Below, piece by piece: positions 1 through 53,029 of a stretch of 53,029 bases of DNA. Positions within the stretch are counted from its first letter, which is position 1; the number at the start of each line of letters is the position of its first letter. Position numbers and translations under genes: made by a program. A model generated the notes under the pieces. The model made no database searches. It was not told the origin of the DNA and saw nothing but the letters and a program-made list of their open reading frames with translations. Origin of the DNA: Thermoproteota archaeon (GTDB lineage Archaea; Korarchaeota; Korarchaeia; Korarchaeales; Korarchaeaceae); assembly GCA_027491435.1 (NCBI GenBank), contig JAOZFG010000029.1, positions 1 to 53,029 on the forward strand, in the 5' to 3' direction.

Positions 1-464
1 ATGACGCTGTTCTCCTTCAACTCCAGTCGGGAGGCGAAGCTCGCTGAAGGCAAGCCCATTAACTCGCCGAGGAGAGGGGCCATGGAACAGGAGTAGTAGT
101 CACTGCTCCCCTCTCCGCAAATTATGAGGTCTGGATTTAGGCCGTCCTCCTCCAAAGCCTTTTTGATCGCCAGGGCCGTTCTAACTGGGTTGTGCCCCCC
201 TACATCTCCCCTAACTACTATGGCCCTGTCGGCCCCCATGGCTAAGGCTTCCTTGAGGACCGCATCGTCAAAGGGACCGGTCACCACGGTAACTAGGGTG
301 AGGCGTCCCCCCCTCTCCTCCTTTATCCTCACCGCCTCCTCTACAGCGTTCTTATCTATCTCACTAATCTTGACGGGAACCCCTTCCAAGTTTAGCCCTC
401 CATCCACGGAGATCTGGGTCTCGTCATAAACTAACTTGACGCACGCAACTAGCTCCAAGGTCAC
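1..464 (-). CDS. etfB: Electron transfer flavoprotein beta subunit, partial (3' end outside window)
   Basis: The minus strand reads open from a GTG at 464 to the window edge (154 codons, no stop). The translation starts TLELVACVKLVYDE and continues with SEIDKNAVEEAVRIKEE, then EALAMGADRAIVV and DLIICGEGSSDYY. These are the N-terminal signatures of the EtfB/FixA family, whose members bind AMP and, with EtfA, carry electrons from dehydrogenases to quinones or ferredoxin. The segment after DLIICGEGSSD reads YYSCSMAPLLGELMG where many EtfB proteins have a TGQ-type sequence, so the cofactor site may differ. A G-rich stretch (GCGGGGGGTG) abuts the start, and a TATA-like box near 483-495 would give a nearly leaderless transcript. 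The rest of the gene, and any etfA, lies left of the window. Confidence 0.85.
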   Translation of the reverse strand, partial: MTLELVACVKLVYDETQISVDGGLNLEGVPVKISEIDKNAVEEAVRIKEERGGRLTLVTVVTGPFDDAVLKEALAMGADRAIVVRGDVGGHNPVRTALAIKKALEEDGLNPDLIICGEGSSDYYSCSMAPLLGELMGLPSASFASRLELKENSV

Positions 465-482
465 CCCCCGCTTACTGAGGTC

Positions 483-496
483 TAAAAGTTTTAACC
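483..496. promoter_or_regulatory. Shared TATA-like element between etfB and the UPF0210 gene
   Basis: The sequence TAAAAGTTTTAACC is nearly symmetrical and AT-rich in a GC-rich setting. Its centre lies about 24 bp from the etfB GTG on the minus strand and about 42 bp from the ATG at 530 on the plus strand, so one element could serve both directions. This is inferred from spacing only. Confidence 0.45.
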
Positions 497-529
497 TTTG
501 TCGAAATCGATCAGCTCGAAGGTGGTGGC

Positions 530-1894
530 ATGAAGCTGGAAGCCAAGGAGGTGGCTGAAATCATTGAAATGCTCTCCTTTCAACATCTGGACATAAGGAG
601 CGTGACTTTAGGGGTGGATCTAACCCCTGCAATAGGGGAAGGACCTTCTGCAGTCAAGGAGACGATGAAGAGGGCGGCGGAAGGCCTGAGCGAGGCTGTG
701 GATAGGGTGTCGTCCAGGCTGGGCATCAAGATAGTCACGAAGAGGGTAGCCGTCACCCCAGTGTACCTCTTCCTCGAGGGAGTCAGCAGAAGGGACCCTA
801 GGCTGGGGCAGGAGCTGGGTGTGGAAATAGCTAAGGCCTTGGACGAAGCGGCGAAGGAGCTGGAGGTCGATTACGTGGGTGGGTACGCTGCCTTCGTGGA
901 GTCCGGATTCACTCCAGGGGACGTGGCCCTGGTCAACTCAATACCGGAGGCCCTGGCCTCTACTGAGAGGCTGGCGGCCATGGTGAACGTGGCCTCTACT
1001 CAGGCTGGGATAAACCTAGACGCCGTACTGAGGATGGGTGAGGTGATAAGGGAGACAGCGGACCTCACATCTGGAAGGGGGCCCGCTAGGCTAGGGACCT
1101 TCGCTAACGCCCCTGAAGGAACTCCCTTCGTCCCTGGGGCTTATCATGGCAGGGGTGAGCCGGACAGGGTTATAAATGTTGCAGTCAGCGGCCCTGGGGT
1201 CATTGAGAGCGTAGTGAAGTCCTTAGGCGATTCAGACGTGAGGGCCCTACACGACGCCATAAAGAGGGCCGCCTTCAAGATATCCAGGCTGGGGGAGCTT
1301 GTGGGTAAGGAGGTAGCTAGAGAAATGAGCGCCCTCTTCGGTTCCGTGGATCTGTCTCTGGCTCCCTCCCCTGTGGTCGGGGACAGCGTCGGGGACGTGC
1401 TCAGGGCAATGGGTCTGGATCACCCGGGGGCTCCAGGCTCCATACTGGCCTTGGCTATACTGACCGACGCCGTCAAGAAAGGAGGAGCCATGGCCGTTTC
1501 CTCTATTGGAGGGTTGAGCGGCGCTTTTGTCCCTGTAAGTGAGGACTTGGGGCTTGCTAGTGCTGTAGAAGCTAACGCATTGACGGTGTACGCCCTGGAA
1601 GCCATGTCTGCAGTCTGCAGCACCGGGTTAGACATGCTGCCCCTGCCCGGAGACGTCACCCCTGATCAGTTAGCCTCCCTGATAGGCGACATAGCAGCCT
1701 TGGGGGTCCTCCTAAATAAGTCATTAGGGGTTAGGCTCCTTCCCATGCCAGGAGCCAAGCCAGGAGACGTTGTAGAGCTGGGAGGTCTGCTAGGAAGTTC
1801 TCCTGTGATGAGCTTAGGTAATTACAGCGCCTCCAAGCTAATTAGAAGGGGAGGGGTAGTTCCTCCCTTCGTAACGAGGCTCAGCATGGGCTGA
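530..1894 (+). CDS. UPF0210/DUF711 (PFL-like) family protein
   Basis: This 454-residue protein has the length and signatures of the UPF0210 (DUF711) family, found in archaea and many bacteria. Examples are the segment with TSGRGPARLGTFANAPEG (about residues 180-197), the glycine-rich VSGPGVIESVV region, and a C-terminal half with VSSIGGLSGAFVPVSED and CSTGLDMLPLPGD. Family members share a fold with pyruvate-formate-lyase-like proteins, but no catalytic activity is established, so the function is unknown. A G-rich SD-like GGTGGTGG lies 3-10 nt before the ATG. It is transcribed divergently from etfB and followed by a separately promoted radical SAM gene. Confidence 0.88.
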   Translation: MKLEAKEVAEIIEMLSFQHLDIRSVTLGVDLTPAIGEGPSAVKETMKRAAEGLSEAVDRVSSRLGIKIVTKRVAVTPVYLFLEGVSRRDPRLGQELGVEIAKALDEAAKELEVDYVGGYAAFVESGFTPGDVALVNSIPEALASTERLAAMVNVASTQAGINLDAVLRMGEVIRETADLTSGRGPARLGTFANAPEGTPFVPGAYHGRGEPDRVINVAVSGPGVIESVVKSLGDSDVRALHDAIKRAAFKISRLGELVGKEVAREMSALFGSVDLSLAPSPVVGDSVGDVLRAMGLDHPGAPGSILALAILTDAVKKGGAMAVSSIGGLSGAFVPVSEDLGLASAVEANALTVYALEAMSAVCSTGLDMLPLPGDVTPDQLASLIGDIAALGVLLNKSLGVRLLPMPGAKPGDVVELGGLLGSSPVMSLGNYSASKLIRRGGVVPPFVTRLSMG

Positions 1895-1907
1895 GCCCCC
1901 ACGATTT

Positions 1908-1918
1908 GATTTAAATCT
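1908..1918 (+). promoter_or_regulatory. TATA-like box for the radical SAM gene
   Basis: TTTAAATC lies about 30 bp upstream of the ATG at 1945, with AGGA just before that ATG. The context is an AT-rich gap between two GC-rich genes. Confidence 0.45.
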
Positions 1919-1944
1919 TTTCCTAACGTAGTGGCCCGATAGGA

Positions 1945-3639
1945 ATGACCGACTATGACTTGGCCCTCTTCCACGCTCCCAGCGTCTACGACTTCAGAAA
2001 GGCTTTCACGTTCAAGAGCTTCATAAGCGAGGTCATACCTTCGTTTTCCGTCTTTGACATGTATCCTTATGGATTTCTAACCATAGCTACTTGGCTCTCT
2101 CATCGTGGTTATAAAGTAGGCCTGTTCAACCTAGCCGCCAAAATGATGTTAGACCGAAATTACGATCCGCTGAAAACGATAAGGCAGGTTAAGGCTAAGG
2201 TGTATGGCATTGACTTGCACTGGCTGGTGCACGCTCATGGCGCAGTGGAGGTGGCTCGCCTAATAAAGGAGGAACATCCAGATTCCCTGGTAGTATTTGG
2301 GGGAATTTCCTCAACTTACTACTGGAGAGAGCTCCTTGACTATGACTTTGTGGACGCCGTCATCTTAGGGGATAGCACCGAACATTTGATTGAGAAGTTC
2401 CTCGATAGGGTTGATAAGGGCCAGGAGCCAAACGTCAAAGGAGTTGCCTACAAGTGGAACGGCAGAGTGAAGTTCACAGGACTTCCTGAACCGGTAATCT
2501 CCCTTGACCAGTTCAAGATAGATCATAACCTTCTAGTGAAGCTTGCCATAAAAGAAAGAGACCTTTGCCTGATCTCCCCCTACTCCGCCTTCATCGAGGC
2601 CCCTATATCAGCGGTGATAACTGTGAAGGGATGTCCCTTCTCTTGCGTAACCTGTGGGGGCTCATTCCACTCTTACATGAACATATTTGGCAGGAAGAGG
2701 CTGGCCGTGAAGAGCAACGATGCAATATTGGATGAAGTTCTTTCCATAGCCTCCCTGTCCAAGATGACCATCTTCTTCGTCGGGGATCTGAGGCTTGGGA
2801 GAGGCGTACAGGGAGCGGTGAAGCTGTTGAGGGAGTTGAAAAGGTATGACTTAGAGAACCCGCTCATGTTTGAGTTCTTCGCTCCTCCGCCGAGGGAACT
2901 TTTGAAAGCCATGAGAGAGGCGGCAAGTACAGTTTACCTGCAGATATCCCCAGAGTCCCAGGATGAGAGGGTGAGACGAGCCTTTGGAAGGCCCTACGAC
3001 AATGAAGCCCTGGAGAAGTTCGTCAAGAATTCCAGCGAGATGAGCTTTGACAGGCTAGACCTTTACTTCATGGTAGGCCTACCTTACCAGACCCCAGACG
3101 TAGTCAAGGGACTCCACAAGTACGTCAAGAGGTTGCTCAGCGAGTATAAAAGGTTAGATGCCTTCGTCTCACCACTAGCTCCCTTTGTAGATCCAGGAAG
3201 CCTAGTCTTTGAGAACCCTGAGGCCTTCGGTTACAGGCTGCTCTTCAGGGACTTGGAATCCCACAGAAGGGCCCTGACGGAGAAACACTGGGGGTTCACC
3301 CTGAACTACGAGACCAATTGGATGGGGAGGGGCGACATAGTTAGGTCGTCGTTGAGCGAGTACCTGAACATGGGTAGAGTGAAGCTGGAGAGCGGCGTAA
3401 TCAGCGATGAAATGTATGAGCTCATGCAGGAAAAAGTGGAAATAGATCTATCCCTGTACGAAGCTCTATCAAAAGGAGTTGCCATTGATCACGACAGAAT
3501 AGCGGCGAAGCTCAAGGACCTGGACGAGAGAAAGGAAATCCTCTTGAAGAAAGAGCTCTACCCCTGTGACACACTAATAAACACGCTTAGGGTTCCTAGG
3601 CCTATAAAAATGATGTTGGGGATGCTGGCCAGGTTCTAG
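1945..3639 (+). CDS. B12-binding domain radical SAM protein
   Basis: A 564-residue protein. The N-terminal ~170 residues look like a cobalamin-binding Rossmann domain (DLALFHAPSVYDFRK start, YGIDLHWLVHAHG near residues 90-102, VVFGGISSTYYW). A radical SAM core follows, with CPFSCVTC at about residues 230-237, the CxxxCxxC ligands of the 4Fe-4S cluster. Later segments (LQISPESQDERVRRAFGR and FMVGLPYQTPDVV) are typical of this superclass. The cobalamin motif keeps D and H of DxHxxG but not the final glycine, so cobalamin may bind without the usual lower histidine arrangement. It resembles the archaeal Ta0216-type family (TIGR04190) as I recall it; the substrate is unknown. Convergent with sufB, 9 bp apart. 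Confidence 0.85.
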   Translation: MTDYDLALFHAPSVYDFRKAFTFKSFISEVIPSFSVFDMYPYGFLTIATWLSHRGYKVGLFNLAAKMMLDRNYDPLKTIRQVKAKVYGIDLHWLVHAHGAVEVARLIKEEHPDSLVVFGGISSTYYWRELLDYDFVDAVILGDSTEHLIEKFLDRVDKGQEPNVKGVAYKWNGRVKFTGLPEPVISLDQFKIDHNLLVKLAIKERDLCLISPYSAFIEAPISAVITVKGCPFSCVTCGGSFHSYMNIFGRKRLAVKSNDAILDEVLSIASLSKMTIFFVGDLRLGRGVQGAVKLLRELKRYDLENPLMFEFFAPPPRELLKAMREAASTVYLQISPESQDERVRRAFGRPYDNEALEKFVKNSSEMSFDRLDLYFMVGLPYQTPDVVKGLHKYVKRLLSEYKRLDAFVSPLAPFVDPGSLVFENPEAFGYRLLFRDLESHRRALTEKHWGFTLNYETNWMGRGDIVRSSLSEYLNMGRVKLESGVISDEMYELMQEKVEIDLSLYEALSKGVAIDHDRIAAKLKDLDERKEILLKKELYPCDTLINTLRVPRPIKMMLGMLARF

Positions 3640-3648
3640 AGACACATT

Positions 3649-4860
3649 TTAGAGGCCAGCCGCCGCCATGGCTATTGCTACCTCTATCTGCCTCTTAAGC
3701 TCTTCGGGAAGTCCCTCCAGCTTGACGTCCATGAACCCCCTGACCAGGATGCTCGTCGCCTCTTCCTCGGTGAAGCCCCTGGACATCAGGTAGAAGATCT
3801 GCTCCTCCTCAAGCTTGCCTACTGCGGCCTCGTGGGAGAGGGTGACGTCGCTGTGCCTAGCATCAAGCTCAGGTACTGTTAATATCCTAGATGTGCTGGA
3901 CAGCATTAGGCCGTCGCACTCTATATGCCCCTTGGTGTCTGGAGCCATTGCTACTATGGTTCCCCTGGTCACCACCTCGGCGAAGTCCTTGGTTATGGTC
4001 TTAGACACTATCTCAGCCGAGGTCTCGGGGGCCTCCAAGTAAACGGTGGATCCCACGTCCATGAGGGAGTTCTCCTTAGACACCACGATTGAGGAGAGGT
4101 AAGCCCTAGCCCCCTCCCCGACTAGCCTGACCCTGGGGTTTGTCTGGAGGCTAGCTGTGGGGGTCATGTTTATGTAGTGGCTTATGTACTCCCCGCCCTC
4201 CTCAACTATCACCCCCGTCCTCGGCCTGACGTGTGTCTCCTCATCCCAGGCGTGAATCATGGTGTAGGTCAGCTTTCCTCCCTTCTTGACGTAGAACTCG
4301 GAGACGCCAGCGTGTAGTCCTGCTTTCTCCATCATGGTCGTGCACCCCGTGATCACGTGGAGCTCAGCTCCCTCCTCCACGACGACTATGTTGTGAGGGG
4401 CCTGTATAGCCCCAGGAGTCGACATCAGCAGGCAGGACTGTACGGGCTTCTCCACTTTAACTCCCTTCTCCACTATGAAAACGTACCCCTGGTGATTGCC
4501 CATGAGCTCGGCGACCGCCGTGTACTTGTCCAGGTCTACAGGCACAGCCTTCCAGTAATAGTCGTCGATGATCCCCTCCTTCAACGCCTGCTTGAGGCTC
4601 ATCACAGTTAGCCCTTTGCTCTTCACTGATATCTGAACTGCCTCCTGATCGAGTTGGTAGTAGGAGCCAGATCTGTTCGCCTCTGTGACGTCTATCCCAA
4701 CGCTTGCTAGCAGGTGAGCGTTCGCCCTTATCAGATCTAGGGTGTAAGGCCTTTCAGGCGGCGGGGAGAACTGGCTTATGTCCACGTCAGGCCCATACTT
4801 TGAGGGTTTATTGAGGGCCCTCTTGGCCCTCTCCCTTACCTCCTCAAGCAGCTCTATCAT
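3649..4860 (-). CDS. sufB: SufB/SufD-type Fe-S cluster assembly scaffold
   Basis: A 403-residue SufBD-family protein that would form the beta-helix scaffold on which Fe-S clusters are built with SufC. The C-terminal core is clear: GHIECDGLML, PELDARHSDVTLSHEAAVGKL and EEQIFYLMSRGFTEEEA. The conserved C, E and H of these segments are the usual candidates for cluster or scaffold contacts. It is the only SufB/SufD homologue here, so the complex is probably SufC2-SufB2, the minimal archaeal arrangement. Its ATG lies inside the end of sufC (17 bp overlap), indicating translational coupling. The cysteine desulfurase is not adjacent; a sufS candidate lies about 46 kb away. Confidence 0.93.
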   Translation of the reverse strand: MIELLEEVRERAKRALNKPSKYGPDVDISQFSPPPERPYTLDLIRANAHLLASVGIDVTEANRSGSYYQLDQEAVQISVKSKGLTVMSLKQALKEGIIDDYYWKAVPVDLDKYTAVAELMGNHQGYVFIVEKGVKVEKPVQSCLLMSTPGAIQAPHNIVVVEEGAELHVITGCTTMMEKAGLHAGVSEFYVKKGGKLTYTMIHAWDEETHVRPRTGVIVEEGGEYISHYINMTPTASLQTNPRVRLVGEGARAYLSSIVVSKENSLMDVGSTVYLEAPETSAEIVSKTITKDFAEVVTRGTIVAMAPDTKGHIECDGLMLSSTSRILTVPELDARHSDVTLSHEAAVGKLEEEQIFYLMSRGFTEEEATSILVRGFMDVKLEGLPEELKRQIEVAIAMAAAGL

Positions 4861-5596
4861 AACACATCAACTCCGCCATTACACAGTTCATACAAGCCTC
4901 AAATCCGCCCTCCTCTATATCAGACAAGACCTTCTGGAGCTCTCCACAACACAAGATCTTGCCTTCCATCATTATGTAGGCCAGGGAGCCGGACAGGTAC
5001 TTGGCTATGTGTCCCGTGTGAGTCACCACTAGAGCTGACCTCTCCTCCCCATCCTCTAGTAACCCCCTTATAGCTTCTCCTATTACGGGAAGTCCCGCCA
5101 AGTCCACGCCTGAATCAGGCTCATCTAAAAGTATAAACTTGGGTCTTTGAGCGTAGACCAGCAGTATTTCAGCTCTCTTCATCTCTCCCCCGCTAAATCC
5201 AACGTGGAGGTCCCTGTCCAGGAGCTTATAGGCGTCCATCTTCTTGGCAAGCTCCTCCACTTCCTCCATGCTGGTCCCGTACATATGAGTGAGCCTCCTC
5301 AACAGCTCCCTTAACTTCACCCCTTTAAGCTTAGGAGGTATTTGGTAAACTATCCCTAGGCCTCTCTGCGCTCTCTCGTGAGGTTCTAATTTTAGCAGGT
5401 CTGTCCCGTTAAAGGTTATGCTACCACTCACCACCTTGTACTTGGGGTTGCCCATTATCGTCTGGATTAGGGAGGACTTACCCGAGCCGTTAGGCCCCAG
5501 TAAGTAGACCACTTCTCCATCTCTTATCGCCAGGTTTATGCCCTGGAGTACTCTCTTCCCTTCTACCTCCACGTGGAGCTCTTCTACCCTTAGCAT
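4844..5596 (-). CDS. sufC: SufC Fe-S assembly ATPase with cysteine-rich tail
   Basis: From the ATG at 5596 this is a 250-residue SufC-type ABC ATPase that powers cluster assembly on SufB. Walker A is GPNGSGKSS, the Q-loop region is YQIPP, the signature is FSGGEMKR and Walker B is ILLDEPDSG; VVTHTGH is the switch histidine segment. I chose 5596 because GAGGG lies 6 nt upstream and TATA-like sequences (TATAAAG near 5624-5630, TTTTAAAA near 5635-5642) lie inside the longer reading frame that extends to 5692, which has no family similarity; an ATG at 5602 is also possible. The C-terminal tail has CC, then CMNC, then another C, unusual for SufC. It is the first gene of the sufC-sufB operon. Confidence 0.92.
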   Translation of the reverse strand: MLRVEELHVEVEGKRVLQGINLAIRDGEVVYLLGPNGSGKSSLIQTIMGNPKYKVVSGSITFNGTDLLKLEPHERAQRGLGIVYQIPPKLKGVKLRELLRRLTHMYGTSMEEVEELAKKMDAYKLLDRDLHVGFSGGEMKRAEILLVYAQRPKFILLDEPDSGVDLAGLPVIGEAIRGLLEDGEERSALVVTHTGHIAKYLSGSLAYIMMEGKILCCGELQKVLSDIEEGGFEACMNCVMAELMCYDRAA

Positions 5597-5622
5597 AACC
5601 ATCCCTCTATCAATAAGAAGGT

Positions 5623-5643
5623 CCTTTATATCCCTTTTAAAAC
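5623..5643 (-). promoter_or_regulatory. Promoter of the sufCB operon
   Basis: Read on the minus strand, TTTTAAAAG (5634-5642) is followed by TATAAAG (5624-5630). Either box places transcription start close to 5600-5613, just before the ATG at 5596. This argues against the longer reading frame as the real start. Confidence 0.55.
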
Positions 5644-5696
5644 TATCGTTAATTGAAGGATTGATTGAAAAATAAATGGACCTCACCTTCAAGCTC

Positions 5697-5938
5697 TAAA
5701 TTTGCTTTTCTAATAAGATTATTTTTTAAACTATTTTAACATTTTAGTGTTTATTCACTTAGTTATAAGTTTAGTTATCTATATTATATGAATTTTTTAA
5801 ACTTAAATGTAAGGTAGAAACAAGGGAGGGTGTATTACTCTTATAAATTATATACCAATATATATGATAACAGAAATCTCTTTTAATTATAACAAAAGCT
5901 TTATATATTACAGGTGTCTCAAAAGTTAGGTGAGCCTT
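5697..5938. other. AT-rich non-coding island
   Basis: About 240 bp of strongly AT-rich sequence separates the sufCB promoter from the CBS-domain gene, in sharp contrast with the GC-rich flanks. It holds an exact 12-bp direct repeat, ATTTTTTAAACT, at 5721-5732 and 5792-5803, and two TTAGTTAT copies 12 bp apart at 5759-5766 and 5771-5778. A small GC island (CAAGGGAGGGTG, 5821-5832) interrupts it. I see no credible coding region. It could be an extended regulatory region or an AT-rich unwinding element. Confidence 0.6.
5898..5908 (+). promoter_or_regulatory. TATA box for the CBS-domain gene
   Basis: GCTTTATATAT lies about 36 bp before the ATG at 5939 and would place transcription start near 5928-5930. 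GGTGAGCC just before that ATG acts as the SD sequence. This supports ATG 5939 over the GTG at 5930. Confidence 0.6.
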
Positions 5939-6349
5939 ATGAGCGAGGGATTCGAAGTGAAAAGGGTCAAGGAGCTCCTAAAGGTTAAGGAGCCCATAAC
6001 TATAGGGCCAGAGGCCAGCTTGAGGGAGGCCGCCAAGAAGATGGCAGATCACGGCATTGGTTTCCTCCCCGTAGTGGACGAGAAGGGAGACCTCGTAGGG
6101 GTGATTTCTGAGAGGGATATAACCTACTCCTTTGGAAATGGGAAGGAAAACTCCAAGGTTAAAGACGTAATGAGGACTAACATAATAACTGTTAATGAAA
6201 ACGACACCGTAGCCTACGCGGCCAGGCTCTTGAGCGAGCACGGGATTAGGCACCTGGTCGTCGTTAACGACGAGGGCAAGCTGGTGGGGGTCTTCTCAAT
6301 TAAGGACCTAACTTACGGAGAAGGGGCACTCTTCTCAATAATCTTCTAG
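5939..6349 (+). CDS. Tandem CBS-domain protein
   Basis: A 136-residue protein built of two CBS motifs and nothing else. Motif one spans about residues 20-70 (ITIGPEASLREAAKKMADHG, then VDEKGDLVGVISERDI). Motif two spans about 80-132 (ITVNENDTVAYAARLLSEHG, VNDEGKLVGVFSIKDL). Such pairs (Bateman modules) bind adenine nucleotides or SAM and signal energy state; stand-alone versions are common in archaea and their partners are usually unknown. The start at 5939 is set by the TATA box and the GGTGA sequence. The AT-rich island directly upstream suggests more regulation than for its neighbours. moaD follows with its own TATA-like box. Confidence 0.93.
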   Translation: MSEGFEVKRVKELLKVKEPITIGPEASLREAAKKMADHGIGFLPVVDEKGDLVGVISERDITYSFGNGKENSKVKDVMRTNIITVNENDTVAYAARLLSEHGIRHLVVVNDEGKLVGVFSIKDLTYGEGALFSIIF

Positions 6350-6355
6350 ACCCCT

Positions 6356-6366
6356 TCCTTTTAAGT
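6356..6366 (+). promoter_or_regulatory. TATA-like box for moaD-moaE
   Basis: TCCTTTTAAGT lies about 27 bp before the moaD ATG at 6388, giving a nearly leaderless transcript for the two-gene operon. Confidence 0.5.
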
Positions 6367-6387
6367 TTCAGGGATTGTTAAGACAGG

Positions 6388-6618
6388 ATGCCCGTCAGGG
6401 TCAGGTTCTACGGCCCCCTTAAGGAGAGGTTTGGTGAGGAAGCCGAGGTCTCCGCAGAAGATCTGTTCAAGCTTTTACTTAAACTGGGGAAGGAGGTTTA
6501 CGAGGAATTCCAGGAGGGCAGGATAATGGTGGCCGTGAACCACGAGATAGTGCATGGTAAGGTTGGGCTTAAAGATGGTGACTTGGTAGCTGTCCTACCT
6601 AGGTTCTCGGGTGGTTAG
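6388..6618 (+). CDS. moaD: Molybdopterin synthase small subunit MoaD-like
   Basis: This 76-residue ubiquitin-fold protein starts MPVRVRFYGPLKERFGEEAEV and ends in FSGG. The C-terminal Gly-Gly is the site that is adenylated and converted to thiocarboxylate before MoaD donates sulfur to the molybdopterin dithiolene. Size and the DGDLVAVLPRFSGG ending match MoaD/ThiS-type sulfur carriers. The moaE start follows its stop codon directly, so the two subunits are encoded as a unit. The pairing makes molybdenum/tungsten cofactor synthesis the likely role, rather than thiamine or tRNA thiolation. Confidence 0.9.
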   Translation: MPVRVRFYGPLKERFGEEAEVSAEDLFKLLLKLGKEVYEEFQEGRIMVAVNHEIVHGKVGLKDGDLVAVLPRFSGG

Positions 6619-7029
6619 ATGAAGTCTGGGATATTTAGGGGGAGCCTGGACGAGGAGTCCTTGCTTGACAGCCTAGCAGAGGGGAACGTGGGGGCAATTC
6701 TCACCTTTAGAGGGGTTGTCAGGCCCTTCTCAGAGGGTAAGAAAGTAGTTAAACTCTACTACGACTACTACGAAGAGTTAGCTTTAAAGCAGCTTGAGGA
6801 GATAAGGAAAAAGGCCATAAGGAAGTTTGAGATAGTAGATGCTATCGTATATCACAGGGTGGGCGAGGCGAAGGTTGGAGATCTCGTGCTCTTCGTGGCA
6901 GTGGCTTCAGAGAGGAGGAAGGCTGGCTTCGAAGCTTTAAGGTGGATAGTGGATGAGGTTAAGTCCGGGGTGGCCATATGGAAGAAGGAGTACTTTGAAG
7001 AGGGAGAGAGATGGGTGGAGCCTGATTAG
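6619..7029 (+). CDS. moaE: Molybdopterin synthase large subunit MoaE
   Basis: A 136-residue MoaE homologue, the catalytic subunit that inserts sulfur from MoaD thiocarboxylate into precursor Z. Family signatures are GAILTFRGVVRPFSEGKKV, then LYYDYYEELA, VYHRVGEAKVGDLVLFVAVAS and the C-terminal KSGVAIWKKEYFEEGERW. This holds the conserved lysine region near the active site. The usual HR in the VAxxHR segment is ER here (ASERRKAGFEA). It begins at the nucleotide after the moaD stop and overlaps the convergent FAD-oxidase gene by 4 bp. Archaeal cells with tungsten or molybdenum oxidoreductases need this pathway. Confidence 0.92.
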   Translation: MKSGIFRGSLDEESLLDSLAEGNVGAILTFRGVVRPFSEGKKVVKLYYDYYEELALKQLEEIRKKAIRKFEIVDAIVYHRVGEAKVGDLVLFVAVASERRKAGFEALRWIVDEVKSGVAIWKKEYFEEGERWVEPD

Positions 7030-8396
7030 GGGTACAGCTTCCCCGGGTTCATTATCCCCTTGGGGTCTAACACTCTCTTTATCTCCTTGACGAGCTTTAA
7101 ATAGCCCAGGGAGTTAACGCTCTTGAGTTCCTCAACCAGGAGCTCCTTCTTAGTCAGGCCTATGCCGTGCTCCCCGCTTAAGGAACCGCCCATCCTTATG
7201 GCCAGTAGGGCCACCTCTCTGAACATCTCCTCGGCCTTCTTCACCTGTTCGGGGTCATCTGGATCGTAGCATATGTTAGGGTGTAGGTTACCGTCACCGG
7301 CGTGCCCGAAGGTGGGCATTGGAAGCCCGTATTTCTCTTTTATCTTTTTTATCTCTCTGAGGGCCTCAACCAGCTTGGAGACTGGGAAGACCACGTCCTC
7401 TATGAGGACCCCCTTGTAGGTCCTAGTGACGGCAGCGTATATCCCCTGCCTGACCGCGTAAAGCCTCTTCATCTCCTCAGGGTCGTCACTAGCTTCAGCC
7501 TTACCTCCGTTCCTCCCAATTATCTCTGTCACTTGATTGGCCAGTCGCCATACTGCCTCTTTAGGCCCATCAACGTCTACTATTATCATGGCCTCAGTCT
7601 CAGGAATGTCCAGGCCTGATTGCTCCCTTACTATGTTGACGCTCTCGTCGTCCAGCAGTTCCAACATCGTCGGCAGTATGCCGGACCTCCTTATCTCGAA
7701 TATGGCCCTTCCCGCATCTTCCAAGCTGTTGAAGAGGCCTAGTATCCTTACCACCTTCTCGGGAAGCGGGTAAATTCTCAGCCAAGCCTTCGTTATAACC
7801 CCCAGAGTCCCCTCAGACCCTATGAATAGGGAGATCAGGTCAGGTCCCCACCTCCACTTGTAGAGGGGCTTTCCGATCCTCAGCACCTCTCCTCCTGGTA
7901 TGACCACCTCCAGAGATAAGACCCAGTTCTTCATGACCCCGTACTTAGCTCCCCTCAGCCCTCCGGCGTTTTCAGCTAAGGCCGCCCCTATTGTGGCATA
8001 CCTGGAGCTGGCAGGATCTGGAGGAAAGAAGTACCCATACTTTCTGCATTCCTGATCCACCTTCGCTACTGTAGCCCCAGCCTCAGCCATGACCCAACCA
8101 TCGTCAACGTTAACTTCAATCCCGTCCATGGGTGTGACGTCCAGCAGGATGCCCCCCTTTACGGGCACAGAGGCGCCCGTTAGGGAGGTGCCCCCTCCCC
8201 TAACCACCACTGGAGTTGAGGTTTCGTTGGCTATCCTGAGCACCTTGCTGACGTCCTCAGTCGAGTAGGCCCTGACCACCGCCAAGGGCACCTGTCTCAG
8301 GACGTTAGAGGCGTCGGTCACGTAGGCGTATATGTCCTCAGGCTCGGTCAGGACCTTCTCACCTAGCTCCCCTTTCAACTCCTTGATCACGTCCAT
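7026..8396 (-). CDS. FAD-linked oxidase of the GlcD / D-lactate dehydrogenase family
   Basis: A 456-residue flavoprotein that would oxidise a 2-hydroxy acid such as glycolate or D-lactate. The FAD-binding PCMH domain is shown by VVVRGGGTSLTGASVPVKGG (near residues 60-80), then DPASSRYATIGAALAENAGG and IGSEGTLGVI. The C-terminal oxidase part has FGHAGDGNLHPNICY and GSLSGEHGIGLTKKE, with histidines expected in the substrate/metal site, and ends DPKGIMNPGKLYP. Its start is 1 bp downstream of the Fe-S partner gene stop on the same strand, so the two form an operon and probably a complex passing electrons to an Fe-S chain. The true substrate is not shown by sequence. Confidence 0.92.
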   Translation of the reverse strand: MDVIKELKGELGEKVLTEPEDIYAYVTDASNVLRQVPLAVVRAYSTEDVSKVLRIANETSTPVVVRGGGTSLTGASVPVKGGILLDVTPMDGIEVNVDDGWVMAEAGATVAKVDQECRKYGYFFPPDPASSRYATIGAALAENAGGLRGAKYGVMKNWVLSLEVVIPGGEVLRIGKPLYKWRWGPDLISLFIGSEGTLGVITKAWLRIYPLPEKVVRILGLFNSLEDAGRAIFEIRRSGILPTMLELLDDESVNIVREQSGLDIPETEAMIIVDVDGPKEAVWRLANQVTEIIGRNGGKAEASDDPEEMKRLYAVRQGIYAAVTRTYKGVLIEDVVFPVSKLVEALREIKKIKEKYGLPMPTFGHAGDGNLHPNICYDPDDPEQVKKAEEMFREVALLAIRMGGSLSGEHGIGLTKKELLVEELKSVNSLGYLKLVKEIKRVLDPKGIMNPGKLYP

Positions 8397-8397
8397 G

Positions 8398-9756
8398 TTA
8401 GACCCTTCCCGTCATTATGGCGTAGGCCCTCCCATATACAATTATCTCTTGGACGTGCAATCCAACAGGGCACGTCTGTGAACACGAGCCACAGAGCACG
8501 CATGAGTAGAGCCTGTCCAGGACTTTCTCCGAGCTGAGGGGTTCTCCCCTAACGAGAGCATTTATCAAGGTCATCCTACCCCTGGCACTCCTGCTTTCCA
8601 GCCTGTCCAGGGCCTGAGCTGTGGGGCAGACTGCATTGCAGAAGCCGCACTTCTTGCAGAGGTCAGTGTATTCCCTTAGCCTCTCCCCCAAGTTGGAGAG
8701 GTCCCACCTGAGGGTATCGGGTAGCACCTTGTACTCCTTGAAAGATACCTCTTGGGGCCCTTCGAACTCTAACCTGTTCCTAAAGGCCTCTGCCACGAGG
8801 GAAGCTAGATCCAATACATCCATCTTTATGGAGAGGTCATCAAACCCGACCCTGAGCATCATAATGCAGGCGGGACAAGACGTGAGGGTTAGAGAAGCTC
8901 CAGTCTCAGCTAGCTCCTTAACCCTCTCGTAGGACACCTTCCTAGCCAGCTCTGGTTGAGTCAGCTCCAAACCACCATCTCCACTGCAACCCGTGTTCAC
9001 CCCGTGCCTCTCGGGCTCGATTAGCTCCACCCCATCCAGCCTGGACAGCACATATCTTACCTCGTCCACGACTCCCATGACCCTGGCTAGGTAGCAGGGG
9101 TCGTGGTAAGTGACCCTGACCTTCCTCCTCAAGCTGGCTTTAGCTCCAGTCTCGGCCATCCTCCTGGCTACCACTTGGACGAAGTGCTCCACCTTCACGT
9201 TGAACTCGGTGAACACGGGGTAATAGTGCTTAAAGGCCGTAGCGGCTATAGGATCTAGCGTTATAATTTTGCTCACTCCGAGCTCCCTGAACTTGGCCGC
9301 CACCTCGCTGGCGTACCTCTTGAAGTCCTCCAGTAAGCCATAAGTGTGGAGAGCTATTCCAGAGGGAGGTTCGTCCTCGTACAGGTAGCCAAACTTAACG
9401 TCTAACTTCTTGAGGACGTAAACGGCGTCCTTTAACGCCTTCTCATACCTAGAGTTCAGAGAGGACCAAGAAGCTCTGGCTACTACCCTGTAGATTCCCA
9501 ACTTCTTGAAGAGAGGTGCCACCTTAGCCATGGAGTTCAAGTCTAGCTTGAGCCTGCTCATCATCCTGAAGGCCCCTTCTGCGTATCCCATGATCGGATA
9601 AACTTCGCCAGCGTAGAAGATGGTTCCATTAACTGGACCTCTAGGCAAGTCAAGGCCTTTAGCCCACCTCACCCTCTCTTTGGGGCCTAGGCCTAAAACA
9701 TCCCCCTCACGCTCGGTGTTCTCGGAGGCCATCAAGACTACGGGGGGAACTACCAA
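8398..9756 (-). CDS. GlcF/HdrD-like Fe-S oxidoreductase with reversed domain order
   Basis: A 452-residue partner of the downstream GlcD-like flavoprotein. Related GlcF, LldF and HdrD proteins carry two 4Fe-4S motifs at the N-terminus followed by two cysteine-rich (CCG) domains. Here the order is reversed. The CCG region comes first, and CKKCGFCNAVCP (Cys 367-377) and CVLCGSCSQTCP (Cys 419-429) lie at the C-terminus. The first CCG domain is recognisable in outline (residues 44-182) but has no cysteine before residue 221. The second keeps DPC221, SCPAC (294/297) and GC257, where CC is usual. Start is TTG 9756 with GGTGATC upstream; ATG 9732 is an alternative. Confidence 0.85.
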   Translation of the reverse strand: MVVPPVVLMASENTEREGDVLGLGPKERVRWAKGLDLPRGPVNGTIFYAGEVYPIMGYAEGAFRMMSRLKLDLNSMAKVAPLFKKLGIYRVVARASWSSLNSRYEKALKDAVYVLKKLDVKFGYLYEDEPPSGIALHTYGLLEDFKRYASEVAAKFRELGVSKIITLDPIAATAFKHYYPVFTEFNVKVEHFVQVVARRMAETGAKASLRRKVRVTYHDPCYLARVMGVVDEVRYVLSRLDGVELIEPERHGVNTGCSGDGGLELTQPELARKVSYERVKELAETGASLTLTSCPACIMMLRVGFDDLSIKMDVLDLASLVAEAFRNRLEFEGPQEVSFKEYKVLPDTLRWDLSNLGERLREYTDLCKKCGFCNAVCPTAQALDRLESRSARGRMTLINALVRGEPLSSEKVLDRLYSCVLCGSCSQTCPVGLHVQEIIVYGRAYAIMTGRV

Positions 9757-9797
9757 ACGATCACCACCTTTATGGGAGGAACCTACTAATTACCTTG

Positions 9798-10349
9798 ATG
9801 AGCCCCTCCAGAAGTGACGTTTCCATAAGCAAGAGGCTCACCCTTGTTTTAAGGCACAAACCTGAATTGCTGGACTTGAAGCCCGATGAGAGGGGCTACG
9901 TTAACTTGAACGAGCTGCTTAAATCCTTCGAGAGAAAGTGGAGCATCCCAGCTGAGAGGGTCATGAAGGTCCTCCTCTCAGATCAGGAGAGGTTTGAGGT
10001 TGTGGATGAGAAGGTCAGGGCTAGATATGGCCACAGCTTTCCGGTAGAACCTGGGGAGCCTTTAAATCCAGAGGAGGTTCCGGAGACGTTGTACCACGGG
10101 ACTGTAGAGTCATCCTGGCGTAGGATAGCTGAGGAGGGAATAAAGCCCATGAGCAGGGCCTTTGTCCACCTGTCTTTAACGGCAAAGAGGGCCCTTCAGG
10201 TGGCCTCCAGGAGGAGGGGAAGGAGGATCATCCTCGTGATAGACGGCAAAGAGTTGGCAAAAAGGCGCGGGGTTTGGAGGGCGTCTAAGCTAGTTTACCT
10301 GACGGACTACGTGCCCCCTGAGCTAATAAAAAAGGTGGTTTATATGTAG
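9798..10349 (+). CDS. kptA: RNA 2'-phosphotransferase (Tpt1/KptA)
   Basis: A 183-residue KptA/Tpt1 enzyme. These transfer an RNA 2'-phosphate to NAD, giving ADP-ribose 1'',2''-cyclic phosphate; in archaea the natural substrate is debated. The N-terminal winged-helix-like lobe holds VLRHKPELLDLKPDERGYV, including the catalytic Arg-His pair. RARYGHSF follows, and the ART-like C-terminal lobe has LYHGTVESSW and FVHLSLTAKRALQVASRR. The last segment supplies the further arginine contact. An in-frame TTG one codon upstream (9795) is an alternative start. It is divergent from the GlcF-like gene and overlaps the small convergent RHH-like gene by 10 bp. Confidence 0.93.
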   Translation: MSPSRSDVSISKRLTLVLRHKPELLDLKPDERGYVNLNELLKSFERKWSIPAERVMKVLLSDQERFEVVDEKVRARYGHSFPVEPGEPLNPEEVPETLYHGTVESSWRRIAEEGIKPMSRAFVHLSLTAKRALQVASRRRGRRIILVIDGKELAKRRGVWRASKLVYLTDYVPPELIKKVVYM

Positions 10350-10549
10350 CCCAAGGACCTGAGCCTCTCCTTTATCTCCTCCTCTTCCTCCTTGGTGTAG
10401 GTCTCCTCCTCCCTATCCCCCAGGGCCTCCCTTAGCAGGAACTCGACCAGTTCGTCAACTGATGAGAACTCATCAGTGCTGTCCACGAGCTCCTTGGCCT
10501 TGTCGTATAGGGGCTTGGGCACCTGTACACAGATTTTATCATCGGCCAT
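10340..10549 (-). CDS. Small ribbon-helix-helix-like (CopG-type) protein
   Basis: A 69-residue protein. It starts with a short beta-strand-like ICVQVPKPLYDKAKELVDS and continues with FSSVDELVEFLLREAL, the strand-helix-helix pattern of CopG/Arc-type proteins. A strongly acidic segment follows (EEETYTKEEEEEIKERL), ending in RLRSLGYI. Similar small archaeal proteins with this acidic tail and RLRSLGYI-type ending are familiar to me, but their role is unclear: DNA binding or a protein-interaction module. No toxin partner is adjacent. The 3' end overlaps kptA by 10 bp tail to tail, and the MFS gene lies 38 bp upstream on the same strand. Confidence 0.75.
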   Translation of the reverse strand: MADDKICVQVPKPLYDKAKELVDSTDEFSSVDELVEFLLREALGDREEETYTKEEEEEIKERLRSLGYI

Positions 10550-10587
10550 AGTATCACCGGGTATCCCGTCGCCCCCACTAAATAAGT

Positions 10588-11712
10588 TTAGGTCATGGAC
10601 CTGTGTAGCAGGATCAGGGCCATGAGCTCTAGGATCACCGAGGCTGCGATGCCCAGGGGCGTTGAGGCTAAGTCAATTGCCATTCCGAACAGCACGCCGC
10701 TGATCAGAAAGCCGAGGCCGTACATAGTGTTGAAGATGCCGTAAGCAGTTCCCCTGAGCTCCGGGCCCACTAGATCGCCTACGGCTGCCCTGTAGACAGA
10801 TTCCTGCATGCCCAGTATGAGTCCATATAGGGCGGATGCCACTAGCAAGTTCTGAATGTCCCCTACCAACGTCAAAGCAGTGGGAATGGGGGAAAGGAGG
10901 AAGGGGACGTACAGCACGGACCTGCCGAACCTGTCGTAGGCGTGGCCTACTAGGGGAGAGGAGATTGCGTCCACCAGCTGTACTAGGACATAAGTGAAGG
11001 CCGCGGCCCAGCCGGCCATGACGCCAGAGACTCTGTATAGGAGAAGAGATACGTGAACCAAGCCAGCTGCGTTTAGGGCTACGGACAGCGAGTAAATTAA
11101 GAAGTTCCTGGGCATGGACCTCCACTCAACTTTCCTGCCCTTCAGCTCGGGTATATCCACGTCGTAACCTTTGTAGGCCAGCAAGGCAGCTACAACCAGT
11201 AAGACGTAGGGTACGAAAAGCACCGAGTAGGCCATCTTGTAGTCGTTTCTAGTGAGTAGGATCCACCCCAGGACTGCTGGACCTGCCACAGCCCCTATCT
11301 GATCTAGAAGCTCGTGGAGACCGAAGACCTTACCCCTCTTCTCCGATACCATGGAGAGCAGCGTGTCCCTGGCCGGAGACCTTATCGCTTTTGCAACCCG
11401 CTCCACCACTATGAGGAGTATCGCCAACTGCCAAGAGTTGACGAACGCCATCATAGGTATGGATATTATCAGGAAGTAGCCAGCGAAGTACAGAGGCCAG
11501 TAGGCCCTCTTGTAGTCAGCTACTACCCCACTGATCAGCCTTAAGGAGAGCCCTATGAACTCGCTTAATCCCATGGCCGCCCCTACCACTAGGGCTGATG
11601 CCCCCAAGCTTTCCAGGAATGGGGGAGTTATCCCCCTGGCTCCCTCATATATCACGTCGCCTATGAGCGACACTAGGCCGAACAGCAGGACTATCCTGTA
11701 CTTCCGACTCAC
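10588..11712 (-). CDS. Major facilitator superfamily transporter
   Basis: About 374 residues with 11-12 hydrophobic helices, typical of MFS proteins. Between the first helices lies EFIGLSLRLISGVVADYKRA, close to the MFS A-motif region; the second half has SSPLVGHAYDRFGRSVLYVP. SLIGDVIYEGARGITPPFLE and AKAIRSPARDTLLSM resemble a prokaryotic MFS group of unknown substrate. The GTG at 11712 is preferred because the TATA-like element at 11728-11741 is only about 8 bp upstream of the other candidate GTG (11727) but about 23 bp from 11712. The substrate cannot be read from sequence. Divergent from the DUF389 gene, with a shared promoter element. Confidence 0.88.
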   Translation of the reverse strand: MSRKYRIVLLFGLVSLIGDVIYEGARGITPPFLESLGASALVVGAAMGLSEFIGLSLRLISGVVADYKRAYWPLYFAGYFLIISIPMMAFVNSWQLAILLIVVERVAKAIRSPARDTLLSMVSEKRGKVFGLHELLDQIGAVAGPAVLGWILLTRNDYKMAYSVLFVPYVLLVVAALLAYKGYDVDIPELKGRKVEWRSMPRNFLIYSLSVALNAAGLVHVSLLLYRVSGVMAGWAAAFTYVLVQLVDAISSPLVGHAYDRFGRSVLYVPFLLSPIPTALTLVGDIQNLLVASALYGLILGMQESVYRAAVGDLVGPELRGTAYGIFNTMYGLGFLISGVLFGMAIDLASTPLGIAASVILELMALILLHRSMT

Positions 11713-11727
11713 ACGTCGGGTGGCCAC

Positions 11728-11741
11728 TGGTTAAATAGAAC
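11728..11741. promoter_or_regulatory. Shared symmetrical TATA-like element (MFS / DUF389 genes)
   Basis: GGTTAAATAGAACC has GGTT and AACC arms around an AT core. Its centre is about 25 bp from the plus-strand GTG at 11760 and about 23 bp from the minus-strand GTG at 11712, the distances expected for two leaderless transcripts from one element. Confidence 0.5.
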
Positions 11742-11759
11742 CTTTCCGCCCCACCACAT

Positions 11760-14210
11760 GTGAGCAGGTCATTGACTCTGGGACTGCTGGTCCTGCTGAT
11801 GATCTCAGCAACCTTGGCCAACTGTGCAGACGTGACTTTTATGGTCTACGACATGCCCAAGGAGGTTACAGCGGGGGATAACGTAACAATAAGGGTTGAA
11901 CTGGGAAACCAGCGCCCAGAAGAGGTGAAAGGAATTGTTAGAGTTGCCCTATCTGGCTACGGAACCTTCAGGGTGCTCACGGATGAAGGGGTCTCATTGA
12001 GCCCTAACAGCGTGAACATGTTCAAGGTGAAGTTCACAATACCAGAGGACTTAGTCCCAGGCTACTACAGGCTCAGGGTATACTTCATGGGAGGAGACTT
12101 CAACAGAACCTTATCTAGCGAGGTTTTAGTAGCTCCCAGCGTAAAGGATTTAGCTGAATTGTCCATAAGGCTGTCCAAACTGGATTCCGTCATAAATGAA
12201 GTTGCAAGGGTTCTTTCTGAGGATCCGGAAGTCCAGGAGATGCTTCATGAGAGGGATTCCACAGCCGAGAGTTTCAAGGAGCTTGTAAACCTAGTCCTAT
12301 CCAAGAGAAATGCTTCTAGGGCCTTAAGCCTTTACGAGAGCGTTAAGATGTCCATAAATAATCTGGAGAATAAGGTAAATGAGGTATATGACATCAAGCT
12401 GGTTCTCTGGTCCATGTCCGAAGAGGTGGACGCCAGCTTAAGGCTGTCCAAGGGAGTCTCTGTGGAGTTTTGGGCCAAGGTCCTCTCAGCCTCCGTCTGG
12501 ATCCTGATAATATTGTTGATAATGTTTCCGCTTTATTCCACGGGGTACATGAGCCTGGCTCTAGCTTTGGCTAGTGAGATCAGGGAAGGTGTTGAGGAGG
12601 AGGCCCTGATAGATGAGATAAAAGAGAAGTCCTCTAGTATGCTGGTGAGGGCCTTTAACGAGATGAGGGAGGTCTCTACAACCAGGGCCATGATAATGAT
12701 AGCCTTAGCAGGGGCCCTGGCCTCGGTCGGGCTGATGGCCGACAACATTACTGCGATAATAGGTTCCATGCTCCTCTCCCCCTTAATGAGCGCCTTCGTG
12801 GCCAGCGCCATTGGGTTAGCTCTGATAGACGTTGAGGAGAGTGTGAGCGGTTTAGACCTCTTCTATGGAGGGCTCAAGAACGGGATAATAGGTACTGCCA
12901 TGGTGATAGGCCTCTCCTGGCTTACAGCCCTATTGGCCAAAGCCTTCGTCCCGTTGCAGATGACCTCCCAGTTAGCTGCCAGAAGCAGCCCTAACATGTC
13001 TGACTTGGTGATAGCCCTAGGCGCCGGGTTTGCTGGCTCAGTGGCCATGCTACACGAGAAAGGCGAATCTGCTTTAGTTGGGTCGGCGATAGCAATTGCT
13101 CTAGTGCCTCCAGCCTCTGCCGTCGGCGTTGGTCTGGCTATGGGAAGCCCTTCAGTCACAGTAGGTTCCTTCTCCCTGTTGACGGTCAACATCATCTCGC
13201 TGATAACTGCAGGATACATCTCAGCCAGAATATACGCCTTAGTCCCAATAGTTAGGTTAGTCTTCGAGGGGATTAATCCACCTGAAGGTGACAGCATACT
13301 AGAGAGAGTGGTTAGGTTCCTAGGAGACGTGTTAATCAAAGCCTCAGAGGTGTCCTTAGCCTGGCTTAAGGTAGCCTTCCTCGGAATATACTTTAAGGCC
13401 ACTGGATTCGTTGAATCCCTCAAGGCCCTAATAAGTCGTATTTACCACATAGCGACTCCCATAGTCCTCTCACTGGCCCTAGGCGCCCTTATATCAACCG
13501 ACGTCTCCCTAGCCTTCTCCTTACCGTTTTGGCCACTCGTAAGGCTAGCTGATGCAATCAACTCGGTGATCAAACTGAAGCCCTTGCTGGGCCCTTACTG
13601 GAACGAGTTTGTATTCCTGTTACTGGCTACCACTTCACTGTTATCCTTCAGACACCTTTACTACGAAGTTCCCAAGGCCAGAGATGGGAGTAGGCGCTCC
13701 TTAGCCAGGGTGATCACCTACGCCTTCGTGCTGTGGATGAGCTCGGGCTACCTCTTGGGAGCCCACAAGTTCCCGAGGGTTGCAGCTGTCCTCTTCCTGA
13801 TCATGTTCTCGGCGCTTCTGGTCACTACTAACAAGAGGTTATGGGAGAACAGGAAGAAGGTAGCCCTTCTGGGCTTCATAGTTCTCGTCCTCCTGACCAT
13901 AACGATACACAGCGCTATGGCCTTCGAAAAGGCCAGGATCTACGAGACCATCAAATCTAAGGGCTTCCGAGATCTAGTCAGGGGAATTGTGGCCTCCTAC
14001 GCCGGGCTGAGAATTAATGAGGTGCAAGTCAACGTCACAGTTCAGGAGGGCAAGTGGATAGTTCTGGCCCAAATACTGGTGCCCGAGAGTCGGTTTAAAG
14101 GCGACGTAGTGATGACCAGTGAAGTTGTTAAGGCGGCTGAAATGACGATAAGGCGTGCTGTAGGTGAGGATGTAGTGCTCAGAGTTCACTACGTGATAAT
14201 ACCTTCCTAG
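11760..14210 (+). CDS. DUF389 membrane protein with extracellular NEW3-like domain
   Basis: An 816-residue membrane protein. A signal-like helix (about 5-20) is followed by an exported beta-rich domain (25-125; VTAGDNVTIRVELGNQRPEEV, VPGYYRLRVYF) like NEW3/CARDB modules. A helical stretch (130-230) leads to a membrane helix near 240-262. The DUF389 core follows: TTRAMIMIALAGALASVGLM, DNITAIIGSMLLSPLMSAF, LGAGFAGSVAMLHEKGES and AIAIALVPPASAVGVGLAM. More helices and a small C-terminal soluble domain (about 735-816) close the protein. DUF389 proteins have no established transport activity; the two conserved SP/PP helix signatures are intact. The exported front domain is unusual. GTG start, probably leaderless. 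Confidence 0.87.
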   Translation: MSRSLTLGLLVLLMISATLANCADVTFMVYDMPKEVTAGDNVTIRVELGNQRPEEVKGIVRVALSGYGTFRVLTDEGVSLSPNSVNMFKVKFTIPEDLVPGYYRLRVYFMGGDFNRTLSSEVLVAPSVKDLAELSIRLSKLDSVINEVARVLSEDPEVQEMLHERDSTAESFKELVNLVLSKRNASRALSLYESVKMSINNLENKVNEVYDIKLVLWSMSEEVDASLRLSKGVSVEFWAKVLSASVWILIILLIMFPLYSTGYMSLALALASEIREGVEEEALIDEIKEKSSSMLVRAFNEMREVSTTRAMIMIALAGALASVGLMADNITAIIGSMLLSPLMSAFVASAIGLALIDVEESVSGLDLFYGGLKNGIIGTAMVIGLSWLTALLAKAFVPLQMTSQLAARSSPNMSDLVIALGAGFAGSVAMLHEKGESALVGSAIAIALVPPASAVGVGLAMGSPSVTVGSFSLLTVNIISLITAGYISARIYALVPIVRLVFEGINPPEGDSILERVVRFLGDVLIKASEVSLAWLKVAFLGIYFKATGFVESLKALISRIYHIATPIVLSLALGALISTDVSLAFSLPFWPLVRLADAINSVIKLKPLLGPYWNEFVFLLLATTSLLSFRHLYYEVPKARDGSRRSLARVITYAFVLWMSSGYLLGAHKFPRVAAVLFLIMFSALLVTTNKRLWENRKKVALLGFIVLVLLTITIHSAMAFEKARIYETIKSKGFRDLVRGIVASYAGLRINEVQVNVTVQEGKWIVLAQILVPESRFKGDVVMTSEVVKAAEMTIRRAVGEDVVLRVHYVIIPS

Positions 14211-14297
14211 CTAGGCCTGGCAGAGCGCGGAGCGTAAGGGCTACGGAGTGGAACTTCGTGTGGGTTACCTTATACCCCTCAAACGTGGGGTAACTAG

Positions 14298-15191
14298 ATG
14301 TTAGTTTACGAGAGTGTGGAGGAGCCTGAAGTTGTCGGCGGTGAGGGGCTCATATACCTGGCGACTAGGGTCTCCAGGAAAGTAGGCGGACCCGAGGAGA
14401 TAGCTGAAGAGCTTAACGACGTGAGCAGGGTTAGGAGGCTCCTAAGGATGGTAGTGAAGGCGGGGCACTTCTCCGTCTTGGAGCACTCTCTGGTGAGGCT
14501 GAGGGTCAAGGCAGACTGGGGAAAGCTGGCACAGCTCCTCTTCAGGTACAAGTACTTGGAGGTTAGCCACGAAGGGAACCTCTTATTGATCTCGTTGAAC
14601 CCTAGAACCGCTCTAGAGATGCTGAACGACCCCAGGGAGGAGGTCAGGAGGCTGGCCAGGATGGCTTTAAAGGGTTTCCCCATAATAGGGGAGGCAGTGG
14701 GGATTAGCTCGGGGGAGAGGCCTAAGCTGGACGTCAGCTTTAGGAAGCTGTCTGAAAGCCCCCTGGTCTACTCATTCGTGGTGGAGCCTTACACACCTGA
14801 GGTACACGGCTTTTACGCCTTCTGGGCTGAGATGTCCAGGGTTGCCTCGCACCAGTTCGTAAGGCATCGAAGGCTGAGCTATACCCAGCGTTCAGGCAGG
14901 TACACCAGGCCTGACGGGTTCGTGCTCCCTGAGGTCGGTGATGAGGCTTTGAAGGTCATGAGGGAGCAATGCGTTAAGTCGTATGAGGTCTACGAGAAGT
15001 TGCTGAGGATGGGGCTGAGGAGGGAAGATGCCAGGTACGTGCTACCCGCAGCTTTAAAAACCGCTTTATTCGTCAGCGGCAGGCAGTCTGACTGGAACCA
15101 CTTCTTGAAACTCAGAACCGACGTGCACGCTCAGGAGGAGATAAGGAGGATCGCCTTGATAATAGCCGAGGCTGTGGGGTGGAGGAGGTAA
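14298..15191 (+). CDS. thyX: Flavin-dependent thymidylate synthase ThyX
   Basis: A 297-residue ThyX. The enzyme makes dTMP from dUMP with FAD, NADPH and methylenetetrahydrofolate-type carbon donors. The family hallmark RHRxxxxxxxSxR is present as RHRRLSYTQRSGRY (residues 189-202). An upstream HFSVLEHSLVRLRV segment and a C-terminal TALFVSGRQSDWNHFLKLR with AQEEIR match FAD/dUMP contacts. The protein is longer than many bacterial ThyX proteins (about 220-250 residues). A TATA-like CTTATACC lies about 25 bp before the ATG. No thyA-type gene is in the window. Confidence 0.95.
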   Translation: MLVYESVEEPEVVGGEGLIYLATRVSRKVGGPEEIAEELNDVSRVRRLLRMVVKAGHFSVLEHSLVRLRVKADWGKLAQLLFRYKYLEVSHEGNLLLISLNPRTALEMLNDPREEVRRLARMALKGFPIIGEAVGISSGERPKLDVSFRKLSESPLVYSFVVEPYTPEVHGFYAFWAEMSRVASHQFVRHRRLSYTQRSGRYTRPDGFVLPEVGDEALKVMREQCVKSYEVYEKLLRMGLRREDARYVLPAALKTALFVSGRQSDWNHFLKLRTDVHAQEEIRRIALIIAEAVGWRR

Positions 15192-15322
15192 AGAAAGTTT
15201 TACGCTTCTGTTGTAGATGGAAGCTTCAGAACGAGGTTCAACGCCTCACGGCCATTAACAATGAGCCCTGTCATGACAACAGCCCATGTAATCGTTAAAA
15301 GATTCACCTGTCAAAAGGGAGG
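15192..15322. promoter_or_regulatory. Upstream region of the HhH-GPD-like gene with a 10-bp palindrome
   Basis: This 131-bp gap holds a perfect 10-bp palindrome, TGTCATGACA, at 15269-15278. It lies about 16 bp before a TATA-like GTTAAAAGATT near 15294-15304. GGGAGG sits directly against the ATG at 15323, too close for a normal SD, so start selection may be leaderless. No RNA gene was recognised here. Confidence 0.4.
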
Positions 15323-16123
15323 ATGAAGCTAAATCACTCGCGCATCAGGGAAGTGGCCTCCGTAATAAGGGAGATATCCCCGGAGAGGGAGGAATACGTG
15401 GGCGAGCTCTTCCCAAGCCCAGACGACGATCCAACCCTGCAGAAATACTTCTTCTTGGCGATGGTCTCCATAGACCACAGGACTAGATCGCTCTACCCCT
15501 ATGAGGCGATCATCAACGGGAAGAGGTACTTTGGATCAGAGCTCCTCTACAGGAAGGGGATGTTGATATACGAGAGGGACCCCCAATTCTTCCTGCCTGA
15601 GAGGCTTAAGGAGCTGCCCGGAGACCCCCTCCTAGACCTCCTGTTGATGGATCCGCCCCTCTGGGACATGCACGTGAGGACCCTCCTCCTGAAGGATCTG
15701 GGCGTTAAACTTCACCAGAAGGGCTTGAACTACTACATGGAGAAGCCCAAGCGACTAAAGGAGATCAGAGCTTACGAAGACCCTGTGGAGAAGAAAATTT
15801 ACCTGCTAATAAAGTTCTTGGAGGGCAGGGGGCTCATAAGCTACGAGGGGGAGAGGCACGTCGCCGTGGACAATCACCTAACTAGGCTGGCCCTGATGTC
15901 AGGGATAGTGGAGTACACCCCTCCAGGTTGGGAGGTGAGTAGGGAGGAGGACGTATCCATCAGGATGGCGGTGAGGGAGGCCTGGGACAGGGTAGCCCGC
16001 CTAGCGGGGGTGGACCCGTTTGCATTGGACGACTACTTATGGAGGTTGGGGAGGCAGGGCGAATGCCCCTTCTGCGTCAAAGAGGTTAAGGAGCACGTCC
16101 ACCTCCTCACTTGGTACTACTAA
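15323..16123 (+). CDS. HhH-GPD-superfamily-like protein of unknown function
   Basis: A 266-residue protein I cannot assign to a named family with certainty. The segment AVDNHLTRLALMSGI (residues 181-195) looks like the end of an HhH-GPD domain (VDTHVxRVxxRLG in endonuclease III-like glycosylases), where the Asp is catalytic. The N-terminal half is helical, with KYFFLAMVSIDHRTR and GKRYFGSELLYRKGML. The C-terminus has DDYLWRLGRQGECPFC, with a CPFC pair but not the four cysteines of an EndoIII Fe-S cluster. It may be a base- or nucleoside-specific glycosylase, for example a DNA repair enzyme or a queuosine-salvage type. It is convergent with the winged-helix gene (17 bp overlap). Confidence 0.6.
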   Translation: MKLNHSRIREVASVIREISPEREEYVGELFPSPDDDPTLQKYFFLAMVSIDHRTRSLYPYEAIINGKRYFGSELLYRKGMLIYERDPQFFLPERLKELPGDPLLDLLLMDPPLWDMHVRTLLLKDLGVKLHQKGLNYYMEKPKRLKEIRAYEDPVEKKIYLLIKFLEGRGLISYEGERHVAVDNHLTRLALMSGIVEYTPPGWEVSREEDVSIRMAVREAWDRVARLAGVDPFALDDYLWRLGRQGECPFCVKEVKEHVHLLTWYY

Positions 16124-16883
16124 GGGCCCTCCTTCCCTTTCTTGTTAGCCTTATCGAGCTTCCTTGATCCATCCTCTTGATTCGAACCAACCCCTCAGAT
16201 TCCAGCCTGTTCAACCTACGCCACAAAGTGCTTTTAGGCACTTCCAGCTCCTTTCTCAGCTCGCTGGCGCTCTTCTCCCTGTGCTCCAATGAGAAAAGGA
16301 TTGACCTGTCCAGCTCGTCTAGATCCACCCTGACCTGCCTTCTGAGAGCCCAGATCAGCAGGATTAGCGAGGCAATCGCTAGGATCAGCAGATAGATTGG
16401 GAAATCATTACTTGAGGGCCTCTCAAGCACCACGTAGTCCAAGCTGAAGGGAGACTCCATTAAGAGCACAAGGCCCCCTTCGGAGTCTCGTATCTCCAGG
16501 GGAAGGTCGCTCATGCCGACGATCCAGACCTTCTTGGGAAGCCTGACCTCAACGAGGCCGATGCTCTCGTTGACCGTTAATGTCCAGACCTTTCCTACCT
16601 TGCTTGTGAGCGCCTGTGTTTCGTAGGTAACGTTAACCTCTCCTGAGAGGGCCTCCACCAACAGGTAACCGTCGCTTAGGTTATAATCCAGGGGACCCGT
16701 CCTGTCGGTCACCATAATCATTTCAGGCTCTCCCAGAAGCTTCACCGCTGTCAGGTTGTCTGCCTCAACGAGCTGGGAGACCAGGCACCACCCGTCGTGA
16801 TAAACCCTTATGATCGGGTGAGCTGAAACCTCCGTGAAGGCCAGAAAAATTATGATAAGGGAGGCCTTAGCCCCTGTACTCAT
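16107..16883 (-). CDS. Membrane-anchored winged-helix regulator
   Basis: A 258-residue protein with three parts. A signal-like N-terminus (residues 5-21) precedes an extracytoplasmic beta-rich domain (22-160; TDRTGPLDYNLSDGYLLVEA, VWTLTVNESIGLVEVRLPKK). One membrane helix follows (about 163-182, FPIYLLILAIASLILLIW). The cytoplasmic C-terminal winged helix (190-258) contains LDRSILFSLEHREKSASELR, then KSTLWRRLNRLESEGLV and IRLTRKGRRAL. This is the architecture of a one-component membrane-bound transcription regulator that senses the cell exterior. It overlaps the upstream secreted-protein gene by 17 bp, so both are made from one mRNA. The sensed signal and target genes are unknown. Confidence 0.8.
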   Translation of the reverse strand: MSTGAKASLIIIFLAFTEVSAHPIIRVYHDGWCLVSQLVEADNLTAVKLLGEPEMIMVTDRTGPLDYNLSDGYLLVEALSGEVNVTYETQALTSKVGKVWTLTVNESIGLVEVRLPKKVWIVGMSDLPLEIRDSEGGLVLLMESPFSLDYVVLERPSSNDFPIYLLILAIASLILLIWALRRQVRVDLDELDRSILFSLEHREKSASELRKELEVPKSTLWRRLNRLESEGLVRIKRMDQGSSIRLTRKGRRALSSTK

Positions 16884-17718
16884 TTAGGGTACCCTTACAC
16901 CTCCTCAAGAGTTCCACTAAGGCCTGGACGTCATCCTTGGTGACGTTACCGTCCCTCAACCTGCCCCTGAGCTCCTTGACCTGATCCATGATATCCCACT
17001 TCAGCTTTCTGACCTCCTCAGCCTCGGCAGTCATGTTCTTCTTCATCAGTTCCCGCTCAAGCCAGTTAAGCCTGGAGATACAGGCTCCGGAGGCTTTGAA
17101 CACCCTCTTCATGGCCCTCAGCTTCTTGGTCAGGTTGCTCTCCTTCACCAGTTCCCTCAAGTCATGATGAGCCTGCTTCAGCAGATTTCTAGCCTCCTCG
17201 ATCTTAGAAAAGGCCTCCTGCGCGTTCCCACTTGAAATGAGGTTCTTAGCCTCCTGGATCAGGGAGTTAACGGCGTCCAGCTCCTCCTGCACTGACGTCA
17301 CGTTCACGTACTTGGACAGCCTCCTCACCAGACCTTCCATCCTGTGAAGCCAGTAGGAAAGCCTCCTCAGCGCATTAAAGGCCTTCAAGTCGTCCTTCAA
17401 TGGTTCCTTGAACTGTTTGAGCACGTCTCTCAGTATGGCCAGGGCCTCCCTAAGCCTAAGCACAGCCCCCTCGTAATCTCCAGATTCCATTAGAGATTTT
17501 GCCTCTTCAACAAGGGGATCAGCCCTGGATAGAGCGTCGTCAACTGTGGCAGACAGGTTAGCGTCCCTGTCCTTCACGCTTAGCAGGTAACTCCTGACGT
17601 TCTCGTATGCGTCCAGGAGCTTGGAGGCCAGCGCCTGCTGGTGGTTGTTTGCCAAGGCAGGTATCATGAGGAGGGACAGAGCTGCTAACCCTGCAACTGC
17701 CCAAACAATTTTCCTCAT
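16867..17718 (-). CDS. Secreted or surface-anchored helical protein
   Basis: A 283-residue protein with an N-terminal signal peptide-like segment (MRKIVWAVAGLAALSLLMIP then ALANN). The rest is almost wholly helical, with repeated patterns such as DALSRADPLVEEAKSLMESG, VNSLIQEAKNLISSG and KIEEARNLLKQAHHDL. These hint at three to four related helical-hairpin repeats, each with an (A/S)KxLxxSG-like turn. Two cysteines occur near the C-terminus (ASGACISRL and LLRRCKG). I recognise no enzyme motif. GGTGATTCA before the ATG gives a strong SD. It is the first gene of an operon with the membrane winged-helix protein, suggesting a sensor or effector partner. Confidence 0.75.
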   Translation of the reverse strand: MRKIVWAVAGLAALSLLMIPALANNHQQALASKLLDAYENVRSYLLSVKDRDANLSATVDDALSRADPLVEEAKSLMESGDYEGAVLRLREALAILRDVLKQFKEPLKDDLKAFNALRRLSYWLHRMEGLVRRLSKYVNVTSVQEELDAVNSLIQEAKNLISSGNAQEAFSKIEEARNLLKQAHHDLRELVKESNLTKKLRAMKRVFKASGACISRLNWLERELMKKNMTAEAEEVRKLKWDIMDQVKELRGRLRDGNVTKDDVQALVELLRRCKGTLNEYRG

Positions 17719-17783
17719 TGAATCACCGGGTCAAAGGGGAGGTGAGGGGATATTAGGGACGCTGATGGGACGTCCCTGAGACG

Positions 17784-19571
17784 TCAGAAGTCCATGGCCT
17801 CGTAGATCTCCTTGGGGAGGTTTGGACAGTTCCTGTCCAACCAGTACTTGCTCACCTCTATTTGGGCCTTAAGGAGCCTCCTGAACTCCTCCATCTCCAG
17901 GTAAGAGGTTGGATCCAGCTGGCTGAGCCTCTCATCGCTTAACCCGGGGACGTGCTTGGGAATTAGGACCTTGTCTCCCCAGACCGGGTGAGGCTTGTAC
18001 TCCACCGCCCCCCTGACCGCCTGTAATATGAAGAGCTCAGTCTCCTCTATGGTGGGCCTCTCCCCGCCTACCGCCTTAGGAACCCCGTTCTTCTCCACTA
18101 GGATGGGCTCGGGAACTTCCAGAACCCTTCCGTCTAATTCCCTCTCCACCCACCTGTACTTAGCTATTATGCGGCCGGTGTTGTTGAACATGTAGACCTG
18201 AATGGGGTCTCCCCTCTCGGCCCTCCTCTTCAAGAACTCGTAGAACCTAACCACGTGAGCTGTGTTGCTCACCCCCATGGTGAAGGGCTGAGCGAACCTG
18301 GCCACGTACCTTATCTTCCCTATAACCTCCTTTGACTGGGCCGGGTGGCCTATAGTCCTGCCGTCGGCCAGCACCTTAGCTGCAAGGGCTGGATCCTCTA
18401 TCTTCATCCAGGCCCACTCGGTGAAGTAACCTGGGGAGAGGAATATGGCCACGTTTAAGGGGCCGCTTGACTGAACGTCTCCGTCGAAGTAGCCTGTGTC
18501 CTCCAGCCTGAGCACGGATCTGGAGTTCCTGTTCATCATCCCGAAGTACTGGAAAAGCTCCCCTTTGAACGAGGGATAGCCGTTCTCGTCGAACTCCGTG
18601 TTCTCGTGAAGGGCGTGAGGGCTCATGGCGGCCCTCCACATGGCCTCTTGCTCCGGAGTTAAGTCCTCCGTCTTGGTCCACGCTCCCCTCTCCGAGCCTA
18701 TGACTGTGTCCTCAAATATCGCTATTATATCATCGTTCTTTATCGCCTGATCCCTGACGTACTCCAGGGGGTTTATCCCGAACTCCCTTTGATAGACCTT
18801 GCTGTTGTTCTCCGTCCAGACGTAAAGGCCGTGAGTTGACTTGCCTGTCCCCGTCAGCCCCCAGACGGCCATCACTATCCTCTTCCACTCTCCGCTAACA
18901 GTCTTGACGGTAAACTCCCTTAGGGCGGCGTGCTCGCCCGTGCCTCCTCTCTTGTAGACGTGGAATATCCAGTGGGTCAGCACAGCCTTCTTTATTTCGC
19001 CCTGATAAGAGGAGGCGGTTATCACCGTGAAGTTATGGTGGGGGAACCTCATGACCATGAGCATCCTGTCGGTTCCGGGTATCTTAGGGTTCCCCAGGTA
19101 GTGGGGCACCACGAAGACCTCCACATCTGGCTCCCCGTCGGGAGGGGCGTCAAACACGAGCTGTTTCCACCTGTAGGCTAGATCTGGGAATTGGGGGTCT
19201 ACGTAAACCCTGGCGTGCATGCTTGCCTTGGTGCCCGGCTTGCCGACTATGCCGTCCACCTTTATCAAAGGGCCCTGGGCCAATATGTGCTCGAGAACCC
19301 TCATTAGCAGGAGTTTATGCTCCCTCTGAAGCTGAGAGTCGTCCTCTATTACCACTGTGTTGGCAGCGGACCTGCTCCATATGTTTGAGGCCCAGTTCCA
19401 GGAGCCGTTCTTGTATTGAGTCCCGTAGAGTTTAGCCCTATCAAACAGGTCTGGCGGGTTATCCAACAAAGCTTTGAGCCCGGCCCTCTCCTTAACCTCG
19501 ATGATCTTCCTGAAGGTCTCCTTGAAGACCCCCGGGGTCATCTCATCGAGATCAGGTATCACCTTGGGCAT
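17784..19571 (-). CDS. pckA: Phosphoenolpyruvate carboxykinase, ATP-type-like
   Basis: A 595-residue PEPCK homologue, which converts oxaloacetate to PEP for gluconeogenesis. The P-loop is GLTGTGKST (about residues 243-251). It is preceded by SSYQGEIKKAVLTHWIFHVY and followed by IIAIFEDTVIG (kinase-2). This resembles ATP-type PckA (GLSGTGKTT after GEMKKG) rather than the GTP type, whose loop contains ACGKTN. It is about 60 residues longer than typical ATP-PEPCK, and the N-terminal part lacks the familiar TGRSPKDKF segment, so it belongs to a divergent branch. Nucleotide preference is inferred. A TATA-like TTTATACTAT lies near 19592-19604; GAGGT precedes the ATG. Confidence 0.88.
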   Translation of the reverse strand: MPKVIPDLDEMTPGVFKETFRKIIEVKERAGLKALLDNPPDLFDRAKLYGTQYKNGSWNWASNIWSRSAANTVVIEDDSQLQREHKLLLMRVLEHILAQGPLIKVDGIVGKPGTKASMHARVYVDPQFPDLAYRWKQLVFDAPPDGEPDVEVFVVPHYLGNPKIPGTDRMLMVMRFPHHNFTVITASSYQGEIKKAVLTHWIFHVYKRGGTGEHAALREFTVKTVSGEWKRIVMAVWGLTGTGKSTHGLYVWTENNSKVYQREFGINPLEYVRDQAIKNDDIIAIFEDTVIGSERGAWTKTEDLTPEQEAMWRAAMSPHALHENTEFDENGYPSFKGELFQYFGMMNRNSRSVLRLEDTGYFDGDVQSSGPLNVAIFLSPGYFTEWAWMKIEDPALAAKVLADGRTIGHPAQSKEVIGKIRYVARFAQPFTMGVSNTAHVVRFYEFLKRRAERGDPIQVYMFNNTGRIIAKYRWVERELDGRVLEVPEPILVEKNGVPKAVGGERPTIEETELFILQAVRGAVEYKPHPVWGDKVLIPKHVPGLSDERLSQLDPTSYLEMEEFRRLLKAQIEVSKYWLDRNCPNLPKEIYEAMDF

Positions 19572-19591
19572 GCTTAGACCTCATGCTCCAC

Positions 19592-19604
19592 CCATATAGT
19601 ATAA
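19592..19604 (-). promoter_or_regulatory. TATA-like box for pckA
   Basis: On the minus strand AATTTATACTAT lies about 27 bp upstream of the pckA ATG at 19571, in an otherwise GC-rich region. Confidence 0.5.
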
Positions 19605-19719
19605 ATTAATAACTTTCGGAGCCGCCCGCTCCGGGAATTAAGTTAAAGAATTTAATGCAATATGTTGAGAGACGTCGGGAGTGAATTATTAGCTAACCCG
19701 TCAGGGAAGGGAGGTGGTT

Positions 19720-20574
19720 ATGAGAAGGGAACATCAGGGAGTGGCTATAGCGGTGCTCACCTCAGCCATATGGGGAGCGACCTTCCCGGTTATGAAGTTA
19801 GCTCTAAACGACGCCTCGCCCCTGGCCTTCATGACCCTCAGGTTCTTGCTGGCTTCAGCCCTGCTGATCCTAATCGTGAGAAGGTTAACTTACTGCCGCA
19901 AGGGGGTCATGCTAGGTGTGCTCGTGTTTTTAGGGTTCTACTTGCAGCTCCTAGGGCTTAAATTCACCACAGCCACGAAGTCTGCATTTATAACCGGGAT
20001 GAGCGTGGTTTTCGTTCCCCTAATTGATTACTTAGTGTTCGGCAGGAGGCCTCGCCCTAAGGTGTTACTGGCCGCCTTTTTGGGCATTACCGGGCTGGCC
20101 CTGTTGACTGAGGTCACCTACTCCCCGGTAAACCTTGGGGACGTGCTCACGCTGGGAAGCGCAGTGGCGTGGGCGGGACAGATAATGGCAGTGGACAGGT
20201 TGGTGGGCAGGTTGAGTCCTAGAAGCGTGGCTTTATATCAGTCAATACCCCCCTTCCTGTTGTCCGCGGCCTTCTCCCTGTTGGGGAGCGACTTCACGTT
20301 GAGGCCCACCTTAGGCTTAGCTGTGGCTCTCATCTACACTGGAGGGATAGCTACAGCCTTAGGGCTCAGCCTTCAAGCCGTCGCGCAGGAGATGATAAGC
20401 CCGGAGGCTGCTGCCCTCAGCTACCTGTCAGAGCCTATATTTGCCGCCCTTTTCGCATCCCTCATGCTGGGAGAGGCAATGAACCTCACACAGGCCACGG
20501 GAGCCCTCCTGATAATAACCTCCATGCTGATGGGAGCGGAAAAGAAGGTTAATGAGTTTCAAGAGGTTAAATGA
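19720..20574 (+). CDS. EamA (DMT superfamily) transporter
   Basis: A 284-residue protein of about ten membrane helices arranged as two EamA repeats. The first begins VAIAVLTSAIWGATFPVMKLAL; the second includes GDVLTLGSAVAWAGQIMAVDR and ends YLSEPIFAALFASLMLGEAM, a strong EamA hallmark. DMT permeases export amino acids, nucleotides or other metabolites; the substrate here is unknown. I chose ATG 19720 because GGAGG lies 5 nt before it; a GTG two codons upstream (19714) is in frame. The 3' end overlaps the convergent DUF89 gene by 8 bp. Confidence 0.92.
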   Translation: MRREHQGVAIAVLTSAIWGATFPVMKLALNDASPLAFMTLRFLLASALLILIVRRLTYCRKGVMLGVLVFLGFYLQLLGLKFTTATKSAFITGMSVVFVPLIDYLVFGRRPRPKVLLAAFLGITGLALLTEVTYSPVNLGDVLTLGSAVAWAGQIMAVDRLVGRLSPRSVALYQSIPPFLLSAAFSLLGSDFTLRPTLGLAVALIYTGGIATALGLSLQAVAQEMISPEAAALSYLSEPIFAALFASLMLGEAMNLTQATGALLIITSMLMGAEKKVNEFQEVK

Positions 20575-21397
20575 ACTCCCTCAGCTCCCTAACGTATTCC
20601 AGGTCGGTTATGACAGCATCCCCCAGGTTTACCTTAAACAGCCTCGCTAGGGGGAGACATTTGGCCCTGAACAAAGCGAGCACCGGCGTCCTAACTGAGT
20701 CTACAGTGTCCAAGAGGCTCTCAAGGTTGGCTATCCCCTTTGAGATTATCAGGTCGAACTGGTCCTGCCTGTCCAACAACGTGTAGAAGAAGGTGTACCT
20801 AGAGCCCGTCTCCAAGACCTCAAAATCAACGGGCCCCAGATCTTCAGGAGTAACGTCTACCTCGTAGGGCAGGCTCCTGACCACCAGTACAACCTCCTTC
20901 CCGGACTCCCTGAGGACTCTGGCCAATTCGACATCCACCAAGTGTTCCCCAGCGTTGTCCAGGAGTATGGCCACCCTCTTGGCCCTCCTCAGCTCCTCAA
21001 CAGGATCGCCCTTCACCCTGTAAGCTACACGCCCCTCCAGCTCAACCCTATCGCCCCCATCGTAATCGGGCATGAGGACGTCAACGCTGTTGGCCATGGC
21101 TGAGAGCTCCAGCATCCACTTTATATCGACGTTAACCAGGTCTAGCCTGACGCTCTTAATCACAGATGCCTTCTTGTCCCTGCAAGGATCCTCTTCACCA
21201 AAGTACTTGGAGACCCAATCAAAGCTCTCAACGAAAATCTCAGTCCTGTTCCTTCCCTCCATGACTAATTGAGAAAGCTTAGTTAACAAAAGTGAGTAGG
21301 CCCTTTCCTCTGATATCCCCCTCTCTAAGAAGTGGTTTAACCTTGAGCAAATGAGACATTTAACGCATTCGGGCCCCAAGAACTTGAGCCCCGTCAC
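20567..21397 (-). CDS. DUF89 (ARMT1-like) phosphatase family protein
   Basis: A 276-residue DUF89 protein. Family members are metal-dependent phosphatases on damaged or toxic sugar phosphates and related metabolites. Seen here are an N-terminal GPECVKCLICSRL, the metal-site segment ILLDNAGEHLVDVELARVL, VVRSLPYEVDVTPEDL, IISKGIANLESL and a final ALFRAKCLPLARLFKV. The Asp-Asn of LLDNAGE and the Lys-Gly of SKGIANLE are the usual metal and substrate residues. The substrate cannot be inferred. The N-terminal CVKC pair is typical of archaeal members. It is transcribed in the same direction as the GET3-like gene, 77 bp upstream. Confidence 0.9.
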   Translation of the reverse strand: MTGLKFLGPECVKCLICSRLNHFLERGISEERAYSLLLTKLSQLVMEGRNRTEIFVESFDWVSKYFGEEDPCRDKKASVIKSVRLDLVNVDIKWMLELSAMANSVDVLMPDYDGGDRVELEGRVAYRVKGDPVEELRRAKRVAILLDNAGEHLVDVELARVLRESGKEVVLVVRSLPYEVDVTPEDLGPVDFEVLETGSRYTFFYTLLDRQDQFDLIISKGIANLESLLDTVDSVRTPVLALFRAKCLPLARLFKVNLGDAVITDLEYVRELREFI

Positions 21398-21474
21398 TGG
21401 CGTCTGAACGGGAACTAGAGGTCCGAATAGCGACCACCTGTCATGGGATCACCTGCCCGAACCTGTTCCACCTT

Positions 21475-22332
21475 CTATATAAAGGTTGTGAGCCTCTCGA
21501 ACATCAGGTTCAGCTCTTCTTCGGTCACCTCAGGGTACATGGGGATGGTGACTACCCTGTCGAAGAGCTTCATTGCCTCCTTTAACTTCCTCCTCTGCAA
21601 CTCTAGGCGCGCCGACAGGACGTCTTGACTCATAACCTGGTTTACGATCACACCCCTCACATCTATCCCAAAGGACTTGAGTTCTCTAACAGCCCTTACC
21701 GCCTCCCTGAGGGGCAGGTCCTCAGGAGTCGTTATGACGTAGGATGTAGTTTGGCCCCTCAGCATCTCGAAGATGTCCTCCGCGAGCTTCCTCCACCTGT
21801 TCAGTATGTTGAGCGGATCCTCGCCGCCCCTCCTCATCCTGTCCAGGGCACCCCTTACCCTTAGGTAGAGGGAAGCGGCCTGCCCCAAGTGCTCGTAGAA
21901 CTCCTTCTCAATCCTTATCAGCCTGAGGGTCCCTCCCACAGGAGAGGTGTCCCAGACCACGTAGTCGTAGTTGGGAAGCTCCCAGAGTATCATAGCCAAG
22001 GAGAACTGTTCGGGAATACTTGGCGCCTCGGCTATGTAGTCTATCACCTCCCTTCCCACATCAAGGAATGAGGAGATTATCCTGAAGACCTCCTCACCGA
22101 ACCTTTCTCTCCAGAGCTCCCTGGTGATTTCCTCGTCCAGTTCTAGAACGTCTAAGTTGCCCAGGGAAACCTTCCTCCCCCTGGCGTCTACCTTCAATAT
22201 GTTGCTGAGGCTGGGCTGATAATCTGTGGATATCAATAACACCCTATACCTCTTTGCGAGCCCCTTAGCTACTGCTGAGGCGCACGTCGACTTGCCGACG
22301 CCTCCCTTCCCAGTGAACATGAGAACCTTCAT
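21475..22332 (-). CDS. GET3/ArsA-like P-loop ATPase
   Basis: From the ATG at 22332 this is a 285-residue ArsA/GET3-family ATPase. The deviant Walker A TGKGGVGKSTCASAVAKGLA stands at the N-terminus, followed by ISTDYQPSLSNIL (switch I/DxxP-like), VVWDTSPVGGTLRL (switch II) and GVIVNQVMSQD. Archaeal Get3-like proteins may target tail-anchored membrane proteins; arsenite transport is unlikely without ArsB nearby. A longer reading frame begins at ATG 22356, but the TATA-like box at 22373-22380 puts transcription start near 22350, inside that extension. It lacks the CxxC zinc motif of eukaryotic Get3. Confidence 0.88.
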   Translation of the reverse strand: MKVLMFTGKGGVGKSTCASAVAKGLAKRYRVLLISTDYQPSLSNILKVDARGRKVSLGNLDVLELDEEITRELWRERFGEEVFRIISSFLDVGREVIDYIAEAPSIPEQFSLAMILWELPNYDYVVWDTSPVGGTLRLIRIEKEFYEHLGQAASLYLRVRGALDRMRRGGEDPLNILNRWRKLAEDIFEMLRGQTTSYVITTPEDLPLREAVRAVRELKSFGIDVRGVIVNQVMSQDVLSARLELQRRKLKEAMKLFDRVVTIPMYPEVTEEELNLMFERLTTFI

Positions 22333-22372
22333 ATGCTTTTTTACGGCTCCCAACATAAAGCTGTGACGCGCG

Positions 22373-22380
22373 AATATAAG
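22373..22380. promoter_or_regulatory. Shared TATA-like element (GET3-like / alaX)
   Basis: AATATAAG on the plus strand reads CTTATATT on the minus strand. It lies about 44 bp from the GET3-like ATG (22332) and about 32 bp from the alaX ATG (22408), so it could direct both genes. Confidence 0.4.
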
Positions 22381-22407
22381 GGGCTCCCGGCTAATTAATG
22401 GGTTGAC

Positions 22408-23154
22408 ATGGACCTCAAGAAGGTGGTTGAGGGTTTACCGGAAACTGAGGAGTTATTCCTTCAAGATTCCTACCTGAGAGAGGCCGACGCTAGAATAGTT
22501 AAGGCGGTCAGGGAGAAGGGGAAGAGGTATTACTTGGTCCTAGACAAGACGATATTTCACCCCTTGGCTGGAGGACAGCCCACCGACAAAGGCCTCTTAG
22601 AGGGAGACGGGCTCAAGTTTGAGGTTAAGAAGGCCTTAAAGACGGGGAAACACGTGGTACTCTATGGAAAAGCTGTGGAGGGCCTTCCCAGCGAGAGCAT
22701 GGAGGTGACCCAGAGAATTGACTGGGAGAGGAGGTACCTAATAATGAGGTTGCATACAGCAGGTCACGTGTTGGACAGGGCGGTATCAGAACTTATAGGT
22801 CAGCAGGTCCACACGTTGGGAGCCTTTCACGGTCCCCCAGACGCTTACGTTGAGTACGATGTGCTTAACGTTAACCTAAAGGAGTTGGAAAGGATGGCCA
22901 ACGAGATATTGGACGATAGGGAGGTTGTGATAAGGTACGTGAGTTGGCGGGAGCTGGACAAGGTGATATACGGAGCCCCTAACTTGGGAAGGCTCCCCCC
23001 AGCTGAGGTTTACAGAGTTGTGGACATTAGGGGAATAAACGCCATTCCCTGCACAGGGACACATGTCAGGAGGACATCCGAGATAAGGAGGATAAGGGTC
23101 AGGGAAGTGGAGAGGGTGGAAGGAGGCTACAGGCTGCACTACTGGGTTGACTAG
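22408..23154 (+). CDS. alaX: Alanyl-tRNA editing protein AlaX
   Basis: A 248-residue free-standing editing domain that hydrolyses Ser- (and Gly-) mischarged tRNA-Ala. The zinc motif is present as LHTAGHVLDRAV (HxxxH, near residues 116-120) and CTGTHVRRTSEI (Cys and His near 214-218). An N-terminal part (FHPLAGGQPTDKGLL) matches the AlaRS beta-barrel that precedes the editing core, as in the AlaX-M type. The ATG is preceded by a TATA-like element about 32 bp away and lacks a strong SD. The 3' end overlaps the convergent membrane-protein gene by 4 bp. Confidence 0.95.
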   Translation: MDLKKVVEGLPETEELFLQDSYLREADARIVKAVREKGKRYYLVLDKTIFHPLAGGQPTDKGLLEGDGLKFEVKKALKTGKHVVLYGKAVEGLPSESMEVTQRIDWERRYLIMRLHTAGHVLDRAVSELIGQQVHTLGAFHGPPDAYVEYDVLNVNLKELERMANEILDDREVVIRYVSWRELDKVIYGAPNLGRLPPAEVYRVVDIRGINAIPCTGTHVRRTSEIRRIRVREVERVEGGYRLHYWVD

Positions 23155-23906
23155 CCTCCTAGCACCAGCTCCTTGAGCATTGGCTGGTAGAGGGCGTTGG
23201 CTATCGTAGCCTTTAGGATGAAATCGAACGCTACCAAGGTGAGCCCCACGATCAGGTGCTCCCTCACATCCCTCTCCTTGAGGTGTACCAGCCTAACCAG
23301 TCTCAACAAAGGAACGGAGAAGTATACCCCTAGGTTCACGTAGCCTATCACCCTGAGAATGGCGTATATGGGCCAGCTGAACACCAGGAGTAGGGGCAAT
23401 TTTACCCCAGAAACCATAGTGGCAAGGGTTCCCACGTAGAAGTTCATGTAGTTAAGCAGGTAAGATCCTAAGAAGAGGCCCGCGAACCCTCCTGTCAATG
23501 AGGTCAAACTTATGAAAGCGCCCAACTCTATGAACTTGGGCTTGAGGAAGAGGTGAGGGTCACCTTCTGCTCCCTGGCCCGTGTAAATCCAGTGTAACAT
23601 CTCTTGGAAGTACTCCTTGCCCTTAATTATTCTGGCTCCAGCCTGGTCGGGGAAAAAGTAGGAATAGGCCACAATAACTACTGTGGAAGCCAGGGCCCAC
23701 AGGAGGACGTGGGTCACCGCCTTCCAGCTGGCCCTGATCCTGAGGTCCAACAGGAATAAAGGGTATATGAACAGGGTCATTACTAGGGGGAGCAACCAGG
23801 GGTTGTATTTAGCGAGGAATAGGCCTAAAATTGTGGATAGGGCGCCGGCAACAATTGCTAGGGCGTAACCAGTGGGACCGAGTAATCTTAATAACCATAG
23901 GGACAT
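23151..23906 (-). CDS. Polytopic membrane protein of unknown function
   Basis: A 251-residue protein with about six hydrophobic segments: near 12-32, 36-53, 62-83, 130-150, 155-180 and a weaker one near 215-235. A loop near 95-125 contains EMLHWIYTGQGAEGDPHLFL. No family motif is recognised. It is the last gene of the nfeD-slipin-uridine phosphorylase operon and starts 4 bp after the phosphorylase stop, which suggests a membrane-related or transport role. A link to nucleoside transport is speculative. Confidence 0.7.
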   Translation of the reverse strand: MSLWLLRLLGPTGYALAIVAGALSTILGLFLAKYNPWLLPLVMTLFIYPLFLLDLRIRASWKAVTHVLLWALASTVVIVAYSYFFPDQAGARIIKGKEYFQEMLHWIYTGQGAEGDPHLFLKPKFIELGAFISLTSLTGGFAGLFLGSYLLNYMNFYVGTLATMVSGVKLPLLLVFSWPIYAILRVIGYVNLGVYFSVPLLRLVRLVHLKERDVREHLIVGLTLVAFDFILKATIANALYQPMLKELVLGG

Positions 23907-23910
23907 ATTA

Positions 23911-24780
23911 CTAGGACACGGTATCCTTAGATAACCCTTTCTTATTTTCGGCGATTAGGGATGGGTAGAGAAACCTCCTACCCCCCTCCTTCTTGATGGA
24001 GTCCCACTCGCTCAACACCTTCACTGCCTCGTTTGCCACTCTGATGGCCTCATCTTCGCCCTTCACCTCGAACTCGTTGGTCACCCTCTGAGCGTAGACT
24101 GCACACACGCAGCCTGCCCTGAGCCCGAAGAGGCTGGCCAATGTGAATAAGGTGGCTGCCTCCATCTCGAAGTTAAGCACCTTGGCAGCCCTCAAATCGT
24201 CGAGGAGGGAGTTCATCCAGCTCTGAAAGTACCCTTTGTATCCCTTCCTCCCTTGTCCGGTGTAAAAGCTGTCAGTGGAAGCCGTTATCCCCACGTGATA
24301 CCTGAAGCCCAGGGACTCGGCGGCCTCTATGAGAGCCATGACCACCTCATAGCTTGCTATCGCTGGGTAGCCCTCGCGCACGTATTGGTAGCTGGTTCCC
24401 TCCATTCTAACGGCTCCGGTGGAGATTATCAGGTCTCCCAGCTTTATATCGGGTTGAATTGCCCCTGTGCTGCCAACTCTTATGAAGGTGTTCACCCCAA
24501 CTCTGGCCAGCTCCTCTACAGCGATGGCTGTCGCTGGGCCGCCTATGCCGGTGGAGACCGCCAGCAAGCCTACTCCTCTGTACTTCCCCCTGTGTACCCT
24601 AAACTGCCTGTGCTCATCAACCGCCTCAAACTCATCCCAGTAACTAGAGATCTTATTTACCCTATCCGGATCACCAGGGAGTAGGGCGTATCTTTCGGCC
24701 TTCCCTGGGCTAATCCTAACGTGATAGGGGGTGGAGCCCATGACGGGCTCCTCAGCGCTCTTGAACTTCACTCGAGCCAC
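23911..24780 (-). CDS. Uridine phosphorylase-type nucleoside phosphorylase
   Basis: A 289-residue PNP/UDP family enzyme (phosphorolysis of nucleosides to base and ribose-1-phosphate). Seen are ALLPGDPDRVNKISSYWDEF, STGIGGPATAIAVEELARVG, FIRVGSTGAIQPDIKLGDL and the C-terminal NFEMEAATLFTLASLFGLRA, whose Glu-Met-Glu binds the ribose. An extended region SFYTGQGRKGYKGYFQSW carries the Q and R residues that bind uracil in uridine phosphorylases, so pyrimidine use is likely. In archaea such enzymes feed the pentose bisphosphate pathway for AMP/nucleoside salvage. It overlaps the slipin gene by 13 bp, so it is translated with the membrane-protease pair, an odd grouping. Confidence 0.92.
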   Translation of the reverse strand: MARVKFKSAEEPVMGSTPYHVRISPGKAERYALLPGDPDRVNKISSYWDEFEAVDEHRQFRVHRGKYRGVGLLAVSTGIGGPATAIAVEELARVGVNTFIRVGSTGAIQPDIKLGDLIISTGAVRMEGTSYQYVREGYPAIASYEVVMALIEAAESLGFRYHVGITASTDSFYTGQGRKGYKGYFQSWMNSLLDDLRAAKVLNFEMEAATLFTLASLFGLRAGCVCAVYAQRVTNEFEVKGEDEAIRVANEAVKVLSEWDSIKKEGGRRFLYPSLIAENKKGLSKDTVS

Positions 24781-25634
24781 CCTTTTATCATCTCCAGGAT
24801 CTCCAGGGGTATCACTATCTTGGTGGACTGAGCCTCCCCTATCCTCTTCAGCCCTTCCAGGTATTGCAACTTCATAGTGTTCTCGTCCAGCTCCCTGGCC
24901 ACCTTTGATATTGTGTCTAAGGCTAGGGCGTAACCCTCAGCCTTCAGTATCTGGGCCTGCCTCTCCCCCTCAGCTCTTAGTATGGCGGCTTGCTTTTCAC
25001 CCTCCGCCACCTTTATTGCGGACTCCTTCTTGCCCTCCGCCTCGGTAACCATCGCCCTCCTATTCCTCTCTGCAGCCATCTGCTTTATCATCGCCTCTTG
25101 AACGGGTTTCGGAGGCAGAATCTCCCTTATCTCCACGTTAGTTATCTTAACTCCCCACCTCTCAGTTACCTCGTCCAGCTTCACCCTGAGTATGTTATTT
25201 ATCTCGTCCCTCTTAGCCAGCACCTCGTCCAGGTTCATCTCACCTATCACTGCCCTCAAGGTGGTGGTAGCTATTCCTATAGCAGCCCCCCTGAAGTCAG
25301 CTACGTTGAGGAAGCTGGCCTTCGGGTCCACGACCTTATAGTACACTATGAAGTCTATGTCCGTCGGGGCGTTGTCCTTGGTTATGCAAGTTTGGTGGGG
25401 CACGTCGAAGTAGTTCTCCCTTAAGTCTATCCAGACTACCTGATCTATTATTGGTATCCTGAACACCACTCCAGGGCCCTTGACTCCTATGAACCTCCCT
25501 AGCCTGAGGATCACCAGCCTCTTGAACTCAGGCACTATCTTGATGGCTGAGGCCAAAAGCCCCACTATTATCAGGAGGATGAACAACATCAACAGGAAGT
25601 CCAGGGTAAGGAGTAGCTCCTGTAACATGGTCAC
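24768..25634 (-). CDS. Slipin (SPFH/stomatin family protein)
   Basis: A 288-residue prokaryotic stomatin. A hydrophobic N-terminal segment (about 8-30) anchors it to the membrane. The SPFH domain follows (EFKRLVILRLGRFIGVKGPG, then IDLRENYFDVPHQTCITKDN and VDPKASFLNVADFRGAAIGI), then a charged helical stretch with EGEKQAAILRAEGERQAQIL repeats. In Pyrococcus the equivalent pair PH1510-PH1511 shows that the partner NfeD protease cleaves the slipin C-terminal region. The gene overlaps nfeD by 4 bp, so the same pairing holds here. Its role is probably membrane microdomain organisation. Confidence 0.94.
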   Translation of the reverse strand: MTMLQELLLTLDFLLMLFILLIIVGLLASAIKIVPEFKRLVILRLGRFIGVKGPGVVFRIPIIDQVVWIDLRENYFDVPHQTCITKDNAPTDIDFIVYYKVVDPKASFLNVADFRGAAIGIATTTLRAVIGEMNLDEVLAKRDEINNILRVKLDEVTERWGVKITNVEIREILPPKPVQEAMIKQMAAERNRRAMVTEAEGKKESAIKVAEGEKQAAILRAEGERQAQILKAEGYALALDTISKVARELDENTMKLQYLEGLKRIGEAQSTKIVIPLEILEMIKGWLE

Positions 25635-26824
25635 ACCCTCTCAACCTTTAACCTGACGCCTTCAACGTCAACGACCCTCACTCTGGCCCCCTCCTCTATC
25701 TCCTCATCGGAGAAGGCCGTCCAAAGCTCGGACTCTATCAGGACGACCCCTCCCTGAGGGGTCACCTTACTCTTAACTATGCCCTCCCTGCCTAACATGT
25801 CCTCAGGCAGTGGGAGGGCCGTCCTCCCCTTAAGGGACTCCCTTATCTTGTAGAGGTAGAAGCCAACCAGACCGGATATAACTATTAGGGCGGCTATGAC
25901 GGTCTCAGCTCTGACGGACATCGCCACCAGGGGGCTACCCTCGTAAACCAGAAAGAGGCCCAGGGCTGATATGGCGCTTCCCATTATGGCCAGTAGACCA
26001 TGTCCGGTCTTAAGCTCCAGGAAGATCGTCGCGACTCCAATGATTATGAGGGCTATTGCTGTGAGGCTGACCCCCATGACGCCCATCCCATAGAGTCCTA
26101 ATATCGCTATGGCCGCCCCTGTTCCTTCCATCACGAAGGTTGGGTGGGTGAGCCCGATGAGCACAAGTATTCCGCCCACGAGTATGAGGACCCAAGCGTT
26201 TATAGGGTCCGTTATGAGCATGAGGATAGCCACCAGGGGGCTGGGGGAGTGCTCATATCCGGGAGCCCACCCTATCTCTTTCAGAAATTCGCTTAAGGAG
26301 CGAGAGCTATACTCCACCACCCCATACCTTAAGGCCTCTTCCGCTGAGAGGGCCAAGTTATCCCTGACCATGAGCTCAGCAGCTGTCTCGTTCCTCCCAG
26401 CCCCTTTAGCCAGGCTGGCCGCCCAGCTGGCTACGGCGTTGAGCACCTTCTCATCCTTTGGAATTGGAGATGCTGCCCCAACGGCTGATCCTGGTCCCAT
26501 TCCAGCTACGTCCGAGGCCAGGAGTATCAAGGCCCCGGCTGAGAAGGCCCTTCCACCAGGTGGGACGTATACGGCGAACTTTACCGGTGAGGTCTTCATC
26601 ACCGTTATTATCTTCTCGGTGGCCTTGACGAAGCCCCCGTCAGTGTTCAGGACTATAACCACGTTGGCGTTTATTGACTGGGCGAAGAGGGCGGCTTCCT
26701 TTACGTACTGGGCGACCCCCTCTGTTATCAGTCCATCAATCTTTACGACGACGGAAGGACCTCCTTGGAGAACCGCTGTTGAGGATACAATTAAGGCCAT
26801 TATGAGGAGTATCCTAGCTAACAT
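25631..26824 (-). CDS. NfeD-family membrane serine protease (STOPP type)
   Basis: About 397 residues from the ATG at 26824. A signal-like N-terminus precedes a ClpP-like protease domain (residues 20-195). Its nucleophile region is PPGGRAFSAGALILLASDVA, with Lys in SLAKGAGRNET as candidate base, followed by ALSAEEALRYGVVE. Four or five membrane helices follow (about 200-320). A C-terminal OB-like NfeD domain comes last (GREGIVKSKVTPQGGVVLIE). The frame continues upstream to 26983, but the TATA box at 26847-26857 lies inside that extension and sits about 28 bp from ATG 26824, so the transcript is leaderless. It heads a four-gene operon with slipin. Confidence 0.93.
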   Translation of the reverse strand: MLARILLIMALIVSSTAVLQGGPSVVVKIDGLITEGVAQYVKEAALFAQSINANVVIVLNTDGGFVKATEKIITVMKTSPVKFAVYVPPGGRAFSAGALILLASDVAGMGPGSAVGAASPIPKDEKVLNAVASWAASLAKGAGRNETAAELMVRDNLALSAEEALRYGVVEYSSRSLSEFLKEIGWAPGYEHSPSPLVAILMLITDPINAWVLILVGGILVLIGLTHPTFVMEGTGAAIAILGLYGMGVMGVSLTAIALIIIGVATIFLELKTGHGLLAIMGSAISALGLFLVYEGSPLVAMSVRAETVIAALIVISGLVGFYLYKIRESLKGRTALPLPEDMLGREGIVKSKVTPQGGVVLIESELWTAFSDEEIEEGARVRVVDVEGVRLKVERV

Positions 26825-26846
26825 CTTCGCTTTATCAGGGAGTAAG

Positions 26847-26857
26847 AAAATATAAAA
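26847..26857 (-). promoter_or_regulatory. TATA box of the nfeD operon
   Basis: TTTTATATTTT on the minus strand is centred about 28 bp from the ATG at 26824, indicating a leaderless mRNA and fixing the start. Confidence 0.65.
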
Positions 26858-26884
26858 GGAGGGGTTCACCTGTCGGGTGTTCCA

Positions 26885-27652
26885 GTGATCCTTAGAGAGG
26901 CCAGGGAGGAGGATGTTGAAGACATAAGGGAGATAGCTTCCTTGACGTGGGAGGGTCACGACTATCTGGCGAAGGTCTTTCACAGCTGGGTCAAGGACGG
27001 GGGGTTCTTCGTAATAGAGGAGGGCAGTAAGGTGGTGGCCACGGCCAAGTTAACCAGCTTACCCTGCAACGTTGCCTGGTTTGAGGGCCTCAGGGTGCAC
27101 CCGGATTACAGGGGGAGGGGCTACGCCAAGACGCTCCACGAGCACCTGATCTCCTTAGCCAGGGAGGAGGGGTTCAGCAGGGCCATGTTCGCCACCTACT
27201 TCAAGAACTGGGCTAGCATCCACCTGGCCGAGAAATACGGGTTTAGGATGGCGCATAGATTCCACAACCTAATGTACGCTCCCAAAAAGGTGGAAGAGCC
27301 CATCAAGTGTGAAGTTAAGCTTCCCGACGTGGAACCGGTACCAATGGGCTGGAGGTTCCTCTACGTCTGTGAAGAGACCCTTAGCTGGTTGAGGGAGAGG
27401 GTGGACTCATTCTGCTTCAGTGAAGGTGGCTTCTTCGTTCCAAAAGATCCTCCCAGAGCCTTTACTCCTTTCTCCTACAAAGGCATGTTGAGGGCGGTCA
27501 ACTACATGGGGTGGGTGGCTGAAAGGATGGGCAATAAGGTCAACGTCCTGGTTCCCGAGGGGAATCCCCTAATAAACGAGCTATTCGAGTGGGGATTCCG
27601 TCAGTGGGAGGGCAGGGGGCCCGACGTGTACGTCTTCTCCCTCGACCTCTAA
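26885..27652 (+). CDS. GNAT acetyltransferase with C-terminal extension
   Basis: A 255-residue protein whose first ~140 residues are a GNAT domain. It opens ILREAREEDVEDIREIA, and the acetyl-CoA motif A is VHPDYRGRGYAKTLHEHL (R/Q-x-x-G-x-A/G type). SIHLAEKYGFRMAHRF follows. The second half (about 140-255) is a separate region with CEETLSWLRERVDSFCFSEGG and a C-terminal VNVLVPEGNPLINELFEWGF; it may be a degenerate second GNAT-like fold. The acceptor substrate is unknown. The start is GTG 26885, 60 bp from the divergent nfeD start. Confidence 0.87.
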   Translation: MILREAREEDVEDIREIASLTWEGHDYLAKVFHSWVKDGGFFVIEEGSKVVATAKLTSLPCNVAWFEGLRVHPDYRGRGYAKTLHEHLISLAREEGFSRAMFATYFKNWASIHLAEKYGFRMAHRFHNLMYAPKKVEEPIKCEVKLPDVEPVPMGWRFLYVCEETLSWLRERVDSFCFSEGGFFVPKDPPRAFTPFSYKGMLRAVNYMGWVAERMGNKVNVLVPEGNPLINELFEWGFRQWEGRGPDVYVFSLDL

Positions 27653-27665
27653 CCTGACCTAAATG

Positions 27666-27674
27666 TTTATAAAT
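27666..27674 (+). promoter_or_regulatory. TATA box of tRNA-Asp
   Basis: TTTATAAAT lies about 29 bp upstream of the tRNA 5' end, the usual archaeal tRNA promoter spacing. Confidence 0.7.
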
Positions 27675-27698
27675 CGACCGTCGCACCCTTATCAAGGT

Positions 27699-27775
27699 GC
27701 CCGGGTGGTGTAGCCAGGCTAGCATAGGGGCCTGTCGAGCCCCAGACCCGGGTTCAAATCCCGGCCCGGGCGCCA
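27699..27775 (+). tRNA. tRNA-Asp (anticodon GTC), intronless, CCA encoded
   Basis: The acceptor stem is GCCCGGG with CCCGGGC at 27765-27771, then discriminator G and an encoded CCA. The anticodon arm is GGGGC, loop CTGTCGA, GCCCC, giving anticodon GTC for aspartate. The T-arm is CCGGG, TTCAAAT, CCCGG. All stems are fully paired and very GC-rich, as expected at high temperature. No intron is present. A short T-rich stretch (CTCCTTTTAAG) follows. Confidence 0.97.
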
Positions 27776-27809
27776 CTCCTTTTAAGAACGCTAACGTTTC
27801 TACTAAGAG

Positions 27810-28325
27810 GTGATTGAGATCAAGGTCAGGAAGTACTCGTTGACGGTTAAGGAGAGCAAGAGGCTCATAGATGAGGCTCTCTCTAAGTTTCCCGGAATTG
27901 AGGCGGTGATAAAGAGAAGGAAGACCTCCTTACAGGCTTTAGAGGTTCCCTGGAAGGGTAAGACGGCAAAGGTCCTGTTCTACGAGGGGGAGCCCCTGCT
28001 GGTCCAACTGCCCGACGGCACGCTCCTGCCCTTCCTGACGGCCGTCGAGAAGTACCACCTCTCCATACCTAAGGTGGTCATAGACAAGGGCGCCATAATG
28101 CCCGTGGCCAAGGGGGCTCACGTTATGGGGCCAGGCATAGTCAGGGTGGAAGGGGAGTTCAACCCGGGAGACGTGGTTGTCGTGGTGGAGGAGACCAGGG
28201 GTTACGTTATAGCCGTAGGGCTGGCTGAGAGGCCCCACGCCGAAGCTAAGGAGAGGGGAAGAACCGTAAAAAATTTACATCATGCAGGCGACCCCATATG
28301 GAGGGCGGTTGCCTCCCAGCAGTAG
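27810..28325 (+). CDS. PUA-domain RNA-binding protein (MCT-1-like)
   Basis: A 171-residue protein. The N-terminal ~85 residues (IKVRKYSLTVKESKRLIDEA) precede a PUA domain (about 88-165): KVVIDKGAIMPVAKGAHVMG, GIVRVEGEFNPGDVVVVVEE and YVIAVGLAERPHAEAKERGR. This is the layout of archaeal MCT-1/eIF2D-like PUA proteins (DUF1947 group), which bind RNA and are linked to translation or rRNA/tRNA handling. The substrate is not known. It starts on GTG at 27810 just after tRNA-Asp, and bcp follows 9 bp after its stop, probably co-transcribed. Confidence 0.87.
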   Translation: MIEIKVRKYSLTVKESKRLIDEALSKFPGIEAVIKRRKTSLQALEVPWKGKTAKVLFYEGEPLLVQLPDGTLLPFLTAVEKYHLSIPKVVIDKGAIMPVAKGAHVMGPGIVRVEGEFNPGDVVVVVEETRGYVIAVGLAERPHAEAKERGRTVKNLHHAGDPIWRAVASQQ

Positions 28326-28334
28326 GGTGTTAAC

Positions 28335-28802
28335 ATGATAGGAGAGGGTGAAGAGGCCCCTAACTTCTGCCTCCCTGATCAAGACGGGAGGGAGATCTGC
28401 TTAGACTCCTTCAGAGGCAGGTGGGTAGTCTTATACTTTTACCCAAAGGACAACACCAAGGGGTGCACTCAGGAGGCGTTGGACTTCACATCAAGGCTTG
28501 AAGACTTCCAGGAGCTGGGAGCTGCTGTCCTGGGGGTGAGTCCTGACTCGGTTAGAAGTCACAAGAAGTTTGCCGAGAAACACGGGCTTAAGGTGATTCT
28601 ACTCAGCGATGAGTCCAAGGATGTGTTGAAGATGTACGGGGTGTGGAAGCTCAAGAAGAGGTATGGGAGGGAATACTACGGGGTTGAGAGGAGCACCTTC
28701 CTCATAGATCCAGAGGGAGTGATCAGAAAGGTCTGGAGGAACGTCAGGGTTAAGGGCCACGTGGAGGAGGTGCTTCAAGCCCTTAGAGAGTTGGCCTCCT
28801 AA
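28335..28802 (+). CDS. bcp: Thioredoxin-dependent peroxiredoxin (BCP/PrxQ type)
   Basis: A 155-residue peroxiredoxin reducing hydrogen peroxide and alkyl hydroperoxides. The peroxidatic Cys is in FYPKDNTKGCTQEA (about residue 44), the PrxQ active site. KVILLSDESKDVLKMYGVWK and ERSTFLIDPEGVI are family signatures. The resolving Cys expected five residues after the peroxidatic one is absent, so it is probably a 1-Cys or atypical type; two extra cysteines (NFCLPDQ and REICLD) lie near the N-terminus. It follows the PUA gene with a 9 bp gap. Confidence 0.93.
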   Translation: MIGEGEEAPNFCLPDQDGREICLDSFRGRWVVLYFYPKDNTKGCTQEALDFTSRLEDFQELGAAVLGVSPDSVRSHKKFAEKHGLKVILLSDESKDVLKMYGVWKLKKRYGREYYGVERSTFLIDPEGVIRKVWRNVRVKGHVEEVLQALRELAS

Positions 28803-28833
28803 CTTTCCAACCATATTTTTAACTGCATAATAG

Positions 28834-28841
28834 TTTATATT
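28834..28841 (+). promoter_or_regulatory. TATA box for the acyl-CoA synthetase-like gene
   Basis: TTTATATT lies about 28 bp upstream of the ATG at 28866, indicating a nearly leaderless transcript separate from bcp. Confidence 0.55.
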
Positions 28842-28865
28842 TTTAGCGAGGGATTCCGAGGGAAA

Positions 28866-30161
28866 ATGGTACAGCGAGTCCTGGACCCCCTGTTCAGGCC
28901 TAAGGCTGTGGCCGTCATAGGGGCCACCAAGACCCCTAACAAGATGGGCCACGACGTCCTGAAGAACTTAATCTCCTACGGCTTCAGGGGGCCCATATAC
29001 CCGATAAACCCTAAGTACGATGAGATATACGACATAAAGTGTTACCCGACAGTCCTGGACGTGGTGGACAGGATAGATCTAGCGGTGGTCACGGTTCCCA
29101 TAGAGAACTCAATAAAGCTCATGAGCGAACTGGCTGCCAAGGGCGTTAGGGCCGTCGTGGTAACATCTAGAGTTGAGAGCGGGAAGGAAGAACTGGTAGA
29201 TTACCTTCACGACGCTGCCGAGAAGAACGGTATAAAGATGCTGGGCCCTGAGACCTTCGGCGTGATATACACTCATTCAAAGCTGAACGCCACCTACATG
29301 AACGACCCTCAAGTTAAGGCAGGACACGTGGCCGTTATGTCCTTCTCAACCCACGTCACCACGGCGGTTGTGGGGATGGCCAACTACCAGTCCGTCGGCC
29401 TGTCGGCAGTTGTCCAGCTAGGCGAAAGGTCCACGGTTAGCGAGGCCGAGATCCTGGAGTGGCTGAGAGAGGACAGGAAGACCAGGGTCATCGTGGTAAT
29501 ACTTAGCGAGATGACCGAAGACCTTCAGAGGGAGCTCGAGAAGGTTAACGAGAAGAAGCCAGTGATAACGGTCAGCCACTCCATATTCCTATCGGAGAAA
29601 GGTCTTTTAGAAGCTTCTTCCGTCAGAGAAGCCATGAACTGGTCATTGACTTTCGCCTCAAAGAAGAGGTATAGGGGGAGCAGGACCCTCATAGTCACCA
29701 ACGACGACAAGGCGACGGAGGCAATCTATGTTATGGCCAGGGACACCCAGCTGGACCTAATAGAAGTTCCCGAGGAGATAGTTAAGGAGATAAACATGAG
29801 CACGCCCGAGGAGGTTAGGCTCGAAAACCCCCTGGGAGTTCCCGTTCAGCTTCCTAGCTATGTGTTCACAGGAGTGTTAGAGAAGGCCTCCTTCAGCCAA
29901 GAGGTGGATAACGTAGTCATAATTTACTTTGAAACCCCACTCTCTGATCCCAACAACGTGGTAGAGGCGGTACTCAGCGTGTGGGATAGGACAGAAAAGA
30001 TGATAGTGGTGTCTATGATGGGGGGTAGGAGAGCCGCTGAAGGAGTTATAAAGCTCAGAGAGAACGGAGTTCCCGCATATTTCATACCCGAAGACTCCTT
30101 GAAGAGTCTGGATGCATTCGTCAAGTGGCACTCAGTTAGGTCGAACGAACGCCGGACCTAA
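28866..30161 (+). CDS. Degenerate ADP-forming acyl-CoA synthetase alpha-like protein
   Basis: A 431-residue homologue of the ADP-forming acetyl/aryl-acetyl-CoA synthetase alpha subunit. The CoA-binding fold is intact at the start (PLFRPKAVAVIGATKTPNK; GPIYPINPKYDEIYD), as is MLGPETFGVIYTHSKLNATY. The catalytic features are not. The SQSGA-like segment reads SFSTHVTTAVV. The region that normally carries the phosphorylated His (AASHTGSLAGSD-type) is missing, with KGLLEASSVREAMNWSL running straight on. The GGGxG segment reads TNDDKATEA. It should therefore not catalyse the usual phosphoryl transfer. It lies upstream of iorA, 39 bp away, with its own promoter. It may be a regulatory or CoA-binding partner. 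Confidence 0.85.
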   Translation: MVQRVLDPLFRPKAVAVIGATKTPNKMGHDVLKNLISYGFRGPIYPINPKYDEIYDIKCYPTVLDVVDRIDLAVVTVPIENSIKLMSELAAKGVRAVVVTSRVESGKEELVDYLHDAAEKNGIKMLGPETFGVIYTHSKLNATYMNDPQVKAGHVAVMSFSTHVTTAVVGMANYQSVGLSAVVQLGERSTVSEAEILEWLREDRKTRVIVVILSEMTEDLQRELEKVNEKKPVITVSHSIFLSEKGLLEASSVREAMNWSLTFASKKRYRGSRTLIVTNDDKATEAIYVMARDTQLDLIEVPEEIVKEINMSTPEEVRLENPLGVPVQLPSYVFTGVLEKASFSQEVDNVVIIYFETPLSDPNNVVEAVLSVWDRTEKMIVVSMMGGRRAAEGVIKLRENGVPAYFIPEDSLKSLDAFVKWHSVRSNERRT

Positions 30162-30170
30162 CTTTAAATC
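30162..30170 (+). promoter_or_regulatory. TATA-like box for iorAB
   Basis: CTTTAAATC lies about 35 bp upstream of the iorA ATG at 30201 and just after the preceding stop codon, so iorA need not depend on read-through. Confidence 0.5.
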
Positions 30171-30200
30171 GATTTACTTCTGTAAAGTTTAGGGTATATC

Positions 30201-32102
30201 ATGGGAGATCTACTTGCCCCCGAGGGCAGCGTGGAAGTTCTGTTAGGCAATGAGGCCATCGCCAGAGGCGCCTTAGAGGGTGGCCTAAACGTCGCCGCCG
30301 CTTACCCTGGTACTCCGAGTACCGAGATAGGGGAGGCCCTCTCAAAGGTCGCTAAGAAGGTCGGGATATATTTTGAGTGGTCGGCCAACGAGAAGGTAGC
30401 CACAGAGGTTACGATGGCGGCGGCATGGTCGGGCCTTAGGTCACTGACAATGATGAAGCACGTGGGTTTCAACGTGGCTTCAGACGCGATATTCACTCTG
30501 GCCTACGCCGGGGTTATAGGAGGGATGGTCATTGTCAGCGCTGACGATCCCCACGCCCACAGCAGCCAGAACGAGCAGGACAACAGGCATTACGCCGAGT
30601 CAGTCGGGCTGCCTATGCTTGAGCCCTACGGCCCTCAAGAGGCCAAGGAGTTCACTAGGATAGCCTTTGACCTCTCGGAGAAGTACAGAATACCCTTCAT
30701 GATAAGGACAACCACCAGGGTCAGCCACCAGAGGGCCCCGGTCAGGCTTGGCAAGATAACTGCCTCGGGAAAGAAGGGAGAGTTCGTACTCCCGGAGCCC
30801 GACAGGTACCTCCAGGTCGGGGCCATAGCCAGGAAACATCACAAGGAGCTCTTGGAGAAGCTCGACAGGATAAGGGAAGAGGTCGCTGCCAAAGACCCGT
30901 TTCTCAAGTTTTATGGGGACGAGGATTCTGACTTCGGCATAATAACATCGGGGGTCTCGTTCGCTCACACGATGGAGGCCCTAAAGCTTACCGGAATAAA
31001 GGCCAAGGTGTTAAAGCTCGGAATGACGTTCCCGCTGCCCGAGGAGAGGATAGGTGACTTCTTATCCGGTTTGTCAACCGTCCTGATAGTTGAGGAGCTT
31101 GACCCATACCTGGAAGTTAGGGTTAAGGCCATAGCTAAGGATTACGCGCCAGACGTCGATGTCCTCGGAAAGCTAACGGGCCACATGCCCAGGGTCTGGG
31201 AGTACAGGGTCAGGACCGTGCTGGAAGGCCTGTCAAAGGCCCTGGGTATAAAGTATCCGGTTAACTTCCCTGAGATAGACAGAAGGAGTTCAAAGGTCCT
31301 CAAGAGAGTTCCTCCAAGGCCACCAGTTCTCTGTCCAGCTTGTCCACACAGGTCAACTGGTTATGCCCTTAGGAGGGCCGCTGGAAGGGCTTACTTCGTC
31401 GGAGACATCGGCTGCTACGCCTTGCTGTTCCAGAAGCCGTTCAGGGTGGAGCACGTCACCCACGCGATGGGCGCCTCAATTGGAGTGGCCAATGGGCTAA
31501 ACATAGCCACTGAAAATGATGTTGTGGCCCTCATAGGAGACTCGACCTTCTTCCACGCCGGGATTCCAGCCCTGATAAACGCTGTTCACAACAAGAGGAA
31601 GATGACTGTCATCATAATGGATAACAGGACCACGGCCATGACTGGCCACCAGCCCCACCCAGGTACCGAGGTTGACGCCATGGGCCAGCAGGCAGAGGCG
31701 GTCGACATTGAGAAAGTCGTCAGGTCCATAGGAGTGGACTTCGTCAAAGTAGTTGATCCCTACGACCATAAGGCAACGGAGAAGGCGATAAGAGAGGCCT
31801 TAAAGCACGATGGTGTTTCAGTAGTTATAACAAAGAGGGAATGCGCCTTGCTGACCGTAGCCAGGCTCAGAAGGGAGGGCAAGAAGATAGTTCCCTACAG
31901 GGTGGACCCGGAGAAGTGCACCTACTGCAGGGTCTGCCTGAATACCTTCGCCTGCCCGGCCTTCGTGGATACAGGCAAGCTAGTTGAGATAGACCCCACT
32001 GTGTGCTTTGGCTGTGGAGCCTGTGTACAAGTCTGCCCGTACGACGCCATAGTCCCTCAGGAGGGCTCTCTAAACTGGAGGGATGAGAGGATAGGGGTGT
32101 GA
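30201..32102 (+). CDS. iorA: Indolepyruvate ferredoxin oxidoreductase alpha subunit
   Basis: A 633-residue IorA, which oxidatively decarboxylates aryl pyruvates from Trp, Phe and Tyr to aryl-acetyl-CoA, reducing ferredoxin. The pyrimidine domain opens LLGNEAIARGALEGGLNVAA and YPGTPSTEIGEAL. The TPP/pyrophosphate domain has CPACPHRSTGYAL, VGDIGCYAL, then GDSTFFHAGIPALINAV and the Mg/TPP segment IIMDNRTTAMTGHQPHPG. Two 4Fe-4S ferredoxin motifs lie at the C-terminus (CTYCRVCLNTFACP and CFGCGACVQVCP). iorB overlaps its end. Aryl-CoA would then be used for ATP synthesis by an ADP-forming synthetase, but the homologue next door lacks the catalytic segment. Confidence 0.96.
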   Translation: MGDLLAPEGSVEVLLGNEAIARGALEGGLNVAAAYPGTPSTEIGEALSKVAKKVGIYFEWSANEKVATEVTMAAAWSGLRSLTMMKHVGFNVASDAIFTLAYAGVIGGMVIVSADDPHAHSSQNEQDNRHYAESVGLPMLEPYGPQEAKEFTRIAFDLSEKYRIPFMIRTTTRVSHQRAPVRLGKITASGKKGEFVLPEPDRYLQVGAIARKHHKELLEKLDRIREEVAAKDPFLKFYGDEDSDFGIITSGVSFAHTMEALKLTGIKAKVLKLGMTFPLPEERIGDFLSGLSTVLIVEELDPYLEVRVKAIAKDYAPDVDVLGKLTGHMPRVWEYRVRTVLEGLSKALGIKYPVNFPEIDRRSSKVLKRVPPRPPVLCPACPHRSTGYALRRAAGRAYFVGDIGCYALLFQKPFRVEHVTHAMGASIGVANGLNIATENDVVALIGDSTFFHAGIPALINAVHNKRKMTVIIMDNRTTAMTGHQPHPGTEVDAMGQQAEAVDIEKVVRSIGVDFVKVVDPYDHKATEKAIREALKHDGVSVVITKRECALLTVARLRREGKKIVPYRVDPEKCTYCRVCLNTFACPAFVDTGKLVEIDPTVCFGCGACVQVCPYDAIVPQEGSLNWRDERIGV

Positions 32103-32104
32103 GC

Positions 32105-32707
32105 ATGGAGCTTGAGGAGTTCAACATAATAGTGTCGGGAGTTGGAGGTCAGGGAATCCTGTTCGCCACGAACGTCTTAGCCAAGGCGGCCCTGAAGATG
32201 GGATTGGACCTTACGCAGAGCGAGGTTCACGGGCTGTCTCAAAGGTACGGGTCAATCCACACCGAGCTGAGGATAGGGAAGAAGGTGTGGAGCCCCCTAA
32301 TATTGGAGGGAACCCTGGACTTGTTGATAGCAATAGAGCCGCTAGAGGCCCTGAGGATGGCCCCCTATATATCGGAGAGGACCACGGTCATAATGAACAC
32401 CCACATAATACCCCCTGTGGGCGCCTACCTCGAGAGGTTCGACGTGCCCGACTTGGACGAGATACTAAGCCTCATGTCTGAGCTCAACCCGAAGAAAGTA
32501 ATAACCCTGAAGGCCTCTGAGCTGGCTGAGAAGGCCGGAGACGTAATAGCAACAAATTCTGTCATGTTAGGGGCTGCAGATGGTTCAGGAGCCCTGCCCT
32601 TCCCTGATGGCCTTCTCAGGGAGGCCTTGGAGGAGGCCTCACCCCCGAGGTATAGGGATTTAAATCTAAGGGCGTTCGATCTGGGGAGAGAGGCTGTCAG
32701 GGTCTAA
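32105..32707 (+). CDS. iorB: Indolepyruvate ferredoxin oxidoreductase beta subunit
   Basis: A 200-residue IorB (gamma-domain type of 2-oxoacid:ferredoxin oxidoreductases). The family start FNIIVSGVGGQGILFATNVL binds the pyrophosphate/CoA region, and LTQSEVHGLSQRYGSIHTEL is the typical second motif. It forms the (alpha-beta)2 enzyme with IorA. An ATG at 32105 with GGGGTG upstream is preferred over GTG 32099, which overlaps the iorA stop. The ABCE1 gene follows closely, 19 bp downstream. Confidence 0.95.
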   Translation: MELEEFNIIVSGVGGQGILFATNVLAKAALKMGLDLTQSEVHGLSQRYGSIHTELRIGKKVWSPLILEGTLDLLIAIEPLEALRMAPYISERTTVIMNTHIIPPVGAYLERFDVPDLDEILSLMSELNPKKVITLKASELAEKAGDVIATNSVMLGAADGSGALPFPDGLLREALEEASPPRYRDLNLRAFDLGREAVRV

Positions 32708-32726
32708 CTCCCCTAAGGTGATTTTT

Positions 32727-34502
32727 TTGGTCAGGAGGATCGCTGTAGTAGACAGGGAGCGGTGTAACCCCAGGAAGTGTGGGCTAGAATGCATAAAGTA
32801 CTGCCCCGAGGTGAGGATGGGGAAAGAGGAGACGATAAGGCTTGAGGACGACCTCCTTATAATTGACGAGGAGCTCTGCACGGGCTGCGGCATCTGCGTC
32901 AGGAAGTGTCCCTTCAAAGCTATATCCATAGTTAACCTCCCGGCCCCGGTAGAGGGCGAGGAGGTGCACAGGTACGGGCCCAACGCCTTCACCCTCTACA
33001 GGCTTCCCTTGGTCAGGACCAACAGGATAGTCGGGCTGATAGGGCCCAACGGGGTGGGCAAGTCCACCTCGATAGCCATACTCTCAGGGCAGGTCAAGCC
33101 CAACTTGGGAAGGTGGGACGACCCCCCTGACTGGGATGAGATAATAAGGCACTTCAGGGGATCAGAGCTCCAAGACTACTTCAAGAGGCTTTCTGAGGGT
33201 AAGATAAAGGTTGTCATTAAGCCTGAGAGGATAGACGTTATACCAAAGGCGGTCAAGGGTAAGGTGAGGGAAGTCCTGAACAGGGTAGATGAGAGGGGCG
33301 TATTGGACGAGGTCTCTGAACTGATGAGCTTGAAGCACCTGTTCGACAGGGAAGTTAAGGAGCTTAGCGGAGGTGAGCTGCAGAGGCTCGCCTTAGCGGC
33401 CGCCTATCTGAGGGAGGGGGATGTCTACGTCTTTGACGAGCCTTCAAATTACCTGGACGTCTTCCAGAGGATGAGGGCCGCCAAGCTCATCAGGAACCTT
33501 CAGGAGCAAGGTAAGTCCGTCCTGTTGGTGGAACATGATTTAGCTATATTGGACTACCTGAGCGACTACGTGCACGTCCTCTACGGCGAGCCAGGGGTTT
33601 ACGGGGTTGTAAGCTTCCCCCACAGCACCAGAGAGGGCATCAACATATTCCTGGACGGTTACCTGCCAGACGACAACGTCAGGTTCAGGGAGGACTCCAT
33701 CTCCTTCCTTCAGAGGGCTGGCAAGGTGGAACACTCTGAGGAACCGGTGGTTGTCTACACGGCCCTTGAGAAGTCGCTAGACGGCTTCCACCTGAGGGTT
33801 GAGGAGGGCGAAATATACTCCAGCGAAGTCGTGGTGGCCGTAGGGCCCAACGGAATAGGGAAGACCACCTTCGTTAGGATGCTGGCTGGGGAGCTCAGCC
33901 CCGACGAGGGGGTTGTGATGACCGAGGGGATAAAGGTTTCTTATAAGCCCCAGCACGTCAAGGCCACCTACGAGGGGACAGTGGACTCTCTGCTGAGGAA
34001 GGTGGCCGGATCGAACTACGCAAGCAGTTACTTCAAGGCGGAGGTGATAAAGAGGCTAGGAATAGAGAGGCTCTTGGACAGGTATGTGGACGAGTTGAGC
34101 GGGGGAGAGCTACAGAAGGTGGCCATTGCGGCTTGCCTGGGGAGGGATGCGGACATCTACCTGATCGACGAGCCTAGCGCCTTCCTAGACGTGGAGGCCA
34201 GGTTCGCCGTGGCGAAGGCCATAAGGAGGAGGATAGTCGGTGAGAAGAAGGCCGCTATAGTGGTGGAACACGACCTGCTCACGGTAGAGGCTATGGCCGA
34301 CAGGATAATGGTGTTCTCGGGAATCCCTGGCAGAGAGGGACGAGCTTCCAGGCCCATGGACCCCAGAAGGGGGATGAACGACTTCCTCAGGATAGTCGAC
34401 GTTACCTTCAGGAGGGATCCCGATACTGGGAGGCCTAGGGTGAACAAGCCCGGCTCTAAGATGGACCAAATGGCCAGGGCCAGCGGGAGGTACTACCCAT
34501 GA
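32727..34502 (+). CDS. ABCE1 / RNase L inhibitor-type ribosome recycling ATPase
   Basis: A 591-residue ABCE1, essential for splitting ribosomes after termination. The N-terminal Fe-S domain is complete: CNPRKCGLECIKYCP and CTGCGICVRKCP (two 4Fe-4S clusters). NBD1 has GPNGVGKST, signature ELSGGELQR and VYVFDEPSNYLDVFQRM. NBD2 has VAVGPNGIGKTTF, ELSGGELQK and IYLIDEPSAFLDVEARF. The hinge segment at the end contains MDPRRGMNDFLRIVDVTFRR. I chose TTG 32727 because GGTGAT lies about five bases before it, at the place of a GTG start (32718) that would add three residues. The following membrane-protein gene overlaps by 4 bp. Confidence 0.97.
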   Translation: MVRRIAVVDRERCNPRKCGLECIKYCPEVRMGKEETIRLEDDLLIIDEELCTGCGICVRKCPFKAISIVNLPAPVEGEEVHRYGPNAFTLYRLPLVRTNRIVGLIGPNGVGKSTSIAILSGQVKPNLGRWDDPPDWDEIIRHFRGSELQDYFKRLSEGKIKVVIKPERIDVIPKAVKGKVREVLNRVDERGVLDEVSELMSLKHLFDREVKELSGGELQRLALAAAYLREGDVYVFDEPSNYLDVFQRMRAAKLIRNLQEQGKSVLLVEHDLAILDYLSDYVHVLYGEPGVYGVVSFPHSTREGINIFLDGYLPDDNVRFREDSISFLQRAGKVEHSEEPVVVYTALEKSLDGFHLRVEEGEIYSSEVVVAVGPNGIGKTTFVRMLAGELSPDEGVVMTEGIKVSYKPQHVKATYEGTVDSLLRKVAGSNYASSYFKAEVIKRLGIERLLDRYVDELSGGELQKVAIAACLGRDADIYLIDEPSAFLDVEARFAVAKAIRRRIVGEKKAAIVVEHDLLTVEAMADRIMVFSGIPGREGRASRPMDPRRGMNDFLRIVDVTFRRDPDTGRPRVNKPGSKMDQMARASGRYYP

Positions 34503-35158
34503 ACGTTTTAAAGCTCTATTACAGGAGCTTGATGCTGGAGGAGGATTTCCTCAACGAGTTGAGGCTCAATGACTACTTTTACCCATCTCTCTTCGTCTTA
34601 ATCGCCTCCCTGATCGTGATCTCCCTAATACCCTTCGCCCTTAACCTGAAGATAGCCTGCGTCTCGTCCAACCCGACGCCCGCCTTCAACAGGTTCATAC
34701 AAGCTAAGACCCTCTTCTCCAAGTACTCAGTGTTTGTCATATTCCTGAGCTGGCTCTCAGGCCTGCTCTCTACCTTGAAAGTAGCTAGGAAGAACATGAA
34801 CCTCAGGAGGTTCATAACCCTGCTCAACCTGTCCTCGCCCTCCCTGGCGACGATGGGATTTGTAGCACTCCTAGTGATCCTCGTGAGCCCCGGAGTGCTA
34901 ATACCCTGTAAATTCGAGATGAGCAACCTTAAGAGGGTTCTGGAGCTGCTATTCCATTACGTAACCACGGCTCCAGGGATGGCTTCTCCGGCCCTCCTGA
35001 TCATAGGGGTCCTGTGGTCCTCCTTGAGGCTCTATAGAATGCTGAGGATTGTCCTGCTGGTCAGGGAGGAGGTGGCCAGGAAGGTCGTCATCTACCTGAT
35101 TCTCAGCTCCTCGGTTACGCCTGCCCTGCTGTTCCTGCTGACCTACCTCATTCTATAA
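34499..35158 (+). CDS. Polytopic membrane protein of unknown function
   Basis: A 219-residue protein with about four to five hydrophobic segments: near 29-50, 75-92, 115-137, 160-178 and 193-219. The N-terminus (KLYYRSLMLEEDFLNELRLN) is cytoplasmic in appearance. No family is recognised. The ATGA overlap with the ABCE1 stop means it is translated from the same mRNA, but this need not reflect a shared role. The 3' end overlaps the convergent egsA gene by 11 bp. Confidence 0.7.
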   Translation: MNVLKLYYRSLMLEEDFLNELRLNDYFYPSLFVLIASLIVISLIPFALNLKIACVSSNPTPAFNRFIQAKTLFSKYSVFVIFLSWLSGLLSTLKVARKNMNLRRFITLLNLSSPSLATMGFVALLVILVSPGVLIPCKFEMSNLKRVLELLFHYVTTAPGMASPALLIIGVLWSSLRLYRMLRIVLLVREEVARKVVIYLILSSSVTPALLFLLTYLIL

Positions 35159-36254
35159 CTCCAGTTATTTTAGCCACCTTCCTAGCGGCGTTTTCCGTGA
35201 GGCCCGTCTCCCCAAGTATGGTATACCTGTTCCTTATCTTGTGGGCCATCGTCAGGGCCTTTATCACGTGCTCGCTCTTCAAGCCGGCTTCTTTAGCAGT
35301 CACGGGTACGCCAGCCTCCACAAGCTTCTCCCGGATCTCCTTCCAGTTCTGTCCCTGGATGTAAGCCATCATTATGGTACCCAGGGCGCATTGTATACCG
35401 TGAGGAGCTGGGGTGAACCCTTCCTCCTTAGCTAGTAGATCCAGAGCGTGGCTGAACATGTGCTCACTTCCGCTGGCGGGCCTGGAGCTGCCAGCTATGC
35501 TTATGGCGACGCCGCTTCCTATCAGGGCTTTGACCAGTATCCTAGTCGACTCTTCTAGGCCGGGCTTGATCTCGGAAGCGTGATCTAAAGCTATTTTAGC
35601 GCTAAGCAGGGCCATAGAGGCGGCATATTCGGAGTAAGGTTCATCCTTAAGCTTGTGGGCCAGCTCCCAGTCCCTAACCGCCGTGAGCTTGGCCACCAGG
35701 TCACCGAAACCTGACTTAAAGGTGATCTCAGGGGCCTCCGAAATTATCTTAGTGTCCGCTATGACCCCGGTGGGCGATTGAGATCTAACGTTTATGTCGA
35801 ACTTCTCTCTGAACTCCCTGCCCAATATGAAGCCAGTGGAAGGGGAGGCTATCCCGTCGTGACCTGCAGACGTGGGCACGGTGACGTACCTCTTCTCCAG
35901 CACCGCCGATGTGAGCTTAGTCACGTCCAGGGGTTTACCTCCCCCTACCCCTATTAGGAAGTCAGCCTTAACCTCCCTGGCTTTGTTGATGGCCGACTCC
36001 ACGTCGTTCACGTCGCCCCTTTCAGTTACCAGGTGGAAGACCTCAAAGCCCTCCCTGCTCAGGTGGTCCAGCAGCTTCTCAGCTATCTTCCTGGTGAAGG
36101 AGGGGCCGCTGATTATGAGGGCCTTCCCTCTCATGTCCAACATGTTTAGAACCTTAGAGGTCTCGTAGAGGGCGTCAGGCCCGAATATTATGTAGCGAGG
36201 GCTCTGGATAACTTCCAGCCCTTTATAGTACTTTTTTATGACGGGGCCGCTCAT
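35148..36254 (-). CDS. egsA: sn-Glycerol-1-phosphate dehydrogenase
   Basis: A 368-residue NAD(P)-dependent dehydrogenase that makes sn-glycerol-1-phosphate, the archaeal lipid backbone. The nucleotide site is FLIGVGGGKPLDVTKLTSAV; VTVPTSAGHDGIASPSTGF follows; zinc ligands are expected from SGFGDLVAKLTAVRDWELAH, from HMFSHALDL and from APHGIQCALGTIMM. It is a marker of archaea. ATG 36254 is preferred: an AT-rich AACAATATTAGG about 30 bp upstream places the start of transcription near it, while the longer frame begins at GTG 36275. It is divergent from the Ig-like protein gene across a region with an inverted repeat. Confidence 0.96.
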   Translation of the reverse strand: MSGPVIKKYYKGLEVIQSPRYIIFGPDALYETSKVLNMLDMRGKALIISGPSFTRKIAEKLLDHLSREGFEVFHLVTERGDVNDVESAINKAREVKADFLIGVGGGKPLDVTKLTSAVLEKRYVTVPTSAGHDGIASPSTGFILGREFREKFDINVRSQSPTGVIADTKIISEAPEITFKSGFGDLVAKLTAVRDWELAHKLKDEPYSEYAASMALLSAKIALDHASEIKPGLEESTRILVKALIGSGVAISIAGSSRPASGSEHMFSHALDLLAKEEGFTPAPHGIQCALGTIMMAYIQGQNWKEIREKLVEAGVPVTAKEAGLKSEHVIKALTMAHKIRNRYTILGETGLTENAARKVAKITGVIE

Positions 36255-36288
36255 CGAGGAATGGAGCCCCCACACCTAATATTGTTAA

Positions 36289-36323
36289 TTGTCCTGCGCG
36301 TCGAATACCCTACCCCAGGACAA
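36289..36323. repeat. Inverted repeat between egsA and the anchored Ig-like gene
   Basis: Perfect 8-bp arms, TTGTCCTG at 36289-36296 and CAGGACAA at 36316-36323, are separated by 19 nt. They lie in the 121-bp gap between two divergent starts, near the egsA promoter. A regulator-binding site is plausible; a transcript hairpin is less so. Confidence 0.45.
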
Positions 36324-36375
36324 CACCAAAAGTTTATGGATAAGGTGATCGAGGGAACCTCCGTAGGTGGCGGAC

Positions 36376-37065
36376 ATGGACGACAAACTCAAGCTAGCTA
36401 TCGCCTTCAACCTAGCGTTCTTGGCGTTCCTTTTAATCTGGCCTTTGATAACTGCCCCTCCCTTCCAAGTAGAGGTCAGCCCGAAGACCGTGAGGATAGG
36501 AGGGGCGGTCAAGGTAGAAGCCCGGCTCCCTCTCCAGTCAGGCAGAGTAAAGCTTGTCATAAAGAACCTTAACCTGAACCGCACGGTTATCGAGGAGGAA
36601 GTCCCCGTCAGCAACGGCGTCATGGTCAAGGAGGTTAACCTTGATCCCAACCTCCCCATAGGCACTTACGCCGCTGAGGTTGAGGCTGGAGAGCAGTCCA
36701 ACTACGCCATATTTTACATATTCGGCGGTGAAAACCTGACCCTCAAAGCTAAGGCTGATCAGGAGGTCATCAAGGCTAAGGTGCCAGAAGGGGCCAACAC
36801 GACCTCAGTTTCCACGAAGATAAGGGTTTACGTCACGATGGGCGGTAAGCCCGTTAAGGGAGTAAAGATACTGGCCGTGGCCAAGGGCAAAAACTCCACG
36901 GTCACCGAGGTGTCTTACACTGACTCCGAGGGGAGGGCCATCCTGGACTGGAGCGCCGTGGTCGAGGAGTCGAGGAAATATGAGGTGGTGTTGAAGGCCC
37001 TGAAGCCAGGACATCCCGTGGCCTCTGCCACCGTGGAAATAGATGTGAGTGTGGAAAAAGGTTAG
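36376..37065 (+). CDS. Membrane-anchored Ig-like surface protein
   Basis: A 229-residue protein with one N-terminal membrane helix (about 6-26, LKLAIAFNLAFLAFLLIWPL). Two beta-sandwich-like domains follow. The first is near 30-115 (VEVSPKTVRIGGAVKVEARL, PIGTYAAEVEAG). The second is near 125-225 (VRVYVTMGGKPVKGVKIL-like, YTDSEGRAILDWSAV), resembling Big/MG2-type domains. It probably sits outside the cell. The ATG 36376 has GGTGG about 5 nt before it; an in-frame GTG at 36367 overlaps that SD. The convergent metG gene overlaps its end by 4 bp. Function unknown. Confidence 0.75.
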   Translation: MDDKLKLAIAFNLAFLAFLLIWPLITAPPFQVEVSPKTVRIGGAVKVEARLPLQSGRVKLVIKNLNLNRTVIEEEVPVSNGVMVKEVNLDPNLPIGTYAAEVEAGEQSNYAIFYIFGGENLTLKAKADQEVIKAKVPEGANTTSVSTKIRVYVTMGGKPVKGVKILAVAKGKNSTVTEVSYTDSEGRAILDWSAVVEESRKYEVVLKALKPGHPVASATVEIDVSVEKG

Positions 37066-38747
37066 CCCCTCATTGAGAGGAGCTTCCCGCTCTCCCTTAT
37101 CTCTTTCAACCTTTGGATGAGCTCCTCAGCCTTCACCTTCCTGAATAGGGGCTTGACCTCCTCCAGTTTCACGCTTTCAGGCAGGCTGAAGGCCTCCTTG
37201 AACTTGCCAGGGGAGCCAGGAAGTCCCATCATCTTCCAGAGCTCTTGGGCCGAGAAAGGCATGAAAACCTCCATGTAGACCGCCAGAGCTTTTATCAGGA
37301 TGAAGGAGGCCACTATCGTGGAAGCGGCCCTCTCCGGATTCTCCTTAACGTCCACCCAGGGCTCCCTCTCGTTGAAGAACCTGTTCCCAAGCCTAGCCAT
37401 GTCCAGGAGCTTCTTTAAGGCGTCCCTGAACCTGAAGGATTCCATATCCTCCTCTATCCTCCTAGCTATGGACTTGGCTTCCTCTATCATCTTGGCGGAC
37501 TCCTCGTCCAGCTCAGCCTTAGGCAACTCCCCAGAATACCTGCTCTTTATGAAGGACAGCACCCTGTGCACCAGGTTCCCGAGTATGTCGTTGAGTTCGT
37601 TGTTGACCTTGGCCTCGAAGTCCTGCCAGGTGAAGTTAGCGTCCTTGGTCTCGGGCCTTATGTAGATCATGTAAAACCTCCAATAATCTGGAGGGAGCAG
37701 CTCTAAGGCCTCATCAAGCCATATCCCCCATCTCCTCGACTTGGAGAATTTGTCCCCCTCGTACATGAGGAACTCCGTGGAGCTAACGTTGTAAGGCAGC
37801 ACGTAACCCTCTCCGCTGGCCATCAGCAGGGCCGGGAATATGATCGTGTGGAAGGGTATGTTGTCCTTGCCTATGAAGTATATGGACTTGGTCTCTGGAT
37901 CCTTCCAGAACTCCTCAAACCCCTCAGGCCTACCGACTATACTCTCGAAATACTCTTTGACGGCTGAAACGTAGCCTAGGACCGCCTCCATCCAGACGTA
38001 GATGGTCTTGCCCTCGGCTCCAGGGAAAGGAGCTGGGATGCCCCACTTGTTGTCCCTGGTCAAGGACCTGGGCTTTAACCCCTCCCTTATCATGGAGAGG
38101 GACATGTTCCTGGCGTTCTCAGGCAGGTTCTCATTCCCGTTTATGTATTCTTCCAGCTCTCTCTGGAACTTTGGCAGGTCGAAGAACCAATGCTTGGTCC
38201 TCTTAAGCACGGGAGTGCTTCCGCAGATGGCGCACCTCGGGTTTATCAAGTCTGTCGGGTTGAGGAGCCTCCCACACCTCTCACATTGGTCGCCGTAGGC
38301 CCTCTCGTACCCGCAGTAGGGGCAAGTGCCCACTACGAACCTATCAGGCAGGAACATCTGGTCCTTGGGGCAGTAAAGCTGCTCGACTTCGCTCTCATAG
38401 ACGTGCCCGTTCTCGTAAACCTTCATGTAGAAGTCCTGCACGAACTTAACGTGGGTTTCGCTCTCAGTCCTGGTGTAGTTATCGTAGCTAAGCCCGAACC
38501 TCTTGAATAGGTCTGATACGTAGGCGTGCATCTTGTCGGTAAGTTCCCTGGGTTTAACCCCCCTCTTTATAGCCTCCACTTCTATGGGAGTGCCGTGCTC
38601 GTCGGAACCAGAGACCATTACGACATCTTCGCCTTGCTTCCTCTTGAACCTGGCGAAAACGTCCGCTGAGAGGGTTTGCACCAGAGTGCCCAGGTGGGGA
38701 ACTGTATTTATATAGGGCCAAGCTGAGGCTACAATCCACTTCCCCAT
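37062..38747 (-). CDS. metG: Methionyl-tRNA synthetase
   Basis: A 561-residue class I synthetase that charges tRNA-Met. HLGT (HIGH-type) is in YINTVPHLGTLVQTLSADVF at the N-terminus; the KMSKS equivalent is KFSKSRR. The connective insertion has two zinc knuckles (CPKD...CPYC and CERC...CAIC). The C-terminal anticodon-binding helical domain is present (NELNDILGNLVHRVLSF). There is no Trbp111-like C-terminal RNA-binding domain, so it relies on a free-standing partner or none. A TATA-like CTTAAAAGC lies near 38779-38787 on the minus strand. Convergent with the Ig-like gene. Confidence 0.97.
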   Translation of the reverse strand: MGKWIVASAWPYINTVPHLGTLVQTLSADVFARFKRKQGEDVVMVSGSDEHGTPIEVEAIKRGVKPRELTDKMHAYVSDLFKRFGLSYDNYTRTESETHVKFVQDFYMKVYENGHVYESEVEQLYCPKDQMFLPDRFVVGTCPYCGYERAYGDQCERCGRLLNPTDLINPRCAICGSTPVLKRTKHWFFDLPKFQRELEEYINGNENLPENARNMSLSMIREGLKPRSLTRDNKWGIPAPFPGAEGKTIYVWMEAVLGYVSAVKEYFESIVGRPEGFEEFWKDPETKSIYFIGKDNIPFHTIIFPALLMASGEGYVLPYNVSSTEFLMYEGDKFSKSRRWGIWLDEALELLPPDYWRFYMIYIRPETKDANFTWQDFEAKVNNELNDILGNLVHRVLSFIKSRYSGELPKAELDEESAKMIEEAKSIARRIEEDMESFRFRDALKKLLDMARLGNRFFNEREPWVDVKENPERAASTIVASFILIKALAVYMEVFMPFSAQELWKMMGLPGSPGKFKEAFSLPESVKLEEVKPLFRKVKAEELIQRLKEIRESGKLLSMRG

Positions 38748-38852
38748 CTTCGATCCTCTTGAGAACTCTTTCCCGGGCTTTTAAGGATATGTGAGCCCGG
38801 TGCTATGGTTCGAATTTCGACTAAATCTTTCAAGCATTTTTGGGATAACTGG

Positions 38853-38860
38853 ACTTTTAA
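38853..38860 (+). promoter_or_regulatory. TATA-like box for the cysteine-rich helical gene
   Basis: CTTTTAAG is about 35 bp before the ATG at 38892, with GGTGACC directly upstream of that ATG. It supports 38892 as start, not the in-frame ATG at 38805. Confidence 0.5.
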
Positions 38861-38891
38861 GTCTGGAAGGGGGAGATTACGTGGTGACCAG

Positions 38892-39332
38892 ATGGACTGC
38901 TCAAAAATGGTGAATGATGAATTCCTCCAGTACCTTAGGGAGTTCCAGGCAGGTGGAAGCAGGGAGCTGAGCGCTGCTTCAGGTTACCTCAGGTACCTAT
39001 ATTTCGAGATGTTCACCCCTCACCTGAAGGGGTATAAGGGAGGGGACTTCAACACCCTGGTCTGCGGCCTGGTTCTAGCCCTTAGAAGGGCTGTTGAACT
39101 TTGTCTCAAGGAGGACGAGCTCTCCTGCAGCATTGCTAGGGATCTCCTCGATGTAATATGGGATATAGGCAGGTTTCTGGATAAGAAGGAGTTGGTTAGA
39201 AAGGCTAAGGAGTTGTGGGTCTTGCTGGACCCGGAAAACATGGGAGAGGAGTCGGAGGTCAGGGCCTCCTGTGCCAGGGTTGTAGACGGCCTAACCTCCC
39301 TCCTCTCCGATCTCGTTGGAGAGCCAATCTAG
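38892..39332 (+). CDS. Helical protein of unknown function, cysteine-containing
   Basis: A 146-residue, largely alpha-helical protein with five cysteines (MDCSK, VCGLVLAL, ELCLKEDELSC, ASCARVV). No family motif is recognised. Segments such as EFLQYLREFQ and SIARDLLDVIWDIGRFLDKK suggest a compact helical bundle. A GGTGACC SD and a TATA-like box support the ATG at 38892. The last 42 bp overlap the end of cutA on the other strand, a long tail-to-tail overlap for this compact genome. The function cannot be inferred. Confidence 0.65.
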   Translation: MDCSKMVNDEFLQYLREFQAGGSRELSAASGYLRYLYFEMFTPHLKGYKGGDFNTLVCGLVLALRRAVELCLKEDELSCSIARDLLDVIWDIGRFLDKKELVRKAKELWVLLDPENMGEESEVRASCARVVDGLTSLLSDLVGEPI

Positions 39333-39614
39333 GTACGGCTTGTAGCCCCTCACCACCGGAATTGCCAGGATCTCAGGGACTGTATAGTTGTGAAGCTCTT
39401 TTATCCTCCTCTCCAGCTCTGGATACTTTTTATCGGTCGTCTTTATTATTAGCAGGTATTCAGAGGCCTCCTCCACCCTGCCCTGCCACCAATACCTGCT
39501 TTTCATCGGGATTATCTGGATACAGGCGGCCAACCTCTCCTCAACGAGCTTCTTAGAGATGTTCTCAGCGACATCTTCAGAATCGGTGGTGGTCAACACC
39601 ACTAACGCCTTCAT
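39291..39614 (-). CDS. cutA: CutA-like protein (divalent ion tolerance family)
   Basis: A 107-residue CutA1 protein, a trimeric ferredoxin-like fold found in most life. Signatures are VVLTTTDSEDVAENISKKLV, AACIQIIPMKSRYWWQGRVE and EYLLIIKTTDKKYPELERRI, then LHNYTVPEILAIPV and YLDWLSNEI. The copper-tolerance role is not well established; PII-like binding functions are also discussed. ATG 39614 is chosen because the TATA-like CTTATAATG (39635-39643, minus) is about 25 bp upstream; the longer frame to 39671 contains that box. Divergent from the MBL gene, possibly sharing one TATA. Confidence 0.93.
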   Translation of the reverse strand: MKALVVLTTTDSEDVAENISKKLVEERLAACIQIIPMKSRYWWQGRVEEASEYLLIIKTTDKKYPELERRIKELHNYTVPEILAIPVVRGYKPYLDWLSNEIGEEGG

Positions 39615-39634
39615 AGTAACCCCCCAGTAGGGGC

Positions 39635-39643
39635 CATTATAAG
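39635..39643. promoter_or_regulatory. Shared TATA-like element (cutA / MBL gene)
   Basis: CATTATAAG contains the palindrome TTATAA. It is about 25 bp from the cutA ATG (39614) and about 33 bp from the MBL ATG (39672). Confidence 0.5.
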
Positions 39644-39671
39644 TCAAAAGGGTCCCTGTCCCGGGGATCAC

Positions 39672-40532
39672 ATGTTCAGGAAGGTAGGCAAGGGGCTGCT
39701 AGTCCTGCCCGGGAGTCCCTCCACCCTACTGGTTCCCACCGAGAACGGTTACTATGTGATAGATCCTGGCTCAAAGGCTAACAGAGTGATGGAAATACAG
39801 AAGGCCGGCAAGGTGAGGGGGGTGCTGCTGACGCACATGCACTCAGACCACGTATTGGCGGCCGACGGGCTTCCCTCTGAGGAGGGAGTCTACGCTCCCT
39901 TCTTAGAAGCTTGTGGCGTTGAGTCTGAGAAGCTTAGGAGGGCCATGATATTCGGAGGAAGCGCACCCGAGGGGCTCGTCTATCACGTGAGGGCTGTTCC
40001 AGTTAAGGTGGACAGGACCTTCCGGCTCCCCTTCAAGGTTGAGGGGGTTGAGGCCGTACCTCTGCCTGGACACACCTACGGGCAGGTGGGCTTCCTGACC
40101 GAGAGCGGAGTTCTATACGCTGCCGACTCCTTTTTCGGTGATAAGCTGCTGGAAAACGCTGTGATACCCTACTACATGGACTATCAGCTGGCCCTGGAGA
40201 CGTTGAAGTTCCTGAGGGAAAACGCCAGAAGTTATAGGAAGATAATACCGTCGCACGGTCCCATAGTTGAGGGTAAGAGGGCTGAGGAGCTACTTGACCT
40301 TAACTTAGAGGCGCTTGAGAGGGTCAAGGACCTCGTAATGAACTCATTGGACAGGCCCAGGAGCGCCGAGTCCATAACCTACAAGATACTAAGGGATAAG
40401 GGTAGGGATCCTACCCCAAGCTCCATTATACTGAGCACGGTGACTGTCAAGTCTGTGCTCAGCTACCTCTACCAGGAAGGCAAGGTCGACGTGAAGTTAA
40501 GCGAAGAAGGGTTGCTGTGGTGGTGGGCTTAG
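39672..40532 (+). CDS. Metallo-beta-lactamase-fold hydrolase
   Basis: A 286-residue MBL-fold protein. The metal-binding THMHSDHVLAADGL (HxHxDH, residues 55-60) is followed by PLPGHTYGQVGFL, AADSFFGDKLL and IIPSHGPIVEG, giving the expected His and Asp ligands. The C-terminal ~70 residues (LLDLNLEALERVKDLVMNSL; ILSTVTVKSVLSYLYQEGKV) look like a winged-helix substrate or RNA/DNA-binding tail, as in LACTB2-type hydrolases. The substrate is unknown. The ATG has a GGGGATCA SD-like context. The 3' end overlaps the small convergent gene by 4 bp. Confidence 0.9.
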   Translation: MFRKVGKGLLVLPGSPSTLLVPTENGYYVIDPGSKANRVMEIQKAGKVRGVLLTHMHSDHVLAADGLPSEEGVYAPFLEACGVESEKLRRAMIFGGSAPEGLVYHVRAVPVKVDRTFRLPFKVEGVEAVPLPGHTYGQVGFLTESGVLYAADSFFGDKLLENAVIPYYMDYQLALETLKFLRENARSYRKIIPSHGPIVEGKRAEELLDLNLEALERVKDLVMNSLDRPRSAESITYKILRDKGRDPTPSSIILSTVTVKSVLSYLYQEGKVDVKLSEEGLLWWWA

Positions 40533-40777
40533 GTCTGGTAGAGGACCACCTTGACCCTCCTATTCTTCTGAATTGTGACGCTGACCATGTAGCCTTCTTC
40601 CTCCAAAGTCTTCATCATGCTCCTGAGGTCCAGCGATCCCTTGGAGATCAGCAGAACCTCGTAGCACTCCACCGGACCCTCGTCTCCCAAGTAGCCGTCG
40701 GAGTTCTTCACATAAACTATCTGGCCATAAGAGCTCAGCAGGTCAATAGCATTACCCAACTTGCTTATCATACCCAT
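40529..40777 (-). CDS. Small conserved-looking protein of unknown function
   Basis: An 82-residue protein, MGMISKLGNAIDLLSSYGQI at the start, with a beta-rich C-terminal half (VECYEVLLISKGSLDLRSMM, MVSVTIQKNRRVKVVLYQT). This suggests a small alpha/beta fold. No recognised family. ATG 40777 is preferred because a TATA-like CTTAATAAC lies about 25 bp upstream (40799-40806, minus). It overlaps the MBL gene by 4 bp tail to tail. Confidence 0.6.
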   Translation of the reverse strand: MGMISKLGNAIDLLSSYGQIVYVKNSDGYLGDEGPVECYEVLLISKGSLDLRSMMKTLEEEGYMVSVTIQKNRRVKVVLYQT

Positions 40778-40914
40778 CGTCAGGATTTGAAGCCCCACTT
40801 AATAACGGCGGAGCTCGAAAGGTAATCTCCACGTAATAACGGGCTATTTCAGGGTTCCCCGGGCCTAATGAGAAAAAATTATACCGTGAATCGGTAAGCT
40901 GAAGGGGTGATCTT

Positions 40915-41934
40915 TTGGACTGGCTTGAGACTTTAAGAACCCTTAGCGAGCTCCCTGGGCCTCCAGGAATGGAGGACAGAGTTAGGGAGTTCATAAGGTC
41001 TGAGATAGAGGGATATGCAGACGAGGTCTTTGAGGACAGGTTAGGAAACCTTTACGCTGTGAAGGGGGAGGGGCCCAAGGTCATGTTCGCCGCCCACATG
41101 GACGAGGTCTCTCTGATGGTCTCCCACCTGGACGGGAGGTTCCTCAGGGTGACCAATCTGGGAGGCCTGGTGCCTACACAGCTTCTGGCCCAGAGAGTTG
41201 TGGTTCACGGGAAGAGCCAGGTGTTGGGGGTGATAGGGGCCACCCCCGCCCACCTAAAGGAGAGCAAGGACCTGGACATCTCGGACCTCTACGTAGACGT
41301 TGGAGCGAGGGATGAGGAAGGCCTCAGGCGGCTGGGCATAAGGAAGGGAACCTTCGTGACATTTGATACGGGGTTCGTTTACCAGGAGGAGACCGGAGTT
41401 GTGATGGGCAAGGCCTTCGACGACAGGATGGGTTGCTTAGTTCTCCTGGAGTCGTTCAAGAGGGCAGATCCTAACTTCAAGTTGTATGCGGTCTTCACAG
41501 TTCAGGAGGAGAGAGGGTTGAGAGGAGCTACCGTAGCTGGCTATAGGGTGGCTCCAGATTTGGCATTCGCCCTGGAAGGTACAATAGCTAACGACACCCC
41601 TGACACCCCCGAGAGGAAGGTGGTGACTTCCTCTGGGAGAGGTCCGGCGATAAGGGTGATGGACAGGCTCCTGATAACCAAGCCCGACCTTCTCCAGTTC
41701 ATGATAGACGTGGCTGAGGAGAGGTCCATAAGGTATCAGCTTCAGATGTCGCCTAGGAGCACAACTGACGCCTCCGTCATCAACTTGGCCAGGGAAGGGG
41801 TGCCGGCAGGCGTGATATCCGTGCCCTCCAGGTACATACACACCCCCGTTAGCTTAGCCAGGGTTGAGGACGTCGACGAGACCATAAGGTATGTTACGGC
41901 CCTGATAGAGGCTCTACCAGATTACCTTGGCTAG
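40915..41934 (+). CDS. M42-family metallo-aminopeptidase (FrvX/TET type)
   Basis: A 339-residue M42 glutamyl/aminopeptidase-like protein; relatives form large tetrahedral (TET) particles that trim peptides. Metal and catalytic signatures: FAAHMDEVSLMV (first His/Asp), GKAFDDRMGCLVLL (bridging Asp), VQEERGLRGATVAG (catalytic and metal Glu), then ALEGTIANDTPD (a Glu where many relatives have Asp) and PSRYIHTPVSLARVED (last His). The start is TTG at 40915, with GGGGTGATC about 6 nt upstream and a TATA-like AAAATTATACC near 40873-40884. The next gene begins about 45 bp after the stop, beyond an operator-like palindrome. Confidence 0.92.
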   Translation: MDWLETLRTLSELPGPPGMEDRVREFIRSEIEGYADEVFEDRLGNLYAVKGEGPKVMFAAHMDEVSLMVSHLDGRFLRVTNLGGLVPTQLLAQRVVVHGKSQVLGVIGATPAHLKESKDLDISDLYVDVGARDEEGLRRLGIRKGTFVTFDTGFVYQEETGVVMGKAFDDRMGCLVLLESFKRADPNFKLYAVFTVQEERGLRGATVAGYRVAPDLAFALEGTIANDTPDTPERKVVTSSGRGPAIRVMDRLLITKPDLLQFMIDVAEERSIRYQLQMSPRSTTDASVINLAREGVPAGVISVPSRYIHTPVSLARVEDVDETIRYVTALIEALPDYLG

Positions 41935-41953
41935 TTTTTCAGTCAACCTTTTT

Positions 41954-41974
41954 ATATTACAATTTTTGTAATAT
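41954..41974. promoter_or_regulatory. Perfect palindrome over the ABC-exporter promoter
   Basis: Perfect 9-bp arms, ATATTACAA (41954-41962) and TTGTAATAT (41966-41974), flank a TTT spacer. The left arm overlaps the TATA-like TTTTTATATTAC, and the right arm ends 4 bp before the ATPase ATG at 41979. That geometry suits an operator bound by a dimeric repressor blocking RNA polymerase. No regulator gene is adjacent. Confidence 0.7.
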
Positions 41975-41978
41975 CTGG

Positions 41979-42881
41979 ATGCTAGCCATAGAGACGGTGG
42001 AGCTCACAAAGGCCTTCGGGGACTTCGTTGCTGTGAACGGGATAAACCTCAAAGTGAAGGCTGGAGAGAACTTCGGGCTTCTAGGCCCCAACGGGGCTGG
42101 GAAGACCACCACAATAAGGATGATAGCTGGACTCATCAAGCCCAGCAGGGGGAGCGTCAGGGTCTTCGGAATAGACGTCACCAGGGAGAGGAGGGAGGCC
42201 CTGAAGCTTATAGGGTACATGCCCCAGAAGTTCAGCCTCTACGAGGACCTCACGGTTGAGGAGAATGTTATACTCTACGCCAGGCTTTTCGGGCTCTCAA
42301 GGGCTGAGGCCAAGGAGAGAGCTAGGGAGCTCCTGAAGAGGTTCCTGCTCTGGGAGTTCAGGAACAGGTTAGCTGGAAAGTTGAGCGGCGGCATGAAGCA
42401 GAGGCTGGCCCTCTCAGTGTCACTAGTACACGACCCCAGGTTGTTGATGCTTGACGAACCCACGGCTGGGGTAGACCCTCCCCTAAGGAGGAAGTTCTGG
42501 GAGTTCTTTAGGGAGCTAAACAAGGAGGGAAAGACCATCCTGATAACCACGCACTACATGGACGAGGCCGAGAACTGCAACAGGTTGGCCTTGATGAGCA
42601 GGGGCAGGATAATAGCTGAGGGGACTCCAAGGGAGATAAAGAGGAGGGCCATAGGCGGGGATTTGGTGGAGATAATAGCTGAGGGCCACGTCAGGCTCAG
42701 GGCCGAGTGGGTTAAGTCGGTGGAGAAGAGAGACGGTCGCTTTCTAGCTCTAGTGGACGATGCGGCTGTCAGAATACCGCAGATCATAAGGGAGCTGGAG
42801 GGACAGGGCGTTAAGGTTATCTCAGTGGCTCCCATGTTCGTCAGCCTTGAGGAGGCTTTCATCAGATTCCTGGGTGATTAA
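41979..42881 (+). CDS. ABC exporter ATPase (CcmA/DRR type)
   Basis: A 300-residue ABC ATPase. Walker A is GPNGAGKTTTIRM; GYMPQKFSLYEDLTVEEN is the Q-loop segment; the signature is LSGGMKQRLALS; Walker B is RLLMLDEPTAGVDPPLRR; TTHYMDEAENC is the switch region. The C-terminal ~75 residues (LVEIIAEGHVRLRAEWVKSV) are the accessory domain of DRR/NodI-type exporters. The permease gene begins at the next nucleotide and a NEW3-like surface protein follows, so the three form an export complex. Expression is probably controlled through the palindrome over its leaderless promoter. The cargo may be a drug, toxin or cell-surface component. Confidence 0.95.
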   Translation: MLAIETVELTKAFGDFVAVNGINLKVKAGENFGLLGPNGAGKTTTIRMIAGLIKPSRGSVRVFGIDVTRERREALKLIGYMPQKFSLYEDLTVEENVILYARLFGLSRAEAKERARELLKRFLLWEFRNRLAGKLSGGMKQRLALSVSLVHDPRLLMLDEPTAGVDPPLRRKFWEFFRELNKEGKTILITTHYMDEAENCNRLALMSRGRIIAEGTPREIKRRAIGGDLVEIIAEGHVRLRAEWVKSVEKRDGRFLALVDDAAVRIPQIIRELEGQGVKVISVAPMFVSLEEAFIRFLGD

Positions 42882-44018
42882 ATGCAGCCCGTAATTCAGG
42901 AGGGCGTTAAGAGGGGCTTCAGAATAATTCCCATAGTGGAGAAAGAGGTAAAGCAGCTGATAAGGGATCCCAAGACCGTCCTGATGGTGCTGGCGATGCC
43001 TGTCCTTATCACCATAATGTTCGGGTACGGCTACGGCGGTAAGGAGGTGGGGCAGTTCCCCATAACGGTGGTCAACTTGGATCACGGGGAGGGATCCTAC
43101 AAGTTCATAGATGACCTGAAGAACTCGAGGATGTTTAAGATAGAGGCCATCTATAACACTAGGGGAGAGGGGTTCGCCTCAGTTTACAGGGGGGAGGTCT
43201 ACTCCTCTGTGGTGATCCCCCCGACCTTCACCGAGGACCTGATGATGGGAAGGGTGACCAGAATAGAGGTAATTTACGACGCTAGCAATCCGCAAATGGC
43301 TAAGATAATAATGCAGGCTGTGGGCGTAGTGACCCAGCTTTACCAAGAGTGGGCGGCCGAGAGGTTCGGGACCTTCGCCATTAAGCCGGTCTTCTACACT
43401 GTCTATGGGCCCTCGGTGAGCAAGGTGGAGAACTTCATGCCGGGCGTTATGGCCATGATACTCCAGATGGTTCCCACAAGCCTCATCTCCGTTTCAGTCT
43501 GCAGGGAGAGGGAGAGAGGGACCTTCGAGCAGTTCATCATGACCCCCATAACGGTCTTCGACGTTATAATGGGGAAGTTGGTGGCCTACTTCGGGGCGAC
43601 CATATCGGATGCAGCCCTGACCCTGGTCACAGCAATGCTCCTATTTGACGTCAGGTTGAGGGGCAGCTTCTTCGACATGGTCGTCGTTTCAACCGTGTTC
43701 CTGCTAACCTCCCTTAGCATGGGCCTCTTTATATCCGTCTTCTCCAAGAACCAACTCCAGGCCTACCAGGCCAGCATATTCTCCTTCATACTGGCCACCC
43801 TGTTCAGCGGCTTCCTCTACCCGGTGGACGTGTTGAGCCCCTTCGCTCAGACTGTGGCAGGCCTGATACCCATGTATTACTTTATAGAGGCGTTCAGGGC
43901 CGTCTCTCTGAAGGGCTGGACCCTGGACATGGTGACCTACGAGCTGGCAGTTATGATGCTGTTTACAGTGGCCTTCCTGGCCATGGCGATGAAGTTTTTG
44001 AAGCTGGAGGTGGGCTGA
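42882..44018 (+). CDS. ABC-2 type exporter permease
   Basis: A 378-residue ABC-2 membrane subunit with the usual order: an N-terminal helix (about 32-50, VLMVLAMPVLITIMFGYGYG), a large extracellular loop (about 55-185), then five helices from about 190 to the end (MPGVMAMILQMVPTSLISVS, TLVTAMLLFDVRLRGSF, FLLTSLSMGLFISVF, SFILATLFSGFLYPVD, AVMMLFTVAFLAMAM). RERERGTFEQFIMTPITVFD is the typical cytoplasmic ABC-2 segment after the second helix. It starts right after the ATPase stop, and the third gene overlaps its stop by 1 bp. Confidence 0.94.
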   Translation: MQPVIQEGVKRGFRIIPIVEKEVKQLIRDPKTVLMVLAMPVLITIMFGYGYGGKEVGQFPITVVNLDHGEGSYKFIDDLKNSRMFKIEAIYNTRGEGFASVYRGEVYSSVVIPPTFTEDLMMGRVTRIEVIYDASNPQMAKIIMQAVGVVTQLYQEWAAERFGTFAIKPVFYTVYGPSVSKVENFMPGVMAMILQMVPTSLISVSVCRERERGTFEQFIMTPITVFDVIMGKLVAYFGATISDAALTLVTAMLLFDVRLRGSFFDMVVVSTVFLLTSLSMGLFISVFSKNQLQAYQASIFSFILATLFSGFLYPVDVLSPFAQTVAGLIPMYYFIEAFRAVSLKGWTLDMVTYELAVMMLFTVAFLAMAMKFLKLEVG

Positions 44019-46474
44019 TGAGGAAGTCAGCGTTCCTCCTCATGCTGCTAATGCTGATTCCTTTGGTTGACGGGTCTGCTAGCTACCTTGAGGTCTACGA
44101 CAGGGGCTGGTCGGGCCTATTTATACTCGGGGCAACTAACACGTACTTCGTCAGGTTGAAGAGCCTGTTCTCAGGACAGATAACGGACCTTCAGGGGGAG
44201 CTAACGGTATACGATTTGGCGGGCTCGGACGTTACCTCTACAGCTTCCTTCACGGGGTCACTGTTCCCAGGTCAGGTAGCGGAGCTCGATTTCAGCGTCT
44301 TCATTCCGGCGAACGCCGTGGCTTCTCACTACAAGGCCAACCTCAAGCTCACATACCTGGCCGATGGCGTTCCCATGGAGGAGAACTTCCCCCTGCTCAT
44401 AACCGTGACCGGCACTCCTAGGGTGGAGGCCAGCCTACTAGGTGAAGTGAGGCCTGGGTGGCCTTCTCAGGTCCTCCTCAAGGTGAAAAATAAGGGGGAC
44501 GGGGTGGCTAGGGAAGTGAGGGTCAGCCTGAGGCCTAACACTCCGTATGCTAGCATAAGCTCTCCAGTAGACTTTGGAGTGCTTGAGCCAGGGGAGGAGA
44601 AATCTAAGGCAATTACTGCCTTCGTCTCATCGGCTGACGAGGCCGTCTCCTTCACCCTAGTAGTCACCTGGAGGGACGAGTTCAATAACGCCGGTCAGGA
44701 CACTTACGTGTCAGCTGTCCCAGCGGTTGGCGGTCCTTTTCCTGACGTGAGCGTGTCCGTCAACAGGACGGAACTGCTGCCGGGTGAAAATGAGGTTAAG
44801 CTGATAGTGAGGAACGATGGAAGCGATGACGCCCTTAACGTTACCGTCGAGTTGGGGCCTTCATCGCTGGCCGTGAGCCCCTCAAGGGTTAAGGTCGGCA
44901 GGCTCAGGTCAGGTGAGGAAAGGTGGTACCTCCTGAAGGTTCAAGTGTCCCCAGAAGCCAGGGGCCCCGTCTCTATCCCGGTCACCGTGAGTTACGAAGA
45001 TGAAGGTCGGGAGAAGCACACTTACACCATGAGTTTCGGCTTTTACGTCGACGTTATACAGGGGCCGCAGCTGGTGGCCTTTCTCACCAAGAAGGTTGTG
45101 AGGCCCGCCAGCCAGGAGGTAGTCGGAATTATACTAAGGAACCTGGGGGATGTCTCAGCCAGGGACGTGAAGGTGGACGTGAGCCCTTCAAAGGACCTGG
45201 CGATACTCACGGAAAGCGGAGCCTACATCCCAGAGCTAAGTCCGGGGGACACTTACCTGCTTGAGATAATGGTGTCCACTCCCAAGAACGTCTACGGGAG
45301 CCTTCCCCTCACTCTGACCATGAACTACCTGGACGAGTACGACAGGCAGAGGGAGAAGGTGATCACCCTAAGCCTAATAGCAGAGGATGTGGACGAGCCC
45401 GTTTTAAGCGCCCTCCCGGTTAACTATACCCTATCGCCCGATGAAGTTAACCCGCTGCTCATTAAGGTAAACAACGAGGGTGGAGACGCTAAAGACCTGG
45501 TGCTGAGGTTGGTGGTCCCTCAGGAGCTGGGAGCCGTTGTCTCCAGTGACTTCGTCTACCTGAGGAGGCTTAGCAGTGGTGAGAGCGTTACCGTTAACTA
45601 CAGCGTTTACCTGACCCCTAAGGTTTATGGGGCCATTCAGATGGCCCTCCACGTCAAGTACAAGGATTCAGCCGGCAGAGAGGCGGAGGAGCTCATACCT
45701 ATAGGAGTTAGGGCGTCGGGAAACCCTGAGATAGAGGTAATGTCGGTCAGCACCTCACCTCCCTCCATCTTCCCTGGGGATTACAACGTGGTCGTGACAG
45801 TCATGGTAACTAACGTCGGCAACTACGTGGCTAAGAAGGTTAGGCTTAAACTGCAGACGGTTGAAGGGTCAATAGAGCCCTCATCAGCCGGCTCAGACGA
45901 GTTCCTCCTTCCCTACCTACCCCCAGGGGAGAGCGCGCCCGTCACATTCAGGGTGGACGTGAAGGACACCGCCAAACCCGGGAGGTACAACCTTAAGTTG
46001 AACACGGGTTACGGAGAGGCTTACGTACCCATCGAGGTGGAGACCAAGGCTAAGTTCAGGTTGGTCGCCCTTAAGACGGTCAAGCCTGCCAGGCCAGGGG
46101 ATAAGGGAGTCAAGCTCCTGATAGTTATCAGGAACGAGGAGAGGGTTACTGCTGAGGACGTCAGGGTGGAGATAGTAACCCCCTACCTGGTGGGCACCAC
46201 CAGCGCCGCCCTTGGAGACGTGCCCAAGGGCCTGAACTCCTCCCTGATATTGGAGGTGGACGTAGATCAGAACGCCCCCCTTGTGGTTCCCCTCGACATA
46301 AAGGTTTCCTGGAAGCAGGGCGGAAGGTCCCTCAGCCAGACAATACCGGCAAAGCTTCACCTAGCTGGAGCCTCCAAGAAGTCATCTGCTGACCTGACAA
46401 TTCCAACCCTGCTGATAGCCCTAGCCCTGGCGTCAGTCGCCTTCTTGCTCTACAGGAGGGGGCCCAGGAGATAA
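44018..46474 (+). CDS. Secreted multi-domain NEW3/CARDB-like protein of the exporter operon
   Basis: An 818-residue surface protein. A signal peptide (about 1-20, FLLMLLMLIPLVDGSAS) precedes six or so repeated beta-sandwich units with the recurring pattern PGExxV...V.N.G...A.dV.v.l (for example GRLRSGEERWYLLKVQVSPE and LPYLPPGESAPVTFRVDV). One membrane helix ends the protein (about 788-810, LTIPTLLIALALASVAFLLY) with a basic RRGPRR tail. Such COG1361/NEW3 proteins often accompany archaeal ABC-2 exporters and probably act outside the membrane as a docking or envelope-spanning partner. It overlaps the permease stop by 1 bp, so is translationally coupled. Confidence 0.87.
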   Translation: MRKSAFLLMLLMLIPLVDGSASYLEVYDRGWSGLFILGATNTYFVRLKSLFSGQITDLQGELTVYDLAGSDVTSTASFTGSLFPGQVAELDFSVFIPANAVASHYKANLKLTYLADGVPMEENFPLLITVTGTPRVEASLLGEVRPGWPSQVLLKVKNKGDGVAREVRVSLRPNTPYASISSPVDFGVLEPGEEKSKAITAFVSSADEAVSFTLVVTWRDEFNNAGQDTYVSAVPAVGGPFPDVSVSVNRTELLPGENEVKLIVRNDGSDDALNVTVELGPSSLAVSPSRVKVGRLRSGEERWYLLKVQVSPEARGPVSIPVTVSYEDEGREKHTYTMSFGFYVDVIQGPQLVAFLTKKVVRPASQEVVGIILRNLGDVSARDVKVDVSPSKDLAILTESGAYIPELSPGDTYLLEIMVSTPKNVYGSLPLTLTMNYLDEYDRQREKVITLSLIAEDVDEPVLSALPVNYTLSPDEVNPLLIKVNNEGGDAKDLVLRLVVPQELGAVVSSDFVYLRRLSSGESVTVNYSVYLTPKVYGAIQMALHVKYKDSAGREAEELIPIGVRASGNPEIEVMSVSTSPPSIFPGDYNVVVTVMVTNVGNYVAKKVRLKLQTVEGSIEPSSAGSDEFLLPYLPPGESAPVTFRVDVKDTAKPGRYNLKLNTGYGEAYVPIEVETKAKFRLVALKTVKPARPGDKGVKLLIVIRNEERVTAEDVRVEIVTPYLVGTTSAALGDVPKGLNSSLILEVDVDQNAPLVVPLDIKVSWKQGGRSLSQTIPAKLHLAGASKKSSADLTIPTLLIALALASVAFLLYRRGPRR

Positions 46475-46512
46475 ACTTTTTTGTCCTAGCCCGCCGTTAA
46501 CCAGGTGTTCTC
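46475..46512 (+). terminator. Possible T-rich termination/promoter gap after the exporter operon
   Basis: A T6 run at 46477-46482 directly follows the stop of the surface-protein gene, as in archaeal T-run termination. The same AT stretch could also be a weak TATA element for the DUF885 gene (ATG 46513). Confidence 0.35.
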
Positions 46513-48135
46513 ATGCTAGACTCTCAGTTCGACAAGGTGGTTCAGGAATTCCTCACCAGATCCCTGGAGATAAATCCTGTAGCTGGCACTTACCTGGGGC
46601 TACATGAGTACGACGACAGTCTCCCTAAGGGGGGCAGGGAGTGGATCGAGGCTAACCTGAAGCTGGCTCAGGAGGTTAAAGAGGCCCTGAAGGATTTCCC
46701 CCCGGGGAGCCTCACTGGATATCGGAGGGTTGACAGGGAGCTCCTGGAGTGGGTGGTGGACCTCAGCATCTTCGAACACCAGAAGATCAGGATGTGGGAA
46801 AAGTACAGTCCTAGTGTAGACGTGCTCGGTGGCTCCATCTACCTGCTGATGGTCAGGGACTTCGCCCCCCTTGAGGCCAGGCTGAAGAGCATCGCTTCAA
46901 GACTGGAACAGTTTCCTGAGTTTGAGAAGAGGAACAGGGAACTTCTCAAGGATCCGGTGAGGGTCTGGAACAGCATAGCCCTGCAGTCGGGGTATGGGAT
47001 GCACCAGCTCCTGGACATTTTGGAGGAACAGGCCTCCAATTACCCCTCCATTAGGGAAGAGGTGAGGGCCTCCATATCCACGACAAGGGAGGCCTTGAAC
47101 GACCACCTCAAGTGGCTGGAAACTGAAGTGCTCCCCAGGTCGAAGGACGAATTCCACCTGGGCAAGCCCCTGTTTAACGAGCTGTTAAAGCTAAGAGGGA
47201 TCCCCTACGACGCTGATGAGCTCGTCGAGATAGGCTACTCCTACCTAGAACGTTACAAGGAGGAGCTGAAGGAGCTGGCTCATGAGATAATGGAGGGGGC
47301 GTCCCCTGATGAGGTATTGGAGATTATAAAGGAAAGGAGGCCTAAAACATTCGAGGAGGCCCTAAACCACTACAGGAAGTCCGTAGAATCGGTCAAGGCC
47401 TTCCTGAGGGAGAAGGAGATCGTCAGCCTCCCGCCTAATGAGGAGTTAGAGGTTGTGGAGACCCCTCCCTTCCTGAGGAACCTAATACCCATAGCTGCCT
47501 ACCTGGCCCCGGCGAAGTACGAGGAGGTGAAGAAGGGAGTTTACATGGTCACTAGGCCCCAATCCGATGAGGGGTTGCAGGAGCATTGCTACACGTGCAT
47601 AGAAAACGTCACGGTTCACGAGGGCTATCCGGGCCACCACCTCCACCTGAGCTGGCTCATGTCCCACCCGAGCGTAGTCAGGGTTCTTGCCCTGGAGAAG
47701 GCCACCGAGTTCGTCGAGGGGTGGGCCTTCTACTGTGAGGAGATGATGAAGGACCAAGGCTACATGGACGACCCAGAGCACAGGTTTATGATGTTGGTGG
47801 ACCTCCTCTGGAGGGCTGCAAGGATAGTGGTCGACGTTAAACTTCAGACGGGAGAGATGGGCATAAAGGAGGCTATAGACTTCATGAAAAAGAACGCCTT
47901 CCTGAGCGAAGAGGCCGCCACAGCAGAGGTGCTCAGGTACACCATGTCCCCCTCACAGCCCCTCAGCTACATGCTAGGCAAGCACCTGATCATGAAGTTA
48001 AGGAAGGAGTTGGAGGAGGCCCTTGGAGGCAGGTTCAGCCTTAAGGCCTTCCATGACGCTTTGATGGAGGAGGGCGCCCTTCCCTGGTTTCTAATGGAGA
48101 GAGTGGTACGCGAGAAGATCGGTGTGTCCCCATGA
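46513..48135 (+). CDS. DUF885-family zinc metallopeptidase-like protein
   Basis: A 540-residue DUF885 protein. HEGYPGHHLHLSW (residues 369-381) is the HExxx(G)HH zinc-site signature of this family, and FVEGWAFYCEEMM supplies the downstream Glu. The N-terminal ~250 residues are helical (EFLTRSLEINPVAGTYLGLH start). Family members are related to M32-like peptidases and are often lipoproteins in bacteria; this one has no signal peptide and is probably cytoplasmic. The substrate is unknown, perhaps peptides. The DUF354 gene overlaps its stop by 4 bp (ATGA). Confidence 0.9.
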   Translation: MLDSQFDKVVQEFLTRSLEINPVAGTYLGLHEYDDSLPKGGREWIEANLKLAQEVKEALKDFPPGSLTGYRRVDRELLEWVVDLSIFEHQKIRMWEKYSPSVDVLGGSIYLLMVRDFAPLEARLKSIASRLEQFPEFEKRNRELLKDPVRVWNSIALQSGYGMHQLLDILEEQASNYPSIREEVRASISTTREALNDHLKWLETEVLPRSKDEFHLGKPLFNELLKLRGIPYDADELVEIGYSYLERYKEELKELAHEIMEGASPDEVLEIIKERRPKTFEEALNHYRKSVESVKAFLREKEIVSLPPNEELEVVETPPFLRNLIPIAAYLAPAKYEEVKKGVYMVTRPQSDEGLQEHCYTCIENVTVHEGYPGHHLHLSWLMSHPSVVRVLALEKATEFVEGWAFYCEEMMKDQGYMDDPEHRFMMLVDLLWRAARIVVDVKLQTGEMGIKEAIDFMKKNAFLSEEAATAEVLRYTMSPSQPLSYMLGKHLIMKLRKELEEALGGRFSLKAFHDALMEEGALPWFLMERVVREKIGVSP

Positions 48136-49109
48136 TATGGATTGACGTGGTGAACCAGCCTCACGTCAGGTTCTGGAGGAGGTTTCTCCACTTCTACAGG
48201 GGAGACGTCCTGATAACCGTAAGGGATAAGGGAAACTTAGCCGAGATGGCCGAGCTCTTCTTGGGGGATGTCTTGACCGTGGGGAGGTGGGGCAAGGATC
48301 GGCTGGATAAGCTACTGGCCTTCGCGGAGAGGGTCAAGGAGTTGACAAAACTGGTTCAGGGCAGGGTGAACCTGGCCCTGTCCAAGGCTTCACCAGAGCT
48401 CGCCAGGGTGGCCTTCGGCCTGGGCATCAAGTCGGTGATAGCTAACGATAACGACCTGCCCCCCTACACGGTGAGCAAGCTCACCTTCCCCTTGGCCTCC
48501 CTTGTCCTAATACCTGAGTGCTACAGCGGTCCAACCTTCAGCGCCAAGGATAGGAGGTTTTCTGGCACCTTTGAGGTCTCTCACGTTCTGGATTACCTAG
48601 AGAGAGGACCTGTTAAGGAATTTGGGCTGGAAGAGGAATACATGGTGGCCAGGCCGCCTCCAAAATCATTCTACCTGGACATGCCCTCAGACTGGTTCGT
48701 AAAGCTGGTGAGGAAGGTCTCCAGGGAGCTCAGGCTGAAGGTCGTTTACATACCTAGGGAGGGGGAGAGGCCCGAGGGCTTCATAATTCCAGAGGAGGTG
48801 GTAGACGGCATCGATTTGATAAGGGGATCCGCCCTGGTGTTGGGAGCTGGAGGCACCATGACTAGAGAAGCTGCCCTCCTTGGGAAGCCCACCGTATCCC
48901 TCTTCCCCCTGAAAGGACCCTGCGTCACGGACATCCTGCTTAAGGAAGGCCTAATGATAAGGGGAAAGCCGTCGTTGAACGTGGAGGAACTCAAGGACTT
49001 AATGAAGGAGGAGCGTGAGGAGAAGGTCAGGGACTTCCTAAGGAGGAGCGAAGACCCAGCTAAAGTCCTGGCTGAGCTGGCCTCCGTTAAAATGGATGAT
49101 CAGATTTGA
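48132..49109 (+). CDS. DUF354 family protein (glycosyltransferase-B-like)
   Basis: A 325-residue DUF354 homologue. Family members start (M)WIDxxxxPHVxFW and have a GT-B-like two-domain fold; here MIWIDVVNQPHVRFWRRF at the start and ALVLGAGGTMTREAALLGKP in the C-terminal half (about 240-265) match. The AGGTMTREAA segment is the likely nucleotide-sugar site. Archaeal DUF354 genes are common near surface-glycan or unknown clusters; the reaction is not known. ATGA overlap with the DUF885 gene suggests co-translation. Confidence 0.87.
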   Translation: MIWIDVVNQPHVRFWRRFLHFYRGDVLITVRDKGNLAEMAELFLGDVLTVGRWGKDRLDKLLAFAERVKELTKLVQGRVNLALSKASPELARVAFGLGIKSVIANDNDLPPYTVSKLTFPLASLVLIPECYSGPTFSAKDRRFSGTFEVSHVLDYLERGPVKEFGLEEEYMVARPPPKSFYLDMPSDWFVKLVRKVSRELRLKVVYIPREGERPEGFIIPEEVVDGIDLIRGSALVLGAGGTMTREAALLGKPTVSLFPLKGPCVTDILLKEGLMIRGKPSLNVEELKDLMKEEREEKVRDFLRRSEDPAKVLAELASVKMDDQI

Positions 49110-49164
49110 AACCCTCACCGGAAAACCTTTTTTCAGTTCCCCAGCTGAGAGGGTGGGTGACCTC

Positions 49165-50478
49165 ATGAAGGTAGTCGTGATAGGAGGAGGCCCCGCTGGA
49201 ATGGCCGCTGCCAGCAGGGTCAGGAGGCTCCAGCCTGAAAGCGAAGTCACAGTAGTTGAGAGAACCAGGTTCGTGAGCTTCGCCCTCTGCGGAACTCCCT
49301 ACTACGTAGGAGATGTGGTCAAGTCCCTTGACGACCTCATGTATTACCCACCCAAGTACTTCGTCGAGAAGAGGAGGATAAACCTGATGCTCAACTCGGT
49401 GGCCGAGTCCGTCTCCCTGGATGAGAGGAAAGTGGTGGTCAGGTCAGGGGGCGAGGTTAAAGAGCTGGAGTGGGACAAGCTTATAGTGGCGACGGGGGCC
49501 AGGGCAACCGTCCCCCCCATTCCGGGAGTGGACTCCGAAGGGGTCTTCACCTTGCATCACCTGGATGAAGCTCATGAGCTCAAGGAGGCCCTGAAGAGGG
49601 CCAAGGAAGTGCTCATAGTGGGGGCAGGCCTTGTTGGAATGGAGTTAGCCGAGAACGTGCAGAGGCTTGGGAAAGACGTTAGGGTAGTGGAGATGTTCGA
49701 TCACGTCCTCCCCAAGTTGCTCGACCCGGACGTGGCGGCAAAGCTAAACCTCCCAGTCAAGGTCAGCACGGGCGTGAGGATAGAGGAGATAAGGAGGTCT
49801 AACGGGAGGCTAGCGGCCACGGCCGGTGAATCGAGGTTTGAGGCCGACCTGATAATCATGGCCACGGGTATAAGGCCTAACACGGAGTTACTTAAGGAAA
49901 TAGGACAGGTGGGGGAGACAGGGGCCCTTAAAGTGGACGAGAGGATGAGGTTGCCAGGACATAATGACGTCTACGCCGCTGGAGACGCTGTAGAGACGGT
50001 GAACCTGGTAACCGGGAAGCCTGACTGGTTCCCGTTCGCTCAGGTTGCCAACAAGATGGGCTTGGTGGCCGGAGCCAACGCCGCCGGTTACGAGGTGACC
50101 TTCCCCGGGGCGGTGGGGACCTGGACCACACAGATCTTCGGGGTCGAGGTAGCTGGCACCGGTTTAACTGAGTCCAGGGCCAAACAGCTGGGCTATGAGG
50201 TAGTCTCCTCGCTGATAGAGGCTGGAGACAGGGCTCATTACATACCGGGTAGATCTAAAATAGTGATAAAAATGGTGGCAGAGAAAGGGGGAAAGGTGTT
50301 AGGGGTTCAAGCCGTAGGCAGGGGGGCCCTCCACAGGGTGAACGTGGCCGCAAGCCTCATAGCTAGAGGGGCCGACCCTCACGACTTCATATTCACAGAC
50401 ATGGGTTATGCCCCACCCCTAGCTCCCGTGTGGGATCCCCTGATCATAGCGGCCAGAAGGCTCAGTCCCGTGCTCTAG
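49165..50478 (+). CDS. CoA-disulfide reductase / NADH oxidase-like flavoprotein
   Basis: A 437-residue FAD/NAD(P)-dependent oxidoreductase. FAD motif VVVIGGGPAGMAAASRVRRL starts the protein; FVSFALCGTPYYVGD carries the redox Cys (about residue 43) of CoA-disulfide reductases and NADH peroxidases. The NAD motif is VLIVGAGLVGMELAENVQRL, and MRLPGHNDVYAAGDAVETV is the second FAD motif. In hyperthermophilic archaea such enzymes reduce CoA disulfide, polysulfide or oxygen. The ATG 49165 has GGGTGACC upstream; the frame continues back to 49096 without similarity and overlaps the previous gene. The gene ends 4 bp past the end of the convergent NifX-like gene. Confidence 0.92.
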   Translation: MKVVVIGGGPAGMAAASRVRRLQPESEVTVVERTRFVSFALCGTPYYVGDVVKSLDDLMYYPPKYFVEKRRINLMLNSVAESVSLDERKVVVRSGGEVKELEWDKLIVATGARATVPPIPGVDSEGVFTLHHLDEAHELKEALKRAKEVLIVGAGLVGMELAENVQRLGKDVRVVEMFDHVLPKLLDPDVAAKLNLPVKVSTGVRIEEIRRSNGRLAATAGESRFEADLIIMATGIRPNTELLKEIGQVGETGALKVDERMRLPGHNDVYAAGDAVETVNLVTGKPDWFPFAQVANKMGLVAGANAAGYEVTFPGAVGTWTTQIFGVEVAGTGLTESRAKQLGYEVVSSLIEAGDRAHYIPGRSKIVIKMVAEKGGKVLGVQAVGRGALHRVNVAASLIARGADPHDFIFTDMGYAPPLAPVWDPLIIAARRLSPVL

Positions 50479-50846
50479 ACAAGCCCTCTCTTCTTCTTTT
50501 CCTCCTTAGGAGGCGCTCCGAACACTCCCTTTATGAAGGAGTCGACGACGTCCCTGACCCTCTCGCCCTCCATGTAGAACACCTTTATCCCCCAGGACCT
50601 GAGGGATTCCTCAACGTCCCTGCAAACGGTCACCACCAATACCGCATCAACTCCCAGATGTTTGAGCCAAGAGGAGAGGCTCGGCCCCCTGTACTGGATC
50701 AAACCAGATGCAGGATTTCTTATGACCTCCACGTTCTCCACCTCTTCGTTGACGTCTACGATCACGAAGAAAGGCGCATATGTCGGCCTGGCGAACACGT
50801 AAGAGTCTAATCCCTCAGGAGTCCTCGCAGGTACGGCTATTCTCAT
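50475..50846 (-). CDS. NifX/NifB-type dinitrogenase cofactor-binding domain protein
   Basis: A 123-residue protein of the NifX/NafY/NifB C-terminal domain family (RNase H-like fold). It starts MRIAVPARTPEGLDSYVFAR, with VVDVNEEVENVEVIRNPAS and LKHLGVDAVLVVTVCRDVEE in the middle and IKVFYMEGERVRDVVDSFI near the end. Stand-alone members in archaea without nitrogenase may bind Fe-S or Mo-containing cofactors. A C-terminal tail (PPKEEKKKRGLV) is basic and probably disordered. GGGTGA precedes the ATG at 50846; a GTG two codons upstream (50852) is an alternative. It is divergent from the TusA-like and sufS genes, which suggests a sulfur or metal-cofactor theme. Confidence 0.86.
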   Translation of the reverse strand: MRIAVPARTPEGLDSYVFARPTYAPFFVIVDVNEEVENVEVIRNPASGLIQYRGPSLSSWLKHLGVDAVLVVTVCRDVEESLRSWGIKVFYMEGERVRDVVDSFIKGVFGAPPKEEKKKRGLV

Positions 50847-50943
50847 TTTCACCCTGTATATGAACCATGAAGCCTTTTATTTCTACCTCCCACGCCGGTG
50901 ACCTGAACGCGGTGACCTTAAATAGAATAAAAGGATCTTAAAT

Positions 50944-51225
50944 ATGATGAAATTAACAACAGTCGGGAAGGTCGTCATGGCTGGGAGGGTGAGGTGTTAC
51001 TACCTTCCCCTGGTCAAGCTGACGAAGTTCCTGTCGACCCTCCAAGATGGGCAGGCCGTGCATGTCATGCTCGACATTAAGAAATTCGACCTAAAGCCGG
51101 TGGAAGCTTTAGCTAGGTCTTACGGGGCCTCTGTTAAGGTCGTCAGGGGGGTTGACGGGGTCCTCGAACTTCTGGTGTATAAGGGTGGGGGAGATGAGGA
51201 GGGAGGACTTCCCGATTCTGGATAG
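50944..51225 (+). CDS. TusA-like small sulfur-relay protein lacking the CPxP motif
   Basis: A 93-residue protein with the beta-alpha-beta-alpha-beta outline of TusA (VRCYYLPLVKLTKFLSTLQD, QAVHVMLDIKKFDLKPVEAL, ARSYGASVKVVRGVDGVLEL). The helix start CYYLPLVKL stands where TusA has CPxPxxKxxK, so the Cys is kept but the first Pro is lost. It overlaps the sufS start by 32 bp on the same strand, consistent with a persulfide handover from the desulfurase. A C-terminal acidic tail follows. TATA-like TTAAATAG lies about 25 bp upstream of the ATG, so the transcript is leaderless. TusA assignment is moderate; remote homologues could have other sulfur-carrier roles. Confidence 0.65.
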   Translation: MMKLTTVGKVVMAGRVRCYYLPLVKLTKFLSTLQDGQAVHVMLDIKKFDLKPVEALARSYGASVKVVRGVDGVLELLVYKGGGDEEGGLPDSG

Positions 51226-52381
51226 CGGCATCATCTACTTCGATAACGCTGCCACCACCCACAAGCCCTTACAGGTAATAGAGGCCGTGAGGGAGTTCTA
51301 CATGAGACATAACTCGAACGTACACAGGGGAATACACAGGCTGAGCAGGGAGGCTTCTGAACTTTACGAGGAGGCCCATGAAGTGTTGGCTAGGTTCATA
51401 AACGCCAGAGCTTGTGAGGTGGTCTTCACGCATAACACAACTGACGCTATAAACATGGTAGCCATCGGCTGGGCCCTTCCCAGGCTGAGGCCTGGGGATA
51501 ACGTGGTAACCACGGTTATGGAGCATCACAGCAACATTTTGCCTTGGAAGTTCGTCTGTGAGCTGAAGGGAGCTGAATTAAGGTATGTAGACGTGAATGA
51601 GGAGGGTCTACCCTCCCCTGAGCAGCTAGAGGAGTTAGTCGACAGGAACACCAAGCTTGTGGCGGTTTCAGGCATGTCAAACGTTACAGGCGCAATTCCA
51701 GAGGTGAGGGAGTTCATCAAGGTGGCCCACGATAACGGGGCTGTGATCTTAGTGGACGGGGCTCAGATGGTCCCCCACATGCCTGTGAACGTGAAGGAGT
51801 TGGATGTGGACTTTTTGGCGTTCTCTGGGCATAAAATGTTGGGGCCCACTGGCACAGGCGTACTTTACGGTAAGGAGGAGCTCTTAGAGGAGATGCTCCC
51901 TCCAAAGCCGGGAGGGGGCACTATAACGGACGTCACCCTGGAGGGAGTGGAGTGGGCCCCGTTGCCGTGGAGGCATGAGGGGGGGACCCCCAACATAGCC
52001 GGCGCTGTGGGGCTAGCCGAAGCAGCCAAGTACCTCATGAATGTGGGCATGGAAAGAGTTAGGGAGCACGAGAAGGAGCTTGTGGCCAAGGCCTTGAAGG
52101 TGTTAGATGAAGTGGGTGCGATAGTGTACGGCCCCAGGGACGTCGACAGGAGGGGAGGAATAGCCACCTTCAATTTCAAGGGGCTGGAGCCACACATGGT
52201 AGGGGCCCTGCTGGACGCCAGGAAGATAGCGGTCAGGACGGGTCTACACTGCGCCCATCCGCTCCACAGGAGGATCAAGGCCAGAAACGGAACTGTTAGG
52301 GCCAGCTTTTACTTGTACAATACACTTAAGGAGATAGAAGCCTTCAAAGAAGCGTTAGAGGAGATATCAAAACTCGTTTAG
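51194..52381 (+). CDS. sufS: Cysteine desulfurase, SufS type
   Basis: A 395-residue PLP-dependent desulfurase that supplies sulfur from cysteine. IIYFDNAATTHKPLQVIEAV, the pyridine-contact TVMEHHSNILPWK, VDGAQMVPHMPV, and the PLP lysine in FSGHKMLGPTGTGVLYG identify it. The catalytic Cys lies in VRTGLHCAHPLHRR, the SufS-type active loop. ATG 51194 has GGGGGAG just upstream; the frame is open back to 51152 but has no similarity. It overlaps the TusA-like gene by 32 bp. This is the likely sulfur donor for SufBC, whose genes lie about 46 kb away. The 3' end overlaps the NUDIX gene by 15 bp. Confidence 0.95.
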   Translation: MRREDFPILDSGIIYFDNAATTHKPLQVIEAVREFYMRHNSNVHRGIHRLSREASELYEEAHEVLARFINARACEVVFTHNTTDAINMVAIGWALPRLRPGDNVVTTVMEHHSNILPWKFVCELKGAELRYVDVNEEGLPSPEQLEELVDRNTKLVAVSGMSNVTGAIPEVREFIKVAHDNGAVILVDGAQMVPHMPVNVKELDVDFLAFSGHKMLGPTGTGVLYGKEELLEEMLPPKPGGGTITDVTLEGVEWAPLPWRHEGGTPNIAGAVGLAEAAKYLMNVGMERVREHEKELVAKALKVLDEVGAIVYGPRDVDRRGGIATFNFKGLEPHMVGALLDARKIAVRTGLHCAHPLHRRIKARNGTVRASFYLYNTLKEIEAFKEALEEISKLV

Positions 52382-52870
52382 GTAGGATGAGTACCAGAGA
52401 AGGGCCAGTATCGTTTTCGCGTCCACTATCTCCCCATCCTCGACCATTGAGAGGGCCTCGTCCAAGGTGACCTTAAATGGCTCTATGTCCTCGTCCTCCT
52501 CCGCCGCCATCTCCCCTTTCTCCTTCACCTTGGCCAAGAAGAAGTGCATCTTCTCCGTCCCATAACCCGGTATCAGGTAGGCCTCAAACATCTTGTGCAA
52601 CTCCTCAGCGATAAGTCCTGTCTCCTCCTTGAGTTCACGTAAAGCGCAATCTTCAGGCCTCTCGCCCTCCTCCAGCGTGCCTGCTGGGACCTCAACTATG
52701 TAACTGTCTAGGGGGTACCTGTACTGTCTGATCAAGTAAACGTGCCTCCCCTCCACCGGAAGGATGGCGACTGACCCCCTATGCCTCACGACCTCCCTGA
52801 CCTTTCCCCTAACCTCGTGAACCTCTAGCGTGATCACCCTGCCCCTGTAAAGGAGCTTCAGGTTATCCAA
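52367..52870 (-). CDS. NUDIX hydrolase, ADP-ribose pyrophosphatase-like
   Basis: A 167-residue NUDIX protein. The Nudix box spans GTLEEGERPEDCALRELKEE followed by TG (GX5EX7REUXEEXGU, with a matching Glu triad), and IRQYRYPLDSYIVEVPAG just before it is typical of ADP-ribose/ADP-sugar pyrophosphatases. It would cleave ADP-ribose to AMP and ribose-5-phosphate. The TTG 52870 start has GGGTGATACG upstream, and TTTTTAAC at 52899-52906 gives a TATA-like box. Convergent with sufS (15 bp overlap). Confidence 0.93.
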   Translation of the reverse strand: MDNLKLLYRGRVITLEVHEVRGKVREVVRHRGSVAILPVEGRHVYLIRQYRYPLDSYIVEVPAGTLEEGERPEDCALRELKEETGLIAEELHKMFEAYLIPGYGTEKMHFFLAKVKEKGEMAAEEDEDIEPFKVTLDEALSMVEDGEIVDAKTILALLWYSSYLNEF

Positions 52871-52977
52871 CGTATCACCCGTGATAACTCCTGTGGCAGT
52901 TAAAAAGCGATGATATCAACTCCTGGTAATGGATGTTATCTCTTTAGGCCCGTTCGACGCCGTAAAGTAATCTCGTT

Positions 52978-52988
52978 AAACAACTATA
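52978..52988 (+). promoter_or_regulatory. TATA-like box for the gene at the right edge
   Basis: AACAACTATAT is about 27 bp before the ATG at 53010; GGGGATAAA lies just before that ATG. Confidence 0.5.
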
Positions 52989-53009
52989 TACGAGGATTTA
53001 GGGGATAAA

Positions 53010-53029
53010 ATGATCAGGTGCACCACTAC
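53010..53029 (+). CDS. Start of an unidentified gene, partial
   Basis: An ATG at 53010 with GGGGATAAA just before it and a TATA-like box about 27 bp upstream begins a reading frame MIRCTT that runs off the right edge. Only six codons are visible, so nothing can be said about its product. Confidence 0.35.

Follow-up and report, generated by a model that had tools for sequence, protein, structure and literature searches.

A GlcF-like iron-sulphur protein with reversed module order beside a GlcD-type dehydrogenase gene in Korarchaeota

GlcF, HdrD and EtfD belong to a widespread group of Fe-S proteins built from Fer4 and CCG modules. In GlcF a Fer4 dicluster is combined with two CCG domains and the GlcD gene lies adjacent, while EtfD, FadF and DgcB combine a CCG-CCG unit with two cubane clusters and take up electrons from flavin. 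For EtfD, it has been proposed that electrons from the flavin first reach the CCG clusters and from there the two cubanes (PMC13083937). Its cluster D1 is a linear [3Fe-4S] cluster held by four cysteines, with a threonine replacing the second cysteine of the CC pair, and its noncubane cluster D2 also uses His583 of CCG1 (PMC13083937). FadF and DgcB, being without CCG1 cysteines, provide a precedent for a CCG pair with one cluster (PMC13083937). HdrD/GlcD units have been described as conserved in Korarchaeia without MCR and were called puzzling (PMC10667645).

The window analysed here, the whole stretch of 53,029 nucleotides of korarchaeal DNA, encodes an Fe-S protein of this kind with its modules in another order. 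The open reading frame (8398-9756, minus strand, 452 residues) starts at a TTG codon, with AAGGTGGTGATCG preceding it, and internal stops are absent. Pfam places a CCG match at residues 215-302 (E 9.2e-15; 55 bits against the PF02754 gathering score of 20.6 for this second CCG domain) and a Fer4_8 dicluster at residues 365-433 (E 3e-11), and therefore CCG precedes Fer4. The cysteines of the two 4Fe-4S motifs lie where the original prediction had put them (367-377 and 419-429), and no cysteine occurs before C221. The features of the locus are given below.

8398..9756, minus strand: coding sequence, degenerate CCG1, CCG2 and Fer4 dicluster (ORF, Pfam, 17 orthologues)
9139..9639, minus strand: CCG1 module, residues ~40-206, without cysteine, long form (alignment, motif table, AF2 model, Foldseek)
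9604..9606, minus strand: E51 at the first CCG1 Cys position, in FYAGE (alignment, motif table)
9361..9366, minus strand: P131-S132 at the position of the CCG1 CC pair (alignment, motif table)
9244..9255, minus strand: D168-P-I-A171 at the CCG1 CxxC position (alignment to EtfD, motif table)
8782..9138, minus strand: CCG2 module, residues 207-325 (PF02754 match)
9094..9096, minus strand: C221, candidate CCG2 cluster ligand, invariant (orthologue alignment)
8983..8988, minus strand: C257-S258, first Cys of the CC pair kept and second replaced by Ser, invariant (alignments)
8866..8877, minus strand: C294-P-A-C297, candidate CCG2 cluster ligands, invariant (orthologue alignment)
8686..8781, minus strand: CCG2-Fer4 linker, residues 326-357, fastest-evolving part (dN/dS comparison)
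8626..8658, minus strand: 4Fe-4S motif 1, C367xxC370xxC373xxxC377 (sequence, Pfam)
8470..8502, minus strand: 4Fe-4S motif 2, C419xxC422xxC425xxxC429 (sequence, Pfam)
7026..8396, minus strand: GlcD-type FAD-linked dehydrogenase, 456 residues (Pfam, curated model, synteny in 17 of 17)

The GlcD-like neighbour that had been noted 1 bp away was indeed found there, downstream on the same strand. It matches FAD_binding_4 (E 2.3e-39) and FAD-oxidase_C (E 6.7e-64) in Pfam and the whole of the curated GlcD model TIGR00387 at 399.3 bits; since this score is below the cut-off of 567.9 bits, we refer to the partner as GlcD-like and assign it no particular substrate. The GlcF model PRK11274 matches the Fe-S protein in two stretches, the best being the Fer4 part, at 86.8 bits against a cut-off of 333. 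Unlike GlcF, the protein has reversed modules, a CCG1 devoid of cysteine and a CCG2 with four, and no GlcE gene was seen next to the locus. The pair is flanked by genes which by sequence appearance are MoaE-like (6619-7029, plus strand) and KptA-like (9795-10349, plus strand), with no obvious functional link to it.

Full-length orthologues were counted in 26 genomes of the class and occurred in 15 of 16 genomes of the genus (61-68% identity) and in both genomes of the sister genus (47%), giving 17; the single genus member lacking one is a genome 70% complete, and none was found among these 26 genomes in genera g3, g4 and g5 or in other families. The order opposite to that of GlcF and HdrD, reported from the window sequence alone, is present in all 17 orthologues, each with a single open frame across the CCG/Fer4 junction and with a CCG1 free of motif cysteines, whose Cys positions are occupied by E/D, by P-S or S-F and by D-P-(I/V)-(A/V). 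One non-motif CCG1 cysteine each was seen in two close orthologues (L021 and L022), and the orthologue alignment A1 shows no variation at C221, C257, S258, C294 or C297, nor at any of the eight Fer4 cysteines. In all 17 loci the next gene is a GlcD with 57-68% identity to that of the window. Seven close pairs were compared by the Nei-Gojobori method, and in six of them dS greatly exceeded dN in each of CCG1, CCG2 and Fer4 (for L011/L014, dN and dS of 0.034 and 0.481, 0.026 and 0.471, and 0 and 0.615, respectively), the remaining pair, L023/L024, with CCG2 dN equal to dS, being too similar to be informative. Such low dN relative to dS indicates that even the degenerate CCG1 is kept for some reason, and the constant partner together with purifying selection wherever tested bears out the earlier view that the complex is evidently still used.

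In our surveys the reversed order was not encountered beyond these two genera. Full-length profile searches found no other CCG-then-Fer4 protein in 394 archaeal genomes or in 369 from the phylum that includes G338, and returned nothing in 350 from the phylum that includes G165. The survey cut-offs ranged from E 1e-35 to 1e-48, and the large searches scored the best four candidates per genome. A scan with two peptide patterns over 84,980 species, in a collection that omits near relatives of the window, showed no reversed order among the best 80 loci. A distant, independent reversal could have escaped such surveys. In the open-access literature, a CCG-before-Fer4 order was not found described. 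The reversed order is real, of single origin and limited in these surveys to two korarchaeal genera; it is not the common archaeal form, the finding by which the original prediction could have fallen. The genome that carries the window also contains, at locus L153 (G000:C5), a second GlcD-like gene (4803-6638) followed by a Fer4-CCG protein of canonical order (6643-7725, 360 residues), and therefore both orders exist within one cell.

As to the nature of the N-terminal half, Pfam gives no CCG1 match in this protein but shows two CCG stretches in its aligned relatives L136 and L057. An AlphaFold2 model built from 39 sequences (pLDDT 92.9, pTM 0.92) was compared with the PDB using Foldseek; the top match was EtfD (E 3.4e-12, 345 columns, TM 0.54 by query), followed by LutA and then several HdrB chains. 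A model of L136, which has the canonical order (pLDDT 88.5), aligns with EtfD over 490 columns at TM 0.67, a difference from the window protein that is expected if matching in sequence order reaches only the CCG half of the latter. As predicted by the model, the N-terminal half has a genuine CCG-CCG fold with a recognisable CCG1, in agreement with the original reading of this half as CCG and not with an unrelated fold.

The CCG half is of a long type, with a helical insertion of ~50 residues in CCG1 between the first Cys and the CC positions, and three sets of proteins share this feature. Set (a) is archaeal, takes in korarchaeal genus g4 and consists mostly of CCG-only proteins beside LutB (LUD) or of loci with separate GlcD, Fer4 and CCG genes; set (b) comprises Dehalococcoidia CCG-only proteins beside LutB; and set (c) is a clade supported at 96/89, whose 21 rows are the 10 window-type rows included in the tree, canonical L136 and L227-L235, and split L226. 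L136 and L226-L235 share the CCG module of the window protein, but their Fer4 stands at the N-terminus or is encoded separately, and they retain four CCG1 cysteines, except L227. LutA-like CCG-only proteins of LUD operons are also long-CCG1 relatives, the archaeal ones likewise poor in CCG1 cysteines; they differ in lacking Fer4 and having LutB as partner, and the archaeal ones have kept a DPH motif in CCG1 as well as the CC pair of CCG2.

In canonical GlcF/HdrD-like rows, with L060 and L066 as exceptions, each of the five CCG1 positions is a cysteine. The first Cys of CxxC is lost and four are left in Dehalococcoidia and in most members of clade (c); none or one is left in set (a), in L227 and in the window clade. 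At least three changes of this state are needed on the tree, and a cysteine-less CCG1 is also found in the canonical-order proteins L178, L227 and L060. On its own, such a CCG1 is therefore ordinary, being recurrent and the normal state in a large group of related archaeal proteins. The loss of cysteines, which had been tied to the change of order, is a separate matter that neither requires the reversal nor results from it. L060 and L066 (Wolframiiraptor and Dehalococcoidales) lie outside the long-CCG1 clade and have lost most or all CCG1 cysteines with the order canonical. In a cysteine-poor CCG group (L172, L173, L175, L210, L212 and L214) the His of the retained CCG1 DPH aligns with EtfD His583, which suggests that an EtfD-like site may be formed from the CCG2 cysteines and this His.

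Taken together, the protein is best explained as an Fe-S subunit that carries electrons for a GlcD-type FAD 2-hydroxyacid dehydrogenase and whose modules were reversed by splitting and subsequent fusion, a reading that we consider probable. Candidate substrates may include D-lactate, glycolate, D-2-hydroxyglutarate or similar compounds. GlcD would move electrons from the substrate onto FAD; by analogy with EtfD, these should enter the Fe-S protein at the single CCG2 cluster, with C221, C257, C294 and C297 as candidate ligands, and leave towards an acceptor through the pair of cubane [4Fe-4S] clusters in the Fer4 module at the C-terminus. CCG1 would keep its fold, hold no cluster and act as a structural or docking half. 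EtfD has membrane helices, haem b and Fer4 before CCG-CCG, whereas CCG-CCG and Fer4 cover all 452 residues of the reversed window protein, which is predicted from its sequence to be soluble.

The CC pair of CCG2 had been described as GC257. The pair is indeed altered, but in alignment to EtfD (9ojn) and in the multiple alignment C257 takes the place of the first cysteine and S258 that of the second, and hence C257 as the second cysteine was ruled out. With Ser258, the CCG2 ligand pattern in the alignment equals that of EtfD D1, the comparison being to one reference structure. The position of EtfD His583 is occupied by Ile170, in contrast to the cysteine-poor set (a), which keeps the His in DPH. 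With the CCG1 site, the second CC cysteine and the His position lost, the ligands remaining in CCG2 would correspond to those of the linear cluster of EtfD. From sequence, it may tentatively be proposed, as a rather doubtful but testable prediction on cluster type arising from the four-cysteine CCG2, that this naturally reversed GlcF-type subunit belongs to a soluble archaeal enzyme in which just one cluster, perhaps a linear [3Fe-4S] one, links FAD with the ferredoxin clusters. If true, this reading would show that module order is free in the GlcF/HdrD/EtfD family.

On the CCG tree the reversed order arose once within clade (c) (99/97; one change). An origin of the CCG half in the Dehalococcoidia LutA group was our first hypothesis and was ruled out when the nearer clade (c) was found. 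On the GlcD tree, the window group sits with GlcDs of split operons including L226 (98/98), away from the main canonical group; canonical fused L178 is also on the split side. Joining the window GlcD with all clade (c) GlcDs, those of un-permuted kin and L226, was rejected (p 1.7e-6). The Fer4 tree, with about 94 columns, is short and weakly resolved, and the source of the window Fer4 is therefore uncertain. On it, grouping the window Fer4 with un-permuted clade (c) kin other than L136 gave an AU p of 0.025, while grouping with L226 (p 0.074) and with L136 alone (p 0.092) was not rejected, and standalone Fer4 gave p 0.077, or 0.038 in a smaller set. GlcD directly adjoins L136, L226, L228, L229, L230, L233 and L235. 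An idea of a mosaic, derived from the distant GlcD of L136, was weakened as the full-length GlcDs of L226 and L228-L235 score 373-397 bits to that of the window.

Since GlcD groups with split lineages and Fer4 fails to join the un-permuted kin, a split with later fusion in the opposite order would be the likeliest route, favoured over a one-gene circular permutation. The ancestor may have resembled L226 in having GlcD, Fer4 and CCG as three genes; the CCG gene would then have been fused ahead of the Fer4 gene, a single reversal that took place in the ancestor shared by the two korarchaeal genera. The original prediction, circular permutation with loss of one cluster site, stands as regards the lost site, and permutation becomes one possible route. 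A true permutation, by tandem duplication and trimming of a fused Fer4-CCG-CCG gene that left the same Fer4 at the C-terminus, is possible but less likely. It would suit the grouping of the CCG half with the close canonical relatives L136 and L228-L235 and the L136 Fer4 test; however, the low p value for window Fer4 and un-permuted kin as one clade and the affinity of the GlcD partner for split operons speak against it. Moreover, L136 has a Fer4 of the CNTCRCGFC type, as against CxxCGFC in the window protein, and this Fer4 groups with other canonical ones (95/87), and GlcD is upstream in the relatives but downstream, as the last gene, in the window locus. Whichever model is assumed, a single rearrangement would not suffice to reverse the whole gene order.

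The affinity of the CCG half to CCG-only proteins beside LUD-domain LutB genes, together with LutA being the second structural match, could also suggest participation in a LutABC-type system of L-lactate utilisation instead of a GlcD enzyme. This is very unlikely, as the window locus has no LUD gene beside it, all 17 loci conserve GlcD as the neighbour, and a distinct LUD locus elsewhere in the genome comes with a CCG protein of its own (L153_9 to L153_11).

A further possibility is an HdrD-like heterodisulfide reductase acting on CoM-S-S-CoB, as korarchaeal GlcD/HdrD pairs have been annotated (PMC10667645). The HdrB-like fold of the model and the reported conservation of HdrD/GlcD units agree with it, and HdrB and HdrD share the CCG-CCG fold; but Hdr uses two catalytic noncubane clusters with five cysteines each, from C, CC and CxxC (PMC13083937), whereas the window protein has none in CCG1 and four in CCG2. 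The lost ligands argue against classical heterodisulfide reduction, which appears highly improbable here. If the window pair is among the reported units, these losses would favour a plain electron carrier of a hydroxyacid dehydrogenase. Finally, an assembly artefact or a decaying pseudogene, which the CCG1 cysteine loss might have suggested, is refuted for practical purposes by the orthologues, given one architecture in 17 genomes, no stops and purifying selection.

What is new is thus a GlcF-like Fe-S subunit with reversed order, which provides a clean natural case in this group. The route can be traced because un-permuted, split and reversed forms share one clade. For specialists the reversal is a neat curiosity.

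Some related loci deserve mention. At L153 (9512-12578), two LUD-related genes accompany a CCG-only protein with one of five CCG1 cysteines and an intact CCG2 (CCGGPIE). A selenocysteine in the LUD paralogue, suggested by '1 TGA' in search rows, was ruled out as the TGA is a normal stop codon. GlcF occurs in split form, with GlcD, a ~105-residue Fer4 dicluster and CCG-CCG as separate genes, in L210, L211, L212, L214, L172, L173, L175 and L226; these loci come from several archaea, LutB adjoins at times, and in some of them the CCG and Fer4 genes are not immediate neighbours. At L227 (218-5449), a canonical-order CCG protein of 408 residues with a cysteine-less CCG1 follows a 690-residue protein with an HdrA-like start, and the further Fer4/CCG pieces after it have the appearance of another GlcF/HdrD-like gene with a broken frame.

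Follow-up and report, generated by a model that had tools for sequence, protein, structure and literature searches.

In a genus of Korarchaeaceae, an alpha-like protein of ADP-forming acyl-CoA synthetases (ACD), encoded next to the indolepyruvate ferredoxin oxidoreductase (IOR) genes iorAB, has lost the swinging loop that carries the phospho-histidine. In our view the protein is most likely a pseudoenzyme that arose in place from the IOR-accompanying ACD alpha and now acts as a non-catalytic (aryl)acyl-CoA- or CoA-binding protein; we give this reading a probability of about 0.5. The window is the whole analysed stretch of 53,029 nucleotides (contig JAOZFG010000029.1, assembly GCA_027491435.1). 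Its features are listed below.

27810..28325, + strand: PUA-domain protein, upstream gene in the conserved block (PF01472, 1e-16; synteny)
28834..28845, + strand: TATA-like TTTATATTTTTA, 21-32 nt 5' of the ATG (picked by eye, without statistics)
28866..30161, + strand: His-less ACD alpha-like gene, 431 aa, ATG start (profile, PDB and fold matches)
28881..29270, + strand: domain 1, CoA-binding Rossmann domain, about residues 6-135, borders set by us; the best-preserved part (PF13380, 77.8 bits)
29340..29354, + strand: SFSTH replacing SQSGA at the power-helix tip of domain 2, phosphate cradle changed (site matched by sequence motif)
29574..29579, + strand: S237/H238 junction, site of the missing phospho-His swinging loop (alignment)
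29697..29717, + strand: TNDDKAT replacing TNGGGxG at the power-helix tip of domain 5 (alignment)
30201..32102, + strand: iorA, IOR alpha (TIGR03336, 771.1 bits, cut-off 650.9)
32099..32707, + strand: iorB, IOR beta (TIGR03334, 191.5 bits, slightly below the cut-off of 205.8; PF01558, 6.4e-34)
32718..34502, + strand: ABCE1/RLI-like ATPase, next gene in the conserved block (PF04068, ABC_tran; synteny)

The product of the His-less gene matches the ACD alpha model TIGR02717 (2.3e-84, 283.7 bits), and a PDB sequence search aligned its residues 6-426 with the solved alpha chain of Korarchaeum ACD1 (4xyl, 1.1e-63). The curated TIGR02717 cut-off of 567 bits is missed by this protein and by two other His-less members (304.8 and 293.4 bits). 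Among intact alphas, one passes it (L021, 581.9 bits), and since two others score just under it (L025, 559.5; L036, 538.1), the cut-off alone is not decisive. On the succinyl-CoA synthetase alpha model TIGR01019, whose cut-off is 353.2, the window protein reaches 33 bits. Its 431 residues match CoA_binding_2, CoA_binding, Succ_CoA_lig and, below threshold, ATP-synt_F, with no GNAT fusion; a GNAT gene lies separate and unfused at 26885-27652.

An AlphaFold2 model of the window protein has a mean pLDDT of 92.2 and superimposes on 4xyl_A with Z 43.5 over 427 of 431 residues (rmsd 2.5), which places domains 1, 2 and 5 in one chain. The model of a second member (L068) likewise has a confident whole-length fold (Z 45.1 to ACD1). 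The initial annotation held that the CoA-binding fold remains, and this agrees with the matches to PF13380 (1.2e-21) and PF02629 (1.4e-14), which predict CoA binding, and with the whole-length match of the predicted fold to CoA-bound ACD1. The K. cryptofilum ACD1 alpha shares the three-domain fold at 30% identity and belongs to the same larger clade, but it has SHTGS, SQSGA and NGGG. PH0766 of Pyrococcus horikoshii (2csu) is also a stand-alone alpha of the same fold (Z 44.3 over 419 residues), but with 457 aa it is about 26 residues longer and it keeps the histidine, its chain reading SSHTG; its PDB entry names no function.

Roles of the altered sites were transferred by sequence motif, not by coordinates, from the Nitrosopumilus 4-hydroxybutyryl-CoA synthetase. 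In that enzyme, S246-I266 with H256 is described as a swinging loop that ferries phosphate over the roughly 30 Å separating the ATP site from the CoA site, and a sulfate interpreted as a phosphate mimic is bound by G163, A164, G310 and G311 (PMC11494057). In the window protein, 24 alignment columns that include the SHTGS segment in intact homologues are gone between S237 and H238, in accord with the block of about 25 residues that the initial annotation had reported missing. Both substitutions that it had named, SFSTH for SQSGA and TNDDKAT for GGGxG, are likewise seen.

We then examined the phylum in a sample of 29 genomes, in which 33 loci were fetched and a single alpha per locus was checked for SH[TS]; 15 alphas lack this pattern and 18 have it. 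Of the 16 genomes that belong to the window's genus (g1), 15 carry the His-less gene. In the remaining one (G019; 70% complete, 0.7 Mb, 3 contigs), neither the gene nor IorA was found at the thresholds used. The swinging loop with its SHTG is absent from the window protein and from all 14 relatives, in which 18 columns are missing. These 14 read [TSM]-E-S-[RKS]-T for SQSGA and NS[GSA]G for NGGG; the domain 5 motif, NDDK in the window, is NSSG or NSAG in five of them and NSGG in the other nine.

Presence of the gene in 15 genomes excludes chance. Sequencing or assembly error is ruled out by the same 15 genomes, one of which (G009) is a single contig of 1,590,757 bases. In G009, the crystallised ACD1 alpha of K. 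cryptofilum is encoded, with no visible mismatch over chain residues 1-464, together with a His-less paralogue (L024). The organism of the solved ACD1, or one sharing its chain exactly, hence has both forms. No iorA match was found within the 19.9 kb slice around the ACD1 gene (L062).

As had been stated for the window, iorA and iorB lie directly downstream of the open reading frame, and conserved synteny of the His-less form with iorA, suggested earlier as a check, was found in every genome carrying it: the order ACD alpha - iorA - iorB - ABCE1 holds in 15 of 15. A PUA gene upstream and a gene resembling G1P dehydrogenase downstream are each present at 14 of the 15 loci, the exceptions being contig ends. 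Distances were measured from start codons chosen by script. Where the contig includes both genes (13 of the 14 other members, the remaining one being cut by a contig end), the His-less gene starts between -34 and +11 nt relative to the stop of PUA; iorA starts 129-211 nt past the His-less gene in all 14. In the window these relations are reversed, with 540 nt between PUA and the His-less gene and only 39 nt to iorA. The longer interval contains an AhpC-TSA peroxiredoxin-like gene (28335-28802). A wide gap to iorA is not special to the dead form, since iorA also lies 43-143 nt from intact alphas in this slot (138 and 143 nt in genus g2).

In the sister genera g2, g4 and g5, an ACD alpha adjoins iorA at seven of seven loci, each time with SHTG; in g3 (G008) the nearest ACD alpha is not adjacent to iorA. 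At 1e-80, each of the eight genomes from the four sister genera (G006, G007, G008, G024-G028) has two IorA matches, and each of the 15 genomes of the window's genus with IorA has one. The slot between PUA and ABCE1 need not signify an IOR function, because a further genome, G005 (66% complete), has an intact alpha there (9046-10380 of L059, G005:C19:41000-54474), while no IorA reaching 1e-80 was detected in it. The ACD alpha may thus belong to the PUA/ABCE1 slot independently of IOR.

To place these loci among other archaea, we surveyed 198 genomes, 88 of which have an IorA match at 1e-80, and fetched 60 listed iorA places outside the window's family, some genomes being represented twice. No ACD alpha match lies nearby at 48 of these loci. 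Among the 12 slices that contain one, 11 have it upstream on the same strand (two of them more than 400 nt from iorA), and all 11 have SHT; the twelfth match (L242) comes from a fused protein of which the slice contains just the C-terminal half, and is uninformative. Nine of the upstream alphas belong to family f10 and two to f34, and the nine from f10 (9 of the 60 iorA loci) have SHTG. Their arrangement is similar to that of PF0532, the ACS2 alpha of Pyrococcus furiosus, which is described as forming an operon with IOR genes and as up-regulated on peptides, the enzyme ACS2 using phenylacetyl-CoA and indoleacetyl-CoA (PMC3942289). The window protein resembles this ACS2 alpha in adjoining iorAB, but the working enzyme needs the loop and its histidine, and both are gone here.

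A wider scan for His-less forms kept 80 loci out of 97 relatives; 34 were inspected, and only relatives with one of two patterns were detectable, so that rarer forms may have escaped the scan. Nine of the inspected loci belong to the genus, one of them truncated at a contig end, a tenth (L145) is a fragment from it, and 24 are others. In the latter group 18 have SH[TS]. Six lack it: three read SHIG and so keep the histidine (L085, L087, L097), and three (L101, L115, L119) are GNAT/ATP-grasp fusions of the Pat kind, in which it is absent.

To estimate the origin of the His-less form, trees were built from 73 alphas (58 with and 15 without the histidine), which are most of the phylum matches, with the loop columns left out. 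These are quick trees with SH-aLRT support only, and the program warned of long branches meeting, the window's included. All 15 His-less proteins form one clade (100) within a clade of 29 rows that also holds the IOR-slot alphas and ACD1. Removing the window protein leaves the other 14 together as a clade (100), which sits with slot alphas and ACD1 in a group of 28 rows (98). When the window protein is instead the sole sequence without the histidine, it joins slot alphas in a group of 9 rows (90). Its end branch measures 1.68 in the presence of its relatives and 3.17 in their absence. In a tree of IorA, IorB and ABCE1, the window splits first from the other 14 members (98), and it branches first within the genus in this tree and in the alpha tree alike.

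Because the histidine is present in seven of seven sister-genus slots and in 11 of 11 archaeal upstream alphas, the IOR-linked ACD alpha appears to have lost its catalytic loop in place. The simplest account is a single loss in the ancestor of the genus with later trimming in the window's lineage; two losses near the base of the genus are possible.

The initial annotation saw no ATP-grasp beta subunit nearby. The lack of a neighbouring beta is not evidence, because a single unlinked one exists: the window genome has one strong ATP-grasp_5 (PF13549) subunit (G000:C5, 296.6 bits). ACS1 and ACS2 alpha and beta genes are reported to be unlinked in Pyrococcus too (PMC3942289). One strong beta was found in all 15 genomes of the genus with the gene, and each of them has at least one His-bearing alpha among those fetched, so ATP formation from aryl acids need not be lost. 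In G019, the only ATP-grasp_5 match has 74.8 bits and lies in a 387-aa frame. Another ACD alpha of the window genome (L003:1495-2793, + strand; 433 aa, branch length 1.27) keeps SHTG and is without part of the region after TNGAG.

We wondered if the His-less protein might still serve within an ACD complex, as a dead partner in a mixed tetramer with a His-bearing alpha and the shared beta. It would then alter specificity or stability, its domain 5 completing the acyl site of the other alpha. In ACDs, one chain is described as contributing domains 1-2 to each pocket and the other chain domain 5 (PMC11494057), each Pyrococcus alpha can reportedly pair with either of two betas (PMC3942289), and the combination of one strong beta with further alphas in the 15 genomes would suit such an arrangement. 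The reading is weakened because the very motif that domain 5 would have to contribute is changed, to NDDK in the window and to NSSG or NSAG in five members, although nine have NSGG. Moreover, a loopless protein has no evident need to meet a beta subunit. We regard a mixed tetramer as unlikely.

Which parts of the fold have been retained was estimated from profile scores and from conserved columns. The CoA-binding profile PF13380 gives 77.8 (window), 89.1 and 81.2 bits in His-less members against 94.7 in the intact L021. The drop is larger for domain 2 (PF13607; 54.6, 76.3 and 80.9 against 192) and domain 5 (PF19045; 42.0 or unlisted against 93.9). Of 155 columns invariant in at least 13 of 14 His-bearing forms, with region borders set by us, the window protein keeps 29/40 in domain 1, 22/52 in the main part of domain 2, 0/13 in the loop, 5/11 after the loop and 15/39 in domain 5. 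The corresponding numbers kept in at least 13 of the other 14 members are 17/40, 17/52, 0/13, 2/11 and 15/39, so in these members the contrast between domains 1 and 5 (17/40 against 15/39) is weak. Five positions are changed alike in all 14: N129S, Q159E, A162T, S183G and G307S in the numbering of the 4xyl chain. Such parallel changes suggest a remodelled pocket, not random decay. Since the acyl pocket near the power helices has changed, specificity for aryl-acyl groups is uncertain.

A remodelled pocket could also mean another acyl-CoA chemistry that dispenses with phosphate and histidine, e.g. thioester hydrolysis or transfer. This would be consistent with E159, T162, G183 and S307, which lie near the old active site and are alike in 14 of 14 other members, as well as with position 161, which is R or K in 13 of these members, and with E213, which none of the 14 has lost. 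That chemistry can shift is illustrated by the DMSP lyase DddX (7cm9), which belongs to the same superfamily by fold match. The window protein, however, has F, T, H, Q and D in place of E159, R/K161, T162, G183 and S307, and no conserved nucleophile was noticed on unsystematic inspection. A catalytic role of this kind therefore seems to us slightly less likely than the mixed tetramer.

It might be argued that the gene is a decaying relic on its way out. Two observations point in this direction: the protein changes faster than IorA, and the window copy sits on a very long branch. In nine close pairs, dN of the His-less gene is 1.5-3.8 times that of iorA, compared with 0.2-0.9 times for the intact slot gene in five pairs, which indicates that constraint has been loosened but has not vanished. 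Omega in the same nine pairs is nevertheless 0.05-0.14 (0.03-0.05 for iorA), values that are rough because several dS exceed 1, and none of the 15 members contains an internal stop (one, L014, being cut by a contig end). When the window gene was mutated without selection, an open frame survived in only 4 of 200 cases at 0.1 changes per site, and in none of 200 at 0.3, 0.6 or 1.0. Purifying selection thus appears to have kept the gene in those members that can be tested, and the confident whole-length fold predicted for two members also speaks against decay. For the family, decay is already unlikely, and we hold it to be improbable as an explanation.

The window copy itself is less clear in this respect. 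Saturated comparisons with two other members give it an omega of 0.31 and 0.44, a third pair yields no defined value, and no close relative for a direct test of selection was found. Given its very long branch, and since it lacks motifs that its 14 relatives all have, this copy may have shifted in function or be losing it.

It is very improbable that the protein is a working ACD alpha with a relocated histidine, a relocated conserved histidine being one of the findings that the initial annotation had named as overturning its reading: the window protein does have H163 (in SFSTH) and H238 (in VSHS) near the old site, but the mobile loop that must swing roughly 30 Å (PMC11494057) is gone, and none of the other 14 members has a histidine in either of these alignment columns (in L014 there is one two columns after H238). 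The PDB search set VSH against SHTGS across long gaps, which we read as a choice of the aligner and not as homology.

We thus return to the non-catalytic CoA-binding pseudoenzyme as the best explanation. Within the window's genus, the ACD alpha beside IOR has lost its swinging loop while remaining in its slot; the phosphate site and the domain 5 motif have been remodelled, with the CoA-binding domain best preserved. By the known mechanism, transfer of phosphate between acyl-CoA and ADP would no longer be possible, so that the protein would have no ADP-forming activity. ATP would be made by the other, His-bearing alphas with the single shared beta. The protein might hold or sense arylacetyl-CoA made by IOR, or modulate IOR or another ACD.

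A CoA- or acyl-CoA-binding role is suggested by the likeness to Salmonella Pat, whose inactive ACD domain is described as binding acetyl-CoA with a KD of 290 nM, as being regulatory and as taken for a sensor (PMC8556138). The ACD domain of Pat/PatZ also has the ACD fold without the catalytic histidine, and PatZ structures 9it0 and 9isq match the window model with Z 37.1 and 36.3. It differs in being fused to ATP-grasp and GNAT domains, while the window protein is a stand-alone alpha with the loop deleted. In line with this likeness, the CoA-sensing, chaperoning or regulatory role put forward by the initial annotation may apply. By its location, IOR may be the client, but against an exclusive coupling to IOR counts that in most members the gene lies tighter to PUA than to iorA. 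A more specific proposal, a stand-alone arylacetyl-CoA receptor at the IOR locus that would control or feed IOR (or its reverse reaction) throughout the genus, is tentative, and we consider it doubtful as it stands.

The His-less protein is derived from a known enzyme, adds to the known theme of ACD pseudoenzymes without the histidine and is conserved within one genus; we recognised no report of a His-less, IOR-linked ACD alpha in the open-access literature. Annotation by similarity as an acetate-CoA ligase alpha would predict an ATP-forming step that the gene probably cannot supply. As intact forms still occupy the same slot in sister genera, the conversion of an energy-conserving subunit into a pseudoenzyme can here be placed on a tree. 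Since, in addition, a carrying genome encodes a solved, active paralogue, the role of a loopless ACD is directly testable.
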